Below, piece after piece: positions 1-64,000 of a DNA stretch of 64,000 nucleotides. Made by a program: the position numbers and the translations under genes. The stretch's first letter is position 1. Every line of letters starts with the position of its first letter. Location of the stretch: contig CANHGO010000004.1 of the NCBI GenBank assembly GCA_947460975.1, forward strand, positions 62,001-126,000, read 5' to 3'. The notes under the pieces were generated by a model. It did no database searches, was not told the origin of the DNA, and worked only from the letters and a program-made list of their open reading frames with translations. This stretch comes from Cytophagaceae bacterium (GTDB lineage Bacteria > Bacteroidota > Bacteroidia > Cytophagales > Spirosomataceae).

Positions 1-662
1 CCTATTTTGGTGGGGATTTTCGAAAATTCATAATTATTTAAAATGTAATAAATAGGCAGAATTAACGAAGGAATTACTGCTCTTTCATCCACGAAAAAGC
101 TAAAAATTAAAAAAAGAATGGATATTTTTTTGTCATAAAAATAGATGGATAGCATAAGGCCCAAATAAGCAAATGAATCATAAAATAGGGTATCAAAATT
201 GAATGAATTTCCCACATATGTAAATAAGATAGCTAGAACGGACCAAAATGCGACGCTTGAATCGTTATGCGTCAACTTTTTAATAGTGCTAAAAAAAAAC
301 CATATAAAAGCAATTAATGAAAGGGATTGAAGGTAAAATAGTTTTATCGCGTTTAGATGAAATATTTTTCCCACCAAGTACGGACTAATCCTTAATTCTC
401 TTTTCATGAAATGATCCCCTTCATCTTTGTTTTTTGTAGCTTCTAATGGATGATCGATTTTATGATTGACAAAATCTTGAATAAAGATTTCATTTTGACT
501 AAAGGATTTGTTAAGCTTTTTGAATACAGATTCAGGAAAATAGATACTTGAAAAAAGCAAATAGATAGTTAAGCTTAAAATTAAAGTGCCAAGATTTGTG
601 GACGTTAAATTTTGAATATATTGATTAAACCTGGAAACTAAAATAGATAAATGGGGTATCAT
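1..662 (-). CDS. Multi-pass membrane protein, partial (C-terminus beyond window start)
   Basis: Manual reverse-strand reading gives an open frame from ATG at 662 (MIPHLSILVSRFNQYIQNLTSTNLGTLILSLTIYLLFSSIYF...) to the window edge, with several hydrophobic segments. It starts 12 nt after the upstream gene stop. Confidence 0.6.
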   Translation of the reverse strand, partial: MIPHLSILVSRFNQYIQNLTSTNLGTLILSLTIYLLFSSIYFPESVFKKLNKSFSQNEIFIQDFVNHKIDHPLEATKNKDEGDHFMKRELRISPYLVGKIFHLNAIKLFYLQSLSLIAFIWFFFSTIKKLTHNDSSVAFWSVLAILFTYVGNSFNFDTLFYDSFAYLGLMLSIYFYDKKISILFLIFSFFVDERAVIPSLILPIYYILNNYEFSKIPTKI

Positions 663-674
663 GTATATTCTAAT

Positions 675-1511
675 TTATTTCAAAAGCTCTTGGATTTTTT
701 CTCCCACACCGCCCTTTTTAAAGTCTTTTGCTTTTTTACCATAGACCCATAATGTATAGGGCAGTGGTTTTTGATGTAAGATTTCATCTGGAATTTTAAA
801 TGTAGTTGCTCCTCCCGTTTTTGTTTTAATCAATACAACTCCATTAGCACCCCGCACCCCATAAATAGCTGTTGTCGACGGATCCTTTAACACATTCACG
901 GATTCAATATCATTGGGATTTATGGTGTTGATATTATTTATAGGTACCCCATCCACTACATATAAAGGGCTATTTGCATTAATGGAACCAAATCCTCGAA
1001 TTCTAATCATCGCCGTTCCGCCAGGGGAATTATCACTCACTACCGTTACCCCAGCAACCTGTCCAGCCATTTTTTGATTCAAAGTTCCAGCCGCTACTTG
1101 TGATAAATTTTGTTCACTCACTTCTCCCACCGCTCCATTATTGTCACTTTTAGGTTTAGGAATAGAAGGTTCTATAAACCTAGGGATAAATTGAATACCT
1201 ATGCCCGCAGCACCTTCAGCGCTTCGGCCAGACACTACGACCACTTTTTCCAATTGGCCCAATGGGATCGCATTGGTGTCTCGATATTCCCCTTTGGTAA
1301 ACAAATCCTCTGGATCGTAAAAATAGATGAACAGCGAATCTGATTTGATGGAGAATGTTCTTTGCGCTTGCTTTGTTTTGGAACCCGATGAAGCACTAGA
1401 TCCAAAATATTGATTTAATGTGGATATCAATTCACCCGAACGGCTGGTTTTTTGGGCCGCCAAGGAATGATTCAAAAGCAATAAAAGTGCAAAACCTACA
1501 AATAATTTCAT
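675..1511 (-). CDS. Secreted stand-alone TonB-dependent receptor plug domain protein (SusC-like plug, no barrel)
   Basis: Signal peptide, then GQVAGVTVVSDNSPGGTAMIRIRGFGSINANSPLYVVDGVPINNINTINPNDIESVNVLKDPSTTAIYGVRGANGVVLIKTK, the classic SusC plug motif. Total length is only 278 aa. Confidence 0.85.
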   Translation of the reverse strand: MKLFVGFALLLLLNHSLAAQKTSRSGELISTLNQYFGSSASSGSKTKQAQRTFSIKSDSLFIYFYDPEDLFTKGEYRDTNAIPLGQLEKVVVVSGRSAEGAAGIGIQFIPRFIEPSIPKPKSDNNGAVGEVSEQNLSQVAAGTLNQKMAGQVAGVTVVSDNSPGGTAMIRIRGFGSINANSPLYVVDGVPINNINTINPNDIESVNVLKDPSTTAIYGVRGANGVVLIKTKTGGATTFKIPDEILHQKPLPYTLWVYGKKAKDFKKGGVGEKIQELLK

Positions 1512-1513
1512 TT

Positions 1514-2782
1514 TTATGATGCGATAATAGTGTCTAGTTTTTCATAACTTAAAATCATCGAGCGCACATTATGGTAATTTATTTTCCAAGAAGTGGCCAT
1601 GTGTCGCCAGATGGGTTCCCCCTCACGGGTCAATAAAGGCCACCACTCTCCCGTGTTAAAATTGATCATTTTGTCAAAAACAAATCGATGCACTTGCTTA
1701 TGTGCCGCTAAGAATTTTTCATCTCCTGTCAATAAATAAGCATCGAGCATGCCGATCAACATTTCCGCCTGTTGCCAAAATTCTTTCTCTTTATCATACA
1801 CAATTCCTTCATGTGAACCTTCTACATAAACACCCCCATACTCCCAATCAACACCATGATTCATCGAATGATAGAATGCCTTTTCCAAATTGATTCTGTA
1901 ATCTTCGATGGAAAAACCACCTATCTTCAAGGCATGCATTAAAAGCCAACCAAATTCAGAATTGTGACCATACGAAGTATTGTCCGTGGCCGAAGCCTTT
2001 TGGCCTCCCTCCGCAAAACGATCCCAGCCCCATACGATGTCAAATTTAATCTGCGGCGCCACGGACCAATCAGCCCAAAACTGAGGGATTCCAGTCCCCG
2101 TTTCCGCATGCATTACTTTTTGAATTAATATGTCAATAGACTCTTTTAGTTTTCTTCGATGCAATTCTTTGCCACTGGCCTCATATAAAGTGGTAAAGGC
2201 TTCCATTAAGTGCATGTGTACGTCAAGAGTTTTTCGATCCCCCCCAGGAGCGCCTGGTCCCATTAATTTCCAGTCTTCAGAAAAGAATTCCCAATAACCT
2301 CCCAAATTAGTATCCACGGCATATTTTTGCAATAAATCAAAACATTTTTCCGCATATTCCAAACCGACAGGATCTCCTGTGGCTAGCGTATATTCACTCA
2401 GACTATAGATGGCAAAGCTATGGCCATATCCGATTTTTTGTCGGTTAGTCGCTTCCCCTTTGCGATTCATCATCCAATAAAATCCCTCATTTTCATGATC
2501 CCACATTTTGTCTAGCATAAACCTTACTCCATGCTCGGCCATTTCTTTCATGATAGGACCCCCAAAACCATGACGGTATGCCTGAGAATACGTAAATACA
2601 GATCTTGATTGTGCAATCAGCGACTTTTCATCTTGCCCAGAATCTTCGCCAAATTCATTGTAGTGTGTGATAAATCCACCGTATGTTTTGTCCATGGTCC
2701 TACTAGACCAAAAAGGCAATAAATGAGCTTCCGTATACTGTTTGATTTCATCACGAAGTGATTTTAATTCTTCTTTGTTCAT
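1514..2782 (-). CDS. AGE (N-acylglucosamine 2-epimerase / cellobiose epimerase) family protein
   Basis: 422 aa with alpha/alpha-barrel AGE-like motifs (GYGHSFAIYSLSEY, DVHMHLMEAFTTLYEA, SYGHNSEFGWLL, EKEFWQQAEMLIGMLDAY, WWPLLTREGEP). Confidence 0.85.
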   Translation of the reverse strand: MNKEELKSLRDEIKQYTEAHLLPFWSSRTMDKTYGGFITHYNEFGEDSGQDEKSLIAQSRSVFTYSQAYRHGFGGPIMKEMAEHGVRFMLDKMWDHENEGFYWMMNRKGEATNRQKIGYGHSFAIYSLSEYTLATGDPVGLEYAEKCFDLLQKYAVDTNLGGYWEFFSEDWKLMGPGAPGGDRKTLDVHMHLMEAFTTLYEASGKELHRRKLKESIDILIQKVMHAETGTGIPQFWADWSVAPQIKFDIVWGWDRFAEGGQKASATDNTSYGHNSEFGWLLMHALKIGGFSIEDYRINLEKAFYHSMNHGVDWEYGGVYVEGSHEGIVYDKEKEFWQQAEMLIGMLDAYLLTGDEKFLAAHKQVHRFVFDKMINFNTGEWWPLLTREGEPIWRHMATSWKINYHNVRSMILSYEKLDTIIAS

Positions 2783-3774
2783 AAAAATGTAAAGTTTAAT
2801 TTTTCTATTTCTTCTGGACTGGCCGCACCCGTTTCGCCGATTTTATGGATGGATATGTGGGCACATAAATTCGCAAATTCACAACATTCAGCGATACTCG
2901 CCCCCGAGGCTCTAGCCGCTGAAAATGCAGCGACAACCATATCGCCGGCGCCCACGGTGTCAATTTCCCCTTTGGGTTTAATGCCAGGCTGCCAATGAAA
3001 CTCTGTTGGACTTGCGTAGATTAATCCCCGCTCACCTAAGGTCACTAAGGCCCCCGTTTTTCGTTGGGAAACCCAATTTTTAATGATGGCAATCAAAGTT
3101 TCATCTAATGCTAATTGCTTCGGACTTAATTTTAATATGGCCCCTAGCTCAGATTCATTTACTTTTAATGGAATATCAGTAGCCTCACCACCTAAATTTC
3201 GTAGGTCGGCCAATGAACTTTTATTATGCTGATTAATGAGCGTTTGCAGCTTTTTGATAGTGGCCTTGTTTAATAAAGGATTTTGAAATTGTTCATTGAC
3301 AACTACCCAATCAAATGTGCCTATTTCAGTTTCTAAATGCTGAATTAATGTTTCAGATTTAGATTGGAATTGCTTGTTCTGAGTGCCAAAATCAATGCGA
3401 TTTAATTCAACATCTGCCCACATCGGTTTGGAATAAGTAGGTGTGTCGATATCCGAAAAGGGCAATAAATGGGAGGTGTCAATCGCTAATGATTGACATT
3501 GAAATAACATTTCTCTGCCAAATAAATCTGGGCCAATCGCCCCAAAGGCATAGGCCTTCGCTCCCAAAATAGACAAGTTTTTAGTCACGTTCCCCGCACC
3601 TCCTAAATAACCTTTCGGTTGATACCCCCAGAAAACATTTTTTCCGGTCTCCACCGAGAATTCTGTTGTTAACGTGTTTTCTTGAAAGTAAAAATCAACG
3701 GCAAAATCACCGATAACAGCGATTTTGATTTTTTGTATTTGACTTAAGATCTCTTTAAGCCGATTGGAATTCAT
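2779..3774 (-). CDS. PfkB-family carbohydrate kinase (RfaE/HldE kinase-domain-like)
   Basis: PfkB signatures: GGAGNVTKNLSILGAKAYAFGAIGPD and DTVGAGDMVVAAFSAA. 4-nt ATGA overlap with the AGE-family gene. Confidence 0.85.
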   Translation of the reverse strand: MNSNRLKEILSQIQKIKIAVIGDFAVDFYFQENTLTTEFSVETGKNVFWGYQPKGYLGGAGNVTKNLSILGAKAYAFGAIGPDLFGREMLFQCQSLAIDTSHLLPFSDIDTPTYSKPMWADVELNRIDFGTQNKQFQSKSETLIQHLETEIGTFDWVVVNEQFQNPLLNKATIKKLQTLINQHNKSSLADLRNLGGEATDIPLKVNESELGAILKLSPKQLALDETLIAIIKNWVSQRKTGALVTLGERGLIYASPTEFHWQPGIKPKGEIDTVGAGDMVVAAFSAARASGASIAECCEFANLCAHISIHKIGETGAASPEEIEKLNFTFL

Positions 3775-3884
3775 ATAGACAGGTTTGAAAATGCCTCTAA
3801 AAATAAGGATATTTTCTCAGAAAGGAAATAAGTATTTTTGCGTAATTTTAAAATTCGAAATTTATAATATAAAATTTTTGACCA

Positions 3885-5273
3885 TTGGCTTTAATTAAAT
3901 CAATTTCAGGTATCCGAGGTACCATCGGAGGTAAACCAGGTGAAGGCCTTAGTCCCATCGACGTAGTTACTTTTGCAGCCGCTTATGGCACATGGCTTAA
4001 GCGAGTAGGGAATCCATCGAACACCATCGTGTTAGGTAGAGATGCTCGAATTTCCGGTACCATGGTTTCCTCTTTGGTGGCCAATACTCTGATCGGTTTG
4101 GGTTGGGATGTCCTCGATATAGGCCTTTCCACAACTCCCACGGTTGAACTAGCTGTGCCTTGGACGCAGGCTGCGGGTGGTATTATCATCACAGCAAGCC
4201 ATAATCCGGCCCAGTGGAATGCACTTAAATTATTGAATCATTTAGGAGAATTTATATCGGATGTGGATGGAAAGGATTTGTTGGCGATTGCCGAAAATCA
4301 AGATTTTTCATTTGCTGAGGTACATGATTTGGGGGAATACAAGGAAGATCATTCTTTCTTGGACCAACATATTCAACATGTTTTAGGTCTTCGTGGAGTT
4401 CATGCAGACCAAATTTCAAAAGCAAATTTTCGAGTATTGGTGGATGCGGTTAATTCCACAGGCGGAATTGTGGTTCCTGATCTTTTGCGCGCCTTAGGAG
4501 TAAATCATGTGGATGTGATTTATGGCGAGCCGACGGGGCATTTTGCGCATAATCCGGAACCTCTGCCAGAGAATTTGAGTGTTATGATTTCCAAAATGAA
4601 CGAGGGAAATTATGATTTAGGTATTGTAGTTGATCCCGATGTAGACCGTTTGTGTTTTATATCGGAGGATGGTACGCCTTTTGGTGAGGAATATACTTTA
4701 GTTGCGATAGCTGATTATATTTTATCCTTAGGTAAGGGAAATACGGTTTCGAATTTATCTTCCACGCGTGCTTTACGCGATGTGACAGAAAAACACGGAG
4801 GAACGTATTTTGCTGCGGCGGTAGGTGAAGTCAATGTCGTCAATCAAATGAAGGCTCAGCAGGCCGTTATAGGTGGAGAAGGCAATGGAGGCGTTATTTT
4901 TCCTGAATCACATTATGGTCGGGATGCTTTAGTGGGCATAGGTTTGTTTCTGACTTATTTGGCCCAAAAAGGTATCAAGACATCAGAATTGAGAGCTAGT
5001 TTTCCTTCGTATGTTATTTCAAAAAATAAAATCGAGTTATCGGCTGATTTGAATGTTGATTTAATCTTGTCGACCGTGGCGGAGAAATATAAAGACCAAC
5101 AAGTGAACACGATAGATGGAGTAAAAATAGATTTTTCTGATCGTTGGATTCATTTGAGAAAATCCAATACCGAACCGATCATTCGGATTTATGCGGAGGC
5201 CCCTAACGAGGAAGAAGCCAATGCACTTGCACAACAAATTATACAGGTAATCGAAGATATTGCCGCCAAATAA
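3885..5273 (+). CDS. glmM: Phosphoglucosamine mutase / phosphohexomutase
   Basis: SGIRGTIGG start, active-site TASHNPAQWN, metal-binding DPDVDRL, GEGNGGVI, RKSNTEPIIRIYAE. TTG start codon at 3885. Confidence 0.85.
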   Translation: MALIKSISGIRGTIGGKPGEGLSPIDVVTFAAAYGTWLKRVGNPSNTIVLGRDARISGTMVSSLVANTLIGLGWDVLDIGLSTTPTVELAVPWTQAAGGIIITASHNPAQWNALKLLNHLGEFISDVDGKDLLAIAENQDFSFAEVHDLGEYKEDHSFLDQHIQHVLGLRGVHADQISKANFRVLVDAVNSTGGIVVPDLLRALGVNHVDVIYGEPTGHFAHNPEPLPENLSVMISKMNEGNYDLGIVVDPDVDRLCFISEDGTPFGEEYTLVAIADYILSLGKGNTVSNLSSTRALRDVTEKHGGTYFAAAVGEVNVVNQMKAQQAVIGGEGNGGVIFPESHYGRDALVGIGLFLTYLAQKGIKTSELRASFPSYVISKNKIELSADLNVDLILSTVAEKYKDQQVNTIDGVKIDFSDRWIHLRKSNTEPIIRIYAEAPNEEEANALAQQIIQVIEDIAAK

Positions 5274-5278
5274 AACGT

Positions 5279-6424
5279 ATGAATTCAACGCAAACGCCGA
5301 TTTACCTAGATAATGCGGCTACTACGCCCATAGACCCTGAGGTATGGAAGGAAATGCAGCCCTATTTTGAGCAGTTTACCGCAAATCCATCGTCGATTCA
5401 TTCGCATGGCCGACAAGCCAAAGTGATTGTGGAAAAAGCGCGAAAGACCATTGCCACCTTATTAAATGCTTCGCCTTCCGAAATATTTTTTACCTCTGGA
5501 GGTACGGAAGCAGATAATACGGTGATTCAATCATGTGTACTTTATGGAGGGATTAAGACGATTATCACCTCGCCACTGGAGCATCATGCCGTTTTGCATA
5601 CGGCGGAGGCTTGGGAAAAATTGGGGATGGTTGACCTGAAAATGGTCAAGGTAGATACCGATGGAGTGATTGATTTAGCGGATTTGGAGCGTTTATTATC
5701 TGCTTCCCCCAACGCTTTAGTGAGTTTGATGCAAGGCAATAATGAAATCGGGAATTTATTGGATTTGCATGCCGTGGGTAATTTATGTGAAAAGTATGGC
5801 GCACTTTTTCATTCCGATACGGTTCAAACCATGGGCCATTTTGTGCACAATGTGCAGGAATTACCCGTTCATTTTTTAGTTGGCGCCGGACATAAATTCC
5901 ATGGCCCCAAAGGAATAGGTTTTCTTTACGCTAAGTCTGGGATCAAATTCTCCCCTTTAATGCATGGCGGTGCCCAAGAACGAAATCAACGGGGAGGCAC
6001 AGAAAATGTGTATGGAATGGTGGGGATAGCGAAAGCTCTTTCTTTAGCTTACCAAGAAATGGCTGCTCATGAAACTCATATAAAAGATTTGAAGACTTAT
6101 TTTATTCAGGGTTTGCAGGATAATTTCCCAGGCATTGAATTTAATGGGCTTTCAGCTGATCTTGAAAAAAGCTTATATACAGTTATAAATGTCCGCTTTC
6201 CGCAAATTCAAGATGGAGACATGCTGCTTTTTAAATTAGACATAGAAAAGATTTCAGCTTCTGGAGGGAGTGCTTGCTCTAGTGGAACATCTGTGGGATC
6301 TCACGTATTGACCGCTCTTAATCCAAATGCAGAAGGTGCAGCAGTTCGATTTTCGTTTTCGAAAAATAATACGAAGGCAGAAATTGATCGCGTATTAGAG
6401 GTTCTGCGCAAAATAATCAGCTAA
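5279..6424 (+). CDS. Cysteine desulfurase (NifS/IscS family)
   Basis: YLDNAATTPIDPEVW, TSGGTEADN, GAGHKFHGPKGIGFLY (PLP Lys), SGGSACSSGTSVGSHVL (active Cys loop). Confidence 0.93.
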   Translation: MNSTQTPIYLDNAATTPIDPEVWKEMQPYFEQFTANPSSIHSHGRQAKVIVEKARKTIATLLNASPSEIFFTSGGTEADNTVIQSCVLYGGIKTIITSPLEHHAVLHTAEAWEKLGMVDLKMVKVDTDGVIDLADLERLLSASPNALVSLMQGNNEIGNLLDLHAVGNLCEKYGALFHSDTVQTMGHFVHNVQELPVHFLVGAGHKFHGPKGIGFLYAKSGIKFSPLMHGGAQERNQRGGTENVYGMVGIAKALSLAYQEMAAHETHIKDLKTYFIQGLQDNFPGIEFNGLSADLEKSLYTVINVRFPQIQDGDMLLFKLDIEKISASGGSACSSGTSVGSHVLTALNPNAEGAAVRFSFSKNNTKAEIDRVLEVLRKIIS

Positions 6425-6430
6425 GAAACC

Positions 6431-6486
6431 TATTACCTATTACTTCTTACCTAATACCTATTACTTCTTACCTAATACTTCTTACC
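6431..6486. repeat. Degenerate heptanucleotide tandem repeat, ~8 units (TATTACC/TATTACT/TCTTACC/TAATACC)
   Basis: Direct reading: TATTACC TATTACT TCTTACC TAATACC TATTACT TCTTACC TAATACT TCTTACC, in the convergent gap between the cysteine desulfurase and proS. Confidence 0.9.
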
Positions 6487-6490
6487 TAAT

Positions 6491-7963
6491 TTAATAAGCT
6501 CTTGCGAATATCACCCGGTGCTCAGAATTTGCTCCTGTCAAAACGCATTTACCTGTTTCTTTTTTGACTCCCAAAGGAATGCAACGAATCGTTGCTTTGG
6601 TCAATTCCTTAATTTTTTCTTCCGTCTCAGAAGTGCCATCCCAATGTGCTGAGATGAATCCACCTTCTTCGATTTTCGTTTGAAATTCTTCCCAGCTATT
6701 CACTTCGTAGGTATTTGATTCACGGAAAGCGAATGCTTTGGCATAAATTTTTTCCTGGATGTCATTAAGTGTGTCAATGACCACTTGCTCGATACCGTCA
6801 AAAGGCATACTCGTTTTTTCACGTGTATCTCTTCTGGCTAATTCAATCGTTCCGTTTTCTATATCTCTGCCGCCAATCGCCAGGCGAATAGGAACTCCTT
6901 TTAATTCATATTCGGCAAATTTGAATCCAGGACTTTGATTTTCTGACGTATCAAATTTCACGGATACCCCTTGTTTTTTTAACCCTTTTACTAAGGGTTC
7001 TATTTTCTCTTTGATCAAGTTTAATTGTTCATCTCCTTTGTAAATAGGGACGATAACTACTTGGATTGGTGCTAATTTGGGAGGCAAAACTAAACCCTGG
7101 TCATCGGAATGTGCCATAATCAAAGCTCCCATTAAGCGCGTAGAAACTCCCCATGAGGTTCCCCAAACATAATCTAATTGGTTTTCCTTGCTTAAAAATT
7201 TTACGTCAAAAGCTTTGGCAAAATTTTGTCCTAAAAAATGAGACGTTCCCGCCTGCAATGCTTTCCCATCTTGCATTAATGCTTCGATGCAATAAGTTTC
7301 TTCCGCTCCCGCAAATCGCTCATTAGCCGTTTTTATACCCTTCAAAACAGGCATCGCCATGAAAGTTTCTGCAAACTCCGCGTATACTTCTAGCATTTGC
7401 TCGGTTTCGGCAATGGCTTCTTTTTTGGTGGCATGTGCTGTGTGACCTTCTTGCCACAAGAATTCGGCCGTTCTCAAGAAAAGACGCGTACGCATTTCCC
7501 AACGAACCACATTGGCCCATTGATTGATCAATAAGGGTAAATCTCGGTACGATTGAATCCAATTTTTATACGAGGACCAAATGACTGTTTCGGAGGTAGG
7601 TCGGACGATCAACTCCTCTTCCAGTTTTGCATCTGGGTCCACAATAACACCTCCACCATTGGGGTCATTTTTTAATCGATAATGTGTGACAACAGCACAT
7701 TCTTTGGCAAAACCTTCTACGTGTGAAGCTTCTTTGGAAAGGAATGATTTTGGGATAAATAAGGGAAAATAGGCATTGGTGTGTCCCGTTTCCTTAAACA
7801 TATCATCCAAGGCCCTTTGCATTTTCTCCCAGATCGAATATCCGTATGGTTTAATGATCATACAGCCTCTCACGGCAGAATTTTCAGCTAAATCAGCTCG
7901 TTTAACTAATTCATTATACCACTCAGAATAGTTTTCGGCGCGACTTGGTAGGGATTTACTCAT
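6491..7963 (-). CDS. proS: Proline--tRNA ligase (short/archaeal-eukaryotic-like form)
   Basis: 490 aa. [63 protein letters not shown]-like C-terminal zinc/AB domain. Confidence 0.93.
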
Positions 7964-8093
7964 ATATATTTTTTGAAATCGTAATTTTAAAGATATTTAT
8001 CGTTTTATTTGTAAACTATTTTTGTTTCAAATATGTTAGGAACAAAGATACAGTTTTGTCCTAGGTTTTTAATATGTATAACATTCAAATCCA

Positions 8094-9119
8094 ATGAAAA
8101 ATCACTCGATGTTGTTTTTGTTGCTTGTTGGTTTAATTTTTATACAAGCATGCACCGTAGTCCAAAATAATTCTTCAGATGCGACGAGCCAATCAAAAAT
8201 GGTCGCCGATGATCTGTACGATAATCCTGTTCAGACTGCTGTTATACCTAAGAAAAAGAAGAAGTCTGATTACCTTGACTTTCAAGATGAATCCACGTTA
8301 ATCGAAGAAGAGAATGGGTTAGCTGAAGTTGCTGAACCTAATTATTTAAATTCACGTGCTGTATATGCCAACCAATATGATCAAGGATTTGCCAATGGGT
8401 TTTCATCGGGTTTGATGAATGCCAACCCGTGGAATAGTTGGTACAGCAATCCTTTCATATCTTTTGGAACCGGTTTTGGTTCTCGTTGGGCTTCCCCATT
8501 AGCCTCATGGCGTTTGCAAGATCCTTATTATTTTGGATCTATGTCCTCTATGTATGGCCCTATGATGTATTCAAGTTTTGCCTACCAATCCAGTTTCATG
8601 ATGAACCCTTATTATTATGATCCTTTTTATCGGATGTCTGCATTTTCAAATCCGTTTAATTCGATGTATGGGGGTATGTATGGGTTTGGTATGTTTGGGT
8701 CAACTAACATCTATAATTATTATGGGCCCTTAAATTCAAGTTATGCTTCGTACAATTCGAATAATTATAATGCAGTAGATCCTGTGCAATCAATTAGGCG
8801 TGGAGTTAGAGAAGACGGAATGTCGAATCGTTATGGAGGGGAAAACTATAACAATGCGCCAAGGGGCAACAGCAATTCATATAATCAGAATGGAACAAAC
8901 CAACAAAGGGTCAACTCTAGGGCAACGGAAGTAGGTGGGGAGGCTGTAGTAGCACCTTCTCGGAGGAATACTAATTATGAATATCGCGCGGCTCCACAAA
9001 ATAACTCAGTTCCGCAATATCAAAATAGAACAGAATCCTATAGCGCTCCATCAACTAATTATGGAGGTTCAAGCGGTGGAAGTTCGGGGGGTGGAAGTTC
9101 AACCAGAGGACCTAGGTAA
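8094..9119 (+). CDS. Putative lipoprotein, low complexity (Ser/Asn/Tyr/Met/Gly-rich)
   Basis: Lipobox-like LIFIQAC near the N-terminus; long YGG/NNS/SSG-rich body; C-terminal GGSSGGSSGGGSSTRGPR. Confidence 0.7.
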   Translation: MKNHSMLFLLLVGLIFIQACTVVQNNSSDATSQSKMVADDLYDNPVQTAVIPKKKKKSDYLDFQDESTLIEEENGLAEVAEPNYLNSRAVYANQYDQGFANGFSSGLMNANPWNSWYSNPFISFGTGFGSRWASPLASWRLQDPYYFGSMSSMYGPMMYSSFAYQSSFMMNPYYYDPFYRMSAFSNPFNSMYGGMYGFGMFGSTNIYNYYGPLNSSYASYNSNNYNAVDPVQSIRRGVREDGMSNRYGGENYNNAPRGNSNSYNQNGTNQQRVNSRATEVGGEAVVAPSRRNTNYEYRAAPQNNSVPQYQNRTESYSAPSTNYGGSSGGSSGGGSSTRGPR

Positions 9120-9122
9120 AAT

Positions 9123-10682
9123 ATGAATCGTATTTTTTTGTTTGTCTTTTTAGGCCTAGGTAGCCTATCGGCAGTGCATGCACAGATTTATTCTTATTCG
9201 AATTTGGCCAAGAGTTTTTCAACCGCCTATTCCACGAGTTCACCACGTATGCAAGCCATGGGGGGTGTTCATAGTACATTAGGTGCCGATATAAGTTCAA
9301 TCTCTGGAAACCCAGCGGGTTTAGGATTTTACAATCGATCTGAAGTGTCTTTGGGTATAGGCTATGTTTCTGCCACGACTCAATCTACCTATCTTTCTGA
9401 AACATCTTCTAAAACTAATTCATTTGTCCATGTGCCTATTTTTGGTTTGGTTTTAGGTAGTCCTGCCGAGTTTTCCGCTTCGCAATGGCGCGGTAGTTTT
9501 GGAATTGCTTACTCAAGACAAGTGATCTTTGCGCAGCCCATTTCAATTTCAGGAGTCAATAATCGAAGTTCTTTGTTGGACCGTTTCATTGAAAAAGCAA
9601 ACGATAAAGGAGCCACAGGCCAAAGCCTAGACGACGAGTTTAATTCTTTTAGTAAATCGGCAGACAGTCCTGAAGCGGTAGCTTATCAAGCCTATTTGAT
9701 TAATCCCAATGCAAAAACAGGTGGCGCACCTTTCCAGCGGTATGAGGCTAATTTGCCTACGCGCCAACAAGGTACTGCGGATAATGAGGGGGCGTTGAGC
9801 CAATGGGATATTAGTTATGGGGCTTCTTATTTAAGTAAATTTTATGTGGGTTTAGGTTTGCACTTTTCTAAAATAAATGCGACTTCAACCACCTTTTGGC
9901 AAGAAGAATTTGTTGGGGCCAACTATGTGGCTGGTTTACAATATCAAGAAAAATTGGTCAATACGGGTTCAGGAATTTCGGCGACTTTGGGTATGATTTA
10001 CAAATTGACTTCAAATCTTCGAGCATCATTAGCCTTGCATACCCCTATGTTTTTTGACCAAATGAATGAACGTTATGACGCAACGTTAAATCCTAGGGTT
10101 TTTGGCATTCCATCGTTTGATTCAAAGGGAAATCCTATCACCATTACGAGGGTAGGACCGGTGAAGTTGACCCCGAATGAATTTACATACCAATTAACCA
10201 CGCCCTTCAAAATTTCTGGTGGCGCAGCTTATTTTTTTGGAAAAAGGGGTTTGTTAAGTCTTGATTTGGAATATGTCAATTACCCAGGCATGCGCGTTTC
10301 ATCTGCTGAATTATCGGCAACAGATAATATAAATTTTGAGAATAAGTACAATGGGCAAACGCAGAAAAATTTCCAATCGGCACTCAATATAAAATTAGGG
10401 ACTGAAATTAGACTAAGTGCCAATTTTAATCTTCGTGGGGGTGTGGCCACTTGGGGTAATAGTTATTCGCCTACGTATGATTCGATCGATCGGACCGTGT
10501 TACAAATTTCGGGTGGTTTAGGCTATCGTACCAACCAGTTTTACATCGATTTGACAGCGTACCAACGAACCGCTAAAGATGCCTTTACTCCTTATGCCTT
10601 AAAGAGCTCAGCGGATTATTCTTCGGCAAGTTTGAATTTAACAAATCTGCAATTCATGATTGGTGGAGGCGTTTATTTTTAA
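9123..10682 (+). CDS. Outer-membrane transport protein, FadL/OMPP1-like beta-barrel
   Basis: Signal peptide, MQAMGGVHSTLGADISSISGNPAGLGFYNRSE motif typical of Bacteroidota OMPP1/FadL-like proteins; alternating beta-strand pattern ending in aromatic F. Confidence 0.75.
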   Translation: MNRIFLFVFLGLGSLSAVHAQIYSYSNLAKSFSTAYSTSSPRMQAMGGVHSTLGADISSISGNPAGLGFYNRSEVSLGIGYVSATTQSTYLSETSSKTNSFVHVPIFGLVLGSPAEFSASQWRGSFGIAYSRQVIFAQPISISGVNNRSSLLDRFIEKANDKGATGQSLDDEFNSFSKSADSPEAVAYQAYLINPNAKTGGAPFQRYEANLPTRQQGTADNEGALSQWDISYGASYLSKFYVGLGLHFSKINATSTTFWQEEFVGANYVAGLQYQEKLVNTGSGISATLGMIYKLTSNLRASLALHTPMFFDQMNERYDATLNPRVFGIPSFDSKGNPITITRVGPVKLTPNEFTYQLTTPFKISGGAAYFFGKRGLLSLDLEYVNYPGMRVSSAELSATDNINFENKYNGQTQKNFQSALNIKLGTEIRLSANFNLRGGVATWGNSYSPTYDSIDRTVLQISGGLGYRTNQFYIDLTAYQRTAKDAFTPYALKSSADYSSASLNLTNLQFMIGGGVYF

Positions 10683-10690
10683 TTCCTTAT

Positions 10691-14493
<3,803 letters not shown>

Positions 14494-14497
<4 letters not shown>

Positions 14498-15192
14498 TTT
14501 AAAAATTTCAATCCAATCAAAAAACTAGTTGGTGCAAAGTTTAAGGTAGCCTCACCACTTTTATCTGCATGTCTGGTTTGGCTCTTTTGATAGGCAATAA
14601 ACACAGACGTTTTGTCATTGATTTTTTTGCTAATTTCTCCCCGATAGCCTGTGAAAAATTGGAGTGTATTGAATTGAGGATTGTCAGCCAAAGAAAAATA
14701 TTGATTAGAAATCAACTGGTTTCCATGGATCATTTTGAATAGGGACAATTGCCCCAATCCACTAATTGAAAAACCATATATGATGGGTATTAGTAATCCG
14801 AAGCCAGCCTGAGCGCCGACAAAATCAGTCTGATAGGCGAATGGGATTTTCTGAAGATCACCTACTGTATTCATCTGTAGGTAATGAAAACCTATATCAT
14901 AATTTAAAAAACTTAAAACCTTAGAGACCTTTGGATGCTGACTAAAATAGATACTTCGTTTACTCGTGTTGGCTAAGTTCTTGCTCGTATCTAAAATAGC
15001 CTGAGAGACACTAATGCCAAAATGGGAGCCAGGAGAAGGCTTTAGGTAATCTGCTTTTGCCCCATTTGCTTGGGTATAACTAAATGCTGTAATCGCTGAA
15101 CCTAGCTGTATTTTATAACTTTGGGCTTGGCAAAACGAATTAATTAGAACAACGATTAATGGCAATACTTTTAACAAAAAATTATACCTCAT
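14494..15192 (-). CDS. Putative outer-membrane beta-barrel protein (PorP/SprF-like size and context)
   Basis: Signal peptide ending SFCQAQ; Gly/aromatic beta-strand periodicity, terminal SFLIGLKFLK. 4-nt ATGA overlap with the downstream repetitive protein gene. Confidence 0.55.
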
Positions 15193-15287
15193 GTTAATGC
15201 TCCATTTTATTCAGAGCAAGTAACAGATTCTAAATTTTTGTTTTGTACGGTTTTTTCTGATGGCTAAAAAAATCGAACAAACTTGTG

Positions 15288-16463
15288 TTATTTTTTTATT
15301 TTTAATAAAAATTCAGCTGCAGAAAGCCCGTATATGCTTTTGCATGCAAAATGAAATGTTTGTCTATTCTTAAACCCAGACTCAAATGCTAATGCCTCAG
15401 TTGTGTATTTTTTCCAAATAGGGTTGTGTTTTAATTCATCTTTTAGATAGGTAAGCCGACAAGAATTAACAAATTCCGGAAAACTTTGGCCATGCGCTTG
15501 CTTAATCGATAATGAAATTTGAGAAGCAGATAGTCCAAGCCTTTCTGATATGTTTATTATTTTTAAATCCGGATTCAAGAAAATTAATTCAGTTTCAAAT
15601 AAATTTTGAATTTTTAAGATGTGGTCAACATGAACACTTTTTTTTGTCGGCGTATTCCCATTTGAAAACTCTTCTAATTCTTTTTTGGTGAAAAATCCAC
15701 TGAGTGTTGGTCCTACTAACATTTGTGGATTTAGTATTAAGTAAAACGCTTCAAATAAGTAGTTGACCGAAAATAAAATGTAGATGAAGATTAACTCGAA
15801 AGAAGACTTTAGTCCTATTATTTTCATCGTAATAAAATAATATAGAATAAATAATACAGCTACGATTTTCATTGAAAAATCAATTAACACCCATTTGATA
15901 ATAATGTTGTTATTCCTTTTTAATATTCTAAAGCCCTTTATTTTAAAGTAATTGTAAAGATCAAATCCGAGCCAAACAGAATATATTAAAATGGATAATC
16001 CTTTTAAATATATATGAGTGGACATAGGTAGCCAACCGAAATTGCCGGTTGACGCAGAAAGATTCCCATTGGTAATTATAAACCTGATTTCATCCAATTT
16101 CGCCTCTTTTGAACTTAAGTAATATGGAATGTATTCGACAAAGTGAAATATAAAGGGAATGAAATGCAGGAAATAAATACGTTTAAATTTTCTATTAGGG
16201 TATAATAAAAACTGCTGAATGAGGACTGAAAGTGGGCCAACAAGGTAAATAGGAGGGGATAAGGATCTGAAAAAATAGGGGTGATCTAAAATATTCTCTT
16301 CAGTTAAATAATAAGAGATTATAAGTGTAAGAGCCAGTAATGTAAATTGAATTCCTAGTAGTTTGGAAGCAGTCAGCCCTTTTCTTAAGATTAGATTTAT
16401 TCCAAAGAGCAAAAATAACGTACCGAGGCAAAAATGAAAGATGACCGATAAATACTCTGTCAT
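15288..16463 (-). CDS. AraC-family transcriptional regulator with multi-TM N-terminal domain
   Basis: Several hydrophobic helices in the N-terminal half; C-terminal AraC HTH (INISERLGLSASQISLSIKQAHGQSFPEFVNSCRL...ALAFESGFKNRQTFHFACKSIYGLSAAEF). Confidence 0.87.
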   Translation of the reverse strand: MTEYLSVIFHFCLGTLFLLFGINLILRKGLTASKLLGIQFTLLALTLIISYYLTEENILDHPYFFRSLSPPIYLVGPLSVLIQQFLLYPNRKFKRIYFLHFIPFIFHFVEYIPYYLSSKEAKLDEIRFIITNGNLSASTGNFGWLPMSTHIYLKGLSILIYSVWLGFDLYNYFKIKGFRILKRNNNIIIKWVLIDFSMKIVAVLFILYYFITMKIIGLKSSFELIFIYILFSVNYLFEAFYLILNPQMLVGPTLSGFFTKKELEEFSNGNTPTKKSVHVDHILKIQNLFETELIFLNPDLKIINISERLGLSASQISLSIKQAHGQSFPEFVNSCRLTYLKDELKHNPIWKKYTTEALAFESGFKNRQTFHFACKSIYGLSAAEFLLKIKK

Positions 16464-16530
16464 TATTGGGTGTGATTTATTTATAACAGTGTGTAATCTA
16501 GTAAAAAGTATGTAAACTTTTTAAATTTTT

Positions 16531-17049
16531 TTAAACAGGAATATACTGATCCAACAACCAAAGGAGTTGGGTCACTGATATTTCTCCGTCTACTTGTATG
16601 TCGGCTTGTTTGTAAAATGGCAATCTTTCTTCAAAGGTTTTTTTGATCGTATCGATCACGGCTTCTTCGCTTTGACTTTTGTCTAATAGAGGCCTATTGT
16701 TCCCTTGCGCTTTATATAATCTTTTCGCTAGGTCATTGACATCTACGTTTAAAAAAATACTTACTCCATTGTTTTTGATAAATTCCATGTTGTCGTTAAA
16801 ACAAGGAACTCCACCCCCGGTAGCGATGACCATCGATTGATCCGGTTGGAATCCGTGCAATGTCTTTTTTTCTAACTCTCTAAAGTGGCTTTCTCCTTGG
16901 CCAGAAAATATCTCTGAAATCGTTTTTTGCTCACGGGTTTCGATCAGTTTGTCCATGTCGGTGAAGCTGTAACCCAAATTCCTTGCTAATTCTTTTCCTA
17001 ATGTACTTTTCCCAGATGAGGGCATTCCAATTAAATAAATATTTTTCAT
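16531..17049 (-). CDS. aroK: Shikimate kinase
   Basis: IYLIGMPSSGKSTLGKELARNLGYSFTDMDKLIE; ATGGGVPC; LYKAQGNNRPLL. Confidence 0.92.
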   Translation of the reverse strand: MKNIYLIGMPSSGKSTLGKELARNLGYSFTDMDKLIETREQKTISEIFSGQGESHFRELEKKTLHGFQPDQSMVIATGGGVPCFNDNMEFIKNNGVSIFLNVDVNDLAKRLYKAQGNNRPLLDKSQSEEAVIDTIKKTFEERLPFYKQADIQVDGEISVTQLLWLLDQYIPV

Positions 17050-18158
17050 TCTTGCACTTTTGTTAAACGTTCTTCGATTTCATTGGCGTTGGGCAAGTGA
17101 AAAGCTGACCATTTGCCTTTAACCACCCCATTCTTGAGTATCCAAATTCCTGGACTAGACCTGATAATTGTTTTCAAAACTTTTACATCTGCTGATAAAG
17201 CAGGGAAGCTTAATTGATACCGATGTCTTAATTCGTTTACTTCCTCATCAGTAGATGCGGAAACTAACCAAACCGATATTTTTTTCTTTTCTAATTCCTT
17301 GGCTAAAATACTGATATCCGAAAATGCTTTTTCGTAGGTATGGTGTATGTTGGGCACGATCACCATGACCCGGTTTCCTACAAAGCTTTCTTTCGTATAA
17401 TCAGTCGTATCGCCTTCAGCCCATAAATGGTAATCGGTGATTAGGGGCCTCGCTTCTTTTTCGTTGATGGCCTTCATCGAAATAAACTTGGCTAAGGTGT
17501 CTGTTGGCAATTCCAATAATTCAGTCTCCTTGCCATCTATTTGATACACATAACTAAATTTCAGAGCTTCCCGCTCTTTCATATTTTGAGGTATATTTTC
17601 TCCTATCGCATAAGGCAGGCTGTCGAATTTTGGTAAATAAAAATACGAGTAAACGCCTATCCCCACACTGATGAAAATACTGACCACGACGATTTTTAAG
17701 GTGCGCTCGTTTTTATTGGCCTTGTTGGTGAACAACAAACTTACCGTTAGCAGAATCAAAAATATATCTTTCCCAAAAGATGTCCAAGGGGTTAATTTAA
17801 TAGCCTCCCCGAAGCATCCACAGTCGGTGACCTTATTAAAATAAGCCGAATAAAAAGTTAAAAAACTAAAGAAGAGTAATATGGAAAAGATGGCCCAAAG
17901 GGTTTGTTTAGCCCGGTAATTAAACCATAAGGCGACGGCTAAAACCACTTCTAGGCTACTTAATAAGATCGAAAGAATTAATGCATAAGGAATCCAGAAT
18001 TTCCAGAAGCCCGACATCCATGGAAAGTCCACCGAAAATACATCAAAATATTCCTCTAGTTTTAGTTGGGTCCCAATGGGGTCATTCAGTTTAATAAACC
18101 CGGAAAAGAGGAATATGCTGACCAGTAAAAAGGTGGCAATCTTTGCGTAACGCTGCAT
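17046..18158 (-). CDS. BT_3928-family / DoxX-MauE-like membrane protein with C-terminal thioredoxin-fold-like region
   Basis: N-terminal TM bundle with FIKLNDPIGTQLKLEEYFDVF and DCGCFGEAIKLTPWTSFGKD; C-terminal TlpA-like region (LAKELEKKKISVWLVSASTDEEVNELR...PGIWILKNGVVKGKW). Confidence 0.8.
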   Translation of the reverse strand: MQRYAKIATFLLVSIFLFSGFIKLNDPIGTQLKLEEYFDVFSVDFPWMSGFWKFWIPYALILSILLSSLEVVLAVALWFNYRAKQTLWAIFSILLFFSFLTFYSAYFNKVTDCGCFGEAIKLTPWTSFGKDIFLILLTVSLLFTNKANKNERTLKIVVVSIFISVGIGVYSYFYLPKFDSLPYAIGENIPQNMKEREALKFSYVYQIDGKETELLELPTDTLAKFISMKAINEKEARPLITDYHLWAEGDTTDYTKESFVGNRVMVIVPNIHHTYEKAFSDISILAKELEKKKISVWLVSASTDEEVNELRHRYQLSFPALSADVKVLKTIIRSSPGIWILKNGVVKGKWSAFHLPNANEIEERLTKVQE

Positions 18159-18164
18159 AATTTA

Positions 18165-18743
18165 TTACTGTTGGGCTTGTTGGCTTTGTTCTTCTTTCAA
18201 TTTAATCAAACAAAATACGGCATAGTTGAGCATATCTTGGTAGTTGGCTTCCACCCCCTCCGACACCAATGTGACGCCTAAATTATTCTCTATTTGCTTC
18301 GTTCTAAATATTTTCATTAGAATCAAATCGGTCATGCTGCTAACCCGCATATCTCTCCATGCTTCCCCATAATCGTGATTTTTATTTCTCAAAAGCTCTA
18401 ATGTGATTTCTATTTGATCATCGTAGATTCCACCTAACTCTTCTGGCGAAAACTCCATTTGATCCGAATGCTCAAGCGTTTTTTGGATTAATGCAATGAT
18501 GCAATAATTGATGATGCCGATAAACTCACCCTCAATTCCATCCACGATTTTTTGTTGGCCCTTATCCTGAATACTGCGTATTCTTTGTGCCTTGATAAAA
18601 ATTTGATCGGTAAGGCTGGGTAAACGTAAAATTCTCCAAGAAGTCCCGTAATCTTTGTTTTTTTTATCAAACAAGGCTTTGCAGTGTGAAATTACTTGTC
18701 GATATTCGATTTCGGTTTGGGAAGGCGAAGAGTCCCGATTCAT
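18165..18743 (-). CDS. DUF1599 domain-containing protein (internally duplicated)
   Basis: Two homologous halves: KNKDYGTSWRILRLPSLTDQIFIKAQRIRSIQ and KNHDYGEAWRDMRVSSMTDLILMKIFRTKQIE. Confidence 0.85.
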   Translation of the reverse strand: MNRDSSPSQTEIEYRQVISHCKALFDKKNKDYGTSWRILRLPSLTDQIFIKAQRIRSIQDKGQQKIVDGIEGEFIGIINYCIIALIQKTLEHSDQMEFSPEELGGIYDDQIEITLELLRNKNHDYGEAWRDMRVSSMTDLILMKIFRTKQIENNLGVTLVSEGVEANYQDMLNYAVFCLIKLKEEQSQQAQQ

Positions 18744-18820
18744 ATTACTTGGATTAGATTTCTATACTCACGTTTTTTTAGCCTACAAAAATATTTAAAT
18801 TATCCTAAATTTCAGCTCAT

Positions 18821-19705
18821 TTGGATGCTCTTTTTCCAACTTTTAACACATTCTTTGTAAATGGTCAATTATTAGACCTAGGGGGTGCTTTAAATTCTAC
18901 CATCTGCATGGGAATTTTAAATGTAACGCCTGATTCATTTTATGAGGGAAGTCGAATTAATTCCGTGGATGCTGCCTTGCAGCAAGCTGAAAAAATGATT
19001 TCAGAGGGGGTTAAGATTCTGGATATTGGAGGTCACTCGACTCGGCCGGGTGCAGAACCTGTCAGTGAAAAGGAGGAGATTAATCGTGTATTTCCTATCA
19101 TTGAGGCATTAAACAAGCGATTTCCAACACTCATTATATCCATTGATACCTACCGACTATCCGTGGCCAAAGCTGCATTTGCCTCAGGGGCTCATATGTT
19201 AAATGATATCGGCGGGGGCCAAATGGATGTTGGCATTTTTGATTGGATTTGTTCCGAACAAATTCCTTATGTGTTAACGCACAGTGTCGGTAAATTTGAA
19301 GAGGTGCATCAAATTCCTGCTTATGAGAATGTGGTTGAGGTCGTATGGACTGATTTAGCTAAAAAAGTACAATATCTAAGGTCGAAAGGTTTGAAAAATT
19401 TACTCATAGATCCTGGCTTTGGTTTTTCGAAGTCCTTGGATCATAACTATGAGCTATTATCAAAATTGGGACAGTTCAAACTTTTGGGTGCACCGATCCT
19501 AGTAGGGCTTTCGCGGAAGACCATGATTCATAAATTTTTACATATAGATGCGGATCAATCGTTAACTGGAAGTACTGCCTTGCATGCAATCGCTTTGAAC
19601 AAAGGGGCTAGCGTTTTAAGGGTTCATGACGTAAAAGAAGCCATGGAGGTCATTAAATTAGTTCATAAATTAAAACAATATGGCGTATCCGATATTTGTG
19701 AATGA
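18821..19705 (+). CDS. folP: Dihydropteroate synthase
   Basis: CMGILNVTPDSFYEGSR, DIGGHSTRPGAEPVSEKEE, SIDTYR, LIDPGFGFSKSLDHNYELL, GLSRKTM. TTG start at 18821. Confidence 0.93.
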   Translation: MDALFPTFNTFFVNGQLLDLGGALNSTICMGILNVTPDSFYEGSRINSVDAALQQAEKMISEGVKILDIGGHSTRPGAEPVSEKEEINRVFPIIEALNKRFPTLIISIDTYRLSVAKAAFASGAHMLNDIGGGQMDVGIFDWICSEQIPYVLTHSVGKFEEVHQIPAYENVVEVVWTDLAKKVQYLRSKGLKNLLIDPGFGFSKSLDHNYELLSKLGQFKLLGAPILVGLSRKTMIHKFLHIDADQSLTGSTALHAIALNKGASVLRVHDVKEAMEVIKLVHKLKQYGVSDICE

Positions 19706-20498
19706 TGCTTGGGTTTCCCCAGACAAGGCTCATGTTAGTGTAAAGGACATTGGTTTTCTCCGAGGATATGGCATTTTTGATTTTTTTAGAATCATGGATG
19801 GGCGGGCGATTTTTTTGTCGGACCATTTAGATCGATTTCTATCCTCAGCTCAAAAAATGGGAATCAAGCATAGGTTCTCAAAAGCTCAACTTTCCCAATT
19901 GATTCTTGATTTAGCTAAAACCTCAAAGGATTCGTGTTTAGGTGTTAAATTAGTGTTGACCGGTGGCGATAGTTTGAATGGATTTGAGCCCATGGAAGGG
20001 GAATCTAATTTATTCATCTTTCCTGGGGTTTTTTCTTTTGCGAATCCCATGGAGGGACTACATTTGATAAGCCAAAAATACCATCGAGAAATGGCCGATA
20101 TTAAATCCTTAAACTATGCTTTTGCCATTAGGCATTGGGCCGAGATGAAAAGTAAAGGGGGGAATGATTTGATTTATTATACTGATGAATTAGGGGTTTC
20201 TGAATCGTCTAGAAGCAATTTGTTTTTTGTAAAAGCGGGGGTTGTTTACACGCCGGGCCAACAAATTTTAGCGGGTATCACTCGGAGCCATGTAATGTCT
20301 TTAGCCTCTAAGGAGTTTGAAGTTCGAGTTGGCGATTATTCATTGGATGATTTTTTGTCGGCCGACGAAGTATTTACGACCGGAAGTACTAAAAGAGTAT
20401 TGCCTATTTTTTCCATTGACGGAAAACAAATCCATGGCGGCCAAAGAGGCAATATAACAGCACATCTATATGATCTGTTAGTTAGATCAGAAAGCTAA
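19680..20498 (+). CDS. Aminotransferase class IV (branched-chain aminotransferase / aminodeoxychorismate lyase-like)
   Basis: KDIGFLRGYGIFDFFRIMDGR, NYAFAIRHWAEMKSKGGNDLIYYTDELGVSESSRSNLFFVK, GITRSHV. Overlaps folP by 26 nt. Confidence 0.85.
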   Translation: MAYPIFVNDAWVSPDKAHVSVKDIGFLRGYGIFDFFRIMDGRAIFLSDHLDRFLSSAQKMGIKHRFSKAQLSQLILDLAKTSKDSCLGVKLVLTGGDSLNGFEPMEGESNLFIFPGVFSFANPMEGLHLISQKYHREMADIKSLNYAFAIRHWAEMKSKGGNDLIYYTDELGVSESSRSNLFFVKAGVVYTPGQQILAGITRSHVMSLASKEFEVRVGDYSLDDFLSADEVFTTGSTKRVLPIFSIDGKQIHGGQRGNITAHLYDLLVRSES

Positions 20499-21022
20499 TT
20501 TGAGGGAGGTCTGAAGGCTTTCATGTTCGCTTCGTTGCAAACTAAAAAGGGGCCGTCAATCAAATCGATGCAATAGGGGATGGCGGGGAAAACACCCTCA
20601 AGACACTGTCTGATTGCTTTTGGTTTCCCTGGTAAATTGACAATTAATGTATTTCCTCGAATGCCAGCCGTTTGCCTGCTAAGAATGGCAGTGGGTACAA
20701 ATGCTAAACTAATTGAACGCATTAACTCGCCAAAACCGGGTAGCATTTTTTCGCATATCGCTTCTGTTGCTTCAGGGGTAACATCTCTAAGGGAGGGTCC
20801 AGTTCCACCCGTGGTGATAATTAGGCACGTTTTTTCAATGTCGGCCATGTGAATCATCGCCTCTTCCAATTGCTTTTGTTCGTCGGGAATGACTTTATAG
20901 ACGACGTCAAACTCGCTAATCAGGTATTCATGCAGAAGTTCGACCACGGCTTTTCCAGGAATATCTTCATAAATTCCTTGGCTTGCACGGTCTGAAACAT
21001 TGATAACCCCTATTTTGATCAT
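20495..21022 (-). CDS. mog: Molybdopterin adenylyltransferase-like (MogA/MoaB) protein
   Basis: IGVINVSDRASQGIYEDIPGKAV, LIITTGGTGPSLRDVTPEAT, GNTLIVNLPGKPKAIRQCLEGVFPAIPYCIDLIDG. Internal ATG at 21022 preferred over the ORF-track start. Confidence 0.87.
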   Translation of the reverse strand: MIKIGVINVSDRASQGIYEDIPGKAVVELLHEYLISEFDVVYKVIPDEQKQLEEAMIHMADIEKTCLIITTGGTGPSLRDVTPEATEAICEKMLPGFGELMRSISLAFVPTAILSRQTAGIRGNTLIVNLPGKPKAIRQCLEGVFPAIPYCIDLIDGPFLVCNEANMKAFRPPSN

Positions 21023-21813
21023 TGCTTTTTTGATTTTTTGCCAAGGTTCATGTGGGCCTTTAGTCTTTTTTCCATGGGAATTTCTTCGTCTAAAATATCC
21101 CGAATGACCACTGAAGCACAAGCCCCGCCAAATGCGGCAGGTAAATAGGATATGGTGCCATAAGCCGATTTTTTAAAATTAGAACCGTCCGTTAAAATAA
21201 GAGATTCGTCACGTACTTTTTCTAAAGAAAACACCGCTTTTATTCCTCTTCCGACGCCCAATCTCCGAATTCGTTTTCTGACTAGAGCGGCTAAATAACA
21301 TTCTCTTGTATCTAATAAATCCGTGGTTCTAAGTTTTGTTGGATCTAATTTTCCACCAGCTCCCATGGAACTCACTATTTTTAGATTTAATTCATAGGCA
21401 GTTTTAAGCAAGGTTAATTTGGGTGTTACAGAATCAATGCAATCCATGACATAATCGAAACGCGTTGTTTCTAAAATTTCTTTGGCTGCGTCAGGGCTTA
21501 AAAAAGTTTCATGCTCATGCAAAACCAGGTCCGGATTAATGGCCTTTAAACGTTCAGCCATAATTTTCACTTTGGCCACCCCATGATTGGTAGCAAGCGC
21601 AGGTAATTGGCGATTCCGATTGGTGGGGTCCACCACATCCCCATCGACTATCGTCATCGTTCCAACTCCAGCCCTAGCGATAAATTCGGCGGCAAAGGAA
21701 CCCACGCCCCCTAGGCCTACGATCAATACATGTGCGGATTGTAATTTTTGAATGCCCTCTGGGCCGATTAATAGTTCGGAGCGACTAAGCCAACTTAAAT
21801 CTTTTGAACTCAT
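21019..21813 (-). CDS. tcdA: tRNA threonylcarbamoyladenosine dehydratase (ThiF/E1-like)
   Basis: ELLIGPEGIQKLQSAHVLIVGLGGVGSFAAEFIARAGVGTMTIVDGDVVDPTNRNRQLPA; DYVMDCIDSVTPKLTLL; MGAGGKLDPT. Confidence 0.9.
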   Translation of the reverse strand: MSSKDLSWLSRSELLIGPEGIQKLQSAHVLIVGLGGVGSFAAEFIARAGVGTMTIVDGDVVDPTNRNRQLPALATNHGVAKVKIMAERLKAINPDLVLHEHETFLSPDAAKEILETTRFDYVMDCIDSVTPKLTLLKTAYELNLKIVSSMGAGGKLDPTKLRTTDLLDTRECYLAALVRKRIRRLGVGRGIKAVFSLEKVRDESLILTDGSNFKKSAYGTISYLPAAFGGACASVVIRDILDEEIPMEKRLKAHMNLGKKSKKQ

Positions 21814-21814
21814 A

Positions 21815-22768
21815 TTAAAAGACTTCTTCCTTGATTTTAAAATCCGTTGTTTTGTCGGAGTTTGTAATTAATAATTCGCCAATAAAGCCAGCTAAGAATA
21901 ATTGGACCCCTAAAATGATCGCGACTAAGGCCAAATAAAACAAGGGATTATCTGTGACGTTTCTATATTTTAATTGGTTTGCGAGATTATACAATTTTTC
22001 ACTGATCAACCATGTGGTCAACAGGGTCCCTGAGAAAAAGGATAAAATCCCCAAGCTACCAAAAAGGTGCATCGGTCTTTTTCCAAAAGCCTGTACAAAT
22101 GAGATTGAAAGAAGATCTAAGAATCCGAATATAAATCGTTCTAGGCCAAATTTAGTCACCCCGTATTTTCTAGCTTGATGTTGGACGACCTTTTCTCCAA
22201 TTTTAGTGAAGCCATTCCACTTCGCTTGAACGGGAATGTAGCGGTGCATTTCACCATAAAGTCGGAGTGTCTTAACCACTTCTTTTTTATATGCTTTTAG
22301 CCCACAATTGAAATCATTTAGCTTTACACCAGATAATTTTCTGGTTGCGGCATTGTATAGTTTAGTGGGTATTGTTTTTGAAATAGGGTCAAACCTTTTT
22401 TGCTTCCAGCCAGAAACAAGATCATAATCTTGCTGCGTGACCATGCGATAAAGTTCAGGAATTTCATCGGGTGAATCTTGCAGGTCAGCATCCATCGTAA
22501 TGACTACGTCTCCTTCAGCCCTCGAGAATCCTTCATGCAAAGCGGCTGATTTGCCATAATTTCTTGAAAAGCAAATGCCTTTAACGGGTTTGTATTCTTT
22601 TGATAAGGAATTTATTACCTCCCATGATGCATCAGTGCTGCCATCATTGATGAAAATTAGCTCGTAAGAAAACGAGTTTGCTTTCATCACTTGATCTATC
22701 CAAGTCGTTAGCTCAGGAAGAGACTCGGCTTCGTTATAAAGTGGAACAAGAATAGATATTTGCAACAT
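21815..22768 (-). CDS. Glycosyltransferase family 2 (GtrB/DPM-like, C-terminal TM)
   Basis: SILVPLYNEAESLPEL, INDGSTDASWEVI, GDVVITMDADLQDSPDEIPELY; two C-terminal hydrophobic segments. Confidence 0.9.
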   Translation of the reverse strand: MLQISILVPLYNEAESLPELTTWIDQVMKANSFSYELIFINDGSTDASWEVINSLSKEYKPVKGICFSRNYGKSAALHEGFSRAEGDVVITMDADLQDSPDEIPELYRMVTQQDYDLVSGWKQKRFDPISKTIPTKLYNAATRKLSGVKLNDFNCGLKAYKKEVVKTLRLYGEMHRYIPVQAKWNGFTKIGEKVVQHQARKYGVTKFGLERFIFGFLDLLSISFVQAFGKRPMHLFGSLGILSFFSGTLLTTWLISEKLYNLANQLKYRNVTDNPLFYLALVAIILGVQLFLAGFIGELLITNSDKTTDFKIKEEVF

Positions 22769-22815
22769 ATATGGAGGTATCTATGAACAAAAATACAAAA
22801 ACATGTGGTTATTTT

Positions 22816-23550
22816 TTATTCAAAGATTAAATAGTAGGGATTAAGTAACATTTTAAACGCCTCTGTGTATTCATTGTTTTCGTCTTTGATGTAAATGTTT
22901 TCAAGGACCTTGTCATGTTTTTCAGTTGACCCGAGACAAATCACCCGAAGTAGTTTTGATTGAGGGGTAGGAAACACGTGCAATAATTGATGCACAAAAA
23001 GTCCATTTTTTCCCATCTCACTTTCAAATTTATCCATAACTTCTTTAGGATAGATGACAACAAATTTTCCTCCAGGTTTCAACAGATGTTTAATGGCAAG
23101 AATCAAATCCACAAAATTCAATTCGTCGTCATGTATGGCCAACTGTTTGTCCTCTAAAGTTGCTGGAAGGTGATTAGTGAAAAATGGTGGATTACAAATA
23201 ATAAAATCATATCGATCTTCCGTGGATAAAGATCGAATATCGCCATTCATTACTTGAATCTGATTTTTGAATGGGCTATTTTGTATATTTTCTAAGGCGA
23301 GAATGGCAACCTTTGGATGAATTTCAATGGCATCTATAAATACATCAGGATTGGATTGCGCAAGCATGCAAGCCATTAAACCGCAACCAGTCCCTATATC
23401 TAAGATTTTACCGTTGGCAAATTTGTGTGCCCATGCACCCAATAAGCAGGCCTCCGTACTTATTTTTAATCCCGGATCTCCGTGGGCTAGGGAAAATTGT
23501 TTGAAGGTGAAGACTGATCTACTTCCTCCCATAATCTGCTGGATTTTCAC
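22816..23550 (-). CDS. trmN6: tRNA1(Val) (adenine(37)-N6)-methyltransferase
   Basis: FKQFSLAHGDPGLKISTEACLLGAWA, ILDIGTGCGLMACMLAQ, DFIICNPPFF. Confidence 0.88.
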   Translation of the reverse strand: MKIQQIMGGSRSVFTFKQFSLAHGDPGLKISTEACLLGAWAHKFANGKILDIGTGCGLMACMLAQSNPDVFIDAIEIHPKVAILALENIQNSPFKNQIQVMNGDIRSLSTEDRYDFIICNPPFFTNHLPATLEDKQLAIHDDELNFVDLILAIKHLLKPGGKFVVIYPKEVMDKFESEMGKNGLFVHQLLHVFPTPQSKLLRVICLGSTEKHDKVLENIYIKDENNEYTEAFKMLLNPYYLIFE

Positions 23551-24145
23551 CCCAATCTTCGGTTTCCCACTTTAATATTTTAGTAGCGTAAGAATTTTTA
23601 TGAAGCCACTCTAACGCGCTATCAACCATTTTAAAAAGTTCTTCTGTAGCCGGGCTGCGTTCTAAATTGGTCTTTATCGCCTTTTTTTTAACCCAAGAGA
23701 TAGCCGTTCTTGAATCTGAATACAATGGATATGGGCAATTGATTTTTTTCAAGTAAGCCAATCCGTGGACTATCGCTAAGAATTCGCCGATATTGACGGT
23801 TCCTAATGGAAAAGGACCTCTGAAAAATAAAACTTCTTTCGTTTCTGTATTGACGCCTTGGTATTCCAAAACCCCTGGGTTTCCTGCACAGGCCGCATCT
23901 ACTGAAATGGATGGAATGACAATGGTTTCACTCGTTATTTTTCTACTCTTTGAAGGGACTGATTTTGTTTGAATGCTTGCCCAATAGTTCTTTTTGGACG
24001 CATGGAAAGCTTGCTCTTTTGTTTCAAAAGATTTGAATTGGGCATTTGGAAATCCCTTGATATTTTGCTCGGTTTCAGCCCAGGTGTCAAAAATACCTGT
24101 CTTGTGACCCGCCCAAATGACATAATATTTTTGTTTTTTCTCCAT
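23519..24145 (-). CDS. rnhA: Ribonuclease H1 with N-terminal viroplasmin-type domain
   Basis: YYVIWAGHKTGIFDTWAETEQNIKGFPNAQFKSFETKEQAFHA (viroplasmin fold) followed by an RNase H-like domain (SVDAACAGNPGVLEYQGV, GEFLAIVHGLAYL, YSDSRTAISWV). ATG at 24145 preferred. Confidence 0.87.
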   Translation of the reverse strand: MEKKQKYYVIWAGHKTGIFDTWAETEQNIKGFPNAQFKSFETKEQAFHASKKNYWASIQTKSVPSKSRKITSETIVIPSISVDAACAGNPGVLEYQGVNTETKEVLFFRGPFPLGTVNIGEFLAIVHGLAYLKKINCPYPLYSDSRTAISWVKKKAIKTNLERSPATEELFKMVDSALEWLHKNSYATKILKWETEDWGENPADYGRK

Positions 24146-24146
24146 A

Positions 24147-24716
24147 TTAAAAGAGTCTTGTTTTAAATATCTTGATGGCAATGGCAATCAAAATAACTCC
24201 AAAAACTTTTCTTAAAATTTGTGTTCCTGCGTTTCCTAGCTTCCTTTCAATCCAAACACTTGAGCGTAATACCAAGTAAATGAAAATCAAATTGATAAAA
24301 ATACTGATCAATATATTGACTTCTTCAAATTGTGATTTTAGCGAAATCAATGTCGTCATCGTTCCTGCTCCAGCGATAATTGGAAAAGCGAGTGGGACGA
24401 TGGAATGAGACCCAGTGGTAATAGTGTCATTTTTGAAAATATTTCTACCTAGGGTCATTTCTAGGCCGATAAGAAATAATATCAATGCACCGGCCACAGC
24501 AAATGAGTTGGTGTCCACCCCTAAAAAAGCAAGGATAAATTTTCCGGCAAAGAAAAATCCCACCATGATTAGCCCTGATACTAAGGTTGCCTGGCCCGAC
24601 TGAATATCTCCATTTTTTTTTCTAAGGTCGATGATAATTGGAATCGCTCCTAAGATATCAATGACTGAAAATAAAATTAAGGAGGAGGATACTATTTCTT
24701 TGAAATTGATTTCCAT
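24147..24716 (-). CDS. MarC family membrane protein
   Basis: 189 aa multi-TM; DILGAIPIIIDLRKK; ALILFLIGLEMTLG; PLAFPIIAGAGTMTTLI. Confidence 0.88.
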   Translation of the reverse strand: MEINFKEIVSSSLILFSVIDILGAIPIIIDLRKKNGDIQSGQATLVSGLIMVGFFFAGKFILAFLGVDTNSFAVAGALILFLIGLEMTLGRNIFKNDTITTGSHSIVPLAFPIIAGAGTMTTLISLKSQFEEVNILISIFINLIFIYLVLRSSVWIERKLGNAGTQILRKVFGVILIAIAIKIFKTRLF

Positions 24717-24718
24717 GG

Positions 24719-25774
24719 CTAAGCATTTATCAGATTAATTAATTGACTAATATCTTCCAAGGTATGGCTAGGGAAATTTGCGATTCGAATGGTATTATCT
24801 TTCCATTCTCCGTATCCTTTGCCTAATTCAATGTTGTGTTTTAAACATAAATTTTGAAGTCTTTTAATTTGTTCAGGTTCTCCTTGTAAAGCGAAAACGG
24901 TGGGAAGTCGCAAATTTGGATTTTCTATCAGAAATGATAAATTAAATGAATTAGCATTCGAAAAGTAATCAGTTAAAATTGACGCTTTCTCCCATGTTTG
25001 CTGATTTATGACGGTTAGGTTGGGAAGCAAGTGTGCCAATTTATTTAAAACGTAAATGCTTAGTACATTCGGTGTATAATGAGTCTGAAAAAGCTTTCTG
25101 TTTTCTTCCATGAGAAGAACATCGTTATAATGGACTTTTTTATTTAATTGGGTTGCTCTTTCAAGCGCTTTTGATGAACAAATAAGCACTCCTAAACCAG
25201 CGGGAATACCCATGCACTTTTGCACGGAGGCAAACCAAACATCTGCTTCTGGCCAAGGTAAATTAATGCCTCCCATGGTCGACGTGGCATCTACAGCAAT
25301 AATTGCATCTTCCTGTAAATCAAAATCTGATCTACAAATAGTTTGCCCCGTACCGTTAGATGTCTCGCTTTGGACTAAGCAGATGGTATCAAAATCTTTT
25401 GTGGTTAAGTTAGGTGCGACTGATTTCAAATCTTCATTGAGACCAAATTCAACTGAAAGGGCATTAGGAATAATCTGCTTCGTATAATGTGCCCATTTTT
25501 TACCAAAAGCCCCATTGTAAAGGTGCAGGCTTTTTTCTTTAATGAGCGATTGGGCTACAATCTCCCATGCTTCAGTGGCTGAGGATATAAAATATAGTGT
25601 GTAATCCTGAGGGATATTCCATTTTTCATGAAGGATTTGAAGCGTGTCTTTTAACAATACTTCAAAGCGTTCGCTTCGATGATTTATGCTAACGACGCCG
25701 TTGGAAAAAGCCTCTTGGATGAATCCGAGGACTTCAGGATGAACCTTGGAAGGACCTGGATAAAATGAGAGCAT
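24719..25774 (-). CDS. Aminotransferase class V (phosphoserine aminotransferase / alanine-glyoxylate-type fold)
   Basis: MLSFYPGPSKVHPEV, ISSATEAWE, DATSTMGGINLPWPEADVWFASVQKCMGIPAGLGVLI (PLP Lys). Confidence 0.83.
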   Translation of the reverse strand: MLSFYPGPSKVHPEVLGFIQEAFSNGVVSINHRSERFEVLLKDTLQILHEKWNIPQDYTLYFISSATEAWEIVAQSLIKEKSLHLYNGAFGKKWAHYTKQIIPNALSVEFGLNEDLKSVAPNLTTKDFDTICLVQSETSNGTGQTICRSDFDLQEDAIIAVDATSTMGGINLPWPEADVWFASVQKCMGIPAGLGVLICSSKALERATQLNKKVHYNDVLLMEENRKLFQTHYTPNVLSIYVLNKLAHLLPNLTVINQQTWEKASILTDYFSNANSFNLSFLIENPNLRLPTVFALQGEPEQIKRLQNLCLKHNIELGKGYGEWKDNTIRIANFPSHTLEDISQLINLINA

Positions 25775-25777
25775 GAA

Positions 25778-26203
25778 TTATAGAAATGAATAAAGTCCTA
25801 AATCGTAACCTGGTAAACCAAAACCAACAATACTGCCCTTGCATTTTGGACTCAAGTAGCTATGCGCACGATACGATTCTCTGGCGTGTACATTGGAAAT
25901 ATGAATTTCTATGACGGGAGTTTTAATGGCAGAAACCGCATCTGCTAGGGCAATAGACGTATGGGTATAGCCTCCTGCATTTAATAAAATACCATCGTAG
26001 GAAAATCCCACTTCGTGTAATTTGTTAATCATGGCACCTTCTTCATTGGACTGGAAATAAAAGATTTCAAATTCCTTTTCAAATTTATCTCGTAATACTT
26101 CCAGGTATTGTTCAAATGTTTGTTGGCCATAAATTTCAGGCTCCCTTGTGCCCAACAAATTTAAGTTGGGTCCGTTCAGAATTAAGATTTTTTGACGTAC
26201 CAT
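25778..26203 (-). CDS. aroQ: 3-dehydroquinate dehydratase, type II
   Basis: ILILNGPNLNLLGTREPEIYG, FQSNEEGAMINKLHE, LNAGGYTHTSIALADA, EIHISNVHARESYRAHSYLSP. Confidence 0.93.
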   Translation of the reverse strand: MVRQKILILNGPNLNLLGTREPEIYGQQTFEQYLEVLRDKFEKEFEIFYFQSNEEGAMINKLHEVGFSYDGILLNAGGYTHTSIALADAVSAIKTPVIEIHISNVHARESYRAHSYLSPKCKGSIVGFGLPGYDLGLYSFL

Positions 26204-26303
26204 AGAAAAAGAATTTAATAAGAGCCAGTCTATATTTAGATCTAATGCGATGTAAAAATACGTATTTCTGTTAAATTTATGTGATTGTTTAAATAAATTG
26301 CCC

Positions 26304-27203
26304 ATGTGGGAAAATGAAATTCAGACTTTTGGGCATTATTTAAGGATCGAAAGAGGTCTCTCAGGACACTCATTAGAGGCTTACATACGTGATATTCGGA
26401 AGTTAGCCACTTATTTGACTCCTTTGCAAACTCCTGTTTTGGACGTAAAAGAAAATCAGATACTTGATTTTTTAAAAGATTTGCATAGCCTGGGGATAGA
26501 AGCAAGTACGCAGTCGCGTTGTTTATCAGGCATTCGAAGTTTCTTTCAGTATTTAGTTTTTGAGGGCAGGATTCCGATGGACCCCACCGTTCATATTAAG
26601 AGTCCTCAAAAAGGGAGAAAATTGCCGGATACACTTTCATTTGATGAAATCAATTTGATTTTGGAGGCCAATGACATGAGTACCAATGAGGGAGTTCGCA
26701 ATCGCACTATGCTAGAATTTTTATACGGGGCGGGACTTCGTGTTTCGGAATTAGTGGGGTTGAAGTTGACCGATGTGTACATCGAAAACGGTTTTATCAA
26801 AGTGTGTGGAAAGGGGGATAAGGAGCGTTTGGTTCCAGCGGGCCGAGATGCTTTTACGTATTTGAAATTATATTTAGCACATATTAGGCCTCAAATTCCA
26901 GTCAAGAAATCCGCGGTGAATTATGTGTTTTTAAATCGCCGTGGGTCGCCATTAAGCCGCGTGATGGTGTTTATCATTTGTAAAGACTTAGCTCAAAAAG
27001 CGGGTATTCAAAAGACGATTAGTCCGCATACCTTTCGGCATTCTTTTGCGACACATTTGATTGAGGGAGGAGCGGATTTGAGGGCTGTTCAGGAGATGTT
27101 AGGGCATGAATCCATCTTGACGACTGAAATTTATACGCACTTAGATCGGGCCTATTTAAGCCAAATGGTGCGGGATTTCCATCCTTTAAATAAAAAATTA
27201 TAG
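26304..27203 (+). CDS. xerD: Tyrosine recombinase XerC/XerD family
   Basis: LRIERGLSGHSLEAYIRDIRKL; catalytic GLRVSELVGL, GKGDKERLVP, SPHTFRHSFATHLIEGGADLRAVQEMLGHESILTTEIYTHLD. ATG at 26304 preferred over TTG 26298. The xerD rather than xerC assignment is tentative. Confidence 0.85.
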   Translation: MWENEIQTFGHYLRIERGLSGHSLEAYIRDIRKLATYLTPLQTPVLDVKENQILDFLKDLHSLGIEASTQSRCLSGIRSFFQYLVFEGRIPMDPTVHIKSPQKGRKLPDTLSFDEINLILEANDMSTNEGVRNRTMLEFLYGAGLRVSELVGLKLTDVYIENGFIKVCGKGDKERLVPAGRDAFTYLKLYLAHIRPQIPVKKSAVNYVFLNRRGSPLSRVMVFIICKDLAQKAGIQKTISPHTFRHSFATHLIEGGADLRAVQEMLGHESILTTEIYTHLDRAYLSQMVRDFHPLNKKL

Positions 27204-27614
27204 CAATTCCGCGTTTTCTTCGGGGAATGGGATGAAAACAAAATTGGTAAATTGCCCATCCACGACAAATAGGCATGCAAATTCCTCAATGTCTTTAAAA
27301 TTTTGTACAAATAGTTCGATATTTTCTTCGGCAATTAAATTACGTTGTACGAATTCCTCCATCATGGAAGCATGGTAGTTCCACTTATTTTCGTTTAGCT
27401 CGTTGACGCCAATTAACTTCTGACCTATTTCGATCGGCCTTTGGGAAGTTACAAAAATCGGAAAATCGGAAAATCCCCTTTTCTTTACTTGGTATGCGGC
27501 TTCTTTTAATGTATCTGAGACTTTGATGAAATCAGTCGAAATGAGGCCTAAGTATTTACCGTTTAAATCAGGTGAATTCGGGGCATTTGAAATGGCAGTA
27601 TAATCTTCTAGCAT
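27198..27614 (-). CDS. Conserved hypothetical protein (138 aa)
   Basis: Clean ORF between alanine dehydrogenase-like and xer genes. No motif recognised. Confidence 0.6.
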   Translation of the reverse strand: MLEDYTAISNAPNSPDLNGKYLGLISTDFIKVSDTLKEAAYQVKKRGFSDFPIFVTSQRPIEIGQKLIGVNELNENKWNYHASMMEEFVQRNLIAEENIELFVQNFKDIEEFACLFVVDGQFTNFVFIPFPEENAELL

Positions 27615-27620
27615 GGCCGA

Positions 27621-28832
27621 TTAATTCATTAATAATAGTTGGATGTCTTTGACAGGTTTTTTGAATAATTTGCCAATTAACGGATGGGTAACGTGTCCTT
27701 TGTAGCAATAAACTCCTTTCATAAATGATTTTCCTTGCCAAAGCATCTCTTCAATTCCTCCCGTTTTTCCTGTTTTTAAAACAAAAGAAGTAATTAAATT
27801 ACTGATGGCAAGACTGGAAGTTTTTGAGACTAAGGATGGAATATTGGGTACGCAATAATGGGTAATCCCGTATTTTGTGATCGTTGGATTTTTCAAGTTG
27901 GTCATTTCAGAAGTCTCGAAACAGCCCCCTTGGTCGATGCAAACGTCAATAATGAGCGTGCCTTCTTTTAAATTGGCCACCATTTCTTCGGTCACCACAC
28001 ATGGGGTAATTCCAGAATCAGATCTTAAGGCGCCCACGATGACGGTGGCTTCTTGGAGTGCTTTAGGTAAATTTTCTGAATCAATAACTTGGGTAATTAA
28101 TGGAAAACCTAAGGTGCTTTTTAGCCTTTGTAATTTATAAATGTCTTTATCAAAAACTTGCATTTGAATCCCTGAATGCCACGCGGCTCTGGCAACTTGT
28201 TCGGCCACATAACCTGAACCTAAAATAACTAAATTAAAGGGTGGGACTCCTGTAACATTGCCTAATAAAATACCTGAACCTTCTTTATTGCGCAGTAATT
28301 CACTGGCGATCGGAAGGACTAATTGGCCAGCAATTTCAGCCATTATTTTGACAAAAGGGTATTCTCCGCCATTATCTTCTACATATTCAAGTCCTATGGC
28401 CAAGATTTTTTTCTGGTTTAATTGGTCGATAGCCTCAGAACTTAGTTGATGTTGGGATGCACACGAAATGATGGCATGCCCCATTTTCATTAGGCTAATT
28501 TCCCCGAGGGTTGGCGCGTTAATTTTAATAATTAGTGGACATTGCCAAACTTGATTTTGACTTTCGGTTACGCTGGCACCGGCTAAAAGATAATCAGCGT
28601 CATTAAATCCTGCTCGCTCACCGGCTGATTTTTCTATACATACATCATGGCCATTGGCAATTAGAAGTTGGGCCGCTTGGGGACTTAATGCAACCCGATT
28701 TTCATCCTTGGAATTTTCTTTTGGAATACCAATTTGAATGGATTTTGCATTTTTTTTGGTCCAATTCATGGCTTCCATCGTCATGATTCCTTGTTGGGCC
28801 AATATCTCCTGAAAGGGTGTAGTTTCTGTCAT
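27621..28832 (-). CDS. Alanine dehydrogenase / NAD(P) transhydrogenase alpha-like
   Basis: IGIPKENSKDENRVALSPQAAQLLIANGHDVCIEKSAG; VILGSGYVAEQVARAAW; DVCIDQGGCFETSEMT. ATG at 28832 overlaps the tsaE stop (ATGA). Confidence 0.85.
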   Translation of the reverse strand: MTETTPFQEILAQQGIMTMEAMNWTKKNAKSIQIGIPKENSKDENRVALSPQAAQLLIANGHDVCIEKSAGERAGFNDADYLLAGASVTESQNQVWQCPLIIKINAPTLGEISLMKMGHAIISCASQHQLSSEAIDQLNQKKILAIGLEYVEDNGGEYPFVKIMAEIAGQLVLPIASELLRNKEGSGILLGNVTGVPPFNLVILGSGYVAEQVARAAWHSGIQMQVFDKDIYKLQRLKSTLGFPLITQVIDSENLPKALQEATVIVGALRSDSGITPCVVTEEMVANLKEGTLIIDVCIDQGGCFETSEMTNLKNPTITKYGITHYCVPNIPSLVSKTSSLAISNLITSFVLKTGKTGGIEEMLWQGKSFMKGVYCYKGHVTHPLIGKLFKKPVKDIQLLLMN

Positions 28833-29257
28833 GATTGCCAAATACAGGTCAATTTACGGCTAAATTCAGTCAAATTAACAATCTCTATGTTGACATGGGG
28901 GATATTCCATAAAATTTCGGCTCTTTCTGGCCACTCAATAAAGCATAAATGGCCCGAATCAAGGTATTCTTCGATGCCAATATCGACGGCCTCATGTACG
29001 TTTTCTAGTCGGTACAAATCAAAATGATACATGATCTGACCTGATTCTGTTTCATAGGGATTGACCAGTGAGAAGGTCGGACTTTGTACGATGGATTTGA
29101 TTTTTAGTTGTTGGCCTATTTCTTTCACCAAAGTCGTTTTTCCCGCACCCATTTGTCCTCTAAATAGCCAAATCTTAGGCCCATGGTTGATCGCCTCTAA
29201 AAGCTGATTTACAGCATTAGAAATATTTTCAAGCGAATATTCTATTTCAAAAATCAT
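28829..29257 (-). CDS. tsaE: tRNA t6A biosynthesis ATPase TsaE
   Basis: WLFRGQMGAGKTTLVKEIGQQL, SPTFSLVNPYET, MYHFDLYRLE, CFIEWPERAEILW. Confidence 0.93.
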   Translation of the reverse strand: MIFEIEYSLENISNAVNQLLEAINHGPKIWLFRGQMGAGKTTLVKEIGQQLKIKSIVQSPTFSLVNPYETESGQIMYHFDLYRLENVHEAVDIGIEEYLDSGHLCFIEWPERAEILWNIPHVNIEIVNLTEFSRKLTCIWQS

Positions 29258-29955
29258 AGTTCAATGTCACCCAGTTGCGGGCGAATTAATATTTCTTCAA
29301 TGACGGTTGACGCACTCATGATGGAAGCCGAAAATATGGTATTAGCCACGTCTTCTGCTGGAATAAATCTTGAATCAGGTAAATTAACTCCATCCCAGGC
29401 GGGTGTTAAGGTAGCACCTGGAAGAACCGCGGTGACTTTAATTCCCTGCGTTTTCAATTCTTCCCTTAAGACCTTGGTAAACCCTAACAAAGCAAATTTA
29501 CTAATGCAATAGGAACCTCCAGCGGTATATGCCGTGATGGAGGCGGTTGAGCAGATGGTAAAAATATGCCCAGAGTTAGTTTTTTGCATACTGGGTAAAA
29601 TGGCTTTGGTTAAGTGGTAAGCGCTGTAAAGATTTGCTTGAATTTGACTTTCCAGCACGCCATCTTCCTCATTTTGAATTTGTCCAGGTAAAAAATAACC
29701 TGCATTGTTAATGAGGATGTCAATTTTGTTTTCTTGATTTAAAATCCATGCTGCAAAGTTTGAAACCTGTTTTTTATCGCTTAAATCTGCCGTAAATGTA
29801 TGTAGGAGTGGATGATTGAACTCGCTTTTTAGGTTTTCTAATTTTTCTGCGTTTCGACCACATGTAAACACTTGAAATCCGTTTTCTAAAAACTTTTTTA
29901 CTAGGGCTTTTCCAATTCCTTGACTTCCTCCACTAATTATGATTGATTTCTTCAT
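29254..29955 (-). CDS. SDR-family oxidoreductase
   Basis: SIIISGGSQGIGKALVKKFLENG, DILINNAGYF, YCISKFALLGFTKVLREEL. ATG at 29955 preferred. Confidence 0.87.
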   Translation of the reverse strand: MKKSIIISGGSQGIGKALVKKFLENGFQVFTCGRNAEKLENLKSEFNHPLLHTFTADLSDKKQVSNFAAWILNQENKIDILINNAGYFLPGQIQNEEDGVLESQIQANLYSAYHLTKAILPSMQKTNSGHIFTICSTASITAYTAGGSYCISKFALLGFTKVLREELKTQGIKVTAVLPGATLTPAWDGVNLPDSRFIPAEDVANTIFSASIMSASTVIEEILIRPQLGDIEL

Positions 29956-29987
29956 TATCTTTGACAAAATGGTTTAATCTAAAATCC

Positions 29988-30719
29988 ATGTCAAAATTAG
30001 GTAAATATTTAATCTTCCTAGGTAAGCTGTTCACAAATCCTGAAAAATTTAGGGTTTATTGGCCCTTGATTATGCAGGAGTGCATCGACATTGGAATAAA
30101 TTCTTTACTTATAGTCGCAATCGTTTCATCTTTTTTGGGAGCGGTTACTTGTGTTCAAACGGCTGCCAATATGGACAATCCGTTTGTTCCGCAATACATT
30201 ATCAGTTTAATCGTTCGAGATACCACTATTTTAGAGATGGGGCCCACGATTACCTGTGTTGTATTGGCTGGAAAAATTGGTTCTAACATCGCGGGCCAAT
30301 TGGGCACCATGCGAATCACCGAACAAATAGATGCGTTGGAGGTGATGGGGATAAATTCTAGGTCTTATTTAGTCCTTCCAAAGATTATTGCTGCCATGTT
30401 GACTTTTCCAATGTTGGTTACCTTAGCATGTTTTTTATCCATCTATGGAGGTTATTTGGCAGGTTGGTTGACCGGTTCCATTTCTCCTCAAGAATACATT
30501 CACGGTCTTCAATTTCAATTTAAGGGCAATTATATGTTTTTTGCCTTAATTAAATCCGTTGTGTTTTCCTTTATTGTAGTGACGATTTCGTCCTTTCAGG
30601 GTTTTTACACACAAGGTGGAGCTTATGAAGTGGGTAAGGCAAGTACTTCTGCAGTGACTAATTCATGTATTGCGATTCTGATTGCAGATTATCTTTTGGC
30701 CCAATTGTTAATCGGCTAA
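29988..30719 (+). CDS. mlaE: MlaE-family ABC transporter permease
   Basis: EMGPTITCVVLAGKIGSNIAGQLGTMRITEQIDALEVMGINSRSYLVLPKIIAAMLTFPML; CLSIYGGYLAG; GAYEVGKASTSAVTNSCIAILIADYLLAQLLIG. Probable start ATG 29988. Confidence 0.9.
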   Translation: MSKLGKYLIFLGKLFTNPEKFRVYWPLIMQECIDIGINSLLIVAIVSSFLGAVTCVQTAANMDNPFVPQYIISLIVRDTTILEMGPTITCVVLAGKIGSNIAGQLGTMRITEQIDALEVMGINSRSYLVLPKIIAAMLTFPMLVTLACFLSIYGGYLAGWLTGSISPQEYIHGLQFQFKGNYMFFALIKSVVFSFIVVTISSFQGFYTQGGAYEVGKASTSAVTNSCIAILIADYLLAQLLIG

Positions 30720-31570
30720 ACACGCTCAATACTTACTTTTGTTATCAATTCTGAGGTGGCAGATCCTCGATACGAACCAAATACGGGAGTGATTTCTTCT
30801 GGCAAGCATGACGCAGCCAAGGGAATGTGATTTCCTGCCACAACTTCATGTTGGGTAGGGTCATAGCCACGCCAACCGCCTCCCGGTAAGTACACTTCGA
30901 CCCAGGCATGTAAATGATGCGTTTGATTAGGGACATCCACAGGAGCGACGCCTACATAATATCCACTAACAAACCGAGTGGCTAAGCCCAATGCTCTGCA
31001 CAAGGCAGAAAATAAAACGGCATAATCACGGCATGAGCCTTTCCGATTGACCAACGTATATTCTGCTGAATTTGGAGCACCTTCCTCTCTAATTTCATAG
31101 GCAAATTGCTTGAATATAAATTCATTTAATTCGGATAAAAAAGAAGAGGTATTCCATTTGACTTGAGAAGCAATTTGCCTTGCGGTTTGTTCCACTAGGG
31201 TGCTAACTCCTTCTTGGCCTAAATAAGGACTCAGTGTTTTTTGATAGGAATGGGTGTAATTTAAGGGCAATGTTTTGCTCTCAAAGGGGAAATACACAAA
31301 GTCAAAAGGATTAAATTCTGTTGTTTCGACCACCGCATTCATCTCAATCTGAAGGGAATCAGTAGGTTCTTTGAAGAATAATATATTTTGAATGTTGCCT
31401 TCAGGATCTAAGTTTTTCGAAATTTGAACAGGCTTTGGGTTGATATCTAGCGTAAATGAATTGATCGTCAATAACGAACTTTTTCTAGGATGTAAATACA
31501 AAACATGTGGCTCTAGATTTACAGCTGCGCTATAATGATAGGTAAGCAAGTGCTTGATTTTTGCGATCAT
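30716..31570 (-). CDS. Transglutaminase-like cysteine peptidase family protein (with N-terminal bacterial transglutaminase-associated domain)
   Basis: IKHLLTYHYSAAVNLEPHVLYLHPR; RKGSCRDYAVLFSALCRALGLATRFVSGYY; HLHAWVEVYLPGGGWRGYDPTQHE (Cys-His-Asp). Confidence 0.9.
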   Translation of the reverse strand: MIAKIKHLLTYHYSAAVNLEPHVLYLHPRKSSLLTINSFTLDINPKPVQISKNLDPEGNIQNILFFKEPTDSLQIEMNAVVETTEFNPFDFVYFPFESKTLPLNYTHSYQKTLSPYLGQEGVSTLVEQTARQIASQVKWNTSSFLSELNEFIFKQFAYEIREEGAPNSAEYTLVNRKGSCRDYAVLFSALCRALGLATRFVSGYYVGVAPVDVPNQTHHLHAWVEVYLPGGGWRGYDPTQHEVVAGNHIPLAASCLPEEITPVFGSYRGSATSELITKVSIERV

Positions 31571-32304
31571 TTAGACGATGGGCTAGGCACTGAAATTAAA
31601 CTTTTCATCCATTCTTCGTCAATACTTTCTAACGAGTTTCTTAATGCGATATTCCACTCATCCGAAATTTTTTGCATGTCTTCTTTGTATAAACGCACCT
31701 CTTTTGCCTTAAAACTGTCTTTTTCATAAACGACTACGTCAATAGGGTAATCCACATCATTGGTACTTACCTGGGTTGCATCAAATGAAAGAAAGCCCAT
31801 TTTTAACGCATCTTTTAAAGAAGTGTCATGGTTTAGATTTCGATTCAAAAGGGGTTTCCCATAATTTGAATTGCCAATAATTTGGTATTTGAGTCCATCA
31901 TTGATTTCAATCCAGTTCCCCTCTGGAAATATTAAAAATAGTTTGTGAGTTGAGTCTTTCGGCATTTGGCCACCCACAATCGCATGAAGGTTAAAGTGGT
32001 ATCCTTCTTTTTCTAAGGTTTCTCGATCTTCTATGGCCACTTTTTTTAACATTTGACCAAAGGCCGTTGCCGCCTCATGCATGTAATTATAGGCTTCTTC
32101 TTGTTCTTCTACCGTTTGATTAAAGTAGATAACAGCTTTATCTCGAACGGATCTTAGGCCAGCTGTCATGATGAAAAGGCTATGGTCTTTAATTTCATGA
32201 ATGGAGATTTTTTTATTCGAATACATCTCATTTCCTGCCGTAATTCTAGTATCGGCAATAGCGATAATGCCTTCTTTCACTGTAATACCTAAGCAATATG
32301 TCAT
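31567..32304 (-). CDS. Anbu (ancestral beta-subunit / BPH) proteasome-type peptidase
   Basis: M-TYCLGITVKEGIIAIADTRITAGNEMYSNKKI...DHSLFIMTAGLRSVRDKAV. Start at 32304 places Thr2 as the mature N-terminal nucleophile. Located next to transglutaminase and alpha-E genes. Confidence 0.88.
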   Translation of the reverse strand: MTYCLGITVKEGIIAIADTRITAGNEMYSNKKISIHEIKDHSLFIMTAGLRSVRDKAVIYFNQTVEEQEEAYNYMHEAATAFGQMLKKVAIEDRETLEKEGYHFNLHAIVGGQMPKDSTHKLFLIFPEGNWIEINDGLKYQIIGNSNYGKPLLNRNLNHDTSLKDALKMGFLSFDATQVSTNDVDYPIDVVVYEKDSFKAKEVRLYKEDMQKISDEWNIALRNSLESIDEEWMKSLISVPSPSSK

Positions 32305-32359
32305 ATAAGGGAACTGCGTAATTTTGCGCAATATTACGATTTTTATTTAGAAGCCTATG

Positions 32360-33322
32360 TTAACTTACGGGCTTAATGTCAAAATAGGTGTTAAATACGG
32401 TTTGGCCTATTTCATTGTTCTTCGATTGGAAATCATCTAAAAATTGGTGCAGTCCAGTTTTTAAAATATCGTCAATTTCAGTAAACTCAATTTCTGATAA
32501 AAGTTTTGATATTTTCTTTTCTGCAGCATTTGAATATCCATGATCAAATGACGTTCCTGAAATCGCATAAAGTGATAATTCAGCTTCCTGAAGACAATGC
32601 ACAACGGACCTAGGAAAGCTTTTGTCGAGAATTAAAAATTCCACGATATGTGTAGGACTAATCACCTTATATTGCTGGCGAAACATATTATATGCAGAAA
32701 CTGATTTTAAAACGGCCGACCATAATAATAGATCTAAGGGTGATCCTATGGCGTCAATATCAGGAAGTAGGGTGAAGTATTTTACATCTAAAAAACGTGT
32801 CGTTTTATCTGCGCGCTCTAATAATTTACCCATTTGTCCAAAATGCCAACCTTCACCTCTGGTGATCGTCGAGTCGACGATCCCGTAAAATAGTTGGCTC
32901 CCAGATTTTATTTCTTCTAAAAATCCCTGGTAACGTGATATTTCCCAATTTTTACTTCCCTCCACACGATCCTTTACTTTCCAATATATTTGATTGACAT
33001 ACTCCCACATTTCTTTTGAAATGCTCTCTCGAATGGTACGAGCGTTTTCACGCGCGCTATATAAACAAGACAAAATGGAGTTGGGGTTGTCCACGTCAAA
33101 CGTCATAAAATGCAATACATTTTCACGATTGGCCACAGGATAATGCTCGAAAAAATTAAAGTGATCAGCTGTGGCGACAATCAATGGCTCCCATTGCTCG
33201 GGCACATTGGGTGGAAGATCCAAAGCTAAATTAAAATTAACCGAGATGAATCGCGCATAATTATCCGCTCTCTCAATGTAACGATTCATCCAATAAATGG
33301 AGTTAGCAACTCGACTTAGCAT
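32360..33322 (-). CDS. Alpha-E domain-containing protein (DUF403)
   Basis: MLSRVANSIYWMNRYIERADNYARFISVNFNLALDLP; REGWHFGQMGKLLERADKTTRFLDVKYF. Confidence 0.9.
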   Translation of the reverse strand: MLSRVANSIYWMNRYIERADNYARFISVNFNLALDLPPNVPEQWEPLIVATADHFNFFEHYPVANRENVLHFMTFDVDNPNSILSCLYSARENARTIRESISKEMWEYVNQIYWKVKDRVEGSKNWEISRYQGFLEEIKSGSQLFYGIVDSTITRGEGWHFGQMGKLLERADKTTRFLDVKYFTLLPDIDAIGSPLDLLLWSAVLKSVSAYNMFRQQYKVISPTHIVEFLILDKSFPRSVVHCLQEAELSLYAISGTSFDHGYSNAAEKKISKLLSEIEFTEIDDILKTGLHQFLDDFQSKNNEIGQTVFNTYFDIKPVS

Positions 33323-33510
33323 AGGTTTTTATTTTTATTAAATGCTTGATTATCCGAAGGATGCTTAAAATTATTGTTTTTTTTGAGACTTTCGTCAAGC
33401 AATGAATTTATTTTAATATACACTATTAAATCTACATTTTATCCTTGTTTTATTCCCATAAATTTGGCCAAATGTTGTATTTTTACATCGATTTATTTTT
33501 TAAAGAATCT

Positions 33511-34545
33511 ATGTTTTATCAAAATATTCTTAAACCTCTCTTATTCTTAGTTGATCCAGAGCTTGCTCATTATATAGTTGCCCACGGCTTGCGTTTGATC
33601 ATGAAAGTTCCAGGTGTTTCTTTAATTTTCAATTGGGTCTATGGGTTTAAGCATCAAGATTTATCGCGAGAGGTATTTGGTTTGAGATTTGAAAACCCGG
33701 TTGGCTTAGCCGCGGGATTTGATAAGAATGCGTATTCGGTGGATGATTATGCAAATCTTGGATTTGGATTTATTGAGGTTGGAACTGTTACTCCTAAGGC
33801 GCAAGCTGGAAATCCTACTCCCAGACTTTTCCGCTTGCCCCAAGATGAGGCCTTAATTAATCGGATGGGATTTAATAATGACGGCATGTTTGCCATGCAA
33901 AAGCGTTTGGCCGCTCGAAAGTCGAAAGTGATTGTAGGCGGTAATCTTGGTAAAAATAAAGTTACCCCAAATGAAGAGGCGGAGGAGGATTATTGCTTAA
34001 GTTTTGAAACGTTGTTCAACGATGTGGATTATTTTGCTGTCAATGTAAGTTCGCCCAATACCCCTAATTTAAGGGCTTTACAAGAAAAAGAGCCATTGAA
34101 AAAGTTATTAATGCGGTTGCAAAAATTGAATCAAAGTAAGCAAAAACCTAAACCAATCTTATTGAAAATTGCCCCAGATTTAACCAATGAGCAATTGGAT
34201 GATGTCATTGAGATTGTAATGGAAACTAAATTAGCTGGAATCATTGCCACCAATACGACAATTTCAAGGGATGGCTTGAAGTCCTCGGATAAATTGACAA
34301 ATGAGATGGGCGGCTTAAGCGGTCGGCCATTGCGAGAAAGGTCTACGGAAGTGATCGCCTATTTGTATGGCAAATCGAAAGGGAAAATTCCTATCATAGG
34401 TGTGGGTGGAATTCATTCTGCGGAGGATGCGATCGAGAAATTGAAAGCTGGGGCATGTTTAATTCAGCTCTATTCCGGGTTTGTGTATGAAGGGCCTGGC
34501 TTGATAAAAAAAATTAATCAGGCAATCCTTAAAAATGGTTTATAA
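33511..34545 (+). CDS. pyrD: Dihydroorotate dehydrogenase (quinone)
   Basis: [100 protein letters not shown] at 33511 preferred. Confidence 0.93.
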
Positions 34546-34605
34546 AATGATTTTGTAAATCGAATCAAAAAGTCGAAATTTATAGATTAAAACACTTTTT
34601 TATTT

Positions 34606-37050
34606 ATGGCCAAAAAGATCGTTAATACATCAAACACGCTTCAAATTGATTTTGAGAAGGGAGCTAAAAAGGCCGGTGCTTCTGGTCCAGGTTTCTTCCG
34701 CTTTCGAATTATTTTTGCAGCTTTTTTGTTTGGGGTTGGCACTTTGTTGTTGGTCGCATTTGCGTCTAATTTTTTTGTTGGTGTTGCTGATCAAAGTGAA
34801 TTAGAGCAGGGTTCCATCGACGTATTAAATGGATCTGACATCCCTGTCAAGAATTTTGCAGGCTTATTAGGGGCTAAAATTGCCCATTTCTTTTTGTTTA
34901 GGACTTTTGGTTGGTCCTCTTTTTTATTGATTCCTCTCTTTTATTTATCAGCCTTAAAATTAGGTTTTAAGCGTGAATTATATCCCTTGGATCGCCTTTC
35001 TTGGCAAGTCTTATTTTACATTATTTGGGGGAGTTTAGTGGCAGGGTTTTTGGTGTTTCAATTGGATTTACCTCATTCTATGGGTGGAGGGGTCGGCTTT
35101 TTTATTAATGAAAAGTTAAACCAACTCATTGGATATCTTTCTGTATTTCTGATCATGTTTGTTGGCTTTGTCTTCTTAGTCATTTTTTATCAGTTAAATC
35201 CTAAACAAGTTAAGCCTGCTTCTGATTTTGCCTTTGATACTCCTACAGGTTTGGATGAAGGTTTACCTACAGATTTCGCAGATGATTTTATCGATGAAGA
35301 TGGGCCAAGTATTCACGAGGATAATGAAGATTTAGAGGTTTTCAGGCCGATTGTACCTCCTGAAAAAGCAGTGGAGGAGATTAGCCTAGAAGAAACATTG
35401 CAACCTGAAGAGGTGGCTGCTGAAGATGATTTATCGTTTACCTATAAGGTGGCTGTAGACGAAACTCCTGTGGAGGAAGTGGAAGACTCTAGCTTGGCGG
35501 GACAGGAGCTTAAAGCGAATGATTTAGTTCAGCAATTTGGTTTATATGATCCTACGGCCGATTTACCTAAATATGTATATCCGACCTTGGATTTATTAAA
35601 GGAGTATGATCAGAAAAATCAAACGACTCAAGTGACGATGGATGAGTTGAAGGAGAATAAGGAGAAGATTGTAGAGACTTTATTGAATTATGGCATTGGT
35701 ATTCAGAAGATAGAGGCTACGATTGGGCCTACGGTTACTTTATATGAGATTATACCTAAAGCGGGTGTACGGGTAAGTAAAATAACTTCTTTGGAGGACG
35801 ATTTATCGCTGTCTTTAGCCGCGATGGGGGTTCGGATTATTGGCCAAATGCCAGGAAAAGGCACTATAGGGATTGAGGTCGCCAATAAAAATAGAGAGAT
35901 GGTGCCAGTTCGGGCTGTTATTGGTTCTGAAAAATTCCAAAAATCTACGTATGATTTACCTATTACATTGGGTAAAACTATTTCAAATGAAATTTTTGTC
36001 GCAGATTTAGCCAAAATGCCACACTTATTAATGGCCGGTGCTACGGGTCAAGGAAAGTCGGTCGGTTTAAATATGTTATTGACTTCGTTGATTTATAAAA
36101 AACATCCAGCTACGCTAAAGTTTGTATTGGTTGATCCGAAAAAAGTAGAACTTTCCTTATTTAATAAATTAGAGAGGCACTTTTTGGCATGTCTTCCGGA
36201 TTCAGAAGAGGCCATTATTACGGATACTAAGAAAGTGGTGAGTACGCTTAATTCACTTTGCAAGGAGATGGACATGCGTTATGATAAGCTGAAGGATGCG
36301 GGTTGTCGAAATATAAAGGAATACAATCAGAAGTTTATCAATCGCAGATTGAACCCCAATGAGCACGATTTTATGCCATACATTGTTTTGGTGATCGATG
36401 AGCTTGCGGATTTAATGTTGACCGCTGGGAAAGAAGTGGAACATCCGATTGCCCGATTGGCACAGTTGGCCCGTGCGATAGGCATACACTTAGTGGTTGC
36501 CACCCAGCGACCTTCCGTAAATGTAATTACAGGTACGATTAAGGCAAACTTCCCGGCGAGATTATCGTTTAAAGTTATGTCAAAGATTGACTCTAGAACT
36601 ATTTTAGATGCCGGTGGAGCGGACCAATTAGTAGGAATGGGTGACATGCTTTTATCGATGGGTTCTGAGGTTATACGCTTACAATGCGCTTTCGTGGATA
36701 CTCCTGAAGTGGAAGAGATTTGCGAGTTTATTGGGAACCAACAAGGTTACGCGTCTGCTTATTTGTTGCCTGAGCCTGATTCGGAGGAAATGGGGGGGCA
36801 GGATCGGGGTGACTTTGATCCAGCAAATCGTGATTCGTTTTTTGAGGAGGCGGCTCGTTTAGTGGTGATGCACCAACAAGGAAGTACGTCTTTAATTCAA
36901 CGAAAATTGAAATTGGGCTATAACCGGGCGGGTCGCTTGATTGACCAATTAGAATCAGTGGGTATTGTGGGTTCTTTTGGAGGATCTAAGGCGAGAGAGG
37001 TCTTAGTGAAGTCTGAAACTGAGTTAGAAGAAATATTAAAAAATCTATAA
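34606..37050 (+). CDS. ftsK: DNA translocase FtsK/SpoIIIE
   Basis: N-terminal TM segments; GATGQGKSVGLNMLLTSLIYKKHPA Walker A; IVLVIDELADLMLTAG Walker B; C-terminal gamma winged-helix domain (STSLIQRKLKLGYNRAGRLIDQLESVGIVG). Confidence 0.95.
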   Translation: MAKKIVNTSNTLQIDFEKGAKKAGASGPGFFRFRIIFAAFLFGVGTLLLVAFASNFFVGVADQSELEQGSIDVLNGSDIPVKNFAGLLGAKIAHFFLFRTFGWSSFLLIPLFYLSALKLGFKRELYPLDRLSWQVLFYIIWGSLVAGFLVFQLDLPHSMGGGVGFFINEKLNQLIGYLSVFLIMFVGFVFLVIFYQLNPKQVKPASDFAFDTPTGLDEGLPTDFADDFIDEDGPSIHEDNEDLEVFRPIVPPEKAVEEISLEETLQPEEVAAEDDLSFTYKVAVDETPVEEVEDSSLAGQELKANDLVQQFGLYDPTADLPKYVYPTLDLLKEYDQKNQTTQVTMDELKENKEKIVETLLNYGIGIQKIEATIGPTVTLYEIIPKAGVRVSKITSLEDDLSLSLAAMGVRIIGQMPGKGTIGIEVANKNREMVPVRAVIGSEKFQKSTYDLPITLGKTISNEIFVADLAKMPHLLMAGATGQGKSVGLNMLLTSLIYKKHPATLKFVLVDPKKVELSLFNKLERHFLACLPDSEEAIITDTKKVVSTLNSLCKEMDMRYDKLKDAGCRNIKEYNQKFINRRLNPNEHDFMPYIVLVIDELADLMLTAGKEVEHPIARLAQLARAIGIHLVVATQRPSVNVITGTIKANFPARLSFKVMSKIDSRTILDAGGADQLVGMGDMLLSMGSEVIRLQCAFVDTPEVEEICEFIGNQQGYASAYLLPEPDSEEMGGQDRGDFDPANRDSFFEEAARLVVMHQQGSTSLIQRKLKLGYNRAGRLIDQLESVGIVGSFGGSKAREVLVKSETELEEILKNL

Positions 37051-37057
37051 AATAGGT

Positions 37058-37669
37058 ATGAAAAAATTGCTTTACATTTCTGTTTGTTTATTTATCTCGT
37101 TGGGTACTTTTGGCCAATCTTCAAAGGCATTGTCGATAGTTGACGGCATGCAAAAAATGTATAAATCGTTACCTTCTTTTTCAGCTAACTTTTCTTATCA
37201 GACGGATGGAAGTGGTGTGTTGTCTGGTTCGATTACTGTGAGGGGGACTAAATTCAGGTTAAAAACAGCAGGCCAAGAAATTTTCAATAACGGGAAAGAA
37301 GTATCTACTTACATTAAGGAAATTAATGAAGTGAATATTTCGGGCTTTGACCCTGAAGAAGGTGATTTGAATCCTGCTAAAATCTATTCATTTGATAAAA
37401 AGCAGTATAAGATTAATTTGGTATCTGAGGCTGCTGGTGTTTCGACTTTGGAATTAGCGCCAATGGCTAAGTCGGCACAGATTCAGAAAATTAGTTTAAA
37501 GATTGAAACTTCAAGCTTCAAAGTGAAGGAGTGGACTATTGTTAATAAAGCAGGAAAGAAGCAGAATTTTAAGATTACAAAATTCAATCCAAAGGCCGGA
37601 GTGGATGATGCCTACTTCACTTTTAACAAGAAATCATTTCCGGGCGTTTCGGTCAATGACCTAAGATAA
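37058..37669 (+). CDS. LolA-like outer-membrane lipoprotein carrier family protein
   Basis: Signal peptide; MQKMYKSLPSFSANFSYQTDGSGVLSGSITVRGTKFRLKTAGQEIFNNGKEVSTYIKEINEVNI; PKAGVDDAYFTFNKKSFPGVSVNDLR. Confidence 0.8.
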   Translation: MKKLLYISVCLFISLGTFGQSSKALSIVDGMQKMYKSLPSFSANFSYQTDGSGVLSGSITVRGTKFRLKTAGQEIFNNGKEVSTYIKEINEVNISGFDPEEGDLNPAKIYSFDKKQYKINLVSEAAGVSTLELAPMAKSAQIQKISLKIETSSFKVKEWTIVNKAGKKQNFKITKFNPKAGVDDAYFTFNKKSFPGVSVNDLR

Positions 37670-37681
37670 TTTTATAACGGA

Positions 37682-38371
37682 TTAAGAAACCGTTTCTAGA
37701 ATTAGTTGGCGCATAATCTCCAACCCATCTGTATTATTTAAATCGGGATCAGCGGCTCTTTCCGGATGCGGCATAAGGCCAAATACATTTCTTTGCTCAT
37801 TGCATATACCTGCTATGTTTAGCAAGCTACCATTTGGATTTGCTGCTTCATTGACATTCCCATTTTCATCGCAATAATAGAACAGGATTTGATCGTTGGC
37901 CTGTAAACTTTTTAACGTTTTTTCGTCTGTAAAGTACCTGCCTTCCGCGTGCGCGATGGGTATTTTATAGGCTTTGTTTAAATCAAGTTCTTGCGTTAAT
38001 AAAGAATGATTTGTCGCCGCCTTTAGGAAAACATTTTTTGATATAAATTTTTGCGAGCTGTTTCTAAGCAGGATTCCGGGTAGCAAGTGTGCTTCGACCA
38101 ATACCTGAAATCCATTACAGATACCCATGAGATATCCTCCGTTTTTGGCATGTGCTATGACATGGTCCATGATGGGGGAGAAGCGAGCAATGGCGCCTGA
38201 ACGAAGGTAGTCGCCATATGAAAATCCACCGGGGATAATGATGAAATCACAACCTTGTAAATCTGTTTCTTTGTGCCAAAGTTTCACAGCCTCGTGGCCT
38301 AAACTTTCAATAACTCCCACTGTGTCATCATCGCAATTAGAACCAGGAAATACTACAACGCCAAATTTCAT
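37682..38371 (-). CDS. purQ: Phosphoribosylformylglycinamidine synthase subunit PurQ (glutaminase)
   Basis: KFGVVVFPGSNCDDDTVGVIESLG; IIIPGGFSYGDYLRSGAIARFSPIM; GYLMGICNGFQVLVEAHLLPG; IAHAEGRYF; GLMPHPERAADP. Confidence 0.93.
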   Translation of the reverse strand: MKFGVVVFPGSNCDDDTVGVIESLGHEAVKLWHKETDLQGCDFIIIPGGFSYGDYLRSGAIARFSPIMDHVIAHAKNGGYLMGICNGFQVLVEAHLLPGILLRNSSQKFISKNVFLKAATNHSLLTQELDLNKAYKIPIAHAEGRYFTDEKTLKSLQANDQILFYYCDENGNVNEAANPNGSLLNIAGICNEQRNVFGLMPHPERAADPDLNNTDGLEIMRQLILETVS

Positions 38372-38477
38372 ATTTTTCATTTCGGATTATCTTCAAAAAT
38401 ACTTCTTTTTGTTAAATTTTTAAACAATCAAAAGCGCATTTATTTTTCTCTAATTGCTTAGGGTAAATTTTTAATGC

Positions 38478-38512
38478 AAAAAAAGCTGCATGGGTTACAT
38501 GCAGCTTTTTTA
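38478..38512 (-). terminator. Rho-independent terminator downstream of ahcY
   Basis: aaaaaaaGCTGCATGggttaCATGCAGCtttttta: perfect 8-bp stem (extended by A/T), 5-nt loop, T-tract on both strands. Confidence 0.88.
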
Positions 38513-38529
38513 TTTATTTTAATAATCGA

Positions 38530-39846
38530 CTAATAGCGATAATGCTCAGGCTTGAATGGCCCGTTAGCCGGAACACCAATATAATCTGCCTGCTCTTTTT
38601 CTAAGACCTCTAATTTAGCGCCAATGTGAGCTAAATGCAAGAAAGCAACTTTCTCATCTAAATGTTTAGGTAAGATGTAAACCTTGTTTTCATAATTAGC
38701 TGAATTAGCCCAAAGTTCTAATTGAGCCAATGTTTGATTACAGAATGAATTTGACATAACGAAAGATGGGTGACCCATCGCGCAGCCAAGGTTAACTAAA
38801 CGTCCTTCTGCTAACACGATTACATTTTTACCATCGATGGTATACATGTCAACCTGTGGCTTGATTTGATCCTTTGTTTGACCGTAGTTACTGTTTAACC
38901 ACTCCATGTCAATTTCATTATCGAAATGACCAATGTTGCAAACGATCGCTTTGTCCTTCATCAATTTAAAGTGACGATCACGAATGATTTTCACATTACC
39001 AGTCGCAGTAACAAAAATGTTAGCTCTAGTGGCGGCTTCATCCATTGGAACCACTTCAAATCCGTCCATGGCAGCTTGAAGCGCACAAATTGGATCGATT
39101 TCAGTGACTAAAACTCGGCAACCAGCACCTCTTAACGATTCGGCTGAACCCTTTCCTACATCACCATAACCTGCTACTACGGCGACTTTTCCGGCCAACA
39201 TCAAGTCAGTCGCACGACGAATAGCGTCTACTAAAGACTCTTTGCAACCATATTTATTATCAAACTTTGATTTAGTTACCGAATCGTTCACATTGATCGC
39301 TGGCAAAAACAAAGTACCATTCTTCATACGCTCATACAAACGGTGAACTCCAGTGGTAGTTTCTTCAGAAAGTCCCTTAATTTCTTTAATCAATTCAGGA
39401 TATTCATCAAAAACCATATTAGTTAAATCACCACCATCATCTAAAATCATGTTAAGTGGTTGCTTATCTTCTCCAAAAAATAGAGTTTGCTCGATACACC
39501 AATTGAATTCTTCTTCGTTCATACCTTTCCAAGCATAAACGGGAATACCTGCCGCAGCAATGGCTGCAGCTGCATGGTCTTGTGTAGAGAAAATGTTACA
39601 TGATGACCATGTAACTTCTGCACCTAACGCGGTTAAAGTTTCAATTAAAACGGCTGTTTGAATCGTCATGTGCAAACATCCTGCGATGCGAGCTCCCTTT
39701 AAAGGTTGCGCTTTTCCGAATTCTGTTCTCAATGCCATTAGGCCTGGCATTTCTGCTTCTGCTAATTGAATTTCTTTGCGACCCCAATCGGCCAATGCAA
39801 TATCTTTGACTTTGAATGGTACATAAGTACCTGCTGCTAATGCCAT
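38530..39846 (-). CDS. ahcY: Adenosylhomocysteinase
   Basis: [109 protein letters not shown]. Confidence 0.95.
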
Positions 39847-39876
39847 ATTTTTTATGCTTGTTTTCTTAATAAAGTG

Positions 39877-39908
39877 CAAATTTAAACTTTTTTTTCTTCA
39901 GACGCAAA
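39877..39908 (-). promoter_or_regulatory. Candidate Bacteroidota-type promoter for ahcY (TTTG-N20-TAAATTTG)
   Basis: Reverse strand TTTG (39908-39905), 20-nt spacer, TAAATTTG (39884-39877). Matches the -33 TTTG / -7 TAnnTTTG consensus ~30 nt upstream of the ATG at 39846. Confidence 0.5.
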
Positions 39909-39970
39909 ATCTAAATGAACTCCTATTTAACGGTCAATTATTATTTGATATTTGACTCGAATTCCTCGTT

Positions 39971-41263
39971 TTATATAGCCAGGAAAGGTAGAACACTTTC
40001 TAATTGAATTCCTCTAGAACCTTTGATTAGTATAAATGAATTATTAATGGGGTTATCTTGAAGCCAATTATGCAATCCGAACTTATCTGGGAAATAAAAT
40101 GCTTGAGGAAGATGAACGAGTGCGTGTTGCATTTGTTCACCCACTAATAAAATTTTTTCGAATTTGAATGTTGAAATTAATTTCCCTAGATCGGCATGTT
40201 CCTTCATTGATTCATCACCTAATTCAAACATATCCCCTAAGATTAAAACTTTCGGGTCATTCGGGGTTCCTGCAAAATGGCTGATGGCCACATGCATCGA
40301 AGTGGGATTGGCATTATAAGCATCCATTAAAACCTGATTACTTCCAGATTTGATGAATTGGGATCGGTGGTTGGAAGGTAGGTAATTGGCAATGCCTTGA
40401 TTGCATGCCGCATCAGTTAATTTAAAATGCTTTCCTATGGCGATGGCCATTTGAATATTTTCAAAATTATAGACTCCAGGTAACTGGGTGGTTATTTTTT
40501 CTCCTGTTGCGGTTTGGTAAATGATGGTGGGCGTCGATGCGACCAATTGAACGGGCATGTCTTGATTAGCCAAAATCGTATGATGGAATACTCTTTCAGC
40601 ATACATTTCGTGAACCACATTCTTGATTTCTGGCAAAAATACGGTGGAAGAATTTTGAGCTAAAAAGTCAAACAATTCTCCTTTTCCTTTTTTCACCCCC
40701 TCAATTCCTCCAAAACCCTCTAAATGTGCTTTGCCAATATTGGTAATCAAGCCGTGTGTAGGTTGTGCAATATCCACTAATTCTTTGATGTCACCTTGTT
40801 TGTTGGCCCCCATTTCGATGACAGCAATTTCGTCATTGGGCTTGATGGATAGAATGGAAAGTGGAACTCCTATGTGGTTATTTAAATTGCCAGCAGTTGC
40901 AAAGCATTGGTATTTCTGAGATAAAACAGAAAAAATAAGTTCTTTGGTGGTGGTTTTTCCATTCGAGCCCGTAAGCCCAATGATAGGAATGGTTAAGGTT
41001 TTGCGATACTGGAAGGCTAAATCTTGCAAAGCTTTTAAGCCATCTTGTACTAATAATGTATTGTCTCCTAAATCAAAATCGGGATCATCAACGACCGCGA
41101 AGGATGCTCCTTTTTCTAAGGCTTCTTTGGCAAGTATATTGGCGTTGAAATTAGGCCCTTTTAATGCAAAAAAGAGATTTCCTTTTTTTATTTTTCGGGT
41201 GTCGGTCGATATCCCAGTGGAGGATAAAAATTTGTCTAAAAGCAATGAATTAGTAACCTTCAT
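39971..41263 (-). CDS. murF: UDP-N-acetylmuramoyl-tripeptide--D-alanyl-D-alanine ligase
   Basis: GISTDTRKIKKGNLFFALKGPNFNAN; IGLTGSNGKTTTKELIFSVL; NNHIGVPLSIL; VIEMGANKQGDIKEL; DAYNANPTSM. Confidence 0.93.
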   Translation of the reverse strand: MKVTNSLLLDKFLSSTGISTDTRKIKKGNLFFALKGPNFNANILAKEALEKGASFAVVDDPDFDLGDNTLLVQDGLKALQDLAFQYRKTLTIPIIGLTGSNGKTTTKELIFSVLSQKYQCFATAGNLNNHIGVPLSILSIKPNDEIAVIEMGANKQGDIKELVDIAQPTHGLITNIGKAHLEGFGGIEGVKKGKGELFDFLAQNSSTVFLPEIKNVVHEMYAERVFHHTILANQDMPVQLVASTPTIIYQTATGEKITTQLPGVYNFENIQMAIAIGKHFKLTDAACNQGIANYLPSNHRSQFIKSGSNQVLMDAYNANPTSMHVAISHFAGTPNDPKVLILGDMFELGDESMKEHADLGKLISTFKFEKILLVGEQMQHALVHLPQAFYFPDKFGLHNWLQDNPINNSFILIKGSRGIQLESVLPFLAI

Positions 41264-41309
41264 TTTATATTTAATGCTCCAATTTGCATATTGCGTTCAC
41301 AAATATCGA

Positions 41310-43454
41310 ATGAAAAATTTAGTATTCCTTTTTTTAATGGTTTTTAGTGCTCAAATTTTAGGTCAAGGCCTTCAATTTAAGTTTAATCAGGACATTAATG
41401 TTTCGAACAGCAAAGGGATATTTAAAAACGCATGGGCTGGGGGATTAAATGCAGTGCAATTTGCTCAGATTGATTTAAATGGGGATGGATTCGAAGATGT
41501 GGTGACATTTGACCGAACAAATCAAAAGGTATTTACCTATATAAATAAATCTGTGATAGGCGGGGCTGTTATGTTAGCCTATGATCCCCTCTTTGAAAAG
41601 TATTTCCCTTCTGTTGAAAATTGGCTCATTCTTTGTGATTATGATGGGGATAAACGGAAGGATCTTTTTACGTCAACTTCAGCCGGTGTTAAGGTATATC
41701 GAAATATATCAGTCGGATCCAATATCAAGTTTGAGGTGGTTTCAGAGGCACTGTTTAGTGAAGGATTTTCTGGTAAAATAAACTTGTATGTGGCCGCATC
41801 CGATATACCTGCCATCGGGGATTTAGATGGGGATGGAGATATCGATATTTTATCTTTTGAACCAGCCGGACATTACCTAGAATTTCATAAAAATATGTCA
41901 GTCGAGAAGACAGGCCAAATGGGATTGCAATTCCAAAAAGTAGGTGATTGTTGGGGTAATTTCATTCACAACGACTGCCGTGATATTTTATTTGGTGTTC
42001 CTTGCAATGCTTCTGGAAATTCGTCCATCGTGTCAAATAGTATATTTTCGCCTTATCAAACGATGCACACGGGCAACAGCTTAAGCTTATTGGATTTAAA
42101 TAAGGATGGAATTAAGGATTTGTTGTTTGGTCATGTGACTTGCCAAAACCTTGTTTATTTGCAAAATTTCGGGAGTCTTAATCAGGCTAATTTTTTGAAA
42201 GCTGATTTTGATTATCCGAATAAAAACCCTGTTTCGGTTCCTTCGTTTGCTGCTGCTTTTCCTTTGGATTTAAATGGGGATGGGCAAATGGAATTATTGA
42301 CTTCTACGAATGCTGCTGATCATGGCGGGTATATTCAGGATTTTCAAAACTCGGTTTCCTTATTTCAATTCGAAAAGGGTGATTGGGTATTGAAATCAAA
42401 AAATTTCTTGCAATCTGAAATGATAGACGTGGGAGAGGGTGCATCATGTGTTTGGTGGGATGGCGATCAAGATGGAGATTTAGATTTTTATGTAGGGAAT
42501 TCGGGAATTCGGGGTCCAACCGGCGTCCGTGCATCTATATTTTATTATGAAAATGTAGGTACTTATTTAAAACCTGAATTGATTTTCAAAACGGATGATT
42601 TTGGCGGGCTCTCTAAACTGATTCAAGGAACGGATTTTCAGTTGTCTTTAGGGGATCTTGTTTCTTCTGGTCGGCGCCAATTAATTATATCCATGCAAAC
42701 GTTTTTAGGTCCAGAAATAAGGTATTTTACTTCAAATAGCGCTGAAATAAATAAATATAATCTTCCGGGCATGTCAACAGGCGATCGGCCTTTATTTACG
42801 GATTGGAATCAAGATGCTAAGTTGGATTTATTGGTTTTAGAAAGAAGTGGGCGAATTCGAAGTTATGACGAGTCTTTTTCGAAAGTGCAGAATGCTGATT
42901 GGGGTGGTTTTTCTAAAAAAGTAGACTGGGTCTTACAATCATTTACTTTGGCGGATGCTGACCTAGATGGTAGATCGGATTTTATCGGAATTGATAAATT
43001 AGGTCGTTTACATGTGGGAATATTGGACCCGAAGACATCATTCATTCAATGGCAACCTGACGCCAATTTAGAGTCCTTTAATTTTGGTCAAAAGGCTACG
43101 GTATCTACATCTGATTGGAATCAAGATGGTTTAATGGATATAAATGTAGGCTTAGCTACGGGAGGCGTCCAGTTATTGCAAAATAAATTTAAGTCTGAAT
43201 TATCTACCAATATTGAAAATTCTTCGCTTCAGATTTGGCCAAACCCTGGTAAGGAATATGTTCAAATCATGGCGAATGAAAATGGTACGTATGAGCTATT
43301 TGATATTACGGGCAAAAAACTAATCGCTAATATTCAAATGGAGAAGCTCTATCCTGCTAGGTTGGACATATCTCAAATTCCAAGGGGTGTCTATTTTATA
43401 AAATTCACTTCTTCGAAAAACCAAATAAGCTTTAAGAAGTTGGTGCTTGATTAG
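41310..43454 (+). CDS. Secreted FG-GAP/VCBS-repeat protein with T9SS type A C-terminal sorting domain
   Basis: Signal peptide MKNLVFLFLMVFSAQILGQ; repeated DLNGDGFEDVVTFD / DLDGDGDIDILSFE / DLNKDGIKDLLFGH / DADLDGRSDFIGID; C-terminus LQIWPNPGKEYVQIMANENGTYELFDITGKKL...ISQIPRGVYFIKFTSSKNQISFKKLVLD. ATG 41310 replaces the ORF-track start inside murF. Confidence 0.9.
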   Translation: MKNLVFLFLMVFSAQILGQGLQFKFNQDINVSNSKGIFKNAWAGGLNAVQFAQIDLNGDGFEDVVTFDRTNQKVFTYINKSVIGGAVMLAYDPLFEKYFPSVENWLILCDYDGDKRKDLFTSTSAGVKVYRNISVGSNIKFEVVSEALFSEGFSGKINLYVAASDIPAIGDLDGDGDIDILSFEPAGHYLEFHKNMSVEKTGQMGLQFQKVGDCWGNFIHNDCRDILFGVPCNASGNSSIVSNSIFSPYQTMHTGNSLSLLDLNKDGIKDLLFGHVTCQNLVYLQNFGSLNQANFLKADFDYPNKNPVSVPSFAAAFPLDLNGDGQMELLTSTNAADHGGYIQDFQNSVSLFQFEKGDWVLKSKNFLQSEMIDVGEGASCVWWDGDQDGDLDFYVGNSGIRGPTGVRASIFYYENVGTYLKPELIFKTDDFGGLSKLIQGTDFQLSLGDLVSSGRRQLIISMQTFLGPEIRYFTSNSAEINKYNLPGMSTGDRPLFTDWNQDAKLDLLVLERSGRIRSYDESFSKVQNADWGGFSKKVDWVLQSFTLADADLDGRSDFIGIDKLGRLHVGILDPKTSFIQWQPDANLESFNFGQKATVSTSDWNQDGLMDINVGLATGGVQLLQNKFKSELSTNIENSSLQIWPNPGKEYVQIMANENGTYELFDITGKKLIANIQMEKLYPARLDISQIPRGVYFIKFTSSKNQISFKKLVLD

Positions 43455-44410
43455 AAAAATTTGGGGACTCCTAAAATAATTTGTCGGAGGCTGACGATGA
43501 TAATCACCATGCCGACTAATATCATCATGGATTTTACGGGAAGTTTGTTAGCTAGTTTGGCTGCTATAGGCGCAGCGACAACGCCGCCCAGAATTAGGCC
43601 AATGATCACTTGCCAATAGCCTAAACCAATAACCGTGAAAAAGGTGATGGAAGAGGCGAGCGAGACAAAAAACTCGGTTAAATTAACGCTGCCGATGGTA
43701 TATTTTGGATGTCTCCCTGATGCGATTAGTGTGGATGAAACGATGGGTCCCCATCCGCCACCACCGATCGAGTCAAGGTAACCCCCAAAAAGTGCAAGCA
43801 AGCCCACACGTTTGAGCTGGCGTTTTTCCATTCTTTTAATCAAAGCTTTTCGAATGATGATGACACCTAAAAACAAAGTATAAATAGACACGATAGGCTT
43901 AATATATGTAGAATACTCTTCCAGACTTGATAACACATAAGCCCCTAAAATAGCACCTATAACACCTGGAATAACTAATGTTTTAAATAATTTCGAATTA
44001 ACATTTCCGAATTTTAGGTGCATATAACCTGAGACACCGGAGGTAAATACTTCGGAGGCATGAACAGAGGCCGATGCTGCTGCAGGCGTTATGCCGACAG
44101 ACAATAAAAAGGTGGTTGCGGTAACCCCATAAGCCATACCAAGCGCGCCATCAATCATTTGGGCAATAAATCCACCGGCGATATAGTATAGAATTTCAGA
44201 GTTGACTGAATTAAAAATAGCGATTAAATTTTCTGTTGTGAGGTAGCTAAATAGGAGATGGCCAACGATCATTAGGCCTAATGCATTACTTAAATGGATG
44301 ATTATTTCAGTAACACTTCTTTCTCTTTTCCATATAATTTGTAAGGCCTTATAAAGGCTTGGAAACTTTCTGTTAAAATTACTTGGCTCACTGGGTAAAG
44401 ACATATTCAA
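43451..44410 (-). CDS. TauE/SafE-family sulfite exporter / permease
   Basis: Multi-TM; IAGGFIAQMIDGALGMAYGVTATTFLLSVGITPAAASASVHASEVFTSG; GGYLDSIGGGGWGPIVSSTLIASGRHPKYTIGSVNLTEFFVS. Confidence 0.88.
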   Translation of the reverse strand: MNMSLPSEPSNFNRKFPSLYKALQIIWKRERSVTEIIIHLSNALGLMIVGHLLFSYLTTENLIAIFNSVNSEILYYIAGGFIAQMIDGALGMAYGVTATTFLLSVGITPAAASASVHASEVFTSGVSGYMHLKFGNVNSKLFKTLVIPGVIGAILGAYVLSSLEEYSTYIKPIVSIYTLFLGVIIIRKALIKRMEKRQLKRVGLLALFGGYLDSIGGGGWGPIVSSTLIASGRHPKYTIGSVNLTEFFVSLASSITFFTVIGLGYWQVIIGLILGGVVAAPIAAKLANKLPVKSMMILVGMVIIIVSLRQIILGVPKFF

Positions 44411-44525
44411 ATTTTATTCTCTACAAAGCTAATAGACTTTACTTAATCTACCAATAAAGTAGAGTAAATATTTTTTAACAAAAAAGACTTAATTTGCGAG
44501 TTCTTTACATGATTATATAAATTTT

Positions 44526-47342
44526 ATGCGTTCAGAGTATCAGTTTCGTGAGATTGAGAAGCAATGGCAATCTTTTTGGGAAAAAAATGAAACATTCAAA
44601 TCTCAAATAAATAAAAACAAACCCAAGTATTTCGTACTTGACATGTTTCCGTATCCATCGGGTGCTGGATTGCATGTGGGGCATCCGCTGGGTTATATCG
44701 CGTCCGACATTATATCGCGTTATAAAAGGCTAATGGGATTTGAAGTTTTGCATCCCATGGGTTTTGATTCTTTTGGTTTGCCGGCAGAACAATATGCGAT
44801 TCAGACGGGTCAACACCCTGCTGTGACTACTGAAAATAATATTTCAAAATATATCGAGCAACTGAAGAACATGGGTTTTTCTTTTGATTGGTCGCGCGAA
44901 GTGAGGACTTCTGATGCTTCCTATTACAAGTGGACACAGTGGATTTTCATGAAGTTATTTAATTCATGGTATAATCAGGAAACAGACAAGGCAGAGTCGA
45001 TTGACACCTTGATTGAGATTTTAAATAAAAAGGGTTCTGTGAATCTGCGGGCTGTTTGTGATGAGGAATTATCTAGAATAACAGCTGACGAGTGGAATTC
45101 CTATTCTGAAGAAGAAAAATATAAATATACACTGGGCTTTCGACTAGCTTATTTAGATGATTCGGTGGTGAATTGGTGTCCTGCCATGGGCACTGTTTTG
45201 GCTAATGATGAGGTTAAAGATGGTTTTTCTGAGCGCGGTGGCTATCCTGTTGAGCAGAAAAAAATGCGCCAATGGTCCATGAGAATCACCGCTTATGCAG
45301 ATCGATTATTGACGGGTTTAGATGAGGTTGATTGGTCGGATTCCATTAAGGAGCAACAAAGGAATTGGATTGGAAAGTCAATAGGTGCTGAGGTTACTTT
45401 TGATATTGAAAATGTCGAAGACAAAAAAATCAAAGTCTTTACCACTAGGGTTGATACGATTTATGGGGTTTCTTTTATGGTGTTAGCCCCTGAGCATGAA
45501 TGGGTTGACTCACTAACAACTCCAGAGCAAAAATCAGCTGTGGCTGAATATGTAAAATGGACTCAATCGAGGTCGGAGTTGGATCGCGTTTCTGAGGTTA
45601 AGCAAATTTCTGGCGTATTTACGGGAACCTATGTCATTAATCCGGTTAATAATGAGCGCGTACCTTTGTATTTAGCCGATTATGTGTTGGCCGGATATGG
45701 AACAGGTGCTGTTATGGGTGTGCCGTCTGGGGACCAGCGTGATTGGAATTTTGCTACTCATTTTGATTTACCTATTATTCCTATTTTAGATGCCCAAAAA
45801 GGAATCGAAAAACAGGCTGATGCGACTAAAGAGGGACATTATATTAATTCCGGAATTATTAATGGGTTAACTTATAAGGAAGCTACAAACACGTTAGTTT
45901 CATGGTTGGAGCAGCGCGGTATTGGGAAGGGAAAGATTCAATATCGAATGCGAAATGCTGTTTTTTCTCGCCAACGATATTGGGGGGAACCGGTTCCGGT
46001 TTATTTTAAACCAACGACCCAAGGTGAATTGTTGCCATACTTAATCGATGAATCAGAATTGCCTTTAGAGTTGCCCAAAATAGATAAATATTTACCAACT
46101 GAAACGGGCGAACCACCTTTGGGGCGTGCATCTGCTGACTGGAAATATAAAAATCAATATGATTACGAGTGGTCTACGATGCCTGGTTGGGCTGGTTCTT
46201 CTTGGTACTGGTACCGTTATATGGATGCTCAAAACAAAGAAGAATTTGCTTCTAAAGAAGCAGTAGACTATTGGAAAGCGGTTGATTTATATATTGGTGG
46301 TTCAGAACATGCGACAGGGCACTTACTTTACAGCCGCTTTTGGAATAAATTCTTAAAGGATTTAGGGTTGGTGAATGAAGAAGAGTTTGCGAAAAAATTG
46401 ATCAATCAAGGAATGATCCAAGGTAGATCCAATTTTGTCTATCGATTAAAGGATTCTGAAAAGGTCACTTTTGTTTCATTTGGGTTAAAGGATAAATATC
46501 AAGTTGCTGCATTACATGTGGATGTAAACATTGTCGAGAATGATGTTTTAGATATAAAAGCATTCAAAAAATCTAGAAATGATGTGCCTGATGATGCGGA
46601 ATTTATCCTGGAAGCGGGTAAATATGTATGCGGTTGGGAAGTTGAAAAAATGTCTAAATCCAAATATAATGTCGTAAATCCAGATGATTTAATTGCTAAA
46701 TATGGGGCTGACACTTTACGTGTGTATGAAATGTTTTTGGGCCCATTAGAGCAATTTAAACCTTGGAATACGAATTCAATTTCTGGGTCGCATAACTTTT
46801 TGAGGAAGGTGTGGCGATTGTTTTTTGACGAAAATACACAGGTAAATAAGTTGGTAGATGAAGCGGCTTCTGCCGATGAACTACGTGTGCTTCATACCGC
46901 AATTAGAAAAGTGAAAGATGATCTAGATCGATTCTCTTTTAATACAGTAGTTTCAACGCTAATGATTTGTGTGAATGATTTAGGCCAACTAAAATGCCAT
47001 AAAAAATCTGTTTTGAGGGAGTTGTTAATTTTACTTTCTCCTTACGCTCCCCACATTGCAGAGGAATTATGGGTAGCATTAGGAGAATTACCGGGCCAAA
47101 TATCCTATGCTAAATTCCCGGAATTCAATCCCTCTTTTTTAAACGAAGATTCATTTAAATACCCGATTTCTTTTAACGGAAAAGTTAAATTAACGTTGGA
47201 TTTCTCTAGCTCTGCTTCTCCAAATGAAATAGAAGCAGGAGTTTTGGCGAACGAACAGGTAATTAAAATTTTAGCAGGAGTTTCTCCTTCTAAGGTCATT
47301 GTCGTTCCTAAGCGAATCGTTAATATCGTATTGGGAAAATAG
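44526..47342 (+). CDS. leuS: Leucine--tRNA ligase
   Basis: DMFPYPSGAGLHVGHPLGYIASDI (HIGH), HPMGFDSFGLPAEQYAI, PSGDQRDWNFAT (editing), KMSKSKYNVVNPDDLIAKYGADTLRVYEMFLGPL. Confidence 0.96.
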   Translation: MRSEYQFREIEKQWQSFWEKNETFKSQINKNKPKYFVLDMFPYPSGAGLHVGHPLGYIASDIISRYKRLMGFEVLHPMGFDSFGLPAEQYAIQTGQHPAVTTENNISKYIEQLKNMGFSFDWSREVRTSDASYYKWTQWIFMKLFNSWYNQETDKAESIDTLIEILNKKGSVNLRAVCDEELSRITADEWNSYSEEEKYKYTLGFRLAYLDDSVVNWCPAMGTVLANDEVKDGFSERGGYPVEQKKMRQWSMRITAYADRLLTGLDEVDWSDSIKEQQRNWIGKSIGAEVTFDIENVEDKKIKVFTTRVDTIYGVSFMVLAPEHEWVDSLTTPEQKSAVAEYVKWTQSRSELDRVSEVKQISGVFTGTYVINPVNNERVPLYLADYVLAGYGTGAVMGVPSGDQRDWNFATHFDLPIIPILDAQKGIEKQADATKEGHYINSGIINGLTYKEATNTLVSWLEQRGIGKGKIQYRMRNAVFSRQRYWGEPVPVYFKPTTQGELLPYLIDESELPLELPKIDKYLPTETGEPPLGRASADWKYKNQYDYEWSTMPGWAGSSWYWYRYMDAQNKEEFASKEAVDYWKAVDLYIGGSEHATGHLLYSRFWNKFLKDLGLVNEEEFAKKLINQGMIQGRSNFVYRLKDSEKVTFVSFGLKDKYQVAALHVDVNIVENDVLDIKAFKKSRNDVPDDAEFILEAGKYVCGWEVEKMSKSKYNVVNPDDLIAKYGADTLRVYEMFLGPLEQFKPWNTNSISGSHNFLRKVWRLFFDENTQVNKLVDEAASADELRVLHTAIRKVKDDLDRFSFNTVVSTLMICVNDLGQLKCHKKSVLRELLILLSPYAPHIAEELWVALGELPGQISYAKFPEFNPSFLNEDSFKYPISFNGKVKLTLDFSSSASPNEIEAGVLANEQVIKILAGVSPSKVIVVPKRIVNIVLGK

Positions 47343-47354
47343 TTTAAACCTGAG

Positions 47355-47810
47355 TTATTTGGCTAAAAGCATTTCTAATGCTTTCAAAAAAGTAATAATG
47401 AAAGCTAATAGGCCAATGCTCCATTTCATAGATTTATGTATGGCCATTTGAATTTCAAATCTGAGCTCCATTTTAAATTCATTAAACTGTGCAATTAATG
47501 AATCGATTTTGGCATCTAAGCGAGATTCTAATGCGTCAAATTTGGTTTCTAATACTTCAAATTTATTCTCTAGACCTGTAAACTTAGTTTCCAATTGCTT
47601 GAAATCAGTCTTTAAACTAGCGACATCTCCTACGACTTCGTCTAATCTGAGGTCTAAATGATTAATGTGATTAAACTGAGATTTTAATAATAGGGTGTTT
47701 ACATCTTCTCCGTTTAGGCCTTCGCCCCGACTGAATCGCTCCTCAATTTCTGTTAATTTTGGTTGGATCATTTCCAGCAGCATATCTTCAATTTTAGATT
47801 TATGATTCAT
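47355..47810 (-). CDS. Small coiled-coil protein with C-terminal TM segment
   Basis: Heptad-like repeats (LETKFTGLENKFEVLETKFDALESRLDAKIDSLIAQF) followed by hydrophobic WSIGLLAFIITFLKALEMLL. Confidence 0.7.
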   Translation of the reverse strand: MNHKSKIEDMLLEMIQPKLTEIEERFSRGEGLNGEDVNTLLLKSQFNHINHLDLRLDEVVGDVASLKTDFKQLETKFTGLENKFEVLETKFDALESRLDAKIDSLIAQFNEFKMELRFEIQMAIHKSMKWSIGLLAFIITFLKALEMLLAK

Positions 47811-47905
47811 TAGTTTTATGGGTTAGGTATTTTAGATTTTATTCTTCGCAAGGTATAGAGATTGCATTAATTTGCAACCTAATTTGAAACAAACAAACTG
47901 ATTTT

Positions 47906-50215
47906 TTAAAATTCTAATTGTGAGCTAATGATGGGAATTAGGGGTAAGGCATACCGATAGGATAGGCCCTTTATATTTGAATCATACCGTTCCTCGATGA
48001 TGTTATTCGTATTAAAAATATTTTGAAGATCCATCCTGAAAGACCACGTATGATTCAACTTATTAATGCGATAGGCCAAAGAAAAATCGTATCGTTCAAA
48101 ATTTGGATATTGAGATTCAAACGCTTTTGCTGGTACAGTAACCGTTGTATTCCTTTTGATAGACTCTGCTAAATTGATGGGTGTATATCGGTTTCCACCT
48201 CTTAACAGATATCTTACGTTGACCGAAAGTGACTTTTGTTTCGCTAATGTAAAGTCTTTGCCCACCAAAATATTTCCCGCAAATAGGTTGTTAAATTGAG
48301 TATTTCGCCACACTAAATCCTTATTTTGAAACTTAGAGTCAAAGAGTGAAGCGGTAATTAAATAGTAAAAATTATCCGCTAAAAATCTTTCCAATGTCAA
48401 TTCTATCCCCTTATTAATCCCCTTTCCCGTATTTTCAAGCACTTGGCCAGGGATACCAGAGGTATAATTGACCAATGAAAATAATCCTTTCTTTGTCGTG
48501 TCTATAGGTACTTGATTTATGTTTTGGATGTAGGCCTCAACTTTCAGTCGAGTATTTTCTCCGATTCTTTGGTCATACGAAACCACTTGGTGTAGGGCCT
48601 GCGATGGTGCAATGTTTTTATTAGGCTGCACAAAACTTCCATTAGGCAAATATCTTTTAAAAAGATAGGTGGATATAGGCTCAATGCGTGAATGCCAACC
48701 AATCCCCACCCCAAATCTACCTCCCGAATGATTGTCGATCGAAATGGCCATTCGAGGCTCTATGGCCTTGGATTGATTCAGTTCAAATTGGTATGCATGA
48801 AGCCCAAAAGTAGTTTGAAAGGCCGGTGTCCACTTTTTTATAATCTGCCCAAACTGTTGGATGTAATACGTGTAATTCGATTCATTCAAGTAATTCACTA
48901 TTTTTTTACCATCCCAACGATCATCTATGAGCTCAAAAGATAATTGGCTTATATTCAATCCAAATTTTGCCGTCAAGCTGGCATTCCATTTATGGATATA
49001 GGTAGCGTTCAACCGTACATTAGGGTAGCGATATAGTTGATCTCTGGTGGTTTTCCATGCATTCGAAATGATTTCAATTTTGCTCACATTTGCAGATTCA
49101 GTTGTTAAGGCCAAAACAGTGGAAAGATGACCTTTTTTGAAGGGTAATTTATAGGATAATCCAAACGCCCCCATGGCACTTTTTGAGTAATCCTTGGACG
49201 TCGATTTCTCATCTTCCGTATCATTCGCTCCCGCTAACCCCCAAAACGTAAGAAGCCCAGCTTTTTTCAAAGGAATATCGATCGTGTAATTTAAATCTCG
49301 ATAAGCAGGCTTAAAGTTCCCTGAATTGATGTTAATTAATCCCGATTTTAATAGCAACTCTAACGTTGAATATCTAGCTCCGGCCCGATAGGAGCCGCCA
49401 TTTTTGCAAATGGGCCCTTCGGAGGCCAAATCGATTCCAACCACCGATAATTGCGCCATCCATTCTCTTTTCTCATTATTCCCTCTTCGGAATCGTAGGT
49501 CGAATACACCGGAGGAGGCATTTCCATATTCCGCAGGGAAAGCACCCGACATAAAATCTGAGTTGGCCAAGCTAGTCGAATTAATCATCGATATGATTCC
49601 ACTGGTGGAGCCTTGTCCATCTCCAAAATGATTTGGATTTGGAATTTCGATCCCTTCCATCCTCCACAATAATCCTTTTGGTGAATTCCCACGAATGATA
49701 ATCTCATTGTTTTGATCCGATCCTGCATTCGTTACCCCTGCAAAGTTTAAGGCCATGCGAGCCGGATCCTGAAATCCTCCAGCATATCTATTGGCTTCTG
49801 TGACTGAGAATTGGCGTGTACTAACCATAGCCATTTCATTTTTTGCCCGGTCTTTTGCTCGCTCGGAAACCACGACCACTTCACGTAAAAATTGGGGTGC
49901 TTCTTCTAACTCAACAGGTAAATTGATCTCTTTTCCACTCCTAAGCTCCAAATTGGGAATACTTAGTGGCGCATAACCTAACCTCGAAAATGAAATACTA
50001 TATCGGCCTAATGGAATCTTATGAAAATAAAATCGGCCAAGGCTATCACTGAAGCTGATGTGATTACCAGGAACTAATTTGACTGTCACATTAGATAGAA
50101 GTTCTAATGTTTGCTTATCTGCAATCTTTCCTCGGATGGTTTGCTCAAGATTTTGAGCAAAACCTACGTGAAAAATACTCAAACAAAAAACGAGGATGAT
50201 TGTGGTACGAATCAT
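47906..50215 (-). CDS. TonB-dependent receptor with N-terminal carboxypeptidase-like regulatory domain
   Basis: Signal peptide; IRGKIADKQTLELLSNVTVKLVPGNHISFSDSLGRFYFHKIPLGRYSISFSRLGYAP; plug region NEIIIRGNSPKGLLWRMEGIEIPNPNHF; long beta-barrel. Confidence 0.9.
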   Translation of the reverse strand: MIRTTIILVFCLSIFHVGFAQNLEQTIRGKIADKQTLELLSNVTVKLVPGNHISFSDSLGRFYFHKIPLGRYSISFSRLGYAPLSIPNLELRSGKEINLPVELEEAPQFLREVVVVSERAKDRAKNEMAMVSTRQFSVTEANRYAGGFQDPARMALNFAGVTNAGSDQNNEIIIRGNSPKGLLWRMEGIEIPNPNHFGDGQGSTSGIISMINSTSLANSDFMSGAFPAEYGNASSGVFDLRFRRGNNEKREWMAQLSVVGIDLASEGPICKNGGSYRAGARYSTLELLLKSGLININSGNFKPAYRDLNYTIDIPLKKAGLLTFWGLAGANDTEDEKSTSKDYSKSAMGAFGLSYKLPFKKGHLSTVLALTTESANVSKIEIISNAWKTTRDQLYRYPNVRLNATYIHKWNASLTAKFGLNISQLSFELIDDRWDGKKIVNYLNESNYTYYIQQFGQIIKKWTPAFQTTFGLHAYQFELNQSKAIEPRMAISIDNHSGGRFGVGIGWHSRIEPISTYLFKRYLPNGSFVQPNKNIAPSQALHQVVSYDQRIGENTRLKVEAYIQNINQVPIDTTKKGLFSLVNYTSGIPGQVLENTGKGINKGIELTLERFLADNFYYLITASLFDSKFQNKDLVWRNTQFNNLFAGNILVGKDFTLAKQKSLSVNVRYLLRGGNRYTPINLAESIKRNTTVTVPAKAFESQYPNFERYDFSLAYRINKLNHTWSFRMDLQNIFNTNNIIEERYDSNIKGLSYRYALPLIPIISSQLEF

Positions 50216-50256
50216 GTTGAACCGATTTTTGATTCGAAGATTTAAAAATGAATGGC

Positions 50257-51756
50257 TTATCTTTTTTTATAACCTTTGATTTCTTGTAGCAAATTTCTAA
50301 GCTCTTTCACTTTTTCTTGATTCGTTTCAAAAACGTCATTGGCTTCTTTGGGGTCACTCTTTAAATTATATAATTGGCCATTCACTCCCTCTTTTATCTG
50401 TTCGATTTTTTGTGGTTCTGTGAATCCTCCAGATCCAAGTCCTTCAATTAACTTCCAATCTCCTTTTCGAACCGTAAAATATCCGATTGACGATGAGACA
50501 ACAATTCCTGGCTGTCCTTTTACCTCTTGTGCTTGGCCTTTTAGAATTGGCATAATGCTGTAAGTGTCTTCTGAAGTGGCTTTAATGCCTGTCAGATCAC
50601 TACACGTGGCTAATAAATTAGCTAAGCTGGTGGTGGCATTTGATGTGGTATTTGCTTTTACCTGAGCGGGCCAACGAACGAAAAAGGGAATTCGATGTCC
50701 TCCCTCATAAGCATCGCCTTTCATTCCCCTAAATTCACCTGCCGATGTATGATTGAATTTTTCAATGTAATCAGCACGCCAATATGGACCATTGTCACTA
50801 GCAAATATGACGATCGTATTTTTAGCGATCCCTGACTTTTCCAATTGTTTCAAAACCGCACCTACGGACGCATCTACTTGTTGGACAAAATCGCCATATT
50901 CTCCCGCCCCAGATTTACCGACATACTCTGGATTTGGCATCCATGGCGTATGTGGCGCGGCTAATGGAAGGTATAAAAAGAATGGTTTTTCTCCTTTTTG
51001 GTTTTCAATAAATTGGTTTGCTTTCTCAATAAATCGAGGTAATACTTGATGAAAATCAAAAGAAGGAGACATTTTTCCTTCTCGCCAAAAGGGTCCCGAA
51101 TACCCTTTTTCCATTTTATTTCCCGCGGTATACGCCGTAGGAAGTTCCTCAACTTGTTGATTTTCTACATACAAATAAGGGGGCATGTCCAGCGAAGCTG
51201 GTAAGATATACGAATAATCAAATCCAGCTGATTTTGGCCCCGCCGTTGCCGGTTTAGTAAAATCGATGATTTCTGGATTTAATTCAGTCTTTATACCTAG
51301 CTCTTTTTCATTTAATAGCGCTTCATTTCCAGATTTTAAAGTCCAGTCTAGCCCCAAATGCCATTTGCCAATCACCCCTGTGGAATATCCCGCTTGTGAA
51401 AGCAATTTCGCAACGGTTTGTTGGTCAGTGTCGATCAAAGAACGACTATATCCTCTTAAAACCCCCACAGGCAATTTACTTCTAAATGGATATCGGCCAG
51501 TTAAAATGGCGTATCTAGTGGGCGTGCAAACGCCAGAAGCTGAATGCGCATCCGTAAATCGCATACCCTGAAGGGCGATTTGATCGATATTAGGTGTCTT
51601 GATTTTCCCTTTGGGATTATTAATTGAAACATCGCCGTAGCCTAAATCATCCGCTAAAATATAAATGATATTGGGTAATTTCTCTTTCTTGCTTTGACCC
51701 AATAAGCCAGATGAAATGGTCAATAAACAAATGATTATTAGAGATAATTTCTTCAT
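50257..51756 (-). CDS. Sulfatase (arylsulfatase-type, Cys-type)
   Basis: PNIIYILADDLGYGDVS; SASGVCTPTRYAILTGRYPFR (C-x-P-x-R); GVIGKWHLG; SDNGPYW. Signal peptide. Confidence 0.93.
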   Translation of the reverse strand: MKKLSLIIICLLTISSGLLGQSKKEKLPNIIYILADDLGYGDVSINNPKGKIKTPNIDQIALQGMRFTDAHSASGVCTPTRYAILTGRYPFRSKLPVGVLRGYSRSLIDTDQQTVAKLLSQAGYSTGVIGKWHLGLDWTLKSGNEALLNEKELGIKTELNPEIIDFTKPATAGPKSAGFDYSYILPASLDMPPYLYVENQQVEELPTAYTAGNKMEKGYSGPFWREGKMSPSFDFHQVLPRFIEKANQFIENQKGEKPFFLYLPLAAPHTPWMPNPEYVGKSGAGEYGDFVQQVDASVGAVLKQLEKSGIAKNTIVIFASDNGPYWRADYIEKFNHTSAGEFRGMKGDAYEGGHRIPFFVRWPAQVKANTTSNATTSLANLLATCSDLTGIKATSEDTYSIMPILKGQAQEVKGQPGIVVSSSIGYFTVRKGDWKLIEGLGSGGFTEPQKIEQIKEGVNGQLYNLKSDPKEANDVFETNQEKVKELRNLLQEIKGYKKR

Positions 51757-51760
51757 AACA

Positions 51761-52804
51761 TTACAATGATTTGATCCAATTTTTAATTAAATCTACGCCT
51801 TCTTTGTGAGATAATCTACGTCCTAACTCAGGCATCATAATTCCTGGATCCGATGAATGCATGCGATAGGCTAAAATACTTTCTTCAGGCTTGCCTGGCA
51901 CGATGTCATACGATAAATTTCCAGACCCTCTTCCGGCAGCGACAGGAGTTTTCATAAAGCCGTAGCTGGTTTTATTCGGATTATTCCAATGTAGAAATAA
52001 GCCTGAGGATTGTGCCGGACCTACTGGATTATGGCAATGGGCACAATTGATATCTAAATAAGCTTTGGCCCTAAGATCTAATGAGGCATTAAGATCTGAA
52101 TAGGATGGCATTTTAGGAACATCATTTAGTTTTGGAAGATTATCCAAGGCATTTTTTTGCGCCCAATGGGCCAATTGGTTTTCATGTTTACCTTCCTCAT
52201 ATGAAAATTCTCCATTTAACTGGCGCGCAGAGGGGCCAATCGGCGTCATGATTCCTTGTCTCTCATGGCAGCCTTTACATTGATTCATATTGGGCACCAC
52301 ATATTCGAAGGCTTGTTTTTTTCCTTGATCATCAATCCAAGAAACTAAATCGCTGCCCCCAGCCACTTCTAGGGTAGCTTCACTTTGTTCTTTATTCCAA
52401 ATGTAGGGCAATGCTCTCCAACCTTTTGCTTCATGGATGAGAATTCGCGTTTCCATTAACCGTCGGCCTTTTGCCTCAGCACGCTCATCATTTTTAAAAT
52501 AAAAGGTCTTGGCTATGACGGTGCCAACGGGAAATTGCAAAACGGAATCTGGGTTAAAATTCACCTTAGTCCCTTTAGGCATTTTAATGAATCGTAATTT
52601 ATGCGCAAAATCTGAAAATAAGGGAGAATTTAATGCGTAAGGCAGTACATCTTCTGCAGGAATTTGATCTTGCAAACGTCCTTTAAATAAGGCAAACTCA
52701 GATAGCTTTTCTGGGTAATTAAATTCGGTATTAATTTCTGAATCGATGGACATCAAAAATGTCAAACTTAGGCATGAAATTAAAATAATGAGAAGCCTAT
52801 TCAT
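51761..52804 (-). CDS. SO2930-family diheme c-type cytochrome
   Basis: Two CXXCH motifs (NQCKGCHE, NCAHCHN); LPYALNSPLFSDFAHKLRFIKMPKG. ATG 52804 preferred. Confidence 0.85.
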   Translation of the reverse strand: MNRLLIILISCLSLTFLMSIDSEINTEFNYPEKLSEFALFKGRLQDQIPAEDVLPYALNSPLFSDFAHKLRFIKMPKGTKVNFNPDSVLQFPVGTVIAKTFYFKNDERAEAKGRRLMETRILIHEAKGWRALPYIWNKEQSEATLEVAGGSDLVSWIDDQGKKQAFEYVVPNMNQCKGCHERQGIMTPIGPSARQLNGEFSYEEGKHENQLAHWAQKNALDNLPKLNDVPKMPSYSDLNASLDLRAKAYLDINCAHCHNPVGPAQSSGLFLHWNNPNKTSYGFMKTPVAAGRGSGNLSYDIVPGKPEESILAYRMHSSDPGIMMPELGRRLSHKEGVDLIKNWIKSL

Positions 52805-52808
52805 GTAT

Positions 52809-54008
52809 TTAAAACTGGTTTGATTTGATCGAAACGGGTGAGCATTCAAATAAGTCGGGGCCCACTAAAACATTTTTAAAGTCATGGTCAGCATCCAAAA
52901 ATGAAGTACTTTGGTTGATGTTGTTACGCACACAAATGGCATATTCAGGCAGATATTTGCCATCCGTACCTACTAATTTAGGGTCTAATATTCCATCAAA
53001 AATAACCTGAGGTATCTTGCGCCCAAACTTCAATTTCACTCGATATAACTGACCAAATCGGCTATCCATCGGCACGCGACGAGGTTTTCTTTCAAATAAA
53101 TTATCATGAATATTGATCGAAGTGGGGTAAGGGTAATACTCTTTATCTTTATTTTTTTTCTCCGTCATAAAGTAGCTGATAATGGCGACTCCCACGGTTG
53201 AATGATTTAGAATTTTATTGTCAAAAATTTCAACTTGGCTCGTGGCTAATACCATCATGCCTGTGCCTTTGGGTACATTGCCTACAATATTGCCTTTTGG
53301 GGCAAAATTGGCTAAATTATTTTCCTTAATTAAGTTGTTGTAAACGCGCACAAACCCACCCTTTTTTTGGATTAGGTCTGGTAAATCAAAAACTAAAATA
53401 CCTCCGGTGTTCCCCTCAGCTACATTATTGTACACTTCTGCGTACAATGAATTTTCGATCTCAATCCCGGCAACATTTTGAAATGCGGTGCAATTACGAA
53501 CAGTGATGTATTTTGATTGGCCTACATAAATTCCAGCATCTGATGCGCCGATGGCGATGCAACTGTCAATCAATACTTTTTCACAGAGCACTGGGTACAA
53601 TCCGTAACTACCATTCGTAGGGGAGGGTTTTCCCGTCCAGGCCGTCTTTAATCTTCGGAATGTGATTCCTTTTACATGCATGGTTTTAATCAAATCCCCT
53701 TTGGAATCCTCTGCCGTAAAGTCTTCTAAAATGATATTTTCACAATTCGTTATTCTGATTCCCTCAGCTCCTTGGGTTTGCGTTTTAAAGTTTAGGACCG
53801 TTTTGTCAATCCCTTTTCCTCGAATGGTGATATTTTTTTTGCCATCTAGACTTAAACTTTTAGTTAAAGCAAAAGTGCCCGACTCTATGTTGATAACATC
53901 CCCATCTTTTGCTAATATCAGTTTGGTTTGTAATTTTTTTTCAAAGTCGGCCTGAGCAAAAATTTGAGTACTGAAAAAGGTTAATAAGCTTAATATGATA
54001 AGACGCAT
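52809..54008 (-). CDS. Parallel beta-helix repeat protein (SO2929-like partner)
   Basis: Signal peptide; LDGKKNITIRGKGIDKTVLNFKTQTQGAEGIRITNCENIILEDFTAEDSKGDLIKTMHVKGITFRRLKTAW; right-handed beta-helix repeats; adjacent to an SO2930-type cytochrome. Confidence 0.85.
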   Translation of the reverse strand: MRLIILSLLTFFSTQIFAQADFEKKLQTKLILAKDGDVINIESGTFALTKSLSLDGKKNITIRGKGIDKTVLNFKTQTQGAEGIRITNCENIILEDFTAEDSKGDLIKTMHVKGITFRRLKTAWTGKPSPTNGSYGLYPVLCEKVLIDSCIAIGASDAGIYVGQSKYITVRNCTAFQNVAGIEIENSLYAEVYNNVAEGNTGGILVFDLPDLIQKKGGFVRVYNNLIKENNLANFAPKGNIVGNVPKGTGMMVLATSQVEIFDNKILNHSTVGVAIISYFMTEKKNKDKEYYPYPTSINIHDNLFERKPRRVPMDSRFGQLYRVKLKFGRKIPQVIFDGILDPKLVGTDGKYLPEYAICVRNNINQSTSFLDADHDFKNVLVGPDLFECSPVSIKSNQF

Positions 54009-54206
54009 AACTTGGAATTAAACTTGTTGATATAGTTTGAAATTTTCCAAACTAAATTAAAACTTAAATTTACTGATTTTGTTTGTTAAAATTTCGGATA
54101 ATTAAATCCATTGTGATAGGCGGGTTTAATTAGGCTATTAGCTGATTTTTAGTCAGATAAGCCCTTATTGGAAACCCAATTATCTCCAGTATGATAGGCT
54201 GTATTT

Positions 54207-55067
54207 CTATTTTATGCTAAGTAAATATTTGATGGATTCAGGCACCTGAATGGCGTGAAGAGAGCTTTCATCTTCTATGTAATAATGCTGAATCTTAGCC
54301 TTTTTAGCCGCCTTCATAATCGCAGGTAAATCCAACTGGCCCGTACCTAAAGCTACATCATTTTCAGAGGAAGTTCCCCCTGATAAATTGCCAACAACCC
54401 CCTTCTTTAAATCTTTTACGTGCATCAGTTTAAAGCGATTGGGGTATTTTTCTAACAGTTTGGCAGGATCTATTCCTGGAAAAAATGTCCATAAAATATC
54501 CATTTCAAAATTTACAAATTTAGGATCCGTATTTTTTGCGATATAATCAAAAAAGGTACCCCCTTCGTAAGGAGCAAATTCAAAACCATGGTTATGATAA
54601 CAAAATTCTAATCCATAATTTTCTTTTAAGTTTTTGCCAATGATGCTAAAATCTGCGATCGTTTTGTCAGCTAATTCCTTGGTAAATGGACCATCATGCG
54701 GAATCCAAGCCACTCGCACAAATTTTGCTCCTAAGGTTTTGGCATTAGAAGCTACTTCGTCAGACTTCGTTAATGCATCTTGATAACTTACGCCAAAGGA
54801 AGAACAATACATGCCTCTTTCATCTAAGAGTTTTCTGATTTCAGTGGCTTTTTTACCAAATAAACTAGAAAATTCCATGTCATAAACCTTCAATGTTTTT
54901 AATGAATCTAGGGTAGTAGCCATATCTTTTTGTAGACTTTGTCTATAGGTATACGAAACCATGCCTAAAGGAACGCCATTAATGCTTGGACCTTTTTGGG
55001 CATTTAAATTGAATTGAAAACAAATGATACTGGCGGTTAGCAAGATTTTTTTGATCATGGCATTCAT
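54207..55067 (-). CDS. Exported sugar phosphate isomerase/epimerase-like TIM-barrel protein
   Basis: Signal peptide (IKKILLTASIICFQFNLNAQ); FCYHNHGFEFAPYEGGTFFDYI; FEMDILWTFFPGIDPAKLLEKYPNRFKLMHVKDLKKG. Confidence 0.87.
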   Translation of the reverse strand: MNAMIKKILLTASIICFQFNLNAQKGPSINGVPLGMVSYTYRQSLQKDMATTLDSLKTLKVYDMEFSSLFGKKATEIRKLLDERGMYCSSFGVSYQDALTKSDEVASNAKTLGAKFVRVAWIPHDGPFTKELADKTIADFSIIGKNLKENYGLEFCYHNHGFEFAPYEGGTFFDYIAKNTDPKFVNFEMDILWTFFPGIDPAKLLEKYPNRFKLMHVKDLKKGVVGNLSGGTSSENDVALGTGQLDLPAIMKAAKKAKIQHYYIEDESSLHAIQVPESIKYLLSIK

Positions 55068-55085
55068 ATTTATTAGACAAAAATT

Positions 55086-56180
55086 TTATTTTAAGGTTAT
55101 TTTTTTTCCTGTTTTAGCAGATTCTCGTGCCGCCTCTAGTATTTCTACGACCACTTGATTTATTTCAAAAGAGGATAAATCCATTTTGGGTTTAATTCTT
55201 CCTTGGACAACGGCAGATAAATAAGGGAACACATTGGACACTTCATGGGGCAAAGGACTTAAGTCAATCATGCTTTCTTTGCCATATCGATCCCCATCCA
55301 CATACCTCATTTTTTTGTTTTTGTTAGCCACCAAAATTCCTTTGGTCCCATAAACCTCAGTATCTTTTCGGTCAAAAGGCCAATTCCAAGATGCTTGAAT
55401 GATGGCTTGGCAATCTTGATACGTCAAAATGATGGTTGCTTCATCGTCTACGTTAGGGTATAAATCGGGTTTTAATTGCTGAGTGACTGCGTTTACTGCG
55501 ATAGGCTTTTTCCCATCCATCAGCCAGGTCATAATATTTGCTCCATAACAACCAAAATCGATGATAGCACCTCCTCCGTTTTTGACCGGGTCGGTTAACC
55601 AATGTAGAAACTCAGGGGAACAACCAATTTCCTTAGGTCCACGATGTCCATCCATCATGACAACTTTTCGGATTGTACCTAAAGACTTTTCTTCTTTAAC
55701 CATTTGCCACATTTTAGCATGTGATGAATACCAAGTAGTTTCAAAATTGGTTAAAAGATGAATTTTATATTGGCTCACCAGCGCCTTCATTTGATTCAAA
55801 TGATTCATGTTGACAGCCAAAGGCTTTTCGACAATCACATGAATTCCTTTAGGAGCACAAACTTTAACCACTTCCAAATGCTCAAAAATGCTGTTAAAAG
55901 CCGCAATAGCCTCAGGCTTTGTCTTGGCAATTAAAGCCTCTAAGGTAGGGAACCAGAGAGAATCTGGAAGATTTTGTTGTTTTAAGATGGATAAGGCAAG
56001 TTCCTTATCGGGTTCAGCAAAACCTACAATGATAACATCTTGCTGGGGCTTTTTGATCGCACTATACACTTGGCCCACGTGACCGTGGGTCATTCCAGCA
56101 ACACCCACTCGGAGGGGTTTAGCATGAAAAATAAAGGGTATGCAAAATAACCCTATCCAAACAAATAGTTGCTTCATCAT
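55086..56180 (-). CDS. Exported Gfo/Idh/MocA-family oxidoreductase
   Basis: Signal peptide MMKQLFVWIGLFCIPFIFHAKP; VGVAGMTHGHVGQVYSAI; VIVEKPLAVNMNHLNQM; GGGAIIDFGCYGANIMTWLM. Confidence 0.88.
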   Translation of the reverse strand: MMKQLFVWIGLFCIPFIFHAKPLRVGVAGMTHGHVGQVYSAIKKPQQDVIIVGFAEPDKELALSILKQQNLPDSLWFPTLEALIAKTKPEAIAAFNSIFEHLEVVKVCAPKGIHVIVEKPLAVNMNHLNQMKALVSQYKIHLLTNFETTWYSSHAKMWQMVKEEKSLGTIRKVVMMDGHRGPKEIGCSPEFLHWLTDPVKNGGGAIIDFGCYGANIMTWLMDGKKPIAVNAVTQQLKPDLYPNVDDEATIILTYQDCQAIIQASWNWPFDRKDTEVYGTKGILVANKNKKMRYVDGDRYGKESMIDLSPLPHEVSNVFPYLSAVVQGRIKPKMDLSSFEINQVVVEILEAARESAKTGKKITLK

Positions 56181-56197
56181 AGGAATTGCTTTTAGGA

Positions 56198-56560
56198 CTA
56201 GTTTCGAGGACCTCCGCTACCTTGCCGCTGGGCAGCCTGCATTGTTTTATATTTCTCTAGTTGCTCTGGAGTTAAAATTGTCTTTAAAGACTCTAATTGA
56301 GCATCATTCAATTTTTTCATTTCAGCTTGCATAGCTTCTCTTTCCATACCTGCTTGACGGAATTCCATCATTTTTTCCATTCTTACTGTTACTAAAGGCT
56401 CAATTTTTTTGATTTGATCCTTAGATAAAGTTAATTCAGTTTCCATGCGGTCGATCTGACGCTGAACCATCGCTTGTGGATTGAAATCCTGAGCAGATAC
56501 TTGAGTTGAAAAACTCATTAATGTTGCTACGATAGCAAAAGAAGTAATTAATTTTTTCAT
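56198..56560 (-). CDS. Small periplasmic Spy/CpxP-like protein
   Basis: Signal peptide ending VSAQ; helical Met/Gln-rich body (ELTLSKDQIKKIEPLV...KLNDAQLESLKTILTPEQLEKYKTMQ). Confidence 0.6.
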   Translation of the reverse strand: MKKLITSFAIVATLMSFSTQVSAQDFNPQAMVQRQIDRMETELTLSKDQIKKIEPLVTVRMEKMMEFRQAGMEREAMQAEMKKLNDAQLESLKTILTPEQLEKYKTMQAAQRQGSGGPRN

Positions 56561-56597
56561 AGTTTTTGTGTTTAAGTTGGAATTTATAAAAATTAAT

Positions 56598-57965
56598 TTA
56601 GAAAATGGAATTTAAGATCAATTTGTAGACGTCCGTGGGTTCAATTTCTGATTTTGTCTCTTGATTCGAAATAAAAACAGGGTAAAATTGCTTATCACAA
56701 AATGGACTCCCGTGGGATCCTTTTACTAATGTGGCATCTAAGGGAATGACATCCATTAAGTACCTGAATCCAGTGAGTTTTCGGGCCAATTTATATCCAG
56801 CTCTCAGTTTAATCAATGGATTTTTAGGATCCATAAACATTTCTACTGGGTCATAACCTGGTTTTTTGAATATATCGACACATCTAGCAAAGTCCGGTGC
56901 TTTTGCATCATCAAGCCAATAGTAATAGGTAAACCATTTGTCAGTATCCGCAATCAAAACGAAATCACCTGATCTTTCATGATTTAAATGATGGGACGCT
57001 ATTTCTTTTGAATCTAAAACACTAGCCACTCCAGGAATCGCTTCCAATATCTTTTTTACCTCCTTTTTGTCTGCACTATTTTTTACGTAAATATGCGCAA
57101 TTTGATGATCTGATACGGCAAAGGCTTTACTTGCACCCGCATCCAACAACTCTAATCCCCGCTCCTCACGTATGGCTAGGCAGTCATGCTCTCTCAAAAT
57201 TCGATTAAGATGTATCGGTTCTGTTACATTATTTATGCCATATTCCGACAACAAAATGATGTGGGCATTCGTAGACTCAAAATGTTCGATTAATTGTTGG
57301 AGTACCTGATCAATTTCCGCCAATTCCTTCGATATTTTAGTGAAATCTACTCCAAATTTCTGCAAACAATAATCAAGGTGAGGAAGGTAAATTAAGTTGA
57401 GTGTAGGGTTGTATCTTTTGTCGACCCAAATGGAGGCATCCGCTATCCATTGTGTGGATTTTATGTTGGCATTAGGTCCCCAGAAATTAAACAATGGAAA
57501 TGTGCCTAAAGCAGCTTGCAATTCATCTCTTAATTCAGGTGGATTTGAATAGCAATCAGGGGCTTTTACTCCGTCGGCATGGTATTGTGGTCTGGGAGTG
57601 ACAGAATAGTCTGCACTTGAGTACATATTATACCACCAAAACATTTTGGCACAGGTGAAATTTGGGTCTTTTTTCTTGGCCTCATCCCATATTTTTGAGG
57701 AGCCAACTAAATGATTCGATTGCTTCCAGAATTTCACTTCAGCGTCTGTGCGGTCATACCAACCATTGCCCACAATTCCATGTTCTGTGGGATATTTCCC
57801 TGTGATATAGCAGCTTTGGGCTGTGGTGGTTACTGCTGGCAAAACCGGCTTAATTTTACTTAAGTGGTTTTTCTCAATATAGGATTTTAAATAGGGGGTA
57901 TATTCTGAAATAATGCTTTCCGAAAGTCCTACGACATCTATGACAACTGTTTTTTGCATCATCAA
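56598..57965 (-). CDS. eboF: EboF-type alkaline phosphatase-superfamily protein (type I phosphodiesterase/nucleotide pyrophosphatase-like)
   Basis: TVVIDVVGLSESIISEYTPYLKSY; LPAVTTTAQSCYITGKYPTEHGIVGNGWYDR; HIILLSEYGINNV; last gene of the ebo array. Confidence 0.8.
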   Translation of the reverse strand: MMMQKTVVIDVVGLSESIISEYTPYLKSYIEKNHLSKIKPVLPAVTTTAQSCYITGKYPTEHGIVGNGWYDRTDAEVKFWKQSNHLVGSSKIWDEAKKKDPNFTCAKMFWWYNMYSSADYSVTPRPQYHADGVKAPDCYSNPPELRDELQAALGTFPLFNFWGPNANIKSTQWIADASIWVDKRYNPTLNLIYLPHLDYCLQKFGVDFTKISKELAEIDQVLQQLIEHFESTNAHIILLSEYGINNVTEPIHLNRILREHDCLAIREERGLELLDAGASKAFAVSDHQIAHIYVKNSADKKEVKKILEAIPGVASVLDSKEIASHHLNHERSGDFVLIADTDKWFTYYYWLDDAKAPDFARCVDIFKKPGYDPVEMFMDPKNPLIKLRAGYKLARKLTGFRYLMDVIPLDATLVKGSHGSPFCDKQFYPVFISNQETKSEIEPTDVYKLILNSIF

Positions 57966-59158
57966 TCATTTAAAATGGCTTTCACCCAGCCAATTTCACG
58001 TGCGATGGACTCGTGAATAGGTGCTTGAAACTCAGCAGGTAAAACGGCCCATGTATAGGTTTCTATCTCAAGATGACGGGTAAATGGCTTTGCTTTTTGA
58101 ACTTCCAATGTCTCAATGATTTCTTTTTGAGTAGAACCCAATAGGCCATAATTCGCAAGGAAAAGTGGCACATGAAAGTGGATTCTCCATTCGGTAAATT
58201 TGCCGACTGAATAATCCTGAATGGCCTCGTCTAAATCTTTATATTGAAGGTATTCGCCATTTGCCAACAAAGCTTTTACTTGGTGCAAGTAAACAGGCTC
58301 ATGGTATTTTCTGAGCGCATCAATTTTTTCTTGAGGATTAGTTCTTAAGTCCACGCGCAAAGCGGAACTGATTTGAATCTTACCTACGCCAATTTCTTTT
58401 TGATTTAATTCCTGAATGCATAATGCAGGACTATCATAACTGACCCCAAAATGACAAATATCAAAACATAGCTGAATGTGCCTTTTTATTAAATGAATGG
58501 AATTGTCAATCCCTTTATTTTGTAAGTATTCAGTACCTAAGGGTATTAATGTATTTTCGTACCATTCAACAAATTCTTTGTGATTCTCAAGAATTCCGTC
58601 CGGTTCCGGTTCTATGTCAATATGGATCCATTTGCCAGTTTCCTGCTCTATTTTCGCTAATTCAACCACTAGATCAATCAAATGAAGCGTCGCTTTACGG
58701 GTAGCATTCGTTAATTCTTCCGAATTTTTCCACCAATATTTATAAGATAAAGGGGAGGTTGAAATACCACCTTCTTCCAAATTTTCAGGTAGGAGTTTGG
58801 CCAACAAATGAGCCAGTCTTAGCGTGTAATCATATCGGTCTTTTGTAGTCCAATCAGGGGTATGCACATCGTCTTTGACGATTGTATTATGAAAGCCACC
58901 GTAAGGAAATCCATTTAATGTAAAAACATATAGATTTTCTTTTTCTAGCCAATCTTTTAAATTTTTAAATTCAGTAGGATCTTGTAAGTCGATACTCGCT
59001 TGATTGGCAAATCGCAATCCCAAACCCATTTTTTCATTTGGAGCAATTTCTGCCTTGACTAGCGGGACATTTTTTTGTAATTCAGCAAAATGTTCATGCC
59101 AAATTTCTCCCGGATGAATATTGCTGCAATAGCTAAAATGACCGTGTTTAGTTTCCAT
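57962..59158 (-). CDS. eboE: Metabolite traffic protein EboE (TIM-barrel-like)
   Basis: HGHFSYCSNIHPGEIWHEHFAELQKNVPLVK; LNGFPYGGFHNTIVKDDVHTPDWTTKDRYDYTLRLAHLLAKLLP; IDIEPEPDGILEN; LCFDICHFGVSYD. Confidence 0.85.
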   Translation of the reverse strand: METKHGHFSYCSNIHPGEIWHEHFAELQKNVPLVKAEIAPNEKMGLGLRFANQASIDLQDPTEFKNLKDWLEKENLYVFTLNGFPYGGFHNTIVKDDVHTPDWTTKDRYDYTLRLAHLLAKLLPENLEEGGISTSPLSYKYWWKNSEELTNATRKATLHLIDLVVELAKIEQETGKWIHIDIEPEPDGILENHKEFVEWYENTLIPLGTEYLQNKGIDNSIHLIKRHIQLCFDICHFGVSYDSPALCIQELNQKEIGVGKIQISSALRVDLRTNPQEKIDALRKYHEPVYLHQVKALLANGEYLQYKDLDEAIQDYSVGKFTEWRIHFHVPLFLANYGLLGSTQKEIIETLEVQKAKPFTRHLEIETYTWAVLPAEFQAPIHESIAREIGWVKAILND

Positions 59159-59161
59159 CGC

Positions 59162-60307
59162 TTATGCAAGATTGGCTAAGTAATCAACCGATTTTTTGAC
59201 CATTTCAAAATCAATTTCATGCACCTCAATCCCTTTTCCTAAGGCCAAAAGAAGGGTAATGGTTAATTGGCCCCCAAGATGCTCCTGGAATTCCTGTAAA
59301 CCTTTATAAAGATTTACTTTATCATTTTCAGCTAACGCGGGATGATAAATATCAAAGCCAAGCTTTTTAATTAATCCAATAATTCGATCTAAATCTTCTT
59401 TAGAGATATTACCAATTAAATGCGAATAGACACAATCTAATGCTATTCCTATAGCTACGGCTTCTCCATGGCGTATGCTAAATGAACTTAAATATTCTAA
59501 TTTATGTGCAGCCCAATGTCCGAAATCTAATGGCCGTGCGGAACCCAACTCAAACGGATCGCCGGAGGAAATATGTTTCATGTGTAAATCGGCGCAACGA
59601 TAAATTTGCTCCATCATGACAGACTCATTTCTCGAGTTCATGTCCTCTGCATGCTCTTCAAGCCACGTGAAAAATGATAAATCTTTAATTAAGGCTACTT
59701 TAATCGCTTCTGCTATTCCTGAACGCCAATCTCGATCGATTAGCGTAGTTAAAAAATCAACATCATTGAAAACGGCTACTGCCGGAGCAAATGTCCCTAG
59801 AAAGTTCTTTTTACCTAAATAATTAACTCCATTTTTTACGCCAACACCAGAATCATTTTGGGACAATACTGTTGTCGGTATACGAATTAATTTAACTCCT
59901 CTATGTGATATTGCAGCCGCATATCCTGACATATCTAAAAAGGCACCTCCACCGATGGCGGCGACAAAAGAGTGCCTGTCAATGCGATGCTCGTCAATGG
60001 CTCGGACAACTTCTTCGTAAAATCTAGGATCGTTTTTACAATTTTCACCTCCTGGTAAAACTAAAATTTCAGGAGATAATTTTGCGACTGAATGAAAATC
60101 AAAATAATTTATGAGGGTATTTGTCAGATTGGGATGTGCATCGGCTACTCCTTTGTCAACAACAAATAGAATTCTTTTTTGAAATTCTGGGTTTCCAAAA
60201 TGGCGAATAAAATCTGCAAACATCGTATTTGCAGTATCAAACAAGCTTTTTGTGAAAAAAACTTCGTATTGAAAAGGTACTTGAAATATTTGTTTTAAAG
60301 ATTGCAT
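59162..60307 (-). CDS. eboD: EboD, 3-dehydroquinate synthase-like protein
   Basis: ILVLPGGENCKND; SFVAAIGGGAFLDMSGYAAAISHRGVKLIRIPTTVLSQNDSGVGVKNGVNYLGKKNFLGTFAPA; RPLDFGHWAAHKLEYLSSFSIRHGEAVAIGIALD. ATG at 60307 preferred. Confidence 0.85.
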   Translation of the reverse strand: MQSLKQIFQVPFQYEVFFTKSLFDTANTMFADFIRHFGNPEFQKRILFVVDKGVADAHPNLTNTLINYFDFHSVAKLSPEILVLPGGENCKNDPRFYEEVVRAIDEHRIDRHSFVAAIGGGAFLDMSGYAAAISHRGVKLIRIPTTVLSQNDSGVGVKNGVNYLGKKNFLGTFAPAVAVFNDVDFLTTLIDRDWRSGIAEAIKVALIKDLSFFTWLEEHAEDMNSRNESVMMEQIYRCADLHMKHISSGDPFELGSARPLDFGHWAAHKLEYLSSFSIRHGEAVAIGIALDCVYSHLIGNISKEDLDRIIGLIKKLGFDIYHPALAENDKVNLYKGLQEFQEHLGGQLTITLLLALGKGIEVHEIDFEMVKKSVDYLANLA

Positions 60308-60317
60308 GAACTCAAAT

Positions 60318-61202
60318 TTACGTAACTGCAAACTTTTTACCTAATAGAATGGATACGGGTAAAAGCAGGACAACAAATATAGCCATTTCCCAATGTCCAC
60401 TCAAACTTACCCAAGCAGCATTCATTAAAATTAAAGTTAAAACTCCAGTTTTTACTGTTTTGCCTATATTGGGGCCAATTGGATTCTTGATGGCTACGTA
60501 TAATTTGTTGAAAATTAAATAAAAGTGCGTGGCAATAAAAGGCAATGCTAGGTATAGATGGCCGAATTTATAGGCGAAATAAATTTGGCATACATGGACC
60601 GATAAAAAAAGAAATAGAGCAAATAAAAGGGTTTTTGGTGTTTCGCCATGCACTTCTCCTCTTGATACTAAGGTAATTGCCGCGATATAAATTAAGGGGA
60701 TAAGGATTAAGTAGGCGTAGGTAAAAGTGCCAATTTCATAGACGCTCATTCCTAAGAGTAAATTAAATGCTCTACACATTCCCATATTGATCGGGCCAAA
60801 AATGGACATATGCTTGCCTTTCCAATCGTAAAATAAAGCGCAAATACTAATGATGATGGCAATAAAACCACTTAAGCTGCTATGCCAAAATGCACAAAAT
60901 ATACCGGTGGATAACAGTAAAATTCCGCCCAATATGGCCTCGGATTTCAATATTCTTCCACTGGGCAAAGCGCGCTCCGGCCTTTCTGTTTTATCTAAAT
61001 CATGGTCAAATACATCATTGAAAACAACTCCACCTGCATATAAGCACATAGTGGATATGCCTAAAAATAGAACTGAATTGATGTCAATTAAATTGAATAA
61101 AAATCCTACGATCGACATGCCAGCTAAAACATCTGTTAAAGACGTAATGACATTCGCGGGGCGCATTAGTTCAATGAATGCTCTGATTTTTGCTTTCATC
61201 AA
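60318..61202 (-). CDS. eboC: EboC, UbiA-like prenyltransferase family membrane protein
   Basis: IELMRPANVITSLTDVLAGMSIVG; GGVVFNDVFDHDLDKTERPERALPSGRI; multi-TM. Confidence 0.85.
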   Translation of the reverse strand: MMKAKIRAFIELMRPANVITSLTDVLAGMSIVGFLFNLIDINSVLFLGISTMCLYAGGVVFNDVFDHDLDKTERPERALPSGRILKSEAILGGILLLSTGIFCAFWHSSLSGFIAIIISICALFYDWKGKHMSIFGPINMGMCRAFNLLLGMSVYEIGTFTYAYLILIPLIYIAAITLVSRGEVHGETPKTLLFALFLFLSVHVCQIYFAYKFGHLYLALPFIATHFYLIFNKLYVAIKNPIGPNIGKTVKTGVLTLILMNAAWVSLSGHWEMAIFVVLLLPVSILLGKKFAVT

Positions 61203-62218
61203 CGAATAATCATGGAGTTTTTATTGATTCTAGGTGCTTGTCCTCCTCTAAGTACGGTGTTACCATTGAATTTTTGCGATTGATCAATTTCTAGTCCATG
61301 AATAAAATCACCTTCATTGATTTGACCACTTTGGGCAAAAGCATCCAAGGCATTTTGATAGGTTACTTGGCGAATGGTCTCTACATCGATGCCTTTAATT
61401 TTCATTAAAGCAGCTGTTTTTGGAATGGCCAAGGGATCCGAAATTCCCCAGTCAGCTGCGGAATTGACCATGATTCGAGTTGGCCCATATTCTTTGACAA
61501 TTTCGACCATTCGTTCATTGCCCATTTTAGTAAAAGGATAAATAGTAAATGCGGCGTAAAAGCCCTGATCCAATACTGACTTTACGGTTTCCTCATTATT
61601 ATGATCTATAATCACCATTTTAGGGTCTAATCCATGCTCTAAAGCGATGGCCATACTTCTTTCAGTCCCTTTTTTCTTATCACGGTGGGGTGTATGTACT
61701 TGTACGGGTAGGTTCATTTCCTTCGCCATTTCTAATTGGGCTCGGTAATATTTTTCTTCAGCAGCTGTTTGATCATCAAAACCGATTTCACCCACGCCTA
61801 CCACTCCTTCTTTTTGGAGAAATAGGGGAAGGATTTCCATCACTTGTTCAGCAAGCGCTTCATTATTGGCCTCCCTAGAATTCAAACCAATCGTACAATA
61901 ATGTTTGATGCCAAATTGGGACGAACGGAATCTCTCCCAACCCACAAGACTCGAAAAATAATCTTTGAAAGAGGCTAATCCAGTTCTCGGTTGGCCTAAC
62001 CAAAATGCCGGTTCAATCAGCGCAACCACTCCTGCATCAGCTAATGCTTGATAGTCATCTGTGGTCCTCGAGCTCATGTGCATATGTGGATCGAAAAATT
62101 TCATCCCTTGCGTGTAGCTCATGAAATCATGATCAACCACAGTTGCTGTCGCTTTTTCTTCTGTTGATCCTTCAAAATGAGAAGGATTTATTTCCTTTTG
62201 ATGTGGGTTTTGACACAT
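61199..62218 (-). CDS. eboB: EboB, TatD-family-like metal-dependent hydrolase
   Basis: MKFFDPHMHMSSRTTDDYQALADAGVVALIEPAFWLGQPRTGLASFKDYFSSLVGWERFRSSQFGIKHYCTIGLN; GVGEIGFDDQTAAEE; VQVHTPHRDK. Confidence 0.85.
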   Translation of the reverse strand: MCQNPHQKEINPSHFEGSTEEKATATVVDHDFMSYTQGMKFFDPHMHMSSRTTDDYQALADAGVVALIEPAFWLGQPRTGLASFKDYFSSLVGWERFRSSQFGIKHYCTIGLNSREANNEALAEQVMEILPLFLQKEGVVGVGEIGFDDQTAAEEKYYRAQLEMAKEMNLPVQVHTPHRDKKKGTERSMAIALEHGLDPKMVIIDHNNEETVKSVLDQGFYAAFTIYPFTKMGNERMVEIVKEYGPTRIMVNSAADWGISDPLAIPKTAALMKIKGIDVETIRQVTYQNALDAFAQSGQINEGDFIHGLEIDQSQKFNGNTVLRGGQAPRINKNSMIIR

Positions 62219-62222
62219 ATTT

Positions 62223-63008
62223 TTAAGCTTGATATATAGGTTCAGGTAATTCTAATTCTTTCCATTGCCCCATTGTACTTCCTGGTTGGGCTATTTCTTT
62301 ATTAACCAATTCTGAAGCCAGAACATCTCTAGGATTATCTGATTGTGCTAATTTATTAATATCACTCTGCAAATTTTCATTCATAAATTGGGGGACTAAT
62401 CGCCAAACTTGGGATGGAACTCGCCTGCCGGCTGCCCACCTTTCATGCGCAAAGTCTGATAACGTATCAGCAAGTGCTTGGTTCGACCTTTTTTCTAAGT
62501 CGTAAATTCGGTGAATGGCCTTGTCGTTAAATATGCATTTTAAAACCATTTGGTTCCAGGCTAATTCCGAAAAATACAGGCTTGGGTATGGATTTTCGAA
62601 AGCGATCGATTCGAAAACAGAGCCCATATTAGACCTTACGGCATCTGTGGCTCTTAATAAAAATTGGGTCGGGTTTTTTAAGGCAGGCAGCGCTGAGTGC
62701 AAGGCGACTGCTTCATTGATTTCTGCTGTGTCAAATAACAAATTGAGTTGGTCTGTGCCATCTTTCTCAGATAGTAGGCAAACAATATAAATACGAACTA
62801 ATTTTTCAAGGGTATAATCCTGCCAAACCCAACCGTCAATGATATTTCTTGGGTTGTTTATCGGAGTTTTTGAAATAAATCGTGGGGTCATGACAAACGC
62901 TAGGGCGAGTTCCTTGGCAATTCCTTTCGATTTTGATGTAATCCAAACGGTTTCTGTTGGATTTGCAAAACGTAAGATCTCCTCTAGAATGGCTGAACTG
63001 TAGATCAA
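62223..63008 (-). CDS. eboA: EboA family metabolite traffic protein
   Basis: First gene of the array; 261 aa helical protein (WVWQDYTLEKLVRIYIVCLLSE, LFDTAEINEAVALHSALPALKNP, RATDAVRSNMGSVFESIAFENPYPSLYF, AWNQMVLKCIFND). Identity supported mainly by position and length. Confidence 0.75.
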   Translation of the reverse strand: MIYSSAILEEILRFANPTETVWITSKSKGIAKELALAFVMTPRFISKTPINNPRNIIDGWVWQDYTLEKLVRIYIVCLLSEKDGTDQLNLLFDTAEINEAVALHSALPALKNPTQFLLRATDAVRSNMGSVFESIAFENPYPSLYFSELAWNQMVLKCIFNDKAIHRIYDLEKRSNQALADTLSDFAHERWAAGRRVPSQVWRLVPQFMNENLQSDINKLAQSDNPRDVLASELVNKEIAQPGSTMGQWKELELPEPIYQA

Positions 63009-63179
63009 TTTAATTATGTTTATAGGTTGTAGTAAGGCGAATTTATAAAATTATGCTTGTAAGTTTATCATGATTTTTGTCATTTATTTGAACTGAAGCA
63101 TGGTTATGTCCATTATGATTTTTAAAAGTATTAACATAAATTTAAAGTAAATTTCTGAATTCATTTAAAATAGATTTTC

Positions 63180-64000
63180 ATGCTCCGTTTCTTATCATCC
63201 ATTTTATTCATTGCATTTTTTGCAATTAATGGATTTAGTCAGGCACAAAACTTCACGTTTGAGGCCATTAAATCACATCCATTTCCTACCGAATTAATCC
63301 GTTCAAACAAAGGCAATAAGATTGCTTGGGCTATGGATGAAAAAGGAATTCGCAATATTTATGTGGCTGAAGGGCCCAGTTTCGAGCCTAGAAAATTAAC
63401 TTCTTTTTCTGAAGATGATGGGCAAGAATTAACATCGATATCCATTTCGGATGATGGAAAATGGGTTTTATTTGTACGTGGGGGAGACCATGGGGCTAAT
63501 TTTGATCATTTAAAACCAATTAATCCATTTGGAAACCTTGAGCCCCAAACGGTTCGCGTGATGCAAATAGCCTTTGCCGGTGGGCCTATTCGAATTATTT
63601 CAGAAGGGGATGAACCCGTTATTTCTCCCAAAAATGATGTAGTCGCTTACATTAAAGAAGGTCAGCCTTGGATTTGTAAATTGGATACCAATAAAAATGA
63701 GGATTTCTTAGAAGCTCCTGTGAAATTATTTAAAACGAGGGGTACCGTATCTCAATTAAAATGGTCTCCAGATGGCTCAAAAGTTGTTTTTGTTGCGAAT
63801 AGGGGAGATCATTCATTTGTTGGATCACTGACGATTGGGAATAATCAAATCCGATGGATTGATCCATCATTTGCTCGAGATATTAGTCCTCGTTGGTCCC
63901 CAGATGGGAAAAGCATAGCATTTATTCGCACACTGGCTTTAGGTGGTCAGACTGATTCATTGACCCAACGTAAAAAAGTTTATTGGAGCATCCGAACTGC
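63180..64000 (+). CDS. S9-family prolyl oligopeptidase-like peptidase, N-terminal part (truncated by window end)
   Basis: Manual translation from ATG 63180: MLRFLSSILFIAFFAINGFSQAQNFTFEAIKSHPFPTELIRSNKGNKIAWAMDEKGIRNIYVAEGP...LKWSPDGSKVVFVANRGD...PRWSPDGKSIAFIRT. Signal peptide plus TolB/WD-like propeller motifs. Confidence 0.8.
   Translation, partial: MLRFLSSILFIAFFAINGFSQAQNFTFEAIKSHPFPTELIRSNKGNKIAWAMDEKGIRNIYVAEGPSFEPRKLTSFSEDDGQELTSISISDDGKWVLFVRGGDHGANFDHLKPINPFGNLEPQTVRVMQIAFAGGPIRIISEGDEPVISPKNDVVAYIKEGQPWICKLDTNKNEDFLEAPVKLFKTRGTVSQLKWSPDGSKVVFVANRGDHSFVGSLTIGNNQIRWIDPSFARDISPRWSPDGKSIAFIRTLALGGQTDSLTQRKKVYWSIRT

Follow-up and report, generated by a model that had tools for sequence, protein, structure and literature searches.

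A conserved alpha-E, Anbu and transglutaminase gene block in a Spirosomaceae bacterium, with the ATP-grasp partner dispersed on the chromosome in its relatives

The bacterial proteasome-like peptidase Anbu is frequently encoded in other phyla as part of a four-gene operon, in which it is accompanied by an ATP-grasp protein, an alpha-E protein and a transglutaminase (PMC5666114, PMC6376114). Anbu forms an open ring, the Yersinia protein showed no activity on standard peptides, no stable complexes were found, and the Yersinia ATP-grasp protein liberates phosphate from ATP (PMC6376114, PMC5666114). The amidoligase hypothesis for this system originates in PMC3268129, as cited by PMC5666114 and PMC6376114, and our literature searches returned no functional study of the Anbu system later than the structural papers. 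A first-pass annotation of the DNA considered here had taken the co-occurrence with these operon partners to be common to Anbu and BPH, and the two structural papers bear this out for Anbu, while for BPH no such statement was found.

The minus strand of the window, a stretch of 64,000 nucleotides from a Cytophagaceae bacterium, encodes alpha-E, Anbu and a bacterial transglutaminase one after another (33322-30716), and all three ORFs are intact (Table 1). Alpha-E and Anbu are separated by 55 nt, and an open upstream TTG start for Anbu is also present at 32331. The block is flanked by the divergent pyrD on one side and by the convergent mlaE on the other, with the stop codons of mlaE and the block overlapping by 4 nt. 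The gene order, coordinates, names and flanks given by the first-pass annotation, together with the ATGA overlap, agree with the ORFs, the Pfam matches and the sequence itself. As in the described Anbu operon, alpha-E and transglutaminase adjoin Anbu on one strand, and the fourth family, ATP-grasp, is encoded in relatives; unlike in that operon, the ATP-grasp gene is absent from the block and in relatives is a lone gene located far away.

Table 1. Features of the block and their positions in the window
Feature	Position	Strand	Details
Alpha-E (DUF403) gene	32360..33322	-	320 aa; PF04168 E=4e-101 over 1-314
Anbu gene	31567..32304	-	245 aa from ATG; MTYCLG start; PF00227 E=1.9e-12; PDB Anbu chains best
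Bacterial transglutaminase-like protein gene	30716..31570	-	284 aa; Bact_transglu_N PF08379 and Transglut_core PF01841
ATGA overlap, Anbu stop and transglutaminase start	31567..31570	-	4 nt, from sequence
Divergent intergenic region, alpha-E and pyrD	33323..33510		From sequence; ATG near 33511 chosen as the presumed pyrD start

The block is a genuine, already known, proteasome-like (Anbu) gene set of bacteria, and it is not a chance arrangement since dozens of related loci share its order, its dN/dS is low and its catalytic residues are conserved. The order FtsK-pyrD-(alphaE-Anbu-TG)-mlaE-SDR is found in almost all close, genus-level relatives in which the contig extends far enough, named Aquirufa strains included. 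Alpha-E remains together with Anbu in Arcicella, Flectobacillus and similar loci, mostly with the transglutaminase and usually with different flanks. Values of dN/dS for the block against two near relatives are 0.006-0.05, most comparisons with more distant relatives being saturated, and purifying selection on the block is strong.

The peptidase is clearly of the Anbu type, as the first-pass annotation had proposed. In a search of PDB sequences five Anbu chains come first (5loy, 5nyj, 5nyf, 5nyw, 5lox; E=4e-37 to 3e-22), followed by a single 20S chain at 3e-4, and there is no HslV chain among the matches. The alignment to the solved Anbu proteins runs from the Thr start over nearly the full length and shares Thr1, Asp17 and Lys, residues for which roles have been described (Thr1 as the nucleophile after Met, Asp17, Lys32/33; PMC6376114); the differences are a gap of one residue ahead of Lys when compared with 5loy, a shortened loop around residue 68 and a short extension at the C terminus. 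Met, T1, D17 and the KK pair (Lys30/31) are invariant in about 47 aligned relatives. That the protein is instead HslV or another Ntn hydrolase has a negligible chance of being correct: it matches the general Proteasome model PF00227 and, weakly, the archaeal beta model, as such a protein might, but its best PDB matches are all Anbu, its immediate neighbors are alpha-E, transglutaminase, pyrD and mlaE with no hslU next to it, and most closed relatives encode, besides Anbu, a second PF00227 protein that is shorter (a frame of ~180-200 aa), higher-scoring and consistent with HslV. The NCBIfam matches of the transglutaminase and Anbu are far under the cut-off and were disregarded. As a separate observation, the sole PF00227 protein of the closed same-genus genome G012 is Anbu, while other closed family genomes mostly add the shorter HslV-like protein (data from G012 and G000), and on the basis of this one closed genome the genus may have lost HslV.

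Alpha-E is the best conserved of the three proteins (76-93% identity to 12 other aligned loci); its PDB sequence search gave no meaningful match and its predicted structure is poor (mean pLDDT 55.7). The core domain of the transglutaminase contains a Cys180-His221-Asp237 triad, as read from the sequence and the alignment, and the Cys is retained in all aligned loci except one. In that exception (L043:8870-9700), which is beside alpha-E and Anbu, Asn replaces the catalytic Cys (KGNNND rather than KGSCRD) in an open frame with the His and Asp regions retained, which may reflect an inactive enzyme or an error of assembly. In three further loci (L063, L064, L069) alpha-E adjoins the transglutaminase with no Anbu between them, and in the genome of L069 (G050) Anbu is encoded elsewhere.

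The genome-wide search for a circularly permuted (CP) ATP-grasp that the first-pass annotation had proposed finds none in the source assembly, which is 1.5 Mb including the window and 62.6% complete; among same-genus genomes, 34 of 38 have one. The genus protein, which matches both CP-ATP-grasp Pfam models and has PDB 3n6x as a relative, is encoded by a lone gene of about 476 aa with conserved surroundings in the members examined; its downstream neighbors in relatives include a diaminopimelate-decarboxylase-like gene, and a distance of 719 kb separates it from Anbu in closed genome G012. When the 19-kb ATP-grasp neighborhood of G019 was used as the query in the genus genomes lacking a match, two of the four misses (G027 and G037) were found to have the 3′ tail of the gene at a contig edge. 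In G027 one contig ends just ahead of ATP-grasp and contig C148 begins with AAGGATACTTGGGTGCTATACTAG, which reads KDTWVLY-stop, the end of the protein, and in G037 contig C52 begins inside its last 30 codons. The third, G030, is broken between positions 3003 and 12011 of the neighborhood, an interval that spans ATP-grasp, and in the fourth, the source assembly itself, the neighborhood matched nothing but a short dispersed repeat. Hence all four misses are assembly gaps, and true loss is seen in none of the genus genomes; the gene goes unseen here since its region is missing from the assembly, and, judging from its relatives, this genome presumably carries it.

A dispersed tandem array with a 7-bp unit (approximately TAGGTAA / TTACCTA; examples at 6425-6496 of the window and at L058:9449-9656) occurs at numerous places in these genomes, with both orientations often represented. 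One copy is directly downstream of ATP-grasp, and the contig ends of several relatives fall at or near that copy, so the array probably explains why assemblies break there.

To place these results in the wider family we surveyed 183 genomes, comprising those at least 90% complete and the window's own. ATP-grasp is present in 179 of them and Anbu in 177, and in 21 of the 23 closed genomes the two genes are at least 131 kb apart. The dispersed ATP-grasp is the norm of the family and does not represent a loss. The most stable pairing is that of the transglutaminase with Anbu (16 of the 23 closed genomes have them within 10 kb), alpha-E being this close to Anbu in eight. The two closed genomes with ATP-grasp within 10 kb of Anbu (G042 and G119) have ATP-grasp, alpha-E and Anbu clustered, with the Anbu-near transglutaminase being a large protein of ~1100 aa, and in G199 ATP-grasp, alpha-E and transglutaminase are clustered. 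In a tree whose root is arbitrary and in which long branches meet, the ATP-grasps of these three genomes, which are ~50% identical to the genus copy, are grouped separately from the lone ones, and those fused to alpha-E form a third group (~32% identity). The fusion belongs to a second set in some relatives, consisting of a CP-ATP-grasp/alpha-E fusion (~855 aa), a transglutaminase and a large (~1150 aa) transglutaminase protein; the domain families are the same as here, but it is a separate lineage, and the closed genomes encoding it have no Anbu within 10 kb of it.

No genome with Anbu and without ATP-grasp was confirmed, as each of the three candidates from the family search (the source genome, G027 and G030) has a gap at the locus. 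The reverse does occur, in that five genomes (G052, G093, G100, G101 and G102) have ATP-grasp, alpha-E and transglutaminase without an Anbu match, some of them being 90-94% complete and G101 99%; in G101 and G052 alpha-E adjoins the transglutaminase. One genome, G160 (2.7 Mb, 99% complete), lacks all four genes as well as any PF00227 protein. This pattern is consistent with the ligase being the core of the system and Anbu a processing component that depends on it. It is a correlation drawn from a single family and from few independent events; genes present in nearly every genome of one family say little about coupling, and the whole set is absent from one genome only.

We consider it highly probable that the block is the alpha-E/Anbu/transglutaminase part of the known four-component Anbu system in its Spirosomaceae lineage, the fourth component being a lone CP-ATP-grasp of ~476 aa presumably encoded elsewhere on the chromosome, a judgment that concerns identity and arrangement and not chemistry. 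Since ATP-grasp is absent locally and is a lone gene elsewhere in relatives, the arrangement is a dispersed version rather than the canonical four-gene operon. The three genes could instead be a self-sufficient module of transglutaminase and Anbu with alpha-E as the scaffold, the lone ATP-grasp serving another pathway, as might be read from its lack of linkage in nearly all closed genomes, its retention in the five Anbu-less genomes, and the transglutaminase-Anbu pairing being steadier than that of alpha-E with Anbu. This we regard as unlikely given that Anbu without ATP-grasp is confirmed in zero genomes, that the clusters in G042, G119 and G199 unite ATP-grasp with members of the block, and that other phyla often encode all four genes as an operon; it is just as doubtful that, within the family, the block has been functionally split from the amidoligase as an autonomous transpeptidation or peptide-processing module. 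That this lineage truly lost ATP-grasp and kept the Anbu block as an orphan would agree with the lack of a match in the source genome and is very improbable, as that assembly is incomplete and lacks the entire neighborhood rather than the gene alone, near relatives carry the gene, and strong purifying selection acts on the block. This reading was dropped after the neighborhood search placed the misses in assembly gaps.

The first-pass annotation's description of the block as lacking ATP-grasp is accurate locally and is not a property of the system, since the ligase is dispersed in relatives and its neighborhood is missing from the assembly; of the two options offered for the ligase, elsewhere or missing, the same evidence supports the former. 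The block looks unusual because the assembly is incomplete and the arrangement is, across the family, a dispersed one, and a "missing partner" is unreliable when read from a window of a partial assembly.

For the dispersed Anbu system a tentative mechanism, whose details and chemistry are hypothetical and somewhat less likely right than wrong, would have ATP-grasp, partnered by alpha-E, activate a carboxylate at the expense of ATP so that a peptide or protein acquires an amide or isopeptide bond, and the transglutaminase-fold protein and the Anbu ring, with its Thr1 nucleophile, might then cut, transfer or remove the product. Such a scheme would place Anbu downstream of the ligase, as its dispensable processing or recycling part. 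In this family Anbu is found only with the ligase, or with the ligase hidden in an assembly gap, and not the reverse. The scattered but retained components, together with the genomes that have naturally lost either Anbu alone or the whole set, offer a route to ordering the steps of the system.
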